A DNA stretch of 64,000 bases, taken from assembly GCA_003313425.1 (NCBI GenBank), contig NHZP01000030.1, positions 434,001-498,000 of the forward strand, given 5' to 3'. How positions within the stretch are numbered: position 1 is the first letter of the stretch; every line of letters starts with the position of its first letter. The DNA is from Pseudopyrenochaeta lycopersici (taxonomy: Eukaryota > Ascomycota > Dothideomycetes > Pleosporales > Pseudopyrenochaetaceae). The position numbers were made by a program, and so were the translations under genes. Shown here piece after piece: positions 1-64,000 of this stretch. A model generated the notes under the pieces. The model was not told the origin of the DNA and made no database searches. It saw only the letters and a program-made list of their open reading frames with translations.

Positions 1-3000
1 AAGTTTATAAAAGCTTCTGTTAGATTTAGTAAATTTTTACTTATTTTTACAACTAATAATAAGCAGTAATTTAAAGAATAGGTAAAATAAGTAATAAGCT
101 ATAGAGTTAGAGCCTCTAAAGATCCTTTAGCTGTGCAAGAATTAGAGTCTTTTTTAGTTATATATAAACTTAACTGTTAGGCGTAATAGGAAAAGAGAAG
201 GAAGTATACAGGTAGTTAAGTTAATACCCTGTATAAGAGGGTAGCTAACAAGATATAACCTATAAATATCCCTAAGGTATTAGATATTAAGGAGTTTAGG
301 CGTAAGAATTAGAAGTAATATACTATTAAACTATAACTCTTAAGAAAAAGTCTAAGACCTCCTAATATAGGGCCTTTTAATTACCTTTTTAAATATAGAC
401 ATGCAGTATTCCTATAAAGCATAAGATTAATACTAGAAAGGCTAGCCTTATAAAAGTTTAGATCTAAGTTAATAAAATTAGAAGTTTAGCTATTTATTAA
501 AATATTAATAAATAGAGAAGGTGCGATTACTTTTACTTTCTCTAAGACAGGACAAATTATTAAGGATATATGTCCTCTATATAAGATACAGACTATTAAA
601 TATAAAGCTTAGTAAGAAAAATTATTCTTAATAGCGCGAGCTGTTAAAGAAGAAGTAGTTATAATATTTAATAACAGACTTAATTAAGGGGTACTAGAAA
701 GATACGCTAGTTAGTACAGAAACTTATAGTTTCTAGTTAAAAAGAAGGATAAGAGTTATTAGATAATACTTAGGTTAATTAAGATAAACGTAGTGTCTCT
801 TAGGAATACTAATCTACCTCTAACAGTAGATAAATTCTCTAAGTATTTTAGTAGATGTCGTATTCTGTCTCTTATAGATCTATTCTTAGGATATAACTAG
901 ATTACACTTTATCTAGATAGCAGAGACATAACTGCCTTTTATATACTAGTTAGTTTACTTTAATACTATATAATAGTTTAAGGCGCGACTAACTTAGTTA
1001 TAGTCTTTTAGTAAGTAGTTATAAAGATTATAAAGGATTATTAGCTATATACTATTCCTTTTATAGATAATATTACTACTAGCAGTCTTAAAACTAACTA
1101 TAGAGGAGAAGAAGTATTTCCTAGAGTAAGAAGATATATATTAGAATACATTTAATAGCTAGATAGGGCCCTAGCTAATATAGAAAGAGCTAGAGCTATA
1201 ATTTTAAGTAAGAAGTATTATTAGGGAGTCTCTAGATTAGGGGTAGTTAGATATAAAGTTACTGCGCAAGAGAGATATCTAGATTAACAGAAAGTAGCTA
1301 AGATTCTAGATTAGCTAGAATATAGAAATATAAAAGAAGTAAGAGCGTTTATAGGTATCTGTATCTACTATAGGATATAGGTGCCTAGCTTTACTATTCG
1401 CGCAAAGCCCCAATTCTAGTTAATAAGGACTAGCGTTAAATAGACATAGCAGGAGGCTTAATAAGAGGCTATGCGTACCTTAAAGTAATATATTACTTTA
1501 GCCCTAGCGTTAGCAAGTCCTAATTATAAGAATAGAGGTATACTTTTTATAGTAGTAGACGTAAGTAAGGAAAGAGCAGGCGCGTCTCTTAAACAGATTA
1601 GAGTAGACAGAAAAAAACATCTGTGTTAATTTAAAAGTATAATATAGTTAAAAGCTAAGAGTCTCTAGCACTTAATAAAGCTTAAGTATAAGGTAGTATT
1701 ATAGGCGCTAAAGAAATTTAGAACCTAGCTATATAGATAATATTTTACTATTAAAACAGACGCTTAGATACTTATTTATTAACTTAATAGATTATCGCCT
1801 AACATTCCTAGGTTAGTCTAAAATAGGTAGCTCGCAGCTATCCTTACTTAGGACTTTAATATTAAGTATATTCTTAGAAAGAAGAATATTATTACGGATG
1901 CGTTATTACGTTATCTAAAGCTAGAAGGATAGGAACAGCTAGACGAGACTAAAGACAACCTTAAAGATTTTATTAAAAACCTAGTTACTAACCTTAAGTT
2001 TGCCTCGCCTGCTAAGATAAGTAAGGTACTAAATAAGTAATACTTAGATAAGTTAAAAGTAATTACTTAGTTCTTAATAAGATTTAAGAAGCCTAAAGGC
2101 CTTATAAGAGCATAACTTTAAGCGTAGAAAAAGAGGGTAATAAATTTCTTTATATAAGAAGGCTATCTATTCTAGAAGTCTATAAAGAATATAGCTATTT
2201 ATTAAGTTATAGATAATCCTAATCTTAAGACTATAGCTATATAGGAAATATATTAATAGATTAGTTATAAAAGAGTAAACAGCGTCTATTTAATGCTTAC
2301 TTAATAATACTAGTAGGAAAGAATACATAAAGAGGTGCGACGCACAATTATATTATGTAAATAGTGCTAGCAGAGATTATTAAGTTATAAGTAAGAGATA
2401 CTAATAAATACCTACTATTACGTATTATAGGAATAAGTTACTATAGACGTTATTTACATACTACATTATTAAGGAAAGAAATTTATTATAATTGCACGAG
2501 AATACCTTAGTAGATAGCTAGAGGCACGAGTAATAGCTAATAACAAGTTATCTACTATCGCTAAGTTTTTATATAAGGAAATCTTATATTACTAGAGTAT
2601 AATAAGGATACTTACTATAGACAGCGAACCTAATTTTAGAAAGGTAGTTAAAGCCCTTACTAAGATTTATTATATTAGGAAGATCTAGGCATTAGTATAT
2701 AACCTTTAGGCTATAGGAAAAATTAAGGGTAGTTATAAGCTAATATATAATGTACTAGTAAAGCTTCCTAGACCTTAAGTTAATAATCTTCTAATAGTAT
2801 TATAAGTAGATAGAATTTCTACTTAGAGTTAGACTAGATATTCTCCTTATTAGTTAGTTACTAGTTAGAATCTAGTACTTCTAATTAAGCTTACTCTTCT
2901 AATATAGTAGATATTGCTATTTAGATAAGTAATATTAAGAGGCTAGTTATTAGTAGTGCAAGCTATGCAGCTAGATTTAAGAGATTAATTTCTTAAGAAC

Positions 3001-3668
3001 GTAGTGTTAAGAACTAAGCGCCTACAACGCAAAAAGAAGGAATATTAGGATAATTATAAAGAGATTTATTAAGAATAAATTAAAGAAGATAACTTTATAC
3101 TAATATAAGACTTAGCTAGAGACATTAATATATTAAGAGATAAGAAGCTTATAAGTAGATAGCTAGGACTATATAAAGTCTTTTATACTAACTAAGATAA
3201 AGGTAACTATTAACTTATAGACTTTAACAGCACGTAATTTAGAAACACTACCCTAGGATAGAGACTTAAACTATAAGTACCTTAAAATAAAAGTAAGGTT
3301 ACTTAAGAGTATTAAGGTCGTGTAAAACTATAGAATCCTTCGTTATAAGATGCTAAAGCTAACCTTTTACTACTACCTACTTAATCTAATAACTCTTAAG
3401 ATAATAAGTTTATAGTTATTAAAAATCCTAACTAAGACGCGATTTAGTTATAAGAGATAGAGAATAATCCTCCTATAAACTTAGATTTATCTAAAGATAT
3501 AATACAGCTAACTATACGCAGCTATCCTATTATTATACTAAGATCTTTAACAGAGACTAAGAGATAATAATATATTTAAATACCTAATTTAGAAATTAAT
3601 TCTAACTTAGAAGATAAGCTTGTTTAAGCCTAGGGGACGGGCTTTTATCTTAAAGTAGAGGAGGGGCT
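1..3668 (+). mobile_element. RIP-degraded Ty3/Gypsy pol remnant, left end outside window
   Basis: All readable coding is on the plus strand and broken by TAA/TAG. Near 800-945 a reverse transcriptase is recognisable (a run reading SLIDLFLGYN followed by SRDITAF). At 1349-1380 comes the Gypsy RNase H lead-in (FIGICIYYR), at about 1535-1600 the RNase H core (VDVSKERAGASLKQI), and at 1860-1917 the end of RNase H (ILRKKNIITDALLR, normally ADALSR). Around 2460-2650 there is integrase-like sequence. A purine-rich tract (aaagtagaggagggg, about 3652-3666) sits where a polypurine tract before a 3' LTR would lie. The order RT, RNase H, integrase is that of Gypsy, not Copia. No 5' LTR or gag is in the window. 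Nothing here can be expressed. Confidence 0.78.
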
Positions 3669-4790
3669 GTATTTCCTTTATTAAACTTTTGTATATTTTT
3701 ACATATTTAGTATTACATACACGCAGCGCAACCCCCTAGACACATAAAAATAAGTTAAAATTAAACAAAATATTATTTAGAGTTACCAGGAGGTTAATCT
3801 CCTTGCTACGTAATTAAAAATAGTAGAGAAACTAAGGCATTAAAGAATCTAGCTAATTAGTAATCGCTAGGTAAGCTTAGTAAGACCTGCTAAAAGCTAA
3901 TTAGCTAGATAACTTAATATCTGCGCTAATAGGAATAACGCAACCACAAGATTACGAAGCGATAATTCAAAGATGCAGAATTAATTAAAGAAGGTAGAAA
4001 ATAAGATAATTAATATTTTAAAAGTGTAAAGGTAAGTTTATAGCTACGTTTAGTAGTAAGATAAGACTTACTTAGGAAACGTTCCTAAGTAGCTAACTCT
4101 TAAGAGGACCTGCTATACTAGCTAATTAAATAATAAGAAGGAGTTAAAATAATAGTAACTTTACTTTTTACTACGTTAACGAGCCTTAGCAGGGCTTTTA
4201 AGTAATGTTAGGGAGGGAAAGATACTCTCTACTACTTAAACCCCCTCTAAATCTTAAGCCTGCAGTTAATCCTATAGGGCCTAAGTTTCTCTTTATTACT
4301 TCCTATTACTATCTATTAAAACTTTCTAAAGTAGACACATAAGTGCCTGTTAGGTACAAACTTTAAGTAATATTATAGCTGCCTTAGACACCTAAACAGC
4401 CTAAGAAGCGTCTACCTCTACTGTTAAATCTAAATCCTTAACTAACTACAACTATAATTAAGCCTGCGCTAACAGAGATTATATAATTTACTAGTAAAGA
4501 AGCTATTAAAGACTACAGAACTAAGCTTAAGCGTTATAGTAACGTTAAAGTCTCTTAGCACGCAGGGATTACAGTAGACACTTAGGTTTAAAGCTTACTA
4601 TAAGTCTTACCTGTTAAATAGAAGGGCATAGTAGATAATTAGATAGTAGCCTTAGTAACTTACTTTAATAAGACTTTAACTCTTATTATTGCAACTAGAG
4701 AATTTCTAAAAGGAAGACTAAGCCTAATATTATAGTATAGAAGTATTACTGCTTTTAAGTAGTAATATCCTATACTTAAGGATATAGACA
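3669..4790. other. RIPped AT-rich stretch; possible LTR start of the upstream Gypsy
   Basis: Directly after the purine tract the sequence starts TGTATTTCC, which would fit an LTR beginning with TG, but I found no second copy or clear CA end, so the LTR is not proven. The rest up to about 4.8 kb is TpA-rich with no recognisable protein. Confidence 0.3.
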
Positions 4791-7174
4791 CTTATAAGAA
4801 GAAGAGGAAAAAGAAGATAGAGAGCGCGTTTGCCTATCTAGACAAACACTATCAGCATATACTAAGGTAAGTTCTTATTCTATATTTTATTTAAGTAGTA
4901 TACTTATACTCTAGCGTAATAGTAGTCTAATAGTTACTACGCAGGACCTTACTAGATAACCTTACTCCCTTCCTTAATATAGCTCTTTACTATTAATAAT
5001 AATCTATAAGGAGGAGGTAGGATAGATTTATTAATATTACTAACTAAAAAGAAGTACGTTAGTAGATAGCTAATATACTTACTTAGATAAAGAAGTATTA
5101 TAAGGACAGCAACGCTAAATTACGTAGTATTATTAATAAGTATAAGATACCTACCTCTAAGATTACAGCTAATAATATAGACACGCGCTCTAGATAAGGG
5201 TACCTTAACTAGATATTCTAGATAGAGGTAATTAAATAGTATAGAAAGTAATTATATGTAAGGATAAAGCTTTCTCTAAATATAACTATTCCGCTTAAGT
5301 AGCTATAAGAGAATTATTTTAGGTATTATAAGTAGACTAAGTTACTTCTTCCTACTACTAGTAATAGTAAGAATAATTCTATAACTAAAGTTAGCGTCTA
5401 GATAATAGCCTTAGTAATATCTGCCTCTAAACGTATTAGAAGCTAAAGCCTTACTACTTTATTAAATATTAGAGGGCGTACGTAAGTTATTAAGCGTTCT
5501 AGTCTTAGTTACTAACGTATAAGTAAAAAATTTAGAAGTAATATCTAGAATAAGCTAAAGAAGCTAGGCGAGCCTTAAATAGATAGGCTGTCTATTATAG
5601 CTAAAAGTATTTAAGAAATCTAGCTAGAAGAATAACGTTTAAGAGAAAATAGGCGCACTTAATAATAAGTTAAGGTAGTAGAGGCTCTTTAAGAGAAATT
5701 CTATCTTAGGCAGCGTTAGAGATTTCTCTCTATATAGCCTCTTACTCTAGATAAGATTTACGTAAAAGACTTAGAGTTAGTAAGGTAGTTACGTAAAGAG
5801 TTAGAAATACTGCTAGTAATACTTAATAACAGTATTAACGTTTAAGACTTAATTAAAGAAGATATCTTACTTAAAACTAGTATTATAGTAAAATTACGTA
5901 AAGGATATAACTATATAAATAAATAGTCTACTCTAGTTAAGATAACTATATTACTTACGTCTAGGAAGTTAAATAATAGTAAGCGTGTCTAGCTAATTAA
6001 TACCTAGTATTAAGAGTGTGTAAATTTTAGCACTCTTAAAGATAGGCAAGGTAGTTAGGTATTTAACTATTATAGGGTGTGCTAGTAATATTACTATTAC
6101 GTAGCTAGTAAGATAGGCTTACTTACTTAAAGCCTTAGTATTTTAAATATAGTTTAGCTACTTAAGATACTTTACTATTATTAGGATTAATAGGGTTAGC
6201 TTTAATTAGACCTAGTAACTTAAGTTCTGTTCTTAGCCTTATTTTAAAGAGACTATACGCATTAAGACCTAAAGAGCTGTTATTATTACTTAGGAAAAGT
6301 TTAAGTCTAAATTAACTAGGATAAAGTTACTAAGGCTCTTAATTAGAGAGTATATATTAAAGCATTTAAGGAGTATAGTAGTATTACCTATAACGCCTTT
6401 AGCTAGATTTTTAAAGATCCTAAGCTAGTCTTAATCTTTAATTAAAGTTTTAATATATACCTCTACTATACGCAGCTAATTAATAGTAAGAGTAACCTTA
6501 GCTAGTATTAGGTAATATATTATTTATTAATGCAGCAGCTTATATAAGGTAACGTTAAATACTAGCTACTATACGTAGTCTTATAAAAAGAGCCTAACCT
6601 AATTTCTTACTCTTACTACATAAAATATACTAAGCCTAGGAATAAGACTTACTTCTATTATATTAACTTAAATATCTCTAAGGCTGTATACTTAGGTAGA
6701 GGCGTAGATATTATCTAAAGAAGCGTCTCTTTTAATAATAAAGATAAAGATAACTATACGTAGATACTACGTAGCTTTTATAATATTATCTATAAGTACT
6801 AAAATTAGCAAGAAAACTTAGAACTTAAGAACTCTACTAGTTATATTAAGGAATAGGATAATAAGAGGGACTATCTAGAGAGTTACAGCGCAAAATTCCT
6901 TAACGTTAAATAGTTTAGTTAGCCTTACAAGGCTAGTTACGTCTGTATCTCTAATCCTAGGCTACCTTATAGATCTACTAGGCCTATAACTAAGTAATAA
7001 TAAACTATCTTACCTTAGTTTATTAAGGTAGAAGAGGATATAACTATAATAGAGATTCCTAAGATAGGCTCCTATTAAGAGCTTACTGCTACCTTTTAAA
7101 GCTTAACTACTGCGCTAAAGTTACCTTCTAGACACTTAAATTACTATAGTAGCGTTAAGTAGGCCTTTCTTAGA

Positions 7175-8680
<1,506 letters not shown>

Positions 8681-8689
8681 TAGCTACTA

Positions 8690-11460
8690 TTAATAGATAT
8701 AGTACTAATTTTAATAATAGGATAAGACTAGCTTATTCTATCGCTTACGTAGAAATATAGCTCTATTATACTCTAGAATCTACTAGTGCCTTTATCTAGC
8801 TTCTATTAAGCTTAATATTTAGCTTAAGGAGTCCTTATACGCCTATTACGTATAAAGTTTATAGTTCTTACCTATTAGTAAGCGTGATTTTAAAAAAAGT
8901 TCCTCTTAATACCTATTTAGTATCTTAACGTCTTTATACTTAAGGTAGTTAGAGTTAAGGTACGTTTACTATTATTACTAATTATATTCTCTATTAAAGA
9001 TAAGCTATATTACTATAGTAGCTATAGGATTATTATTCCCTAGAAAATAGAGGATAGTCCTCTTATCTTATAGGTAGTTATCGCATTTAACTTTAAGATA
9101 ATTATACTATTAGTATTTATATTAGTAAAATAAGTAAGGGAAGTATCCTTATTCTATTTTACTTAAATAATATATTATATATAGGTTTGTAGTGTAAAAA
9201 GACTAGTAAATAATACTATATTACTTATTACGTAGGTCTATTAAGTAGTCTAGTACTAGTTTCTATAGTCCCTTACGCATAGTATATAGGGTTTAAGCTA
9301 CCTCTATACGCTTATAATAGTCTCTAGCTTCTTCTTCTATAAGAAGCTAGTTAGGGTTAACGTTCTTCTTATTATCCTCCTAATATATTTATTATTTAAG
9401 CTAAGTATAAGTATCTTACTTCTTACTATCTATAAGTATAATCTTACTATAAGAATTAACTTAAAGGTACTCTTATTATACTAGGTTCTTAGTACTTAGT
9501 ATATATAAAGCGTCTTCTTATATTAGTAGTAGTAGTATTTAGCGTTATAATATATATTTAGGGGTCTTAACTATTAGAGGTTCTAGTACTTATATTTATC
9601 TAGCTTATTAAAGTTTCTATAGTACGTCCCTAATACTTATAGGTTACTATACTTTCTTAGCTTTCTCTACTTACTCTTATATTACTTTTATATAATATTT
9701 AAGGTAATTATAATATTCTTATAATATATCTTATATTACTTATTTAGCTAGAATAATTATACTTATTCCCTATACTATAGCTGCTTCCTATTCTACTAAA
9801 GTAAGCGTATTAATATATTATACTTTATATATATATTATGCGTATAGTTAGTAGTTAAGTTCTATAATATCTTTTTCTGCCTCTATAGGCGTTAATAGCC
9901 TTAGGGTTCCTAGTTAATACTAGTTCTAAAAGTTTTCTCTTTTTTAATCTTTAGTTAGAAGTACTATAGTATTACTAAGGTCTTCTTTAGTATCTTTATA
10001 GACTAGGGATAAAGAGCTACTGCTTTCTTCTTTATTTTTACTATACTAGGTTCCTAGAATCTCTATCTTAGTAGGTTCCTAGAGAGGTAGCTGTAGTATC
10101 TCTATATCTTAAGCTTCTTCTCTTTAGGTAGTAACAACTTCCTATATTCTATTATTACTATTTCTTTCTTCTATAGCTAATATATTAATCTAAGAGGTTA
10201 CTTTATTTCTTTTTCTATAGTTTTTAGCTATATAGCTTTTCTTATTATAGTTAAAGTAAGTTATTTCTTTTTTCTTCCTGCCCTTACTTAACTTTTCCTT
10301 ATTAAGGTTATCTAGATATATTACCTTAGGGCCTTTAGATATATACTATCTAGGTACTCCTTATAGCTAATATTAGTATTATAGGTAGCTATTATTTAGC
10401 TTATTATAATAATCCTTCTAGAGTTTCTTATCTTCTTTTATTTATCCTAGTAGTTATCCTCTAAGTTATATATAGAGCTCGTAGAGCTCTATATCTAGTT
10501 AGATAGTTTTATTAATTAGATTATCTAGCGTAGTAATGCTTATACTAGAGCGTATTAGTTTAGTTTAGACGTCTGTTTTTAGGCCTTATTTATATATAGT
10601 TTTTAGGGTGTCGTTATTCTAGTTAGTTTATCTAGTATACCCTAAAAACTTATTAGCGTAATTAGCTGCAGACTAGGTTTACTATATATTCTAGATTTTA
10701 CATTCTATAATAGTAGTCTCGTTTAGTAGTCTAAATACTTATTACATATGTATCTTAAATTCTCCTATATCTTTAAATATCTTAATTAGCTCCTTTAGTT
10801 TAGTTCTTTTACCTAGGTACTTAACTAAGTAAGGCTTTACCTACTTAGCAGCTTCGCCCCTTATATAGCTTATTATAAGTACTACTTAGTTATTATTATC
10901 TATAGTAGTTATATTAAACTTAAAGAATAAGTTAAACTAAAGTACCTATTCTTTAAGCTTAAATTAATCCCTATAGAAGAAGTCTAGTTTAGTAACAGCG
11001 TTACCTAGTCTAGTAGTATAGTAGGCCGCGTTTTCTATATAATTATTACTTATCTTAAAGGTGTTTAAAGTATAAAGATCTTAAAGGCTATTAGTAAGGA
11101 TAATTAATAAGACTATAAGGTTAGTTCTCTAGGATAGAGTAAGGGACTATATAAAAGAGGGGGTTTAGTACTAAGATAGTAAGAGGGTGCTTCTATAAAG
11201 AGTACTAAGAGTTAAGAATAATTAGTATTACTATTACTATACTATAAGGTATAATATTAAGTTAAACACACTAAGCTATAAGGGCTTATTATAACAATCT
11301 ATATACATAGAGGTTATACACGTTGCTTAGTGTGCTCGATGTGCTTAGTACTACTAATTATACTAATCAACTGAGCACGTTATGTAATCTTAGTTGTTGG
11401 TCCAATGTCTGCGAGGTTTACTGGAGACGCTGGGTACAGGGTCTTGGCAGGATCGTAACA
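8690..11460 (-). mobile_element. RIPped retrotransposon gag remnant with CCHC zinc-knuckle trace
   Basis: On the minus strand, 10263-10203 reads FNYNKKSYIAKNYRKRN, which is a CCHC knuckle after RIP (Cys to Tyr, Gly to Ser, His to Tyr). Upstream (about 11.1-10.3 kb) is gag-like, downstream to about 9.0 kb is a Gag C-terminal-like part; no RT, RNase H or integrase was recognised, so it is truncated or a gag-only element. At the right edge about 11290-11459 is much less mutated and, read on the minus strand, starts TGTTACGATCC, a common start of fungal Gypsy LTRs; it is a candidate LTR, without a second copy here. The left part abuts the inverted-repeat arm. Confidence 0.55.
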
Positions 11461-12078
11461 TATAGACGTTCTTTATAACTTAAGATATATATAAAATTAG
11501 ATACTTAGAACCCTTTTAACTATTCTTTATATATGTAGATAAATATTTAGTCTGTACTACGTTTAAGCGCGAAAATTATAAAGATTAATACTAGTAGCTA
11601 AATATATATATTTAGCTATTTAAGTAATTTTAGACTGTAGATAAAAGGAAAGTATTACTAGCATAAGGGGTAAGAGCTAGCTATAGAAGATTGTAACCTA
11701 AAAATAGGACTAGTTAGTCCTTAACACCTTATATCCCTAGGAGCTAATTAGGGCCTAATTTTAGACCCTCTTTATGCTGCTTAGGAAGGAAATTAGGCGA
11801 AATCACGCTAGCTTATGTTAGCTCACAGCGAGCTTAGGGTTGCTCAGCCATAACTTAAGCTGCTTACTCATTACTTATATTACACCCCTGCGTAACTTAA
11901 GATCAAATCTAGAAAAAGCTTTGTGTAGGAGTAGATTTCACTTAATTGTTATCCGCTATTATAGTTTACTGATTTATTCCTGCATTAGCTCTTCTCTTTG
12001 TGTTAACCACATTAGCAGCCGTCCCAACCGTAGGCAGATGAATGAGATACATAATAACAGTCTTTGCCATAGTGTTCC
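11461..12078. other. Border from RIPped DNA into gene island 1
   Basis: TpA-rich sequence up to about 11.82 kb gives way within about 100 bp to sequence with normal CpA content. I see no gene. The ORF starting at 11840 on the plus strand runs antisense into the neighbouring gene's 3' end and is not supported. Confidence 0.6.
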
Positions 12079-14262
12079 TCATTTATACAATCGTTCTTTT
12101 CGAATTTTCGCAATGCTACTATCCTCGTTAACAACTCCAATCGCGAGATTTCCCGTGTCAGCTGTCCCATCAACGTCTCCGAATTGGACCTTTACGTCTT
12201 GCAGTAGCCTTGACCTGTCTGAAGCATCTAAGAAGGTTCCGTTCAATGGCAAGGGTAGCGAAGAGTTGTTTCTCAATACCAAGCTTGATATATTCATCAT
12301 CAGGTCCGGTCCGTAGATCAGAAATGCCCTCGCGACCGGTGGAACAAAACTCGCGGTGATGAGTAACGACGAAGCGATACACAATGCAGCAATCCATCCA
12401 ACATGGGCTACGAGGATTTCAGTTTCTGTGCTTTTCGTACCCATGGCTAACCATGCTCGTGATCTCTCCCCGCCGCCTTGCCACTGGCTTTGGTCATGGT
12501 AAGGCCAGGATATATTATCATGCAAGAATGAACGGCCTTCTAGACCTGCAGGCACTGCATAACGCCCATTCATACCAATCCAGTACCCATTAAGTAGCTG
12601 ACCAAGTCGAATGGCGACGATATGAGTAGCAACTGGTCCTCTCGGAGGCTCCATATTTCTACTCAACACAATTGGCCGCTTTGGATCTAGCATATAGGCA
12701 TCGTTGGGATATAGATTGTACTGACTTGAGCCATCGTTGGATTTCATGAAGCCGTGCGCTAATTTGTGCCAAATGTACTCTTCCTCTGCCTCCATATCCA
12801 GCTGAGTGTATGCGGGTGGAGGATGGGGAATGCGTGACCGCCGAATTTTGGAAATGGAGCATGTGAGAATAGTAGGGCAGGCGACAATCACCTCGGCGTA
12901 GCTGGTCTCCACTTTGCACTGCATTGGCTTAAGTGTGTTATCTTTTGGCTCGTAGTAGAATTGGAAGGGTAGCAGATCGTGCGAGGCCAATGAAGCCCTT
13001 GCTGCATTGCTCTCAAACCAGCCCATTCTACCAGCCGAACCGGTAATGTTGTAACTGCCTGTGAAGCCGGGCTGACCGAATTTGCTCATATTCCAAGTTG
13101 ACGGGATCTCCGTAGAGCAGTCGATGGTGAGGTACAAGGTCTCTATTTTGACCTCATAATCGATGAAGTCGGAGATATTCATGCCTGACATGGGTATGCC
13201 TATAAGTGAAGTAAATGTATCCCCATCCGTGTCCTCTGTAGTATGCCATCCTTCGCTGTCTCCAGTAGATATTTTCTCATAGTGCTCCAATCGAGGCACT
13301 CTTACATTGCCCCAGGTATCTCGTGGCGAACCCTCGATAGATGCGTGACTCATGATGGCAGACAATAATAAAGAATCAGCCTGCGACTCTCCGTGGTAAC
13401 CCCAACCGAAGTTACGAGTATTGCCATCGGGCACCATGTATTCGAACCTCGCTGGTTGCCTGGATACCTTCGTGTCGGAAGACATCTGACGAAATGAGGC
13501 TTGGCCGCCGATCGGCGAAAGTGCCCACATCACGATTAGTCCAAGACCAAGAGGTCTAATGACTCGAAGCTGTATCTGTGAAGTGACAGTACTCGTCAAT
13601 GAAGTGCTGCCTGCAAGTACGTCAAGTACACTGATGACTTCACCTTTCTCTAGTCGCCACAACAGTATTGAGTGCGCTGCACGGCCTAGTACGGAGGCGA
13701 AGAGTAATGGGAATACCGTTGGACCCTAGCACGGTTAGATATGAAATATGGTTGAATTAATCAAACTTGCCCAGGTAGTTGCGTCACGCAAAGCTTTGGA
13801 TGCGCGTGGATGCTCCTTGACTGATGCCTGGTCGTAAGCCTTGACAATGAAAGCAAAGACCAGAAATGCGACTGAGCTAGAGATTAAAATTATATCAATA
13901 ATTGCATTCCATACTTTTAAACAGATAGTTGGCACAATAGGCTTGGCTGATGTTGGCCATCCTCGAGCATATAGCGTCTCGGCTACTTTCGCATGGAGAC
14001 CTATCGGTGAAATACCCGTATGAAGGCCATCAGTGGAGTCATTCGTGGTGAAGCTGTCGGCGGGGGGTAGTCTCGCATTTGATCTCTCTGGATCGCAATA
14101 TGCATCGCCCGTCGTCAGTGGCGCTGCATCTCCAACTTGTGATAACAAAGCTGCGCTGTCAGTAAACTCATCGGCCGGCAACCTGCGTGGATCTAAAAGC
14201 TCTAGATGGAAATCCGAGTTGTGAGAATGCTGATCGAAAATATCGTAATCGTTGTTCTGCAT
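12079..14262 (-). CDS. Large fungal membrane protein of unknown function, 712 aa, two exons
   Basis: Exon 1 is 14262-13771 and exon 2 is 13725-12079. The intron (13770-13726, 45 nt) is of the GC-AG type: TGG|GCAAGT...CTAACCGTGCTAG|GGT, phase 0, with a perfect CTAAC branch site. Splicing joins an N-terminal Ser/Asp/His-rich cytosolic tail and first membrane segment (about residues 119-141) to GPTVFPLLF, the start of a second hydrophobic stretch (165-187); a third is at 223-238 and a C-terminal one at about 601-625. Between lies a large, probably extracytoplasmic region with several N-x-S/T sites. I recognise the general pattern (GPTVFP near the first membrane segments, xxxMWALSPIGGQAS, a late single membrane helix, then LLQDVKVQFGDV) as a widespread fungal family without known function. 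The start is the first ATG in frame; upstream codons lack ATG. Nothing looks broken. Confidence 0.82.
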
Positions 14263-14507
14263 GCTGAAAGAGAGTGAATCTGATCGACTAGCTGAACAAT
14301 GAGAGCCCTGAAGAGAGAATTGTGTTAGATACAATTTTTAGTTCAGGCTGAGGTGAGATGGGCGCAATAAGCGGTGCCGCAATGCCGTGCTACAGGAACA
14401 TTACTACCGAAGCCTGACGTCACTCTGCATTTCACTCAACGCGTGCCATGGGAGTTAAAATGAGAAAAGAACGAAATGTTGTAACGGCGCTCGCTAAATT
14501 AATAACG

Positions 14508-14762
14508 TTAATATTGTAGGTACGGTGCAACTCTGATAGTCATGCCGCTACAATGTACAGTTACAAGCGTCGTGTTTATAGCATGGGCTCGCACGTTCAC
14601 GCTGGCATTTGCCGCAGCCTCGCGGCTTATAGGTACCGTCACTGGAGCGCTCTTGGCCGGCTTACTCTTTGAGCTGACTGAATAGATGTGGCCCTTGCTT
14701 TTTATGTAAGCGCAGCCATTTCCATATCGTGAAATGATCACCTGACGTAGTGCCGGCGCCAT
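14508..14762 (-). CDS. Possible small ORF, 84 aa, unrecognised
   Basis: The ATG lies in a good fungal start context (CCAAAATGGC). The product is basic and Ser/Ala-rich, with no signal peptide or known motif. It lies upstream of the membrane-protein gene on the same strand, so it could also be an upstream exon, a leader ORF or chance. No function is proposed. Confidence 0.22.
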   Translation of the reverse strand: MAPALRQVIISRYGNGCAYIKSKGHIYSVSSKSKPAKSAPVTVPISREAAANASVNVRAHAINTTLVTVHCSGMTIRVAPYLQY

Positions 14763-14849
14763 TTTGGCTAGGACTGTTTCGGGTGCATTTTTCTTTCTGC
14801 ATTTTTCGATGCGGAGAGTTTTTGGAAAAACATCGACGCGTCAATTATG

Positions 14850-15956
14850 TGAGAATAGTGACGACCATTAGTGGCCTACCACTCTTTACCTTTACCTGCA
14901 AATGAGCGACAGGATGCTTGCACGATGCTATGTTCGGGATCTAACAGTGTTCAGCCCAAGCACAGTTAGTGGGTTCAGAAGGACCGTACAAGATCGCATC
15001 TTTATCTCTTCAGTTATATTGCTAGGAGTCTTCTCGTATGGGAGAACATACATGCTAAGGACCGGTCATATTGTCATCGACCTTCCCCTTTTACCGCGCC
15101 GGTTTTGGTTGCTCTTTATTCATGTCGGTCGAAATTACGTTATATATTCGCTTCGCAAAGATAACTTCAAGATTAGACGATACCCGATGTTGCAATTGTT
15201 TGGAGCCTATAGAACATCCAAGCGTCTTTCGTTATCGTTATCGTAGCCCGGCTCCTTCCTCTAGCAGCGGAGTATATGGTGACCTTTGGCATAGCCTGCT
15301 TCACACAGTCCCTGGCATTCCTTGCAAAAATGCCAGGAAAGCAGATCTATGGGACTCTGTGTTGGGAGGCGCCAGCAAAGTGTGGTGGCAGCTTAATTGG
15401 AACGTTCAATTTATATGGCAACAGCTTCGGGATTGGGTCCGTAGGCGCCTGGCGTGGTAATATTTGCCCAGGCGGCGTAGGATCTATCTAGAAGAAGCTG
15501 GTGGTGTGGCATGGGCGACTGTGAACAAGAATTGAGGCTCCGCTGTTGATACGTTACGTTTTTCGTCGTAGTAGACGGCGCACGCATCAGTCAACAGTCG
15601 TTTCGTGGGCTCAATGAATAGCGGATGCATGAGCAGTTCTGATGCAAAAGCGCCACTTCTGTCAGTCAATCCATAAGGCTGTCCGCAGGAATCTTGCTAT
15701 AAAAAGTTAGAAACAAGCCTCTGAAATTACGTTATTTCTGATTAGTACATGCTTTATTATTTAGCTTTACATACCGTATAACATACAAACTATACCATTC
15801 ATATTAAGTTAGGTCACGGTACTTCTGCGATAGGAATATTTTGTTCCAACTATTACAAGTATAGGTACTAGATTAAGGATTCATTCCTAACCGACGTATA
15901 TTCACAGCTTTAACCTCTACTTATCCGAATAAAAGATACTTGATGCGATTGGCCTC
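14850..15956. other. Intergenic stretch with overlapping unrecognised ORFs
   Basis: Normal base composition. Plus-strand ORFs at 14902-15246, 15071-15460 and 15276-15491 overlap in different frames; the middle one has a CCNC pair and a Trp-rich end, the last a Gly-rich stretch. A minus-strand frame at 15669-15484 (with reading open to about 15700) has TDRSGAFASELLMHP. None can be joined into a convincing spliced gene or matched to a family by eye; they may be decayed exons. 15.70-15.95 kb is AT-richer without coding. Confidence 0.3.
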
Positions 15957-18900
15957 CTATATGTACTTGCTCTCTCCCTTCTCTACATTAACGTATTCGT
16001 CCTCGACATATAGGTGGTTCGCTGATGGAAATATTTCCTTCCTCTTAGAGAAATTTTCGCAGAATTCCACATGGTGTTGAACCCTGGGGAAGATGTCCTC
16101 GGACGCGTTCTTCCCCATCCAACAATCTAAATGTCCGTATCCCGGCACTACCACCCTTTCGTAGTGTCCCGTTGGAAAAGTCTCTCTGAACATATCATAG
16201 CTCTCTTTCGTACTCTTGAAGCTCCAGACTGCATTTTCGCCTCCACTGAGGAAGCAAATCTTGATGCCTTGCAATCTTTGCATATTTTCTGGGGTTACAA
16301 GATCTTGAAACTGTGGTTGATTCGTACGAACGTGATGTGGTTGCAGAGCGCCCATCTTGGAGAGGTGCGAGACAAAATTCATGTGAATTCCGTCAAAGTA
16401 GCGGCCAAGATGAGTATGCGTGGCATGGTTCAGATTAGAATGTGTCCAACAACGGCCAAACGGGACGTCACATCTGTGGCAAACCGACGAGTTGCAGAGC
16501 TCACGCTTGTTTCCTACAGGATATAGTCGCAGGAATTGGTCCAAGACGTACTGGAACCATGGGGAAGACGAAGTAGAGTGGCATGAAAACCATTCGCCTG
16601 CTAAAGACTGGACACCAATCGTTATTATGAGCTGAGAAGTGATTTGGAGCCCTTACCCTGTAAATTTCGATAAGAAACCCTGACTTTGCTTTGAAGTCAT
16701 TGTCTTTGGAGAAGATCAGGTCTGTGAATACTTGACTGCATGTCATTCCCTTGATCCAATGCGCATCCACATCTCCATTAAGCAATGCGATAGCCATTGC
16801 TATGCTCCCCAAACAGTGTACGACGACATAGGTCTTTCTTCCCCCCTCTCTTTCCCGAACATACTTCATTGCGGCTTTGACATCCAGTCTTGAATCATAT
16901 ACTGTATCGCCTTTCCTTGCTGCATGTCCAATCCCGAAGCGCAGAGTTGGAACATAGCACCTATAGCCGAACGAGGTGAAGTAGTCAATTGTATTTGTGC
17001 GAGTGGTTGGAAGAGCAAAGATTTCCTCGTTAACAGAGGCTCCGGGAATAAACATGATTGCCATATCTTTTGCTTGAACGCCAGGGGAAGAACCCCAAAT
17101 TTTGATTGGAAACCCCGTGCCGTCCTCGGCTATGATGTTGTGTGTTTCTGGTATCGGCTTCTCGAAGAATCCTGACGTGTCAGTAGCGAATGTCGGATAT
17201 TGGAGAGGTCGGAGCGGGCTAAAATAATAACCCGCTATGTTGTTGGCAAAAAATTTGAGAAATCGACAGCAAGCGTATAGATTGTTTATTCTGTCCCTAT
17301 CAAGGCGAGAGCGCAGTGTTCGGATTTCGGACACAAAGCTAGGAAATGACAGGCGCAAAATGCCCCTGCCTATTACCGAGCCATCAGGTCTAGTGATGGT
17401 GGTAAAAAGTGTCGTCGTTGCACTCCATGTTTTCGACAAGGAGAATGCGGCAACAGAATCAAGCCTCTTGTATCCATGGAAGACAAAATTCTCTCCTTCT
17501 GTACTCAAGAGTTTAAGATCGTAAATAAGATTGGTCGCATCGGCAACTCGTTCGTCGGTTGTGAAGAATTTCACAGTACCCCCAACAACCAAAAGGGGAT
17601 CTTGGGATAGGGCGCCCCAAATGACGGTACCGCTAGGAAAACCTACATAACTCTCCTCCTTGGTTCGATGGGCGTCGACTGTGATGGAAATTTGTACCGA
17701 GGACAAATTCGCCTTGGCGATCTTTTCGGCGGTAGCGAAGTTGCGAACGTCAGCTCCCATATGAAGATAACCTCGCATTATCTCCTTGAACTGTACTCCC
17801 TCTCTTTCGTCTATTGGCATAGCACCAGAATTTAGTTTTGGTATGGATGCCTTCTGCATTGGGAAAGACGTAGCCGAGTTTCTGAAGTCGATAGTCTCAT
17901 TCGGACGTTCATCTACTTCCAAACCCTGCTGTTGGATGATGAGGTCACAAGAGCGTTCGGCGAGTGCGGTTATTGTAGCGCATGGGTTCACTCCTTGAAT
18001 GGATTTTGTTAGCTACGATGACAAGTGACATGAAGTAATTGCCAGGATAACTCACCGAGCGATGTTGGGATGATTGAGCCATCCACACAAATAAGTCCTT
18101 CATCAACTTCGTCTCCATTTCCTTTGAAAATCTGCCCAAGATTGTTAACTACGCCACCGAGTCCAGTGCCATCGTTACTCATGACTGCGCCTCCAAGAGG
18201 GTGAACAGTGAGATATGGAACTTTCGTGAACACTCCACTGATTGACTCCGTGATACTGCGCAGAAGCTCATCTATTTTAGCACTTTGCTCTCGGCCTCCT
18301 GTTCCTAACCACTTCATCACCACGCTGTCATCCTTCAACGCCATGGTTCCCTCATTTTCGTCGTGTGACATGGTCAAGAAAACTAACGTCCGATTCACAC
18401 TTCCGCCTTTGGTGTAAGGTCCTAAGATCCAGCTCTTTAGCGATGCTATCAGTCTCGGCACTGTCTGATACGATGTTGGCTGGATGTCCGGCTTTTGAGT
18501 CGCGATGAAAGTCTGAAAAATTGGTGCTATAGCTTCGGGAATGATCCCGTCTTGTACAACGTATCCTTCTCTTACGCTCTTGGCATTTGGAGAGCCTCTC
18601 ATGTCAATGCAGCTTGTGATAGTTGGTCCACATGGTTCAAGTGACGAAGAGCGAGGAGCTTCGCGGCCAATGCTGTTCATTTCTTCTTTACAATTATACG
18701 CAAATGATAGCATGTCACCATTCCCGGATAAGCGTTGGCCAAGGAGAGGAGATGTAGCAAGACCATGGCACTGGGAACGAAGTAGTATCTCCGTAGTTCC
18801 GAGAGCGCCTGCTCCGAAGAACACGATATCCCTCTAGCTCAAGTTAATGCTTAGTTTTTGAGGAGGTAAAGCTTTACAAAACGGAGTTTACTCACAGCGC

Positions 18901-19968
18901 GGACCCATCTCATGCTTCTCTCGCCATTTTCGCTGATCAAGTGATAGGAAACCACATAACCCTTTCCTCGCTCCTTCTTCCGCACATGCCTGACATCAAC
19001 CTCACAGAAGATTTCAGCGCCCCAGGCCCAGGCGTCGACCAAGTATGTTACCAACACAGAGTTCTTGGATCCATCGTTTGTACCTGTGCACTCATTGCCC
19101 GAGCCCACGTTCTCGTGCATTTGGACGCCAGCGAAATTGCTTGCAGAACGAAAGAATGTCGTCAGGGGAGGACGGTAGAAGTTATTATGCAAACCAAGTT
19201 TTCGAGCTTGGTCTTCGAACGTGGCTGTTTTGAGTGGTGTCGAGCGCGTCGAGAAATATGGTGCTGGTTGGAGCATACGCTCCGCTCTCCTATAGTCTAC
19301 TCATCTCTGTCATGAACGATTCTTTCTGTACTGCGTGCTTGGGAGATTACAAACTTACATTCGTCTAACCCTTCTGGATTTTCTCGTATTTCCTCCGGCC
19401 ATTCCACCGTCTCTAGCAACTTTTTGTCTACCTTTAGAAACACTCCAGCATTGATTAAGCTGGTCCCCCCCAAACCACAGCCCAGAAAGACATCTTGCCC
19501 GTCACCTCTGACCGTTTGATACAGTCCTGATTCTTTTCCTACACTAATTTCCTTATCTAGAACTCTACCGGATACCCGGATCTCCCGCATAGCGTCTTTG
19601 AACCTGTGTGGGTACTCCCCAGGCCATTTTTCGGCCCCGCGCTCCAGCACACAAACAGTTTTTCCAGCTCTTACCATCCGGGACACTGCCACTCCAGCAC
19701 CATAACCTGAACCAATGACCACAACATCGTATTCACTCTTAATTAGAGATGTGGAGCGGCTAAGGCGGGGATGCGTAGCTTTCGCTGAGGATGGGGCTAA
19801 GAACGCCTTCAACTTGCTCAATGCCCGCACGCCGATTTTGGTGCGTAGGTTCGAAAGGGCAGAGACAGAAGCGATCCGGTTGCCAGACCAGGGTGCCTGG
19901 TAGACAATGTGCTGGATAGAGTACAAAAGTATGGACAAGACTGCAAACCAAAAGAAAAGAACGAGCAT
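15957..19968 (-). CDS. GMC oxidoreductase (cholesterol-oxidase-like) fused to alpha/beta hydrolase, 1258 aa
   Basis: Five exons: 19968-19359, 19296-18896, 18833-18056, 17993-16657, 16607-15957. All introns are GT-AG (62, 62, 62 and 49 nt) and keep the frame. Residues 2-21 form a membrane anchor or signal. DVVVIGSGYGAG (81-92) is the FAD-binding GxGxxG. VHPLGGAV (His548) and GVNP (Asn599) match the catalytic His and Asn of cholesterol oxidase-type GMC enzymes, so the first half should oxidise a sterol or other bulky alcohol with O2 or another acceptor. From about residue 880 a hydrolase domain follows: FIPGASVNEE, a nucleophile elbow VVHCLGS with Cys990 in place of Ser, and a late GYGHLDCWMG holding the likely catalytic His. 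Similar two-domain proteins of 1100-1200 residues occur in bacteria and fungi. The substrate is unknown. No frame break is seen. Confidence 0.85.
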
Positions 19969-22900
19969 GGTTCGATTTGGCTAGCTAATTTCCGTGTGGT
20001 CAGCCATTATGACAAGGAAATGCACAGAGATCGATTAGTGCAAACATACAAATCAATCAAAATAATATGATGTACGATCCTTGACCAACTGACTGTAAAG
20101 TAGGAAGCTAATGCAATTTCAATTTGGCGCAGCTGGGGCTGATGGCCAAAGGGGAATTTTCTACTTGTAGGTGGAATATTGGTGCTACACTTATATTCTC
20201 ATTTCACAGGGGAATGACGCTCATTCACATTCTTTTTCAAGTGATGGGCGCCTCGTGTACGAATACTTGGCCCCACTGCGTGCCGGCTTAGGGCTGGAGG
20301 CGCCATCGGAGCCCAGATATCTTAAGTGATTAGTCCTGCATACCATGTTTATCAGAAACGCCAAAAGCCAATCAGAGGTGGGCTGGCCACAGCCCTGCCC
20401 AGTTCGCATTGCGAAACTGCAAAAGAACTAGTCCAAGATAAGAAAAAGTTGATAAGAACATGACAATATGTTACCGCTATCCTGGTACTGTGTTATTAGC
20501 AATGGGTAGCGTTGACGAAACATTACGCTATCACATGGCATGCCAGGAACTGGACTGGGCTTCACCAGAAAAGCGATGGCTTCATGGTAGAAACATGTGA
20601 GGATGTTCGATTACAAGGATGCCGAGGCCTCACCAGTGAGGATATGCAAATGCAGGGCCAGAACAAAATTTAGCCGCAGGGGTAAACGCACTGCCAAAGC
20701 CACATGGCATGAGGACAATGCGCCTTGCGAGGATGTGAAGCAGGTTGTGCCTTGACAGGCGTGGTGTCTTTCAAACTTTTTTGATGCGCTATACTATTCT
20801 TGTACTACTTTTGACAATGCGCGATTCATTTGGATGGTTAAGACAGAGGACAGACATGTAAGGTACCACACAAACCAGCAAGGGCCAGGTCAGGCCACCG
20901 TTTATGCTCTCCTAGCGATTCAATTTTCGTTTTTATTGTTTGAAATGAACTAGTAGCTTGCTTGATGTACACGTATACTGCGCAGGACATGTAAGAGTGA
21001 TCCAAGCTAGTTATAGATTATCACGAACGTCTTTCCGACGAATGCATGTGGCTTATCACGAATGGGATAACGGAAGTGTTGTTGTAAATGCTCAACCAAT
21101 ATAAAATCTAAAAGGCTAAACCTGTTTGAGGACCAACCTTCGCTTCACATGGCGAATGTGAAGCGAGTGTATGCGGGCCTTGCATCGGACTTGGAGTACT
21201 CGTGCACCCCCGGCTTGGCGCTTGAGAAACATGACCGTCTCTGCGAAAAGCACGGTGAGGATTCCCCGTGTACACTTAGGATGTAAGCGCCTCTACAATT
21301 ACCTTCATTTTAGTAAGCACTAAGGTTCCTTCAGCCTTGTGGCCCGCTTGGTAGTCTTTCCGGAAAGTTGGCGCCGCAGCCGCAATCCGTCTTAGCACAC
21401 GAGCGGCACTAGTTGTTGGACTACAGTCCCAAAACTTTTCGTGCTAAGCTAGCATATCCGAGTTAAGGCATTGCACACAACGAATAGATGCAGTCCATGC
21501 TGCTCGCCGTCTTCCTAGTCCACAACATGGTGATCGCTGCAAGTACTGAAGACCAACATGCAACTTGAGGCTACAGAGCCTCATTAAACAGCTGCTATTA
21601 CAGTGGTTTCAGTAGAAAGGATTATAAACTATTAAATTCTTTGTAGCCACTTCTCACTGGAGTCGCGGGTTCGGCTGATCTACATCTCAACTCTAACGTA
21701 CATCCCTTTGCGAGGAGACGTCCCGACCAATCCTCCACACAATAATATTAAATCGTATTGAAGACATTAGTATTCTTGTACGTAAAAGCGCGAGATGTTC
21801 TCTTTTACTTCTGTCATACGAGACCCGCAGATTGTCTACCCGTCATGAAGAACCACTTTATACCTCAAGCGTAGTTTCGCTCTTTTTGACTCCGCTTTGC
21901 CCTCCACACCTGTTCTGTAAATAGATATTTTCACAAATACAGCCAGACATAGACCGATGCTAAAAGATGTAATCCCTGGACTTTGTTGTTATTACTGCTG
22001 TGTTAGCGCGGCTGCATTTCAATTTACTCGTTGAGCATAGTTGACAAATTATGATCACATTTACCGCTCATAAGACACGAAGCTGAACAGAGCCAAATAG
22101 AGGTCCGTTTACCAACTTTGTGCCTCCAATTAATGTGAAAGGCGCACTCGACAGCTGTATTCAAGACAAAGCATCATCCGCTCGAAAACTTACATTTAGA
22201 AACGGAATTTGGAACACACATCTTTCGCATGGAGCTTATGCAACGTTCCTGCGGTAAAAGGAGTAACCTGGCTATCACCAATCAGTGGACGCATGTGCAG
22301 CCGCTATGTTAACCACCTCCGCCGTTGTGTAGCTGTGCTGTGGGGCAGTACGTGCAGAACACAGCCTCAACTGCCAGCGCACCCATGAACTCAACGGGCT
22401 GTTGTTGAACACAAGGCAACCACATTCATGTCCTAACTTGGAGTCGTAACGTCCGTTCCTGGTTCGCGAGACGCGCGGTGTCGTGGGGCGAGTTCATGCT
22501 TCGGACCTCCGGAGCATCCCCATCGCAATTGCGCGACGCCATAGGAGTGGCCCCATTGCTCTTCCGGGAGACTACTCTCTGGCCAAGACCCCTGCAATAT
22601 TGGTCGTGCTGTTGATCGTTTCGTCAGCAACATTAAACGATCCCTCAGCTAAATCCCCCGATCTAATCGCGCGTTCGAGAGACCCTTCAGAATGCGCAAG
22701 GATAGAGGGAGTGTTCAAATTAGGATGAATGTCTCCAAGCTCGAAGGCCGAATCAACGGAAGGGGTTTGCACTGGTCGGAACAAAAGATCGTGAAAAGCG
22801 AGCTGATGTGGCGGGATAGCTCTAAAGCCATCTGGCATGCAGCAGTGTGCATTAAAGTGCTCAGATATCTGTGTATTTTTCGTATGAAGTTACCAGTATG

Positions 22901-23123
22901 CCTACTGCACACAGGCCTCCAGGAGTAGCTGAGGCTCATTGCGACAATTGTGTGCCTCACTGGATTCGACGCACCCACCTTATCGATAAGCCGTGGCGCA
23001 GCTTTTTGAACGTGTTGTGCAGGTCCGCTCAGCCTCGCTGGGCCTGCGGCCTTCTCAGCCTTGTCGTCCGTTCATCATGTTGGGTTGCTTCTTCCTCGCC
23101 GCTCACTCATGCAAGCTTGCGAT
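19969..23123. other. Long non-RIPped stretch without a confident gene
   Basis: 19.97-20.2 kb should hold the promoter of the GMC fusion gene. From 20.41 to 22.43 kb the base composition is ordinary and CpA is common, yet I find no ORF of 60 codons or more. A perfect 10-bp inverted repeat with 5-nt loop lies at 21141-21165 (CGCTTCACAT/ATGTGAAGCG). At 22.43-22.98 kb several short overlapping ORFs occur (for example minus 22838-22572, 88 aa), none recognised. The last 100 bp would hold the promoter of the NACHT-ankyrin gene. Confidence 0.5.
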
Positions 23124-25535
23124 ATGGAACCGCTCAGTACCACGGCCAGCATCATTGCGATCCTTCAGCTCTCAGCTAAGGTCCTCACGTATCTGAACGA
23201 CGTCAAAGATGCCTCGAAAGACCGCGCACACTGCGCTATCGAGGTCTCGAATCTTTACAACCTTCTTCTCAAACTGAGGTTCCACCTCGAAGAGGGTGAT
23301 GCAAGTCAGCCATGGTACACCGCTGTTCGAGCCCTCACAATCGAGAATGGGCCGCTCGATCAATTCAAGCAAGCGCTAGAAACGCTACAGACAAAGATGA
23401 CCGATGGGGGTCGTCTGAAAAAGGCAGGCGAGGCATTGATATGGAAGTTCAAGAAAGAAGAGATCGCGAGCATATTGGCTCGGATGGAGCGTTTAAAGAT
23501 GTTGGTAGACCTCGCATTACAAATGGACCACTTGTGAGCATTCATACGAGTACTACAAAGCATCATAGCTGATACACACGAGCAAACTATCCCAAGCCAT
23601 CCAGTCTGGCTTAAATAGAGTCCAGGAAGATCAAGGCTCTGCGAGGAACCGCATGCTTCTGGACTGGACATCGCCTACTGATTACCCGGCTCAACAATCC
23701 GACATCATAAAGCGCAGACAGGACGGGACAGGTCAGTGGTTTTTGGACGCGCCTGAAGTGGCACAGTGGCTAGATGAGCCTGAGGCCACTCTGTTCTGCC
23801 CAGGGATCCCAGGAGCTGGCAAGACCATGGCAGCAGCCATCGCAATTGACCATTTGTTGAAGGCAACGCCGGGGAACACTTATGGCCTTGCCTACATTTA
23901 CTGCAATTACAAATCTCAAGGGGACCAAGATGCTCGTAATATGCTGGCAGCCATCCTCAAACAGCTAATTCAGAACCGTCAGTCAACGGTGGATTCTGTA
24001 GAACAATTGTATCAGCAACATGCCCATCGAGGGACTAGACCGTCACTTGACGAGATTTACAGTGTGCTACAAGATGTACTTTCACACCATCCTGCAGTTT
24101 ATATCGTGCTTGATGCTCTGGATGAATGTCAACCTGATGTTCGTCATCAATTTCTCGGTAGACTCCAAGACCTTCGGGCAGGGCGAGACATTCGTCTGAT
24201 GGCCACCTCCCGTTTTATTCCAGATGTCGAGAATACCTTTAAGAAAGCGCTGAGGCTAGAAGTGCGGGCTAGCAAGGAGGATGTCAAGAGATTTGTGGTT
24301 GGTCAGATATACCGATTGCCTGCATGCATTCAGCGCAACGCCACTTTGCAGGAGATGGTGCTAGAAAAGATAGTGGAGGCCGTGGACGGCATGTGAGCTT
24401 GTCTTCTTGTTTGAACATTGATGCACACTTACGCATTCCTAGGTTCCTTCTTGCTCGCCTACACACAGATTCGCTATTAGATAAGAGGACAATTAAAGGC
24501 GTGAAATCAACTCTCGCTAACCTCTCAAAGGGTGCAGCTGCGCTCGATGGAGCTTACAAGGACGCACTCCACAGAATTGAAGGCCAGCTGGACGATGACC
24601 GAATACTAGCAAAAAAAGTACTATCGTGGATTACATTGGCCAAACGACCACTTACTACTGCTGAGATACGCTGTGCTTTAGCAGTTGAGCCTGACGAACC
24701 AGAATTCGACTCTGAGAACAAACCTGATATAGAAGACTTAGTATCTATATGCGCTGGCCTTATCGTAGTCGATCAAGAGAGCGCCGTCATCCGTCTTGTG
24801 CACTACACTACACAAGAATACTTTGAGCGGATCGGAAGTGCATGGAACCCGGATGCCCAGTTGCATATAGCGGTGACATGCCTTGCCTACCTATCCTTGG
24901 ATGTTTTTAAGAGCGGCGCCTGCTCTTCTTACGAAGACTTTGACTGCAGGCTGAGCCAAAATGAGTTCCTAGACTACGCAGCCGAACATTGTGGCGAACA
25001 TCTAAAGCCAGTGGAGACCGAGGTGACTAGCTTGGCCTGCCACTTTCTTCTCCAAAGTGGGACGCTTTCGTGTGCTGCGCAGGTACTATTCGCTCCACGC
25101 TACAAGTACGCAGGGAATAGCATTGATGACGAAGAAATTACATGTTTGCACTGGGTAGCACGATTTGGATTATATCGCATAGCGGAGGAACTTCTACGTA
25201 TGATTAAAGAAGACAAAATAAGTATGGTCCATGCGGAGGACCGCCAGGGACATACTGCCTTAAATTTTGCAGCAGTATATGGGCACTGCGAGATGGTCAA
25301 GCTACTGCTAGATAAGGATGCTGATTTTAGCACGCAGGGTGGAGACTATGGCAATGCACTCTGTGCGGCTTCAGATAGAGGCCATGAGGCGGTAGTGAAG
25401 CTGCTGCTAGACAAGGGCGCTGATGTTAACGCGCGGAGTGGATTTCATGGCAATGCATTTCAGGTGGCTTCAGGGAGAGGCCATGAGGCGGTAATGAAGC
25501 TGCTGGTGGATTGGGGTGCTGACACAATCCAATAG
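23124..25535 (+). CDS. NACHT-ankyrin STAND receptor (fungal NLR), 770 aa, three exons
   Basis: Exons 23124-23533, 23583-24392 and 24443-25535; introns of 49 and 50 nt start GTGAGC and GTGAGC and end CACGAG and TCCTAG, restoring DHFKLSQAIQ and VDGMFLLARL. The chosen ATG opens MEPLSTTASIIAILQL, the typical start of the fungal STAND N-terminal helical domain (Helo-like/SesA-like), about residues 1-150, a putative cell-death executor. The NACHT NTPase has a P-loop GIPGAGKT (211-218), Walker B VYIVLDALDEC (309-319) and a TSR sensor (345-347). A winged-helix-like region follows, and from residue 639 three to four ankyrin repeats (GHTALNFAAVYGHCEMVKLLLD, two near-identical GHEAVVKLLLDKGAD units). 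The protein stops inside a repeat, a short array for the family, so the sensor may be truncated. Expected role: non-self recognition leading to cell death. Confidence 0.85.
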
Positions 25536-25994
25536 AATAGCCTTAGGCAATCCCAGACTAAGCCTCTAATCATTCTTAGTAATGAAGGAAGAGAGCAGAA
25601 TAGAGGTGACCGGCAGGCACCTGTTGTTCGTCGTGGGGCCGGTCTGAGGAGCAGCAAAACTGGGCACATAGCCGTGCATGATTCTAAAACCACTGCTTTG
25701 CGCCACAGCTATATTCAGCTGTCCGTGCAAGAGAAGTACAGCCTGACTGTAGCTGGCTACTAGAGATTGTATTCTTATCTTTAGTCGCGTTACAAGCCTA
25801 ACGTGCATCCCTTTGTAACAGAACAACCGCTGTAACAGACAAAATTGTAGATACTTAGACTTTACAGTAATATAAAAATCTATACACGCGTTAATAATTT
25901 AAAATCCCTCTTAACCTATATACTAAAATAACTCCTAAACGTATCTATATATATTTATATAAAAATTATAGTTATATAGTTACTTACTTTTCTA
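25536..25994. other. Border from gene island 1 into the transposon nest
   Basis: 25.54-25.83 kb is normal sequence without a recognisable gene; the sharp drop in GC starts near 25.84 kb. 25.85-25.99 kb is RIPped DNA of unknown origin that forms the insertion target of the Fot1-like element (TA at 25993-25994). Confidence 0.6.
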
Positions 25995-26055
25995 ACGTGT
26001 CCCACAAGCGAGCGCCGCGCACAAGCGAGCGCCGCACCCTACTAAGTTTAAGCAC
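25995..26055 (+). repeat. Left terminal inverted repeat of the Fot1-like element
   Basis: Starts ACGTGTCCCAC and holds two 17-bp subrepeats of the type ACAAGCGAGCGCCGCGC, then CACCCTACTAAGTTTAAGCACCTC. Confidence 0.85.
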
Positions 26056-27709
26056 CTCTCTTATCTTAACGTACAATAGCTTAACACTACGCTCTTTACA
26101 TACCTTTAAATAAAGTAGATATCTAGCTTACTATCTTAGCTATTTATACGTATTAAATTAGGAGTAACTAGCCTGCTATAGTAATCTTTAACGTGTCTAA
26201 AAGAATAGTCTATTACTAACGCACTAGAACTACTACTTAACGTAATTACTAGCCTAACTTAAAGAAGCTTACCTAGCTAGAAGAGGAGGTAATAGTTAAT
26301 TATATACTTAATCTAGATTAACGTAGATTTCCGCCTACGTACGCAGCTATCTATAATATAGCTAATAAGCTACTATTAACGCGTAGTAGAGGTTAGGTGA
26401 GTATAAATTAGCTATCTAACTTTATTAAGCCTATAGACAGTCTAATAACGCGTTTTACTTAAGCGTATAATAGGTAGAGAGCTCTATATAAGGATCTAAA
26501 GTTAGTTAATAGCTAGTTTAAGTAAGTAGAGGATATAAAAGTAAAGTATAGTATACTAAATAAAGATATATTTAACTTTAATAAAGCTAGCTTTATAATA
26601 AGTAAGATAATAACTTAGCTAGTTATAACTAGGTTAGAGAGGAGAGGGTAGCTAAAGGCTATCTAGCTAGGTAACTATAAGTAAGTAATATTAATTTAAA
26701 GTATTAACGCTGCTAGCTAGGTAATCCTACTCTTTCGAATCTTTACTAGCTAGTATTACTATTATACTTAGTACTAGGAAGAAGCTATCTTACGCAACTA
26801 GGCTATCTTAGTTAGTAATAATAGCTAGATAACTAATTAGCTTAGAGTAGTATAGCTAAAGCACTTTAATACTTATATAAAGATAAGGGTAGTAGGCGCG
26901 CGTTAGCTACCTATCCTTAATAGCTATAAGAGCTATTACTCTCTTAAATTTTAAGAGATCTATAGAGAGAGTAATATCTATACCCTCTATATACTACCTT
27001 ACTTATCTTATCTCCTATAGCCTCTTAATATTAGCTACTTCTTTTCTCTTAAGAAGGCGTACAGCCGCTAGATAGAGAGCTTAATTAAGGCCTATATTAA
27101 CTATATTACTAAGCTTAAATTTCTGCCTACTTTTAAAGTAGTATTTAATTAAGCTTTTACTATATTTAATATACGCTTAGTATTTTAAGGAGCAGGCCTT
27201 ATTCCTCTCTAGCTAGACGTTATCTTATCAAGGCTAGATGTCTAGCTGCGTACGCTATTACTACTAGCTTAGTTAGGAGCTCAGGAAGGAGCTCGGGAAG
27301 GAGCTTAGCTAGGAGCTGAGCAAGAAGCTTAGCAAGGAGCTCTATAGGAGCCTTAAACACTAAGGAACCCACGTAAGTTTAAGGCTTAATTAACTCTAAT
27401 TAGCGATCGCGTTTAACGGTATAAGAGCTTATCACCAGCCTTAATTATTAAGGCGCTTAATTAGTTTATAAAGGGGGCTATAGTAGGGGTATATAGAGCT
27501 AAGCTAATAGAGGGTAAGATTAATAGCCTTAAGAAGGCTAATAAGGCAGTAACTTAGCAAAAGCAGCGCAAGAGAAAGTAGATTTAGAAGGTAGGAGTCT
27601 TAATAAAGGAAGTTAGAGAGGATATAGTTACTTAACAAGAGGCTAATTAACAGATTAGGCTTAAAATGCGTTAAAGTAGGGAGCAATTAGGCCTTACCAG
27701 CTAGGCTCT

Positions 27710-27908
27710 TGTCAGATAAGAGGCATAAAGGCTGAAGTACCCGAATACTGCATCGTGGACGGTATCACCTATGTATCACCGATGTATCAGGCCCGTGTTT
27801 ATAAAGGAGAGAGAACAGAACTAAGAATAAACACAATCATAATCAACACACAATCAATTTATCGCAATCATTAATTCTAAAAAACGCATTTTAGCATTTC
27901 ATCTAACA
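27710..27908 (+). repeat. 5' LTR of the Copia element (199 bp)
   Basis: Starts TGTCAGATAAGAGG and ends ATCTAACA; contains a TTTATAAAG box (27798-27806) as likely promoter element. Confidence 0.93.
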
Positions 27909-30900
27909 ATTAAGAGTCTTACTGCCTCAACCTTACGCGAGAAGCAATGGCACAACCAATAAACCGCGATTCCAACATTATCCTCAAAGATTATATGAGC
28001 TAGAAGCCTTAGTACGAGCAGCTAGAAGCTAGATGCCTATTACTTAGGGTGTGGCACCTCGTCGACCCTACAAGCGATACTGTGCTAAAGACAGAGCCGA
28101 CCCCTCTAACTAAGCCAAACATTGAAATGTATAAGAAACGCACGGCGATTAGAGACTAACCTCTAGCAAATCTATCTAATTTAATAAATAGTAGACAAAC
28201 TACATTTAAAACTAATATTAATTACTATAAGACGCGACTTAACTCGTACAAAGTTGCAGTAATAAACTATAAAGACGAAGATATAAGGTTAGATAAGCTA
28301 TTAGTCTACATTTAAGTAACAGTTTCTATCTACCTAAAGAAGACGTGCTGCAGACTAAAGCTCTTAATCTAAGAATAGGTAGCTACTTTAAAGAGCACTG
28401 TTAGCATTAATAATAAGGAAGAGTAACTGCGCGCTTAGGATTAATATATTGCAGCCTTAAAGCTAATAAGACAACTAACATATTAGGATAGCTAGCTAAC
28501 TAAGTACGATTACGCAGTAACTATCGTAGAGACTAAAGAAATTAGAGAAGTCTAAAAACTTAATTATGTAATATAAGATTTCCTAAACGCAGTTAGTAAG
28601 GTTAGCTCTAACTAGGTGCTATTATTCTAAGACTAAGGAAGACGCAAGCTAAGAATAAATTAAAAAGAAATAATAAAACGCTTCTAAGATTATATAAGCT
28701 TATACTACCTAAAAGGGAGACAGTAGAAAGGCGCTTTTGCTGTAAGTAAAGCTTTATATCTTACTAGTAGTAGTAAATCTACCTAGGATATAGATAGGGA
28801 CGCCTCTCTTATACCTAATAGCGCATTATCTAACTAACCTAAACAAGGGTTAAGAAGGAAGTCCTCGTTAAAAAAACGCCTAGCTAGTTATTTAACTATA
28901 TCTAAGTAGTCTTAGAATTAGGATAAAGCGGCAGCTAAAGGCACAAAATACCCTACTTATAGACTACGCTATCTTCTTACTAATTACCTCTATATTAATA
29001 ATAATAATACCCTAGACTAGTTTAAGCTAAGGGAATTAATATTAGAGCTAGTAAAGCTACGCCTATAATATAATCCTAATATATAAGAATAAGTAAGGGT
29101 ATTAAAAAGATAATAAATATAAATACTAAGCTTTAAGAACTCTTATACTCCTACGCCTAAGATATCTACTAACTAACTTAAAGGTTAGAAGATTATAATA
29201 ATTAGTACTGCGTTTATTACTATATTTTTCTAAGCTAAGTATTTAGACTACTTACTAAGATAACCCTTTATCCTTAACTTAGGCTTAATAATCTACGTTA
29301 TAAATAACTAAACTTAACTTTAAAACCTATGTCCTCCTACTAAGGCAGATTTTATATTAGCTAGGAATATATAAATTTAGATATAAAGATATAGAATAGT
29401 ATAGCTTAACCTAAGAGGGCTATATAGACTAACAAGGCTTATGCTAAATAATATAGTATAGTGTCTAGAAATCTTATGTAATCTAGTATTATTTAGGCTG
29501 CTTAGGTAACAGGGCGTATAGTAGGATAATAAGAATAAGCCTACAACTCTTAAGAGGCGAGATAACTTAATAATCGCATCCCTAAAAGAAGCATATAGAC
29601 AATAGATACTTAAGTAATAAGACGAAATCTAGGCAGTCTTTTATATAAGAATAATTAATTCTTAGGCAAAGCAAGCACTATAGAAAGCTGATGCGATGCG
29701 CTAGTATAAACGCATAGGATATCTAGGGCTAGCAGCTATCGAACACCTAGTCTAGTAATCTAAGGGAGTGCGCATTAAGGGAGTTATAATAGTTAAGTGT
29801 GACGCGTGTAGAAGAGCTAAAACTAAGCGTTAAATACGACGCGCGTCTTAATTAAACTATAAAGGCCCTAGAGAAAGACTAGCTATTAACTTCTATTCTT
29901 ATAAGGAGGGAAGCTTAATAAAAGAGAAGAGTTAAATGCTTATTACTAATTAATACTCTAGTTTTATATAGGACTTTTACTTTAAGGATAATTAACTTAG
30001 GAAGTTAATTATTAGGTTACTAGATATTATTATCTAGTTCCTAAAGAAGTAGTAAAATATTACTATTAAAGTAATTAAATATAATAGCAAGATTATAACT
30101 ACGAAGCTAGAGGTAGTATAATAGTGTACTGCGCAAGTAATATAACTTAAGCCTTTAGCTCTAGATACCTAAGCACAAAACAGTAGTGCTGAATACTTAG
30201 GGGGTGTAGTTAAAGATAAATCTCGCGCAATGAGGCTAGACGTAAACTTGCTATAGGAGCTATAGCTAGAGATTACATAAGCAGCGGTGTATCTATATAA
30301 TTAAACGCTAAACTACTTAAATTATTAGAAGTTACTATATAAAGTCTTCTTCACATTTGCAGCTCTCTAAAACAGTATCGCTATAACACCTTAAAAACTA
30401 AACCTAGCACACCTAAAAGTATATAGCTGCAAGGCCTTTACCTTAACTGATAACACTCTTTAAGGCAAATTACGACTCTAACGTCTTAATCCGCGAGCTT
30501 AGATTAGATACTTAGTTAGATATTAGTCGTCTAATATCTATAGGATCTAGATTCTAACTATAGGCAAGGTAATTAGCACTTAAGACATAGTATTTAACAA
30601 AGACACAATATTTAATAGGAAGACAGAAGACATTATAGATAATCTTATGCACAGCACCTTAAACAAGATAGCTATATAGGTAAGATCTGCTAAGCTTCTA
30701 GAACCTACCTACAATTAACTAGAGACTAAAACGTTCTTTAAAGATAATACAACACAGGATACTAAGCTAACCTAAGAATATAATAGCCTAGGATACCGCT
30801 AAGGAAGGAAGACAGGGTATACCTATCCTACGCCACTAGCGACTCCACCGCTAGTAGCGCTGCTTGCGCATCTACTAGCAGGCGCTTATTAGGAAGACAC

Positions 30901-32786
30901 TTAAGACTTAGATGCCTTATTAAAGACTGTCCTATAGAAGGCCGCATTTATAGCTAGGACATAGGCTAGGAACATTAGAACGTACGAAGGTAGGCTAGTA
31001 GATAAAGCTTAAATAAAACAAATACTAGCACAAGGACTAAGGCCTTATCTTAACTAACTTCCACCGCTACTATTAACCTAGAGGCAGGTAGAAGAATATC
31101 TACTTAGAGACTACTAGAAGGAAGCCTAGAGAGAGTATCTTAAGAGTTATAAGTATATAAAATTATAGTCTAAAATACCTATAAAGAAAGTAAAAGTAAA
31201 GGGTTAATAGATCTTAGACTATATGTGGGTGTACACCTATAAGCTTAACAAGGACTATTACTTTAAGAGCTATAAGGCGTAATTAGTTGTCTAAGGAGAC
31301 TAATAGAGAAATATTACTTCTTAGGAAACTTATGCAGCTACTCTCGCAAGCTGTTTGTTTTAAATGCTAATAGCGATTGCTGCTTATTTTAATCTTAAGC
31401 TTAAATAGTATAACGTTATAAATGCTTTCGTTTATGCAGTAATAGACTAAGAGATCTACATAAGAATACTACATAGCTATTAGAAGCCTAGGACAGTACT
31501 ATAAGTTAATAAGGCCTTATATAGGCTCTAAATATTACTAGTCCTCTAGTAGAAAGAATTTATATTAACTCTTAAGAAACTAGGCTTTTAGAGTGTCTCT
31601 TACGAGCTATACTGTCTAATTAAAGATAGAATTATTATATTCTTCTATATTAACGATATTATTCTTACATATAGTAAGTAGAAGGAGACTAAAGCCTAAT
31701 AAGTAATTTAATATCTTAGAGATAAGTACTTAATAACTAGCAGAGATAATCTTTAATAGTTTCTTAGAGTTAAAGTTATTAGGAGCTAAGAGCAGCGCAA
31801 GATCTAGCTATTATAAGTAGCATACGCGGATAAGATTAGCTGTTTAGTTAACAGAAAGGATATCTAACATAACACTCTAATAGCGGCTATTAAACTTAAG
31901 CCTTAGGAAGACCTAGCTACTCTTTTAGAAATTAATAAGTACTAGCGAAAGATTAGATCTCTAATGTTTGCAGCTGTAACTACTCGTCTAGACATTATAT
32001 TTGCGACGTTATAACTAGCACGCTTTTTAAAGAATCTAGGATAGGAGCATTATAATACAGCTAATTAAGTTCTCCTCTACCTACAGAGCACTAGAAATCG
32101 AGCGCTTAAGCTTAGCAGAGATAGTTAACTTAAAGTCGCGAGTAACGCCTCTTTTACTAATAGCACACTAGATAGAAAGAGCTCGTAGGGATATATAATT
32201 AAGTTGTTTAGTAGCCTAATTACTTAGAAAGTAAGTAAGTAAGATATAGTTACAACCTTAACGATAGAAGCTAAGCTTCTTGCGCTATTATAAGTTGCAA
32301 AAGAAGCTATATTTATATTACGACTACTTAAGGAACTATAAATTAAACTGCCTAAGGATATAATTACGATATAATGCGATAACACTTAAACTATCTAGCT
32401 AATTAATAAAGAGGTCTTATAATTGCACACTAAGCTCTAGCATATAGATATTTATAATTATTAGCTAAGATAGGAAGTGTTAAGAAGAAGTATTTAGGTT
32501 ATCTATATCTAATTAGCTAACATGCTAGCTAATAGCTTTACAAAGGCGCTCCTAGCTAATAAATAGGCATAGTTTCTAAGCTAAATAGGCCTTATAGAGC
32601 GCACAGGAAGCAGAGATCTAATAGTAGCGCGCCTTAAAGAGATCTAAAGCTAAATTAAGAAGCTAGAGATTAAGCAGGCGTAGCTAGATAGTAATTAACG
32701 CTTCTTACACACAAGCTCTAGGCTTATTAGAAGACAATATAAGCAGTTCTTCTCTAGCTTAAAACAGTTTCTAAGCTAAGGGGGTA

Positions 32787-32985
32787 TGTTAGATAAGAGG
32801 CATAAAGGCTGAAGTACCCGAATACTGCATCATGGACGGTATCACCTATGTATCACTAATATATTAGGCCCGTGTTTATAAAGGAGAGAGAACAGAACTA
32901 AGAATAAACACAATCATGATCAACACACAATTGATTTATCGCAATTATTAATTCTGAAAAACGCATTTTAGCATTTCATCTGACA
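32787..32985 (+). repeat. 3' LTR of the Copia element (199 bp)
   Basis: Starts TGTTAGATAAGAGG and ends ATCTGACA; nearly identical to the 5' LTR, differing mainly by C/T and G/A. Confidence 0.93.
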
Positions 32986-33129
32986 GCTCTATTGCGCTGT
33001 AAAAGGTATAGAGAGACTAGGCATAACTTACGCACGTGTAAAAATAATACTATAGGTGCTACTTAAGCTTACATATTAATATCTATAGACTACTTGAATT
33101 TATAGTTAAGCTGTGCGCTGGTAGAGGTG

Positions 33130-33221
33130 CTCAAACTTAGTGGGGTGCGGCGCTCGCTTATGCGCGGCGCTCGCTTATGCGCGGCGCTCGCTTATGCACG
33201 GCGCTCGCTTGTAGGACACGT
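33130..33221 (-). repeat. Right terminal inverted repeat of the Fot1-like element
   Basis: Complement of the left end, but with four instead of two copies of the 17-bp GC-rich subrepeat (GCGGCGCTCGCTTATGC on the plus strand). Confidence 0.85.
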
Positions 33222-33833
33222 TAATTAATAAAGAGACTTTCTTTATAGTAATAATAAACCTCTATAATATAGAACTACGACTATTATTTTTATTTATTAT
33301 AATATATACGCAGCTTTTATATATATCTAGAGATTTAATAGAAATACTTATAAGCTATAAGTAGCTATAAAAGCTAATCTAAGTATAGATTTATATATAA
33401 TTACTACTTAGACTAATACTTTTATTAAAAATCCTCTAATTAGAGTAATTCTTATTAAAGCTAATATAATACTACTTATTTATAATTAAATTTAGCTTAA
33501 AATTAAGAGTAGTACTAAGATTTATATAGCTATAGCGCTTATTAGCTAATATTTTTTTAGTATTAAAGTAGTTAATATAGCTATCTTATATATATTAAGA
33601 TATAGTTTAATATATAATAACCTAAATAGCTTCTTTACTCTTAAGCTTTAAAACTTACTACTATTCTCTCTACTAACTAAATAAAAGTCTTAATTAAGCT
33701 TACTATATACTTGTATTTTAAGCTTACTTAAGCTATTTTTAAACTAAGTAGTAGGTAAAATCTAATTTTAGCTTATTACAAGAGAATATAATAATATAAA
33801 AGAAGTATAAAATAAAATAAAGTACTATAGCTT
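33222..33833. other. RIPped DNA of an unidentified older repeat (left of the outer Gypsy)
   Basis: Very AT-rich. The continuation across the outer Gypsy element is 49215-49637, as its target duplication AGCTT (33829-33833, 49210-49214) shows. No protein family could be recognised in either half. Confidence 0.5.
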
Positions 33834-34055
33834 TGTCACGAGAGGCTATAAGTAGGGATTTCAACGCTTAACTAATAGCTTAATTATTATACTACGTATA
33901 ATCTTAGGTGTAATATAAGACGTTACGTAAAGAAGAGAAGAGAATAGAAACTTAGGTGTAGAAGAATACTTAGGGGCTAGGCCTGTACTTAAGCTTAGGC
34001 CTTAACAGAGCTAGCTAATTTAGGTATTACAAGAACTACAGTAGTTACTATAATA
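33834..34055 (-). repeat. 3' LTR (element orientation) of the outer Gypsy, 222 bp
   Basis: Starts TGTCACGAGAGGC on the plus strand. Its right end is RIPped (ACTATAATA in place of ACCGTGACA). Confidence 0.92.
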
Positions 34056-34894
34056 GTACCCTTATCTTACTCTTAAGCTCCTGTAAGAGGTGTTTATAGA
34101 GTAGTATTATTACTAGTATTAAGTTTATATCTTTATGTAGTAAGGACCTTACTCTTACTCTTACGTAGTTTTAGGTAGCTCTAAGATATTAGAGTACTTC
34201 TTATAGAAATTAGTTATAGCTTAATTACCCTTTAAGTCTATAGTAGGTTCTTAACTTATCTTATTATAGCCTGTCTACTTTACTAGATATTTATATTAGT
34301 TACGTTATTTATTAAGACGTAGGTCCTCTATACTTTTAATAAAGTACTCTTTCTCTTTATCTACTATTACTAGTCTAGGCAGTATTACTTATTAACTAAG
34401 TAAGTAGTCTAACTTAGCTGTAGCGAGTTAGAGTAGAGAGATATAGAAAACTAGGTGTATCTTTATAGATTTAGGCAGTTTAAGTCTATACGCGTAAGAG
34501 GAGATCTTCTTAGCTACGTAGTAGGGGCTAAGATTCTTCTAGTCTAGCGTCTTTAAGGCTTATTAAGTATAGATATTTTAAGTATTAAGCTAGACTTCGT
34601 CGCCTACTTCGTACGCAAGTGCTAGGAGGCGTTTCTTATTTGCGTGTTCCTATTAACAGGCTTAGGCTTATATTATTTCTTCGCGGATAAACTTTATTAT
34701 ATTACGTATCTTCTTAATTATCTAGTTAGCTTCTTAGGCCTGTAGAGCCTAGTATAGGGCTCTCCTTATATTTAAGGGCAGTTTAAAACCTATTTATAGG
34801 TTCTAGCTAAAGCAGGCTATTATTAGGGATAACCTAGTTAATTCTAAGACTATATTATTAGCTTTAAATTAGGTAATAGGTAAGTAGCTAACCT

Positions 34895-35058
34895 TGTAAC
34901 AATATATGAACCATGAATAGGTCACCTGACCTAGCGCCGGGTCACCTGACCTAGCCACAGGTCAGGTAACCTAGACTATAAAGAGGTTATAAGGCAGTTA
35001 ATAGCTGAACAATAATCTTACATACAAAACACCTAATATAACCTGCGATTAACTAACA
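34895..35058 (+). repeat. 5' LTR of the inner Gypsy (164 bp)
   Basis: Contains a 13-bp unit GGTCACCTGACCT twice directly (34920-34932, 34940-34952) and once inverted (34959-34971), able to fold into a hairpin. Confidence 0.92.
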
Positions 35059-38000
35059 TAATTAGTAGCTGAGCTGGAACACTAGGTGAACCTACTAGGA
35101 CTTCGTCCACCAGAATCGCAGTGCATTCACTAGCAACATATTATTGCACTAGATCCGTCACCTCTATAACAGAACTAGCAGCAACAGCTAAGAAGGAGCC
35201 GCGTTAGTTAATCTGTGCTAGTTAAAATTAGTAATTTACTAAGGAAGGGTAGCTAGAGGCGAATAACTAGCTAAACAAGGACTTAAGGAGCCCTAGAACT
35301 AGTGACCGCGATACGAGGATATATAGCACTTATTAAACAGTAGAGTTAAGCAGATAGTAAGAACGAAGGTAGTATTTGTTAATAAGGAGCAATTATTAGA
35401 AGGTTACAGTAGCAAACTAAGGTTTAGCGAACTAGGTGCGGCCTAGACTAAGGAAACTACTAAGGAGCTACTAAGCTACTAAAGAAACTAATAAAGCGAA
35501 TAAGCAGTTATAGAGGGATAGGACAGCCTAGCTAAAGTATTTAAACCTAACTTAGCCTTAAATAGGCTATTAACTAAATATAACTAGATATAGTAAGATA
35601 GTAATAGTAAGTATACTAATAAGATAGAAACGCTTCCGCACACACTTAGCTTAAAAAATAGGAATAAGTTAGTTAAGGAAGTAGTTAACTAATAACAAAT
35701 TATAGATATATATTTAGGGATATCCTACTAGGGTTAGTATTAACTAGGCATTAGTTAGCTGCTTATTGTTAAGCGTATTAAAGCTCCGCCTAATATAGGG
35801 GTAGTAAGTAATTTTTAGACGACTTTTTAATATAGGTAAGGCTACTATAACAGAGTATAGCCTTATTAGGATTTAGTCTGCCCGCAGAGTGGTTAACTAC
35901 AGGAATTGCTGGTAAAGGTGGGCTGATTAACTAGTAGGTTAAAGATTTGCGACTCTATACCTAGATTAATCTAAGTTAGCTAAGGTTTAAGAACCTATTA
36001 AGTAAATTAGCATTAGGAAGATTAGAGGCGATTTTGCCTACTCCTAAACTAAGAGTTAACACGTTAGAAGCATAGTTAAGTTAACAGAGCAGGGAACTAA
36101 CAAGGCTACCTAGAAAACCGCGGACACTACTAAGTAGAGAACACAGTTGTACTGAACCTGCAAACACAGAGCTAGGTAGACTATACGCAAGTAGCCTGCA
36201 GGAAGTTACAGAAGAAATAGACTAAAATAATAGGGATAGTAAGACAAATAGCAGAGAAGACGGCTAAAGCAGTACAGAGGAAGTGCTAAGGCAGGAGTAA
36301 TAGAATTAACTAATAACGCCTAACTAAATAGCTTAATTCTTTGCTAGATTTATATAGAGTATTTAAGCACTACTCTAAACAGCTTTGACAGAGACGCTAG
36401 GGGGAGGAGCTGCTACCTTCTAGGTGCAGGAGGTAGGTTACTTTTAACTAAACTTAGACTAAGCTATAGGAAGAGGCGTAGTAATATACGTTAGGATAGA
36501 TACCTACATTAGGGACGTGTTTATATTTATTAACTAACTAAGGGATGCTATAGCCGCATAAGGCGACAGGGCAGAGCAGGAAGTAAAGCTACGAATAGCA
36601 TAATACTTAAGAGGAGACGCACTAGAATAGTATACAACATTATTAGATATTAAGAAGAATAGTCTGCAATACACACTAGGCCTTAAGTAATAGGAGTAGC
36701 TATTAGTTAATTACTTTCAGCTACTATTTAAAGAGGTAATAAATAGGCTAACGCGCGCGAAATATAGCCTAGAGGACGCAAAGGCGCGCAGGGACGCTAG
36801 ACTATACGTTTATGCTGTCGTCTGAAATACTAAAACAGCAGGCATGTTAGATATAATAACTTAACTAAACTTTGCGTAGAATAGGATTTACTTATTACTA
36901 AGAGATTTAATATAATAACTAACTGTAATAATAGATGTCGCAAGTTTTATGCGAGTAATAGTAGATAAGAGGGATACATAGTCTAGTCTAGCGCAAATCT
37001 ATATTAATAATAGTATAGGTGCTAGGCTGAAATTTTATAATAGTAGAGGTAACAATAGAGGTTAGTATCCTAACTAGACGCGGCGCAGCGGCCTAGAAGT
37101 TAGCACACGATTTAATAGGATAACGTACTGTAAATATAAGTAAAGTAGACCTACTTATAGTAATTAGAACCTAGTAGGAGGATTAGGAAGTACGCGGGAT
37201 AGTTAAGATCCTAGGTTTAGCTAACAGGGATCCTTATTATTAATAAGAGAACCGCTTACTATAGTAAGCAGAAATTAGCTAGTAAGATAATTTAATAATA
37301 GAAAAGAGTTAGGTAGTAGGCTAGCGTAGAAATAGGATAATAGGCTGCTTAGGCCTTTTTAGGTAAATTTAGTAGACGTAGATTACAGCGTAGTAGATAA
37401 GGAGGTATTTTAAGTAGGTTGCGAATACGCGTTAACTTAGATAGCCTTAGCAGAGGATAAAGGCGGCGAGCTAAGCTAAGAAAGCGAGGATTATGATAGC
37501 GACGCCTTTAATAATATAGTATTAATAAACTTTATTCGCATATTAAAGTATAGAGTACAAGCTAAGAAGGATAATCTAGGAATTATTTACTAAAGGTGCT
37601 AATAGGAATTTAGCTTAAATAATAAGCTATATAAGCATCTAAAGGACTGTATAAAGAGAAGACTAAAGGTTAGCGCTGCGCTAGTAGTTAAAGTAGTAAC
37701 AGCTGCGCTAATACTAGAGATAGTGCTATCTAGCACAGGCACAGATTTTAAGAAATAGACTTACGTTATAATGTAGGCAGTATTATTAGAACACGGTCTA
37801 TTAGAGGCGGTCTGCCTAGACTTAGGAAACGTTATAACTTTAGTAGATTAACGTTAGCTAATATAGTAGAACTCTTAAGTATAGGTCTATTGCATAACTA
37901 AGTAAGTAGGAGTAAAGGAAGTTAAGAATAGCTAAATTAAAACCCTAGAATACGCGATAATTAACTTATATATCCTTAGGTATTATATATAGGATAGCTA

Positions 38001-41000
38001 AAGGATTACTATAAAAGCTAAAGTATTAGTAGAAGCACATATTATAGAAGAGTTACTATTAAAACTATTACTAGGGATAGACGTTCTAACACCCTATAGA
38101 ATAATCCTAGACTTTAGTAAGGAAGTGCTAATAGTTTAGGGATGCAAGAATATAGAAGTACTAATTAATGTGCACGCGAAGCTAGGATATTAAACTAGAT
38201 AAATATTGTATATAATAGCTAATATAAAAATCTAGGTAAATATAATAACAGTAATACTAATATAACTAAGGGGAAAAGGAGAAGTGCTCCTTAACTAGGA
38301 CTACTTATTTAAGCTAAAGCTGCGTAATAAGCGCCTTAGATATAATAGTAGACTATACGCGTAAGTAGTAGAAGTAATAGTATAGTATATCCTTATCTAT
38401 AATACTGTAGTAAGTAACGTTACTTAGTAGAAAGGTATAAGAGTAGGATAAATATGCCTGTTAGAGGCGGATAGTGTAGACAAACTCTCTACCTATTATT
38501 ATGTAATAGTAATAGATATAGCTGCGCTATAGTAAGTAGTAGCCTTATCTAATATTATGTTAATAGAATGTAAGTATAATATAAGGAGTTACTATCTAGT
38601 CGTAATTAGTAAATAATTAGCGTATTAAGGAATTATCCTAGAAGGACTGTCCTAATAAAGGAAGCCTAATAATAGGGAGCTATAGGCTACTAAGAATAAT
38701 TTATAGAAGAGAGCTTTTAGAGTAGTTATCTAGGGCACGAAGAAGGTAGTAAAGGAGATTAATAATATAGTTAGATAATATAAGGGATTATTTACTAATA
38801 ATAGTAAGATAATTCTATTACTAAAGGATAATTAGCTAAGAATTCTGTTAGTAAGTAACTAGAAGATAGTAGAGGCGAAGTTAGTATACTAAGTCTACTT
38901 ACTAGGACTAAAAGAGAAGGACCTAGTTAATAAGGTTTTTAATAATCTATACGAGAAGGATAAGATATTATAGTTAAAAGGAAATACGCCCTTCTAATTT
39001 CTAGTATTTGTTATCTAGAGGAACGCAATAGTAGATAGTTAAGTCGTGTAAAAGGGCTAAGTAGTAATTAATATTAGAGGCCTAAATAAGATAGTAAGGC
39101 GCAATAGTTATCCTATTCTACTTATAGAAGCATTGCTTAAGCGAGTACGCAGGAAGTCCTTTTTAGCAATAGTTAATATAGCAACTTATTTTTATTAATT
39201 CTAGTTAGTAGAGGAAGATTAATATAAGGTTACAGTAGCATCTTACTAAGGATTAGAATAATTTAACGTCACCCTAATAGGCTTTTGCAATTTACTACTA
39301 TATGCGCAACGCTAGACTAACATAGTAATCTGTAAATCTAAGTGTAATAAGTTCGCGTTAGGATATATTAACAATTGCCTTATTGTAAGTAATTCGCGTA
39401 AGGCGCATCTTAAATATCTAAATTAGCTGTTCGCGGCGTTAAATAAGTAAAGGTTTACACTTAGCAGTCCTAAAGCTTACTTAGGCTTCCTATTATTAAT
39501 TCTGCTAGAGTAAAGAGTTAACGCCTTTAGAATGTATACGCTAGAGGATAAAATTACTGCTATTAGTAGTATAGCCTTTCTAATAACCTTATTAGATTTA
39601 GAGACGTACCTAGGTATAACAGGTTAGCTAAGATAATATGTCGCATACTACTGCTAGTTAGCAGAGCTACTGCAGAAGGAGAAGATAGACTTATTAAAGA
39701 AAGCCCTAACCTTAGGATACGCTAGGGCTAACTACTCTAAGACTACACGAGTACCTTAGGATTAGGACGACCTATAGGTATTATACTAAGCACTGCAGGC
39801 AGCATTTAAGGATAAGAAGTTCTTATTACATTTTTACCTAGAACGTTAGTTATTTATAGGAGTTAACGCATTAAAGAAGTAAGGCTTTAGTGTAATAGTA
39901 TACTATATAAAGAGAGATACTGTAAAGCTAGAGGAAGTTAGAGTTAGGGACGTTAAGCTAATTCTTTTTTTATTAAAGATACTATTACTAGCAGAACGCA
40001 GGTATTACCTAACTAAGTTAGAGGTCGCCTGTATAGTATAGATAGTGCGCAAGATTTAGTATATAGTAGAATCTACCCTAGACGACAAGCTAGCTATAAT
40101 ATTAATAGATTATACAGTAATAATAGGCATAGCAACTTAAACTAATCTAAATAGCTTATTAACTAACAAGTTAAATATAAGACTTATTTAAGCCTCGCAA
40201 TATCTGTCCTAGTTTTAATTAATCGTGCGGTACATTCTAGGAAGACAGCACGTAGTGCCTAACGCGTTATTAAGATTGGACAGTGTAACGTTAAAGTTAG
40301 ACTACAGCGAGACAGATGTACTAGGGGATCTCTATGCGACAACCCAGTATACTCGCCTGTAGACTATAAGTAATAAAGCTTATTATATTACTACAGTTAA
40401 TATTAAACTAAGGTTTAAAGAAGAATTACAGAAGGCATATAAGCAGGAGAAGTATTAGGCAAACGTGTTAGCCGTCTTCTAACTAGTAGGGCAGATAACG
40501 GAATTGGAGGACTTACTAATTCCCTTCGTATTACGCGATAGACTACTATACAACGTGGACGCAGAGGACGGCTAACTAAAGCTGGTGGTTCCTAAGAGCC
40601 TGCAGGGCGATATTTTTAAGATAGTTTACAATAAGCGCTTTCACGTAGGCTTTAAGCAATTATACAAAATAATTTACTAAAACTATTACATTAGATAATT
40701 AGCTAAATATTTAGACGTCTATATAGCCTGCTATCGCGTATATAGGCCTAATTAGATAAGGCGACATAAGCCCTACAGCTAATTAAAGCTAATATTATTA
40801 CTACCTATTCCCTTTTACATAGTTATAATAGACTTTATAGATCTGCTAGAAGATAAAGGCTATAACTAATACCTTTCTGCTATAGATAAGTTTTTAAAAA
40901 GAATTACATTAGTAGAAGAGAAAAAGGAGTAGTTAGGTAAGCGCTGGGCAGAGCCCCTAGTAACAGCGTTAATAGACTAGGGCATCCTAGCTGCTATAAT

Positions 41001-42113
41001 TATAGACTAAGACCCTAAATTTGTTAGCGACACATAGCAAGGAATTTTTAAAGAAGTTAGTATAAGGATTCTTATGTTAACAGCTTACCACCTATAGATA
41101 GATAGATAGTCCAAACAGACAGTTTAAACAGTAAAAATCGCAATTCGGTTCTATCTAGCTAGCGGCGGAAAAGGATAGGTCTACCTACTACTACATATCA
41201 GACAGGTAATAAATAACTTAGTTAGCGCGGCTACAGGTTTATCGCTAAATAAGATTATATATAGACAAAAGCTGTTAGAAGGCTTACTAGGCGATTAAGC
41301 TACGACGAAGTTCGTGCAGGATAGGGACGTTATACGCAAGGAAGTCTAGGACGTATTAGTATATGCAGCAGTTTAAATGAAGGCACAGTACGATAAGGGA
41401 CACATCCTAATGTAACTAGAAGTGGGTAACTTAGTATACGTTTGACTATATAAAGGCTATAACTTAGTAGATATATACTAAAAGGTAGGTTAATAATACA
41501 ATAGGCTATAGCTTGTAAAGAAGGTAATTAGAAGTAACGCTGCTAAGCTTGACCTACTAAGTACGTAGAAGGTCTATCTGGTTATTAATGTTAAGTATCT
41601 AGAAAGGTTTAATCTAGATAACCTGTATAATTAGCTAATGCTAGAACAACTAGGGCTAGTTAATAACAACAGAAATAATAATATAAGAGCCTTTTATAAG
41701 GTGGAACGCATTGTGGGCTGTTAAGTAGCGCGGCTTAGGCGATATTAAAAGCAGACCGTGCAATATTAAGTAAAGTAGAAAGGATAGAGTACCTAGTATA
41801 ATAAATAGATAAGTAGGGAGGATATTAATCTAGAAATAGTTACAGAGTTTAATAAAACTATGCCTCTGTTAAGGATTAAGGAGGATAAATTGTTGTCCTA
41901 ACGGGAAACGCGTGCGCGTCGCTAGGGACGCGACAATCGCACGTAAATAATTATTTGGGCGTTTAGTGTTTAGCGTTTGCAGCAGCTTAGCCTAGGCAAC
42001 ATAGTTACTACTAACCTATATTAATATTTACTAGGAGCTGCGAGTAGTGCAACAATAACAACTTAGCTAAGTAGGACATATTACACATTATCGCAACATT
42101 AATAAGTTAACAT

Positions 42114-44426
42114 ATGATAGTAAAACCAGCCTAGCACTTTGACGGCCTATTAGCTATTTCGTACACGGCATATTTATAATTATTAAACGACAGCGATACT
42201 AGCGAGGACTAGTTAGCTGCTATAAGCTTAGGAACTGTTAGCTTTAGGAAGTATTAACGATATAATAAAGAAGTTGACAATCCTAATGCTATTTAGGCAT
42301 AGTTGCTAGCGTTATGCAACATAAGGTTATATAATAACATACTGTACATTACTAACTTTGATAGAATAGTTATGATAGAGTGCATGCTAGAAGCTGGATG
42401 CTATTTACTAGACAATTTAGTCGGCGGACTACTAGGCCTGTATAAGGCTAGCGGAATTAAGAAGGAGGATTTGTGTAAGCGTTAGCTATTAACATTTAAC
42501 TCTAAAGGAAAGGTGTATAAGGCCCGTCGCCTAATAGGGGACCTGTACCTAATAATTAATAAATAAGGTTAAACAGTATTTAGAATAGTAATAATATATA
42601 CCTTACTGTATAGGGCAGGCTATAAGCAGAAGGAATAGGCATAGAGCGCTAGGAATCTTAAGCTTACCTAACAGGACTATTTTTAGTAGTTAGACGACGG
42701 CAAAGGAAGGTGCCTTGTACCTTTGAACATTATCGCGGTACTAGGAGCACCCTAGGACGATAGAGGCATGTTAGACGTCCTAACCCCTTAAGAAGCAGAC
42801 TACCTTGCTATAGATAGCAGACGTGTCTATAAGGACGGCAGCGGCCTACTAATAATTGTGTTAGTGTAATTCGCTACTAAGGATAGTTAATAACTACTAA
42901 ACAGCTCTAAGGAACTGAAGCCGCCCGCAGGTAGAGCTTATAAGCTGGACCTAGGCGACGTTAAGGTAGACTAGCTAAAGGCTAGATAAGCTAAACTATT
43001 TACTTAATTCTTACGTAATATTAAGGCTACGCTCTAAAGCTTGTTCTTTTTGCTAAGTTAGAGGAAAAGTATTAACTATCCTACTATTAGCTCGCTACCC
43101 TCCCTAGTAGCCTAACTAGAGAAGAAGAAGATTGTAATTAAATAAGAATTTAGCACTATTATAACTGCGGCAATAGCTAAGGAGGACGCCTTCTTAGTAA
43201 CATTGTTGGACGATAATAAATAGGACAGCGACAGAGACTAGGCTACAGAAAGTGAGCGGAACGTTGTGCTAGAAGTTAACGAGGAGCTAGCGCTATAATA
43301 GACTAAGCAGGATATAAGGCGATTAGTAAAGCAGATCTAATAGTACAAAGATTAAGGTGCGCATGTTATAGTAACTATAGTATAAGCAAAGGCCTAGGAT
43401 AACTAGGCAGACTTTATAATAGGCACGTTGGTTAAGTAGAAGCTAAGGAAGATAGAAGCGGACGCGAGGGACGCAAACGCGAAGGAGGTTAGCTAACTTA
43501 TTAACTTAGCAGTTAACGACGTTGTTAAGGGGCTAAAGTAATAGTATGTAGCCAAACGCGCAGGCATCTTAAACCTGTATTACTTAATAGAAGACGACGT
43601 GCGCTACTAGGACTAGCACTCTAGCTATAATATGCACCTTACCTTTATTAATAAGTATAAAGGCTGTAAACTTATAGTTAGCTTACTAACAGAAGAGTAG
43701 CTAAAGGATCCTCTGCAGGTAGTTAATGCTAAGGCTACCTTTAAGCTATTAGACGTAGCTAGCTACGACCTTAACAGAGTTTGGAAGGACACAGAGCTAT
43801 ATAAAGTATTTTTATATGCTTATCTACCCTAGTTAACTAAGAGGGACATATTAGGCGACCTGTGTAGGCGCTATAAACTAAGCAACCCTAATGCTATGCG
43901 AGTTAAGGACAACACAGGCGATATTAACTTAGCTAGGTACCTGCAGAAGTAAAGTAAACACCTAGAGACTAGCTTACCTAATCCTTTCTACGCTAAATAA
44001 GAAGTATTAGAGTAAAACTTAACTAAACGTAAGCAGGATAAGATAAAGAAACGTAAGGCCTCGCCTGCAGAATATAAGGCTTAGGATAGTAAAACAGTAA
44101 TGTTGGCGCATAATAGGGTAGTTAAGAAAGTATAGATTACTAAGAAGACGAAGCAAGCCTAGATAGAGTAGGAGGAACTAGTAAGTGCTGCTACTACGAC
44201 AGTTAACTAAAGCGAGGAGGCTCTAACCTAGCGTAAGAGAGGTTGTCTAGTAAAAGGAGAGGGTAAGGCACCTACAGTTAAGCCTATAGCAGCAGCTAGC
44301 AGAGGTAAAAGGCAGTAGAAATAGATAAAGGGAGGCGAATAGGTTAGAGAAGAAATAGCAGCAACAAATTAGAATAGCAAGCAGGAAACGAGTTAAGGTA
44401 AGGATAGAGTATCCGAGGACGGATGA
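42114..44426 (+). pseudogene. Third ORF of the inner Gypsy, about 770 codons, unrecognised, RIP-broken
   Basis: A single frame (positions divisible by 3) runs from an ATG at 42114 to a TGA at 44424-44426, just before the polypurine run and 3' LTR. Inside it the stops I see are only TAA and TAG, at places where Gln or Trp is likely, so it was one intact ORF before RIP. A piece free of stops is 42303-42485. The N-terminal third is hydrophobic-mixed (YLLDNLVGGLLGLYKASGI), the middle is charged, and the last about 200 residues are strongly basic (KRKQDKIKKRKASP, RGKRQQKQ). I find no signal peptide or envelope-like membrane anchor and no known family. Position is that of env or of accessory ORFs in some Gypsy elements. 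Confidence 0.7.
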
Positions 44427-44449
44427 CGGCTTTTAAAAAGAGGGCCAAT

Positions 44450-44613
44450 TGTAACAATATATAAACTATGAATAGGTCACCTAACCTAGCGCCGGGTCAC
44501 CTAACCTGGCCACAGGTTAGGTGACCCAGACTATAAAGAGGTCATAAGGCAGTCAATAGCTGAACAACAATCTTACATACAAAACACCTGACACAACCTG
44601 CGATTGACTAACA
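44450..44613 (+). repeat. 3' LTR of the inner Gypsy (164 bp)
   Basis: Same length and layout as the 5' LTR, preceded by a purine-rich run (TTAAAAAGAGGGCCA). Differences from the 5' copy are C/T or G/A. Confidence 0.92.
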
Positions 44614-47600
44614 AACCTAGTTAGTTTACTAATAGTTTATATACGCGCGTAGGACCTACTCTATTACTAAATTTATAATCTTAGTCTAGCTATTAGTTTT
44701 AGGGTAGTAGCTAGTTAAATAGCGTTAGTTAATTTTTAATTATTTATAGAGTTTATTAAAGAAAGCAGAGACGAACGATCTACTATAGTTAAAGATAATC
44801 GTATTTAGAAGGCTGTAATATACCTACACGTAGTAAATAAACAGCTAGGCGACGTCTAGAGCTTCTATCTTAGCATAAGAGATTAGGTAGCAGTATTTAG
44901 ATAGCTAATTAACTACTACTATAATATTAGTATATCCTTTAGATTTAGGGAGGTTAGTTATAAAGTTAACTAATATATCTTACTATTATCTTTTAGGTAC
45001 TAGTAGAAGCTTAAGTAAGCTGTAATACTTCTTGCGAGAGGCTTTTAATTATTAGTAGGTATAGTAGTAAGTAATATAATAGTAGATTATCTAGAATATA
45101 TTTAGCTAGTAGTATTCTCTTTAGAGGATTTCTAACGTCTTTCCTTATCCTAGGTAGCTGCCTGCAGGGGAGTTATATACTACGCGTAAGAGCTTAATAA
45201 TAAGTTTATCGTGTGTAGGGATTACTAGTCGTCCCTAGTAGTATAAGCGCTAATTTTATTCTTTATATTCTGCGTTAATAATCTCTTAGATAAAGCGTTT
45301 AGTTTCTAATAAGAAAAGATTATAGGCGCTAGAGGGTACCTTAGATATTAGATATTTAAATAGATCTAGTTATAGCAGTATCTGTTTATAAGCATTATAT
45401 GCCTCTTCTTAGGTAGGCTAGTCTTAGGAGTATTATGTTAGTGCGTTAGGTTTTTCTCCTAGCTTACCTAGTTAATACGTAATTATAAAGTTAAAATAGA
45501 ATAAGTACTCTAACTAGCAGGCTTATTAGTAGCTTAGTTATTTTATAGTCGCGAAATACTGTAGGTTCTTATAATTACTTAATATATTAATTAGGAAGTA
45601 GGCTTCCTCTAGTTCTAGTCTCTAGTATTTAAAGTAGCGTACAATTATAAGTAATTCCTTATTATATATCTCGTAATTGCTCTTAGTAGGGTTTATTCTC
45701 TTTAAGTAATACGTAATAGGCTAGAGGACTTCTCCCTTATCCTTCTAGGATAGGACTCCTACTGTTACGTAGTCTAAAGCGTTAGCCTTAATAACTATAG
45801 GCAGATTAAGGTTAAAGTAACAGAGAATTAGAGCAGTTATAAAGGCTTATTTTAAATTATTAAATACTTTATAGTAAGCGTTAGTAAAAGAGAACTTAGT
45901 ATCCTTCTTTATTAGGTATACTAGAGGTATAACTATATATAAGAAGTTAGCGAACCCTAGGAAAGCGCGTACGTCTTTTACGTTCCTTAGGTATTCCTAG
46001 TCTTAGATAGCTTAAACTTTTCTAAGGTCTATCTTTACTCTACTTATAGTAATTATATAGCCTAGGTATATAACTTTAGATTAGTAGAACTCGCACTTAT
46101 TAACGTTAAGTTATAATCTAGCTTCTTATAAGGCTTTAAAGACAGATTAGACATATTCTTAGTACTCCTATAAGTTCTTACTATAGATTAAGATATTATT
46201 AAGGTAAGTAGTATAGAAAATATCTAAGTATAGACGTAGGATGTTGTTTACAAAGTATTAGAACGTACTTAGCGCGTTAGCTAAGCTAAAGAGTATAATA
46301 AGGTACTTAAATATACTATATCTTATATAGAAGGTAGTTAGCTATTTATCTCCTTTGATAATATAGAGGCAGTTAAAGGCAGTAATAATATTAAGCTTTA
46401 TATAGTACTTAGCTTTACTAAGTTAGTTTAGGGTTTCCTAGATTAGTAGTATTAGGTATTAGTTCTTAATAGTAATAGTATTAAGGCCTTAGTAGTCTAT
46501 ATAGAATTAAAGGCCTCCTCTTAGTTTCTTAATAAAGATAATAGGTAAGGCGACAGGGGATAAGCTAGCTTAGATAAAGCCTTTTAAGAAGTTATCTTTA
46601 AGGTATTTACGTAATATAAGTAGCTTATTCTAGGATATGCTATATAGTAGCCTAAAGTTAGGTTATTTACCTTCCTTAAGGTTAATCTTATAATTATATA
46701 GCTATCTTTTAGGTAGCTAATCTAACTCTTATTATAAAAAGACTATAAGTAGATTATAATATTTAGTAAGTACCTTAGTAGCTAGGTTAGTATAGGTCTT
46801 AGGAGTAAGGGCTTTATTAATATTAGTAATTAATACTATAAATATTTTATAGTCTTACTTCTTAGCTAGGCGAATAAGTAGTTTAGCTCTAATATAGTAT
46901 ATATCTAGGTTAGGTTAAGATAAGAGGTTAGGTTCTTCTTCTCTATTAGGTCTTAAAGTAGGAGTCTCTAAGGACTCTTCTATAGGTTCTTTTAGTTAGT
47001 AATTTATCTTAAGTAACTAGTAGTTATGTTAGTATTAGATAGTTAGGTTTAAGTAAGTAGGCCTAGAGTAACTAGTATAGACTAGTATACTAGCTAAGGC
47101 TTTAGTCTTTAGTAGGTTTATATTATAGTTCTTACGTAGGCAGCGTTTAGTGTACTGTTAAGCGTTAAACTTTAGCTATTTATACTTATAATCTACGCTA
47201 ATCTTATACTTATATATCTAAAGTTAGCTAAGAATTATATTATAATAGCCTATGTTTATAACGTATAGGTGTAAGTTCTCTATATAGTTTCTATAGCGAA
47301 GAGTTAGGTTAATAGTGTAAGAGACTTCTCTACTATTAAGTATAGTTCTAGTAAATCTAGTTAAGTATATAACGTAAGGTAGCAGTATTTAATTTAGTTT
47401 TAGGTTACGCGCGAGATCTCTATAGATATAACTAATACTAGTTACTTTAGTATTAATAAGGGCTTTTAGGTTACTCTTTATAAGGCCTTATTAGATTAAG
47501 TAAGGTATAGTTATACTATATTTCTATAAGTCTTAATAGAGCGTAGCCTAGAGTTTAATAGAGATTTAGTAAGTATATAGTCTTAGGGAGTAACTTATCT

Positions 47601-48637
47601 TTAGGACGAGGCTTTTCCCTTATAAGAGTAGGAATAAGCTACTTTACGTCTGTAAGATTGTCTTAAGCTACTAGTTAAGGTTAAGGATTTATAACTCTAA
47701 GGGCTTTTTAGTAACTATAGATAATAACTATTTATACGTAGTTTAGGTAGAGGAATAGAGTAGTAATAGGAGATATAATCTTTAGAGTTATATTTAAAAC
47801 AGCGTCTTTCCTTAATTTGTTTTTAACGCTCTATAGAACTAACAGGTGCGTAGTTAGTAACGTTAATCTCTATTTCTGTTAGATACTAGTATTATTTAGA
47901 TTAAGATAGCAGGTAACGCAAATTATTATTATATAACGCGATTAGGTTTATATAATTATTTAGGAACTAAGAGATTAGTACGCTAACTATAACTCTTCTT
48001 AAATTATTAGAGAGAGAGAGCGGCAGAGTTAGTTAATCTAGGCTCCTTTATTTAAGTTAGTATTAGCTACTAGCCTTCTAAAATCTGTAAAGTAAGATAA
48101 GAAGTTCTTCTTTCTCTATTTTAAGTTATCTAATTAGCTCTACGCAGTAAGTTCTTAGTTTAGATCTCTATAAGTAGCGTTAAAGAATCTAATAAGTTAA
48201 TCTATAGTTATAATATCTTTATCTATAAGAGAGTCTACTAGTATAGTAAAGTTACGCTTAAGATAAGAGTGTTTTATAGATTAGGCAGGCTTCTTTATTT
48301 ATAAATTAATTAGCGTTTCTTTTTAACTTATTTTATAGTTTTATTAGGAAGAGTAAGAGGTCCTTCTTCCTTCTACTAAACATAGGTAAGTTAGGGAGTT
48401 ATTCTAATTTTAGCCTAATTATAGAGGGTTTAGAAAGAGAAGTTTAGGTTATAGGTAGAGTAAGAGTTATAGGAGAGGATCTATTGCTAGATAATATCTC
48501 TTTATTACTTAGTTAGCTCTTAGCTTTAGTTATTATAATAGCTAAAGTAGTAGTAGACTTTATTTTAATTACCTTAAGTTCTTAGCGTAGAGTTACTATC
48601 TCTTTATAATAGCAGGCTTCCTGCTTAGATAGGGAGG

Positions 48638-48857
48638 TGTTAGGGACTGTTGGTAGAGGTCGAGGTTAAGTGATATGGGATAGTATTAAGACTAATCCTT
48701 AACCTCTGCTCAGAGGGGGTAGCTCTCGTTTATATACTAGCCCGTCTCTAGTGTAGTCCCGAGCCTTTCCGGGCTCTATCCGGTATGGGTCCGAGGGCCC
48801 TCCGCTAGGTCGTCCCCCGCTAGGTCGTCCCCCGCTAGGTCTGGTGTGTTCGTGACA
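48638..48857. repeat. Solo LTR, 220 bp, not RIPped
   Basis: Starts TGTTAGGGACTGTTGG, ends GTGTTCGTGACA and is flanked by GGAGG (48633-48637 and 48858-48862). It holds three tandem CCGCTAGGTCGTCCC-type units near its end. Its C and G richness contrasts with the RIPped gag around it, so it inserted and recombined after RIP of its host. Strand cannot be told. Confidence 0.9.
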
Positions 48858-48987
48858 GGAGGCCTGTAAGGCTTTATTTCTAGCTTTTAATACTTTACTA
48901 CTAACCCTTAGTTTCTGTAGCTGTTACAAGATAAGCTAAAATAGGTCTATATTTTCTTAAGAGGCTATAGTAAATAACGCAACGTAA

Positions 48988-49209
48988 TATTATAAGAGGC
49001 TATAAGTAGGGATTTTAACGCTTAACTAATAGCTTAATTATTATACTACGTATAATCTTAGGTGTAATATAAGATGTTGCGTAAAGAAGAGAAGAGAACA
49101 GAAACTTAGGTGCAGAAGAATACTTAGGGGCTAGGCCTGTGCTCGAGCTCAGGCCTCAACAGGGCTAGCCAATTCAGGTGTTGCGGGAACCACGGTGGTT
49201 ACCGTGACA
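48988..49209 (-). repeat. 5' LTR (element orientation) of the outer Gypsy, 222 bp
   Basis: The left two thirds are RIPped (TATTATA in place of TGTCACG), but from about 49135 on the sequence is unmutated and ends GGTTACCGTGACA. The transition inside the LTR is abrupt. Confidence 0.92.
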
Positions 49210-49214
49210 AGCTT

Positions 49215-49637
49215 TAAAAATTAATACTTATACTTTAGTAAGTAAGTTAAGTATTACTAGTAGAATATTATTATTATAAGTATATTTAAAAGTAAAAGAG
49301 CTTAATATATTTTAGTAATATAGCTATTATATAGTTAAATAATAAATAGCTTTTTATATAAGTACTATAATCTTTAGAGTTATAAAGATATACTTTAGTT
49401 TAATATATAAAACATATAAGTAGCTTAAATTATTTATATTATAATAGATAAAAATAGAAAAGCTATAATAGTAGTACTGTAGTAATACTTAGTAAAATAC
49501 TATACTATCTAAGGCTGTATACAATTCTTTATTACTAGAAATAATTATTATATCTCTTTTTAACGCTACCTATTTTAGACGTTTATAGTAAGGTCTATGC
49601 TGGAGGGGGTTAGCCGCCCTCCCTACTAGCGTGATTG
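49215..49637. other. Right part of the unidentified older repeat interrupted by the outer Gypsy
   Basis: RIPped DNA ending at a GC-richer tip (CTGGAGGGGGTTAGCCGCCCTCCCTACTAGCG). The last ~115 bp recur inverted at 56155-56265. Confidence 0.5.
49520..49637 (+). repeat. Left member of an inverted repeat pair flanking the NLR island
   Basis: About 110 bp matching the reverse complement of 56155-56265 with few C/T and G/A differences. The GC-rich tips (GCCGCCCTCCCTACTAGCG) face the gene island. Confidence 0.8.
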
Positions 49638-50160
49638 AGGTGTTTATGCACCTCGCTAGTAACTGAAAGATAGCAAGTCTTTAAGCTTATCGTTCTAACG
49701 CTATCATTTTGCCACATACAGAAGCTCCTAGAAGCTTGGTTCTGCGCAGTCGTAAACTAATTACCCCACTATAAACAATCAGGCATTACTCGTATTCTAG
49801 CTTTCTACGGGCGCGAGTCCCTTCGCTTGTGTGGGTTTGGTTAACCTAACAGCGAACACTGATACACATTTATTAAAAAAAATTTGGCACTCACTTTGTA
49901 ATGTATTTATATGCCCTGGACTGTCCTGTCCGTGTGCAGCATTAAATACAGTGAGTTATGGACTAGTTAGTTAGCGGCTTGTCCACATGACTGTAGATGG
50001 TGTCCGGGTTTACACTTGTTCGCCGACATCGAGATAGCGGGCCACACGATCATTGCAATTTTACAAGCAATACGTACATTTTAGGTCTTCGATGTTTATA
50101 TTAATTTGATATCATTAACACTCTACTTCCGCTTCATCGATCCACTCTATCACTATAGCT
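49638..50160. other. 3' flank of the hydrolase effector gene, no gene seen
   Basis: Normal base composition begins abruptly at about 49640. No ORF, RNA gene or repeat was recognised. It should include the 3' UTR of the minus-strand effector. Confidence 0.6.
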
Positions 50161-51305
50161 CTAATTCATCAGACCATAATTAATGGTCTGAGAGTCGATT
50201 CTCATGTCACCTTGAGCAAGATTCGTAATCTGGCCATGGTTGTTGATGGTATAAGTGTTGCCTCCCTGTTCCTATGTTACTGGGTCGTGTTTCTTAACTG
50301 TATCTTGTTTGAACAGTCCTTACCTCAGTCGCTTCGGTGATACCCGTCGCTTCCATAGCTTGCTTGACTTTTGCTCTCACTTGCTTATATCCATCATCTT
50401 CTGGGTCATCGAACTTACAGATGTCCAGGTGATTCGCTTGCATAGGCAAGATCTCCCCAACTCCGGGGTAGGATGCATCTTCCTCTTTGACCACCCACTG
50501 GCCATCTCCGTTAGTTACCCTGGATTAGTTGAGGCTTACAAATCAAAACATACCACTTTGTAGGTCATCTTCTTCTCAAAGAAGAAAACAACCGCGATCT
50601 TGGCCGAAGTCTGATTACGCTTGCGGATGATTTCTGGAAACCTGAGACGAAGATCTTTGAGCTCTTCTGAATCTAGTTTGAGATTCTTCAACGTCTTCTG
50701 GTCGGTCCTCTGAACGAGGCTGTAGACTCGCCTGACGACCTCCCCCCACCCAGCTATCTTGGAGCCGTAGAATGGCGTGCCAAGGAATATCATTCCTTTG
50801 ATCTTTTGCGCGATTGAATTGATGCTGTCTCCCTCCGCTGCTCCATCGCCGCCATAAACAACCTGAGCAAGAACGAGACCGCCGAGGCTATGACCTACTA
50901 CAATGATCGGTAGATCAGTCTATAGGAAAAATAGTTAATCTCAACCGCAGTCGCGAGTGGCCCGTAATACCCTACAGTGTTTGTCTGTTTGCGCTCATCT
51001 TCAAGGAGGCTGCAGAGCCGTCGTGCATCGTCTGCAAGGCTGCCTTGAGTAACCTCCGCGGTATCAGAATGCACAACCCCGGAGTCATAGCCGTAGCTCA
51101 GTATGCGACTCTTGGGGACGTCTTTCGACAGCAGTTCTTTCGGCCAAATCACTCCATCTTTAGTCCAAGTCGATTCCCTGCCTCCCCGAAGACCGTGGAC
51201 AAAGATGATGCTATTGGAGTCAGCCTGAGAGGGCAGTATGTGTTTACTCTCGCAACACTTACTCCACTTCTGCCTTATCTCCATCATACCACTTGACCAA
51301 ACCAT
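50161..51305 (-). CDS. Alpha/beta-hydrolase (SesB-like) effector with C-terminal amyloid-type signalling motif, 326 aa
   Basis: Four exons: 51305-50976, 50919-50554, 50497-50324, 50271-50161; introns (56, 56, 52 nt) are GT-AG and all phase 0 (donors GTAGGG, GTATGT, GTAAGG). IIFVHGLRGG (33-42) is the oxyanion region, GHSLGG (119-124) the nucleophile elbow with Ser121, and ANHLDICKF gives the likely catalytic His255: a lipase/esterase-like fold of the DUF676/SesB kind. The last exon adds 36 residues rich in Asn, Gln and Gly, with GQITNLAQGDMRI (303-315), resembling the N-terminus of the divergent NACHT-WD40 neighbour. Such motifs at effector C-termini pass a prion-like fold from NLR to effector; the hydrolase would then act as a cell-death executor, probably on lipids. 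The first ATG is uncertain: residues 1-25 fit the family poorly and an upstream exon may be missing. Confidence 0.8.
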
Positions 51306-51869
51306 ATCGTGCCATAGCTAGTTCTTGGTGTAAGGTAAGTCGTTCATTCTGGCATAGTCGAGGCCATTTACTTTGTACTGTACTACACAGGCAATTGTGC
51401 AGAAGGCCCCAGCTGCAAATATTGATTATAGATAAATCCCCGTGGCACCCGCCACTCCACTATCGACTTCTCAGAAATTCGTGGCTTACAGACCATCCCG
51501 AAGGCAATCGACTAACGTTAAAACACGTATGAGCTGAATTCAGCCGTTCAACGTCTTTATCCGCTTTTGGTTTAGCCTTGTTTGGAAAAGTTCTGGCCCA
51601 ACCCCGCGCTGGCGCTTCTGCAGTTCCCAAATCAACAAAGTAGGGTGGTGCAAACGGGCCTTGGTGGGGGCCGCTCAGCTCCGCATCGCATCGCATCGCA
51701 TCCATTCACCACTCCGCGCCGCGTCGGTCGTCTCCCACGCCAGCCAGCGGAGAAATCGCGGCTTAGATCGAGTAGGATCGAATCAATCAATTAATCCATT
51801 CACCGCAACAGCGAGAAAAGGACTATCATCAAACTCGCGTTACGGTCTCTGCGAGGGAAGCAGCCAACA
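51306..51869. promoter_or_regulatory. Divergent promoter region between effector and NLR
   Basis: 564 bp separate the two start codons. It is GC-normal and free of repeats except a CGCAT tandem tract (51682-51702, four units). The NLR start lies in CAACAATGCC, a strong fungal context. Sharing one upstream region would allow co-expression of both partners; no TATA box can be assigned safely. Confidence 0.5.
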
Positions 51870-54800
51870 ATGCCTGATGTTGATTATCGGGGTCATGTCG
51901 TTAACAAAGCCGAAAGGGACATTAATATCGGTACGTCACACACACCAAGCAGGCTATATGCCCCTAACCTAAGGCTAGGAGTGCAGCACATCCACCACGA
52001 CGAAAAGTCTGATACCTTGCTGAGGCTGGATGCCGCTCCTCAAGCAGCCTTTAATGCCCGTGGAAAAGACGATGACCCTCAATGCCACCCCAACACTCGA
52101 GTTCAAGTCCTCCAGCAGATACGAATGTGGGCGGATGGAGATGACGGGCGATACATCTTTTGGCTGAGCGGATGGGCAGGTACAGGGAAGTCGACCATAG
52201 CCCGCACAGTCGCCCACGAGTACTTCGATAAAGGATGCGTTATGGCCAGCTTTTTCTTCTCAAGAGGTGGCGGAGATGTGAGCCATGCAGAGAAGTTTGT
52301 TGGCACTATTGCTTCACAGCTGGCACAAAGATGCGACGCCTTCAAATCGTTGCTTGCCAAGGCCATATCAAACGACGACGGCATTACCAGCAGGACCCTA
52401 AATGAGCAATGGAGCGGGCTCGTTCTGCAGCCACTATCTAGGTTGCAAGCTGGTTCGTTACGGGAACCTCTACTCATCGTGATCGATGCGCTGGATGAGT
52501 GCAAGGAGAGCGATGTGAGCCAGGTACTTCATATATTGACCGAACTCCAACGTTTGAGGAGTTTCCATTGCCGGGTGTTCATTACAAGCAGGCCTGATGT
52601 ACCTGTCCAACATGGTTTCCGTGGCGTCCCCGGCCAGGATCATCTGGATTTCGTACTTCACGACATTTCAAAATCCATTGTTGATGACGATATTTCCACA
52701 TATCTACGGTACACCCTTTCTGATATTCGGTTCAAATACACTCTTGGTGAGAGGTGGCCAGGAAAAGAAGCCATTAAGGACCTAGTTCGAAAGAGCGCGG
52801 GTTTATTCATTTGGGCATCTACTGCGTGTCGGTTCATTGATGATGGCGGTGTATTGTTTGGCCCAGATCGGTTGTCAGATATCCTTGATGGCGACAGCTC
52901 TGATACTGATCCCGAGGAGAAGCTGAACGACATCTACACTAAAGTCCTGGAGTACTCTATTGGCGCCCGTCTAAAGCAGTGTGAGAAAGACAAGTTTTGT
53001 ACGATGCTACGGGAAGCTCTTGGGGCCCTCGTTATACTCTTTTCACTTCTTCCTGCTTTCTCTCTTGCCCAGCTGCTACATATACCCGAGTGGAAAGTTG
53101 GCGCAATGCTAAGTGGTCTCCATTCCATTCTGCGTATTCCACGGGATTCAAGCCAACCTATTACACTCCATCACCCTTCCCTCCGGGACTTCCTCCTTGA
53201 TTCGCAGCGGTGTAGGGACGTACGCTTTTGGATCAATGAGAAGAAGGCACATGAAGCGCTGGCAAACCAGTGCATGCAACTGATGTCCGAGAAGCTCGAA
53301 AGGGATATCTGTGGCCTAGGAGATCCTGGCGCTACAGTAGCACAAGTCCCACCCGACAATCTCAGGCGTTGCCTTCCAGCAGAGCTTCAGTATGCTTGCA
53401 GGTACTGGGCGGTCCATATCCAACACGGCGAATATCAGCTCCGTGACGATGGTAGAGTGCATTGCTTCTTGCGGGACCATCTACTGCACTGGGCCGAGGC
53501 TCTCAGCTGGATTGAACAGAGTTCAGAAGGGATTCGTGCTACAACATTACTACAATCTATGGTCAACGTAAGTTATGTTCTTAATCCAATGAAACATGCA
53601 ACTGCTCAGAAAATCTTTAGTCTAAGGATAATCCCAATCTGTATGCGTTCCTCCATGATGCTAAGCGATTCCTCCTCTATAACCGATCAATTATTGAGGA
53701 AGCACCCCTCCAAACGTATTACTGTGCGCTTGCATTCGCACCACAGAAGAGCTTAGTCCGCAAACAGTTTGAGGGACAGATGCTCAATTGGATAAAGAAA
53801 TCTCCGCCAATAGTAGAGGAATGGAGCTCGCTGGTGCAGACGCTTGAAGGCCATACCAACGATGTCTTGGCCGTCGCCTTCTCACCTGATGGCAAACTGA
53901 TCGCATCAGCCTCAGACGATAAGACAGTACGGATCTGGGATGCTACGACAGGCGCCGCTCTACAGACGCTCGAGGGCCATACTGACTGGGTTAATGACAT
54001 CGCCTTCTCGCTGGATAGTAAGCTAGTCGCATCAGCCTCGCGCGACAAGACAGTGCGGATCTGGGACACTACGACAGGCGCCACTCTACAGATGCTCGAG
54101 GGCCATACTGACTGGGTTAAGGCTATCGCCTTGTCGCCGGATAGTAAGCTAGTCGCATCAGCCTCAGACGATAAGACAGTGCGGATCTGGGACACTATGA
54201 CAGGCGCCACCCTACAGACGTTCGAGGGCCATAATAACTGCGTCAAGGCCATTGCCTTCTCGCCAAATAGTAGTAAGCTGGTCGCATCGGCCTCATATGA
54301 CGAGATAGTGCGGATCTGGGATGCTGCGACAGGCGCCACTCTACAGACGCTCGAGGGCCATACTGACTGGGTTAATGTCATCGCCTTCTTGCCAAATAGT
54401 AAGTTGATCGCATCAGCCTCAGACGATAAGACAGTGCGAATCTGGGACACTACGACAGGCGCCACTCTACAGACGCTCGAGGGCCATACTAACGGGGTTA
54501 ATGACATCGCCTTCTCGCTGGATAGTAAGCTAGTCGCATCGGCCTCGAGCGATAAGACAGTGCGGATCTGGGACACTACGACAGGCGCCACTCTACAGAC
54601 GCTTAAGGGCCATACTTACGGGGTCGATATCATCGCTTTCTCGCCAAATAGTAAGCTAGTCGCATCGGCCTCTTCGAGCGATAAGACAGTATGGATCTGG
54701 GATGCTGCGACAGGCGCCGCTCTACAGACGCTCGAGGGCCATACTAGCTGGGTTAATGACATCGCCTTCTCGCTGGATAGTAAGCTAGTCGCATCGGCCT

Positions 54801-55891
54801 CGAGCGATAAGACAGTGCGGATCTGGGACACTACGACAGGCGCCACTCTACAGACGCTCGAGGGCCATACTGACGAGGTTAATGCTATCGCCTTCTCGCT
54901 GGATAGTAAGTTGATCGCATCGGCCTCGGGCGATATGACAGTACAGATCTGGGATGCTGCGACAGGCGCCACTCTACAGACGCTCGAGGGCCATACTGAC
55001 GAGATCAGAAACATTACCTTCTCGCCAAATAGTAAGCTAGCCGCGTCAACCTCACGCGACAAGACAGTGCGGATCTGGGACACTACGACAGGCGCCACTC
55101 TACAGACGCTTAAGGGCCATACTTACGGGCTTGATGCCATCGCTTTCTCGCCAAATAGTAAGCTAGTCGCATTAGCCTCAGACGATGAAACAGTGCGGAT
55201 CTGGGACACTATAACAGGCGCCACTCTACAGACGCTTAAGGGCCATACTGGCTGGGTTAATGACATCGCCTTCTCGCTGGATAGTAAGCTAGTCGCATCG
55301 GCCTCGAGCGATAAGACAGTACGGATCTGGGACACTATAACAGGCGCCACTCTACAGACGCTTAAGGGTCATACTAGCTGGGTTAATGACATCGCCTTCT
55401 CGCTAGATAGTAAGTTGATCGCATCGGCCTCGGGCGATATGACAGTACAGATCTGGGATGCCGCGACAGGCGCTACCCTACAGACGCTTAAGGGCCATAC
55501 TAATGAGATTAATGACATCGCCTTCTCGCTGGATAGTAAGCTAGTCGCATCGGCCTCATGCGACGAGACAGTGCGGATCTGGGACGCTGTGACAGGCGCC
55601 GCTCTGCACACCTTTAAGAATTGCTTTACTTTCACCTTGGCCTTTTCTAAGGATAGCCTATACCTTTCCACTGACGAAGGCTCACTTATAATTGATAGTA
55701 GACTACGGGCTGCGAAACCGTACTATAGCAGAGGGCTTTTTATTAAGGACAATTGGATTGCCTTTGGAAACACAAAGCTGCTTTGGCTCCCTCTTGAGTA
55801 TCGGCCTTCTTATTCAGCATTTCAGGATAATCTCGTTATACTTTGTCTTATTTCTGGTATAGTAAAAGTTATAGAATTTAATATTCGCTGA
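51870..55891 (+). CDS. NACHT-WD40 STAND receptor (HET-E/NWD2 type NLR) with N-terminal amyloid-type motif, 1322 aa
   Basis: Exons 51870-53567 and 53621-55891; the 53-nt intron begins GTAAGT and ends TTTAG (an acceptor 6 nt further, CTAAG, would also keep the frame). Residues 1-25 carry GHVVNKAERDINI (8-20), matching the effector's C-terminus. NACHT domain: P-loop GWAGTGKST (101-109), Walker B LLIVIDALDEC (201-211), sensor FITSRPD (237-243). Residues about 640-1230 form 14 WD40 repeats of 42-43 residues that differ at few positions; a diverged non-repeat tail of about 95 residues follows (residues 1228-1322). No frame break. Expected role: cytosolic sensor; ligand binding to the WD propeller oligomerises NACHT and lets the N-terminal motif template the effector. 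Close relatives act in heterokaryon incompatibility; the ligand here is unknown. Confidence 0.92.
53834..55603 (+). repeat. Tandem array of 14 near-identical WD40-coding units (126 bp)
   Basis: Units run LQTLEGHT...WDTTTGAT. Units 4 and 7 have one extra codon. Differences cluster at unit positions 9-13 (DWVND, NGVND, YGVDI, SWVND, DEVNA, NEIND), 28-30 (RDK, SDK, GDM, CDE) and 37-39. Many are transitions, for example CTCGAG to CTTAAG, which changes Glu to Lys. Confidence 0.95.
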
Positions 55892-55906
55892 AACATTTTA
55901 AATGAA

Positions 55907-55958
55907 TAACGTAGTTTATAAGCGAGCGAGTAGGCTCACTCGCTTGCTTGCTACGTTA
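55907..55958. terminator. Hairpin-forming inverted repeat just after the NLR stop codon
   Basis: TAACGTAG...CTACGTTA encloses AAGCGAGCGAGT...CACTCGCTTGCTT, 15 nt past the stop codon. It could be a 3' UTR structure or a tiny palindromic insertion; fungal genes do not need such a terminator. Confidence 0.4.
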
Positions 55959-56154
55959 AATAATATGCTATATTATTATCTCTCTTTTATAGAGAGGTCT
56001 AGGGTAATATATAATCTAGTAATTTGCTACTACGTTAGACGAAGCTTCTATAATCTTCTAAACTAATATTAAGATAGCTAGTAACAGAACTACTTATAAG
56101 CATAAAGATTTGCTATGCTTAGATCTTAAGAGACGATAGACGAACATGTTAATT

Positions 56155-56265
56155 ACGCTAGTAGGGAGGGCGGCTAACCTCCTCTAGCACAGACCTTACT
56201 ATAAACGTCTAAAATTAGTAGTATTAAAAAGAGATATAATAATTATTTCTGGTAATAAAGTGTCA
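56155..56265 (-). repeat. Right member of the inverted repeat pair flanking the NLR island
   Basis: Reverse complement of 49520-49637. Its homology stops at about 56263, where a different sequence starting TGTCAGGGAC begins, perhaps an LTR inserted in it. Confidence 0.8.
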
Positions 56266-56914
56266 GGGACTATATTAGGTTTACTAGCATAGGAAAGTTA
56301 GTTAGGTAGTAAAGCGTGTATTATAGTAGTGCGATAGATAAATTACTGCTAAGCAGTAATAGAGTTCTACCTTCTTATATACTCTTACTAATTCTACCCT
56401 AGTATAGGCTACTATAAGCTAAGTTAGCCTAGGCTAACTTATAGAGCTAATAATATCCCTCTTCTTAAAGCTAATTATCTTAAGTAGTAACTATAACTTT
56501 ACCTAGGCCTAAGTAGTTCTACTTTAATATTTTTAGCGTAAGTTAAGCTAAGAAGCGTATATAAATAATAGTTATAAGCTAATATAGCTTATAAAGGAAA
56601 GTTTTAATAGTATAAAGGCTCTTTAGAAGTTATCTATACTAAATATATAGAGCACTTTTACTAGTAAAAGTAACCTTTCTCTCTCTTACTTTTACTTTCT
56701 TTTAGCCTACTATAATCTTAAGTAAGTAGTAGCTAATAAGTCTATATAATAAGGCTTCTCTAGAGTTTTTTCTCTATTCTTCTTATGCTTTACTTCTACT
56801 TTTTTAGTAAGTTTTAAAAAAAATTAAAAAGTCTAATAATATCTTTAGAAAGAAGAAAAGTAAGCTATTTTAGGCTATAATAGAGTAGAATAAAGTAAAA
56901 TAGAGCTAACTAGA
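56266..56914. other. RIPped repeat DNA, unidentified
   Basis: No protein recognised. Contains a perfect 22-bp palindrome at 56420-56441 (TAAGTTAGCCT/AGGCTAACTTA). Confidence 0.5.
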
Positions 56915-57407
56915 GTATAAGAAACTACTATTGTAGAGTTATTAAGGTAGTTCGGCATAATCCCGCAGTTCTAGTGTTGTAAATAAGAGGTAACGCTAGA
57001 ATTAAATGTGTGTAAATAACAGGAGCAGCCCTGCCTGTGCAGTCTACTAGAAACGAAGGTAAGTATAGAGCCTAATTAAAAGTAATAAAAAAAATAGTCT
57101 AAAATCTTTTTAAATTAATATAGCTAATATACTAGCTACTTTATAAAATCTTAGTTTTAAAGTAAATTATTATAGTATATAGTATATAATATTAAGATCT
57201 CTTACATCTCTAAGTCTTATTACTAAATTTTACTAATAAAGGAAACTTATTATTACTTAATTACTTAAGTACTCTATATTATAGTATAAACCTCCTCTAC
57301 TTTAAGCTTAGTCTTATTAAGCTTATAAATCTTACTTATAATCTCCTCTTTTTATAAGTAGAACTACTATTAGGAGGAGAAGAGAGCTAAGGAATAATAT
57401 AAAAGGA

Positions 57408-57451
<44 letters not shown>

Positions 57452-58410
57452 AATTATTACCTTATAAATAAAGAGAAGGTAGTATAAGCTATATTTTTAT
57501 AAGAAGAGTAGTCTTTATAATTATATAAGTTCTTTTATAAACTTCTACACTTTATTATTAAATCTCTTAAAGATAGTAAGAAAAATAAAGAAAAACGCGC
57601 CGTAACCTTACTATTAAAGACGCTAGTAAGTATACTATTATCTAAGTATCCTTTAAATAATCTTTAAAGTACTTAGCTAATTAGAGTCTGTTAAGCCTTA
57701 CTTAGTAACTACTAATTAGCTAAGCTCTTAATAACTTTATAGTTAAATTATCTTTACTTTTTCTTCTTAATTTCTTTAATCCTCTTACTATAATAAGAAG
57801 TCTATAATAGTATATATAGATTTAACACGCCTATATTAGGTTACTCTTACCTAAAATAAGAAGATATAAGAAGAGGTCTTATAAGTAACTAACTAGGTAA
57901 ATATTAACTTAGCGCCTTTTACTATAATAATAACTTTTATAAACTAGTATAAGTTAAAGTTTATAAAAACTTAGTTACGCTTTAGATTAATAGGCGCTTT
58001 AATTTCTTTTTCATATTTAGTATCTTAGCAGCCTTACTATTAAGATTATTAAAAAGCTCTTTAAGAACTTTATCTAAAGTAGTACTTTATTTAACTTTCT
58101 TATTATACTTCTACTACTTAGCTTCTTAAGCTAGATTTATACTTTTATTTAAAAAGAATAACTTATTAGGTACGCTAAAGTCTTTATCTTCTCTAAAAGT
58201 AAGCTTTTTATAATACTAGTAGATAACTTAATACTCTTTAATTACTTTTACTATAGCTTTTTTAGTATCTTTAATAAATTAATAGATTAAACTAAGACTA
58301 AGCAAATTTATAAATAAGTTAGTTAGTTCTTCTAAGACTAGTAGAGAGTCTTATCTTAGCTAATAGTTTATAGCTTTAGTAATATTTAATAACTATACTA
58401 GTATAATATT
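56915..58410 (-). repeat. Right arm of the ~1.5-kb inverted repeat
   Basis: Corresponds to 7175-8680 on the opposite strand and is more heavily RIPped, including the GAAA tract at 57406-57453. Homology ends near 58404-58410. Confidence 0.75.
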
Positions 58411-58461
58411 GTGCCGTTGCACAGGGTACCTAGGCAATCAGGTGATAATAGGTTTCCTTTG
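58411..58461 (+). repeat. 51-bp unmutated fragment equal to 8309-8360
   Basis: GTGCCGTTGCACAGGGTACC... matches the segment after the purine run in the left inverted-repeat arm, but in direct orientation and with its CpA and CpG kept. It is cut by the LTR of the next Gypsy. Confidence 0.7.
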
Positions 58462-58819
58462 TGTTACGAACAGAAAGTAGGAAGGCAGCGGTTATAAGGA
58501 TAAGGGAGGAGGCACAGACGACCAGCAAAGAGGCCGAGTCTCTAAACTAACTAATAACGCCAGGATTATGTAATCCTAGGAAACCTACGCTAAGACAGAC
58601 TATATCCTATAGGACAGAGACAAACCTAAAAATCCTAGGGGGAGCCTTATAAGAATCCTATAAGACAATTATATATATAGACTTGCATAATGTAGCCCTA
58701 TAGCACATTATAATTAACTTAAGATAATCTACAAGTATACTACTACCTAATACTTCTACCTTTAACCTACCTAGCTCTGCACATCTACAGAATACTCTAA
58801 AGATACTAACTAGTTAACA
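58462..58819 (+). repeat. Probable 5' LTR of the right-hand Gypsy
   Basis: TGTTACGAAC at the start and AGTTAACA at the end form a short inverted tip. The 3' LTR is outside the window, so the end is inferred. Confidence 0.55.
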
Positions 58820-59439
58820 CTAGTTGCTTTATATTATAACTACTTAACTAGATCTTTAATATTTTAATTACTCTTAAGATAAGCAGCCCTAGTAAATACG
58901 TAGCTACCCTTAACTCTTTAACTATATCTACTAAGGGTCGCCTAATTAGTAAACCTACTACGTTTAGTAGTAACTAATAACACCTTAAAGGATAGTTACT
59001 CTAACTTAACCTCTACTTTTACCTCTATAAAGATATTAATAAAAGTAATAAGGCACCTATTATAATAACTTACCTTATAGGTAAAGTACTAGAATAGGTT
59101 ATACTATAATTAGAATAGTATATAGACTAGGGAATTATTAATATAGAGAATACAGAAATATTTAAAGATTAAGATAAGTTTAAAAAATATATCTAACAAA
59201 TCTTTAGAATGCAGACTAAGAAAATTACAGCAGAACAATACATATAAGAACTAAAGCAACATACCTCTATTACTAACTACGCTAATAAGTTTAAATAATA
59301 CTCTATAATTATTAGATAGGATAATAAAGCTCTTAAAAGGATATTTAGACAGAGCCTAAAACTATAAGTTAGGGAAGAGCTTATAAGAATAGGATGCGTT
59401 ATTATAAACCTTAATAACTTAATTAATGTAGAGGAAAAA

Positions 59440-59832
59440 AGGGAGAGCTTGGCAACAGTTACCCAGGTGATCTATGAGATGGACCACTGTTTTGTCTAGG
59501 AGGCTTTGAGAGCCAGCTATATAAAGGAGAGCTGAGCACGGCCTATTACAGGGGCCATTATACGGTAGGAGCGTGAGCAGCGTGTACGCTTGCGCGTGCG
59601 CGCACGTGATCGCGCACGTGATCGCGCACGTGAGTCTACCTTCAGGTGTCTCCTGCGTGAGCTTGCACGTGAGCGCGCACGTGAGCTTACACGTGAGCGC
59701 GCACGTGAGCGCGTACGTGAGCGCGCCCTTGAATGCACACAAAAGACGTGTCTCTCCAGGGTAAGCTCCTACGTCAGCGCGCACGTGAGCCTACCGTACC
59801 CCAGGTCACAGCGCGTTGTTTGCAACAATTAA
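59440..59832. repeat. GC-rich, non-RIPped insert with a CACGTG-rich tandem repeat
   Basis: Within RIPped gag about 390 bp have normal to high GC. The core (59590-59735, again 59775-59792) is a degenerate 12-bp tandem repeat (about CGCGCACGTGAG) with about eight CACGTG sites. Flanks show a loosely repeated segment (GTTACCCAGGTGA at 59459, CGTACCCCAGGTCA at 59795). No coding is supported; ORFs in all frames are repeat artefacts. Borders are approximate. Confidence 0.75.
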
Positions 59833-62207
59833 TAACTATATTAGGATTAATAATAACCTATATAAGCTAAACTAAGAACTACAAAGCTATATAAAAGGAA
59901 GAATAAACTATATAGGTAAATAAAAAGGCTATATTTGTTACCCTAGAAACACCTATACTACTAGCTACTATACTTCTAATAAACTAGAACTAATATATCT
60001 AGATAACATTAATAAGAAGTAAGAGAATAGAAAGGTAGGAAACTAGAAAACAGATGCAGAGAAGTTAAAAGGGAATTACTATAATTATAAGAAGAAAAGA
60101 TACTTTATAAAGAATTATAGATAAAAGAATAAAGTTACTTAACTTAAAGTTAATATAATTAAAAACTTTAATAATACCTAATTTAGGGACTAGTAGGTAG
60201 TTACTATACCTAACTATAGCACTAGACCCTTATTACTACTATAGTAGGATAATAACTAGATTATAGAAACTTATAGACAAGTTACCTTAAATACTTAAGA
60301 GACTAACTAAAATAATAAGGCTCTAGTAGAACTATATCTAAGGAACCTAGTTAACTAGAACTAACTACTACTTATAGAAAGTATTAAGGAAGTATAAGTA
60401 CTAGATATTAAAATATAGAGAATATAGGGTATACTAGCACTATAGAAAATATATAGTAGAAAATATATATATATGTAATGCTAGGACTAAAAAATAAAGT
60501 GTAAACCCTTAAACTAGAATAATATATATTAAGAATACGTAATAGAGAATATTAAGTATATTAAATTCTCTACAGAATAAGCTAAGCAACAAATTAAACA
60601 AAATACTCTTACTTAGGCAGAAAAAGGATTAAAGCTTTTCTAGTATAACTACGACTAAAGAAACCTAAAATATAGACTACTATTATACTTCTATTACATA
60701 TATAACTACTATAACTACTACTACGCTATTAAGCTATAAGAAGGACACTTCCTAATACTAAAGAGAGTATGTAAATAGTAATAGTACAACTGCTAATAGG
60801 ATAATTGCATTAACTACTTATAGGATAAATAAATAATAAATTATTTCCTAAGATATAATAATAAGTATACTGTAAACTAAAACATTATTATAAATAAGTA
60901 ATATACTAATAAATTATAGCAGACTTATATAAATTTAGGATGTGAGCGCTATAAACTAGAAAAAGAAGTAAATAGTTTTAAAGAAAATTCTTTTTTAGAT
61001 AGAAACTAAAAACTAAACCTTCTTATAGTAAGAAGGCTAGAACTAGATAAGGGATTTATCTATAACTAGATAGCACTAAGAAATAATATTAAGCTATCTA
61101 ATAAAAGGAAGAGAGTCTCTTCTAACTTAGAATAAGACTCTAAGGAAAGGAGCTAAAGGCACTAATAGATTCTAGATTATAAGTAAACTATATCTCTAAG
61201 ATAGCTATATTAAAAGTAGTGCTATAACCTATCTTAAAGAAAATACCTTACTAGATAATAGTAGTAAATAGAAAATTAGGAGGGATAATAACTTATAAAG
61301 TTACTACTAGCCTTAGCCTAGCCTCTAAAATATACTAGGTTAGACTAGACATCTTTAGGACAGCTACCTATAATATTATACTATAACTACCTTAGTTAAG
61401 ATACTATAACCTAGTAATTAACTAGATAAAATAGAGAGTGTCTATACGTATAAAAAATAACGCAGGAATACCTACGTAACAGTTATATACCTTAGTAGAT
61501 AAGAAGATAATAATAAATATTAAACCTTCGCAAACAGCTAAAAAATAGCTACTTTATTAGTAGCTAGTAAAGAACACTAAGAAGAATAAAGAGTTAGTTA
61601 CTACTCCTAGGATCTTAGAAGAATATAAGGAATTTAGAGATATATTTACTAAGAAGGTAAGAAGAGAAGTACTACTAAAATACTAAGAATAAGACTATAA
61701 GATAGAACTTATAGAAGGTAAGCAGCCTAGGTTTATACTAATATACTACCTAAGTAATTACGAGCTAGGCGTCCTAAAGAAGTATATTAATAAAAATTTA
61801 GTAAAGGGTTTTATTAGGAAATCTAAGTCCTTAGTAGGATATCCTATTATATTTACGCTAAAGAAAGATAGAGTATTAAGATTATATATTAACTATAGGA
61901 AGTTAAATAATATTACTAAGAAAAACTGCTACCTGCTACCTAATATATAAGAACTACGTAATAGATTAATAAGAGCTTAATACTTTACTGCGCTAGACCT
62001 AAGAGGAGCGTATAACCTTATTAAAATAAAGGAAAGAGAGGAATAGAAAACTACCTTTAAGGCATAATATAGATATTATAAATACATAGTAATGCCCTTT
62101 AGCCTAACGAACGCACTAGCAACGTATTAAGATTTAATTAATAACGTCTTAGTAGAATATCTTAATATATATGCTATAGCCTACCTAGACAATATTTTAG
62201 TATACTT

Positions 62208-62300
62208 AAGGAACATAGATAAATATTAGGACTATATTAAGGAACATAGATAAATATTAGGACTATATTAAGGAACATAGATAAATATTAGGACTATATT
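62208..62300 (+). repeat. 31-bp unit repeated three times within RT
   Basis: AAGGAACATAGATAAATATT... occurs as three exact copies directly after the YLDNILVY box. Two extra copies add 62 bp, which breaks the frame. Confidence 0.95.
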
Positions 62301-64000
62301 AAGGAAGTACTATAATAATTAAGGGACTACCACCTAGAGCTAAATCTAGAAAAGTACAAATTTTATAAAAAAGAGGTAGAATTCTTAAAATATATAGTTA
62401 GAAGATAAGGAGTATAGATTAGCGAATCTAAAATTAGGATAATCTAAGAATAGAAGATACTATAAATAGTTAAGGATATTTAGTTATTCTTAAGATTTAT
62501 TAACTTTAACTAATAGTTTATTAAGGACTTCTCTAAGATTGCAGCACCTTTAACGAAACTAATAAAAAAAGAAGAAAAATATGACTAGAATAAGGAACAG
62601 TAATAAGCCTTTAAAGAGCTAAAAGAAGCATGCATAGCAAAACTAGTATTTATATTATTTACTAGTAGATAACTACTAAGGATTAAAACAGATGCATTAG
62701 GTCTTGTAATTAGAGTAGTAGCCCTATAAAAAAAAGACAGAAGATAGCACCTTATAGTATATTACTCTTAAAAGTTCTTATAAGTAGAGGAGTAATATAA
62801 TATCTACAATAAAGAACTTATAGCTATTATTAACGTACTATAATACTAGAGAGTATATATAGAAAGTTGCTTAGAACTTACTATATATACAGACTACTAA
62901 AACCTAATATACTTTATAATAATAAAATAACTTAATTAGAGATAAGTAAGATAGTTAGAACTTTTAGGATAATATAAATTTAAGATTATATACACACTAA
63001 GGAAAGAAAATAGGAGAGCAGATGCACTAAGTAGAAGATATAATATAGTAGGAAAGAAAACTAAAGTTTATATAGCGATCTTAAAAATAAACGAAGATAG
63101 AACTCTAGGACCCTCGCAAGAATACTACGTAATCTTAAAAATATAAGTAAAAGTCCCTAAGGACCTACATAAGATTATTATCTAACAACACTATAATAAT
63201 CTAATATATAGACACCTAGGAATTATAAGAACTATAGAACTAATCTAATAAAACTACTATATTAAGAATCTAAGATAGAAAGTAGAGACATATATTAAGA
63301 AGTGTGTACCCTGCTAACAGAATAAACCTGCTACATACGCACTTTATAGTAAATCGCAGGTAATAAAAGTACCTATAAAACTATAGAAAGATATAGTAAT
63401 AGACTTTATTATAGACTTACCTAAGTCTGTAGATAAAGTAACTAGATATAAGTATAACGCGATATATAACGTAGTATATAGATATATTAATTACGCAGAA
63501 TTTATACTATTTAGAAAGAATTTTATAGCACTATAACGCGCAGAAATAATAAAAGACTAAATATTCTAATACTATAGTATACTAAAAACTATTATTAGCA
63601 ATAGAGATAAGTTATTTACATCTAATTTCTAGTTAACCTTTATAGCTAAGATAGGTACCTAAAGGAAACTATCTACAGTATACTACCTAGAAACTAATAG
63701 ATAAACAGAATAAATAAATAGAACCCTAAAATAATACCTACGAGCGTATTATAATAGATAACAGAATAACTAGGTATTACTATTACTAACAGCATAAATT
63801 ATATTTAATAACAGTAAATCTAAAGTAATAGGTAAAATACTGTTCTACGCCTATTACGGGAAACACCTAAACCTATTTAAAAGAAACTTTCTAAATATTA
63901 AAGTAAAAGCTACAGTTAAAATAGTAAGAGAACTACAGGCAACGCTAAAATAATTATAAGAAAGACTTAAGAAAAGACAAGGATAATAAATTTTATATAT

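Follow-up and report, generated by a model that had tools for sequence, protein, structure and literature searches.

Few families of fungal amyloid-signalling motifs have been described together with their effector partners: HRAM, sigma, PP, PUASM 1-2, and GDQN (PMC9815663, PMC12261475). The combination of an NLR with a hydrolase has precedents among them (PMC3321046, PMC5485727). In the sigma module of Nectria haematococca (SesA/SesB/HET-eN), a SesB-type hydrolase carries the motif at its C-terminus and the adjoining NLR carries it at its N-terminus. Sigma is characterized by three repeats with the submotifs A (GxGxQFNxx) and B (GGTQNINT), and SesB-type effectors are its classic carriers; there, the motif had gone unseen because an intron near the 5' end of the NLR gene was overlooked (PMC3321046). 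In the PP module (HELLP/SBP/PNT1), the putative lipase SBP is controlled by an NLR, and the two share a motif of approximately 20 residues (PMC5485727). The published HRAM pattern (PMC4518210) has N at position 3, Gly19, R/K at position 15, and hydrophobic residues at 5, 8, 10 (T possible), 16, and 18, and HeLo-type effectors carry two copies of it. In PUASM, the residue before the D is side-specific, with GND on effectors and ARD on NLRs (PMC9815663). GDQN, reported from Fusarium oxysporum in 2025, is a motif pair with an N...G...GD...Q layout, the pattern NxxxGxQYxxxGxGDQNxVSxxxxQxN, and a SesA effector (PMC12261475).

Here, we analysed a window of 64,000 nucleotides, and all coordinates are positions in this whole window. 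Two of its genes probably form an NLR/effector module of the fungal amyloid-controlled type, with a motif distinct from HRAM, sigma, PP, PUASM, and GDQN.

Gene models of the NLR/hydrolase pair

The hydrolase gene (minus strand) and the NLR gene (plus strand) are divergent, and a common intergenic region of 554 bp (51316..51869) separates their start codons at 51315(-) and 51870(+). The gene models rest on homology and splice signals, and the introns are predicted. The SesB-like hydrolase gene has five exons on the minus strand and encodes 312 aa. Exon 1 (51263..51315) reads MARYGL..., and the homologues P0001 and P0002 are collinear with it from the start. It is followed by a GT-AG intron of 52 nt in phase 2 (51262-51211) and by exon 2 (50976..51210). 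Exon 3 (50554..50919) encodes the GHSLGG nucleophile Ser107 and exon 4 (50324..50497) encodes His241, both invariant in 40 aligned homologues. The last exon (50161..50271) encodes the C-terminal tail with the motif and the stop codon, and similar tails occur in proteins of other fungi. Over its full length, including the last exon, the corrected hydrolase aligns with P0001 and P0002, with 276 and 279 identical residues of 312 columns, respectively. The initial annotation had given the gene four exons with all introns in phase 0, which is wrong because it overlooked exon 1 and intron 1 is in phase 2. Its coordinates, including the last exon at 50271-50161, both segments, and the five identities in 13 positions are as first described.

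In the domain scan, DUF676 was above the cut-off on the four-exon version of the hydrolase. A phmmer search of P0001 against the PDB returned no match. The predicted model of P0001 has an alpha/beta hydrolase body, with which its fold matches agree, and a disordered-looking tail, with pLDDT <50 in 37 of the last 40 residues. The alpha/beta hydrolase fold with the GHSLGG Ser and the His, as expected of SesB-like effectors, is present here.

The NLR gene begins with exon 1 (51870..51930, plus strand), which lies inside the open frame 51795-53756 and contains the start codon and the first part of the motif. The probable intron that follows (51931-51978, 48 nt, GT-AG, reading GT...CTAAC...TAG) keeps the frame and contains no stop codon. 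Exon 2 (51979..53567) encodes a NACHT ATPase (match at 52158-52616; PF24883 E 1.8e-30, PF05729 E 7.9e-08). Exon 3 (53621..55891) encodes WD40 repeats and ends with the stop codon. The WD40 array (53901..55605, plus strand) has a 126-nt period, 13.5 copies, and 83% matches; its internal identity is high, and variation is confined mostly to a few positions. The order of NACHT ATPase and WD40 repeats is that of a NACHT-WD40 NLR. Gene models and domains bear out the divergent NLR/hydrolase pair of SesB-type layout that had been proposed for this locus.

A conserved motif in the hydrolase tail

The effector-side motif TYTINNHGQITNLAQGDMRIDSQTINY (50176..50256, minus strand) scored 58.4 bits with an effector-tail profile built without the window. 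Across the family, the motif comprises approximately 25 residues and can be written I-N-x-x-[G/D]-x-[VIA]-x-N-x-A-x-x-D-[IM]-x-I-x-x-Q-[TN]. A similar C-terminal motif is found in 45 of 115 hydrolase homologues from five Pezizomycotina classes (profile m0, at least 13 bits); seven of these 45 were seeds of m0, and a few copies are partial, such as that of P0059. Among the 59 first-listed homologues, 41 carry the motif, and the strict pattern fits 34 of the 115 effector tails. Hydrolase identity of the motif-bearing homologues ranges from 91% down to the 30s. The N, I, and Q columns are near-invariant (40, 39, and 39 of 41 rows, the rows being selected by score), and in alignment A1, for which 19 copies from effectors and 4 from NLRs were selected, I and Q do not vary at all. 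The common motif is real and predates this locus.

The motif at the NLR N-terminus

The NLR-side motif RGHVVNKAERDINIG/VQHIH (51888..51995, plus strand) is split by the 48-nt GT-AG intron, which, judged from the sequence, probably sits inside it. Splicing this intron adds the conserved Q and extends the effector/NLR match from 13 to 22-24 columns. The window NLR, with this probable intron, and the sigma NLR are alike in that an intron in the 5' part conceals the motif.

The two segments were put through a shuffled comparison, named at the outset as a possible refutation. With the NLR spliced, the observed local score was reached by 24 of 20,000 shuffles when the NLR segment was shuffled, by 29 when the effector segment was, and by 14 when both were; with the NLR unspliced, the counts were 415, 327, and 303, respectively. 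Given these counts, the resemblance of the two segments alone is only suggestive; it becomes clear with the family profile. A profile of 41 distinct effector tails from other species was run on 122 N-termini, from 120 homologues and from the window NLR in two versions, and placed the spliced window NLR at the top, with 15.1 bits spliced and 13.1 bits unspliced. The best of 12,200 shuffles scored 8.5 bits and the best of 1,756 internal pieces scored 5.1 bits. The window effector was absent from this profile, yet it was one of the eight seeds of the first profile that selected the tails.

Three close NLR homologues also exceeded every shuffle with the 41-tail profile and carry the motif at the same N-terminal end. 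P0118, P0117, and P0122 (7.6, 4.5, and 2.5 bits) and the unrelated-looking match P0223 (6.0 bits) fell inside the shuffle range. With a fixed-register matrix, the score of the window NLR was reached by 1 of 20,000 permutations, and those of the three homologues by 0 of 20,000 each. A relaxed pattern, defined after the NLR copies were seen, matched 4 of 121 N-termini compared with 12 of 60,500 shuffles and none in 109,388 internal residues. The strict pattern fits the window NLR itself and none of the 120 NLR homologues, where the copies fit the relaxed pattern only. The family profile and the permutations support the first claim that receptor N-terminus and effector C-terminus carry matching motifs, and the recurrence of the motif in effector tails and NLR N-termini places it at the same ends in homologues.

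Such an NLR/hydrolase pair probably exists outside this locus too, since the contigs of hydrolase P0017 and NLR P0117 are of equal size (4,677,656). This was the one candidate pair from same-contig matching of 36 of the 115 effectors with the 120 listed NLRs. The covariation check, made on one pair only, saw none: among 29 effector rows, the window's own ranked eighth as a match to its NLR. A composite query for more NLR partners yielded 389 candidates, none at E <= 10. When each segment was used as a protein query in the own genome, only these two genes were returned, a single first-look candidate each, and no paralogous pairs were found. Across 38 loci and the window, nothing outside this pair of genes exceeded 7.5 bits.

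Alternative explanations and comparison with described families

Adjacency of the two genes and a homologous short motif at the NLR N-terminus and the effector C-terminus, the marks of an amyloid module, are both present here. The common segment could also be no signalling amyloid at all and serve either in homotypic peptide interaction of an ordinary kind or as a regulatory tail that is conserved. Position, composition, and pairing are what suggest amyloid, and the conserved D and I-x-I-x-x-Q could serve as an interaction motif. This alternative is unlikely given the resemblance to described amyloid modules, which extends to the placing at the N-terminus of the NLR and the C-terminus of the effector, the adjacency, the low-confidence tail, the short length, and the Asn/Gln/Gly-rich hydrophobic alternation.

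We then consider the described families. The 23 motif copies tested had no match in Pfam or NCBIfam, including PF17106 at E <= 1, PF17046, and the HET-s profile; of nine homologues scanned whole, P0025 alone showed a partial sigma match. Against PDB sequences, the motif profile returned three matches, all at chance level (best E 0.75).

That the segments are a diverged sigma motif in an ordinary SesA/SesB/STAND locus is rather improbable, even with an effector of the classic sigma-carrying type (PMC3321046). The tails of P0019 and P0020 look intermediate, with GGTQTI and SGTQNIT where GDMRI stands. The window's tail contains neither the GxGxQF nor the GGTQN core; among the 115 tails, the A core GxGxQF is found in P0025 only and the B core GGTQN in none, and PF17106 matched 0 of the 23 copies. 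In P0025, from Fusarium oxysporum, a weak motif copy (residues 286-307) overlaps a stretch that partially matches sigma (303-326). The match begins only at position 19 of the sigma profile, and the weak copy occupies the place of sigma's first part. This overlap can be read either way and leaves the sigma reading more open. The initial annotation had offered sigma, a diverged form, or a new family; the new family is favoured because the window tail lacks the sigma submotif cores and 0 of 23 copies have a Pfam match.

It is also distinctly improbable that the motif belongs, as a remote member in single copy, to the HET-s-related (HRAM) superfamily, which includes HET-S/NWD2 and relatives. The motif is about as long as HRAM, and a single-copy HRAM-type motif on an enzyme effector, PNP_UDP, is known (PMC9815663). 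In a best-case ungapped mapping of 35 of the 41 rows (those with no gaps in mapped columns), N stands at position 3 in 28 of 35, and hydrophobic residues stand at 8, 16, and 18 in 35, 34, and 35 rows and at 5 in 21. The spacing is thus partly common, but the position rules of HRAM do not hold: Gly19 is present in only 12 of 35 rows, position 15 has no R/K (D in 23 of 35), and position 10 is N in 34 of 35. Moreover, the effector is a hydrolase with a single copy, and the HET-s profile matched none of the 23 copies.

The other three families share features with the window. The PP module likewise combines a putative lipase effector and an NLR with a common short motif; its NxGxQxGxN core is found in 0 of 115 tails, and PF17046 in 0 of 23 copies. 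PUASM also has a NACHT-WD40 partner, and its side-specific residue has a parallel here, the D being preceded by G in 17 of 29 effector rows and by R in 3 of 4 NLR rows; FxGxGxQxxGxGxF is found in 0 of 115 tails, and the effector is PNP_UDP there and a hydrolase here. GDQN, a recently found pair, resembles the window motif in its N...G...GD...Q layout and differs in its effector (SesA versus hydrolase); its core NxxxGxQYxxxGxGDQN is found in 0 of 115 tails. Sequence comparison favours a family apart from HRAM, sigma, PP, PUASM, and GDQN, one that may sit unnamed in a supplement (perhaps NLR34 of PMC9815663).

That two Asn-rich ends resemble each other by chance is hardly credible: the pair alone is only moderately unusual and other effectors match the window NLR better than its own does, but the family profile ranks the window NLR first, above shuffle and internal controls, and the three homologues and the relaxed pattern likewise stand out from permutations and shuffles.

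Proposed mechanism and implications

The similar motif copies on the two proteins suggest that the receptor activates the enzyme through prion-like folding that is passed on by templating; here we infer the amyloid fold, the templating, the activation, the lipid substrate, and cell death. The NACHT-WD40 receptor would sense a non-self or modified-self ligand via its repeats and oligomerise. Clustering would bring the N-terminal motifs of approximately 25 residues together, and they could adopt a cross-beta (beta-arch) fold. The matching C-terminal tail of the SesB-like hydrolase, otherwise disordered, would be templated into this same fold. The templated alpha/beta hydrolase would become active, probably on lipids, leading to cell damage or death.

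If this holds, the motif would be a further sequence solution to cross-beta templating, and its presence in SesB-like hydrolases of several ascomycete classes would provide a set of testable receptor/effector pairs. The probable intron inside the NLR motif may be one reason that such motifs escape protein-only scans. Retention of the 48-nt intron would keep the conserved Gln apart from the first stretch of the receptor motif, and therefore splicing could decide receptor signalling. As a tentative extension, which we regard as possible and no better than that, an old and widespread fungal amyloid motif family may control the SesB-like hydrolase clade throughout Pezizomycotina, overlooked because its receptor copy is split by an intron, with splicing setting the signalling. 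The motif may resemble bacterial BASS2 sequences; if so, this would be a second fungal-bacterial amyloid link, beside PP/RHIM/BASS3.

An Rfam scan of the window found no match. In favour of the module, both reading frames are intact, lack a RIP signature, and lie within RIP-like DNA. As a separate idea, the pair may be the cargo of a mobile element.

A divergent hydrolase-receptor gene pair

The minus-strand gene encodes a SesB-like alpha/beta hydrolase of 312 aa and the plus-strand gene a NACHT-WD40 receptor (NLR) of 1306 aa, with 554 bp between their start codons. The exons given for the hydrolase in the initial annotation were retained, and the set was completed with an upstream exon 1 that it lacked (51315-51263, minus strand), recognized by collinearity with homologues. 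It is followed by a phase 2 intron (51262-51211, minus strand). Homologues from Lentithecium fluviatile and Coniosporium tulheliwenetii align with the 312-aa protein end to end, including the last exon (50271-50161, minus strand), and are identical at 276/312 and 279/312 columns, respectively. DUF676 scored above the Pfam cut-off in the four-exon version, and Ser107 (GHSLGG) and His241 are invariant among 40 aligned homologues. The AlphaFold2 model of the Lentithecium protein (mean pLDDT 77 over the whole protein) contains a hydrolase body in which confidence drops at 63-74, 149-153, and 167-178, and 37 positions of its tail among residues 271-310 have pLDDT below 50. Carboxylesterases, lipases, and thioesterases predominate among the 50 best Foldseek matches (TM-scores 0.38-0.52 by query length). 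The window hydrolase shares 81-91% identity with the homologues P0001, P0002, and P0006, which come from fungi of two classes, Dothideomycetes (Lentithecium and Coniosporium) and Lecanoromycetes (Letrouitia); such identity seems high for an immune-type gene.

Motif on the effector tail

Hydrolase homologues (n = 115) were drawn from a database of 5.8 billion proteins. With a first profile built from eight seed copies, including that of the window, a recognizable C-terminal motif copy (at least 13 bits) was found in 45/115, 41 copies being distinct; seven of the 45 carriers are therefore seeds, and a few copies (P0038 and P0059) are partial. The strict motif pattern matched 34/115 tails. Among the 59 first-listed homologues, 41 are carriers, distributed over hydrolase identities of 70-100% (14/17), 50-70% (4/7), 40-50% (21/31), and 30-40% (2/4). 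Some non-carriers, such as P0009 and P0013, look truncated or mis-spliced, and others (P0019, P0020, P0058) have a degenerate or different tail. Near-invariant residues over the 41 rows are N (40/41), I (39/41), and Q (39/41). The named carriers belong to Dothideomycetes, Eurotiomycetes, Sordariomycetes, Lecanoromycetes (Letrouitia), and Leotiomycetes, the last through Cadophora (P0036) at only 13.2 bits; motif copies on NLRs add a sixth class, Geoglossomycetes (Trichoglossum).

Motif on the receptor N-terminus

A profile of 41 effector tails, window excluded, was used to score the N-terminal 60 residues of the best 120 of 396 NLR homologues and of the window NLR in spliced and unspliced form. 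The spliced form ranked top at 15.1 bits, followed by P0121 (13.2), the unspliced version (13.1), P0116 (11.6), and P0119 (11.4). The highest control scores were 8.5 in 12,200 shuffles and 5.1 in 1,756 internal windows, so the NLRs from P0118 downward (P0118, 7.6; P0223, 6.0; P0117, 4.5; P0122, 2.5) lie inside the shuffle range. With a fixed-register matrix of the 28/41 effector rows without indels, the score of the window NLR was reached by 1/20,000 permutations and those of P0116, P0119, and P0121 by 0/20,000 each. The window NLR matches the strict motif pattern, as do 0/120 NLR homologues; a relaxed pattern, loosened after the fact, matched 4/121 N-termini. Compared alone, the two segments of the window are only moderately unusual in their similarity.

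A probable 48-nt intron (51931-51978, plus strand), with GT, CTAAC, and TAG signals, splits the NLR motif; once it is removed, the conserved Gln falls into register and the profile score rises. An insertion at this position, visible in homologues only where its reading frame is open, is present in P0117, P0118, and P0122 and absent in P0116, P0119, and P0121, that of P0117 resembling the translated window intron. Since the 48-nt stretch is in frame and free of stops, retention would yield a receptor with an interrupted motif, and could turn the receptor motif off.

Relation to known amyloid motifs

No Pfam or NCBIfam model matched any of 23 motif copies at E ≤ 1, and the pattern cores of PP, sigma B, PUASM, and GDQN occurred in 0/115 tails. 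When the position rules published for HRAM (PMC4518210) were mapped in the most favourable register onto the 35/41 rows gap-free in the mapped columns, the motif agreed at positions 3, 8, 16, and 18, half agreed at 5 (21/35), and failed at 10, 15, and 19. A fungal survey took in DUF676, PGAP1, and Abhydrolase_6 effectors, and the effector-partnered motifs that its main text names are HRAM, sigma, PP, and PNP_UDP-linked motifs (PMC9815663). On these grounds, and measured against the motifs named in the main text of that survey, we would assign the motif to a new family within a known module type.

The sigma A core was present only in P0025 (Fusarium oxysporum) among the 115 tails. PF17106 matches its residues 303-326 from profile position 19 onward, and a weak motif copy (9.2 bits, below the cut-off) spans residues 286-307, with five residues common to both. 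The tail may be either a tandem of two motifs or a motif replacing the first part of sigma, and P0025 is possibly a dual-input effector or an intermediate between motif and sigma.

Pairing and the WD40 array

The window effector ranked 8 of 29 as a match for the window NLR; thus, within-cluster similarity of the kind reported for sigma and HRAM loci was not seen in this pair. A composite-query search for further NLR partners returned none at E ≤ 10, and a genome search with the window NLR N-terminus found no NLR besides the window's own. One further pair, P0017/P0117, is suspected because the contigs of the two proteins are equally long; this comparison covered 36/115 effectors against the listed NLRs. 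The genome (62.7 Mb) holds at least 86 NACHT matches, a large NLR repertoire.

Besides NPHP3_N (E 1.8e-30) and NACHT (E 7.9e-08), the NLR carries a WD40 array (53901-55605, plus strand) with a 126-nt period, 13.5 copies, and 83% matches. Its repeats are near-identical with few variable positions, resembling HET-D/HET-E repeats of high internal conservation. Nine positions have more than two residue types in the 11/13 repeats of 42 residues. Seven high-dN/dS positions have been described in HET-D/HET-E-type repeats (PMC12222747); by eye, at an offset picked by us, 7/9 variable positions lie within one residue of these and 2/9 do not. The array may mediate non-self recognition.

Genomic surroundings

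The pair is flanked by a 118-nt inverted repeat of 90% identity (49527-49644 and 56143-56260). The left arm has 14 genome matches beyond itself, the right arm included, and the others comprise two inverted pairs enclosing other DNA (L043 and L044), with arms of 437 columns at 88% at one place and at least 696 columns at 95%, up to the stretch ends, at the other. Pfam searches of five frames within L043 gave no match above the cut-off. The inverted repeat and the related arms elsewhere suggest that the pair may sit in a repeat-bounded, possibly mobile unit. The pair is free of a RIP signature (TpA/ApT 0.68-1.06, GC 0.485-0.521), and the DNA on either side (44000-49691 and 56143-64000) is strongly RIP-like in the stretches measured (TpA/ApT 1.68-2.09, GC 0.241-0.331). 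By eye, the sequence at 44-48 kb resembles degraded transposon DNA.
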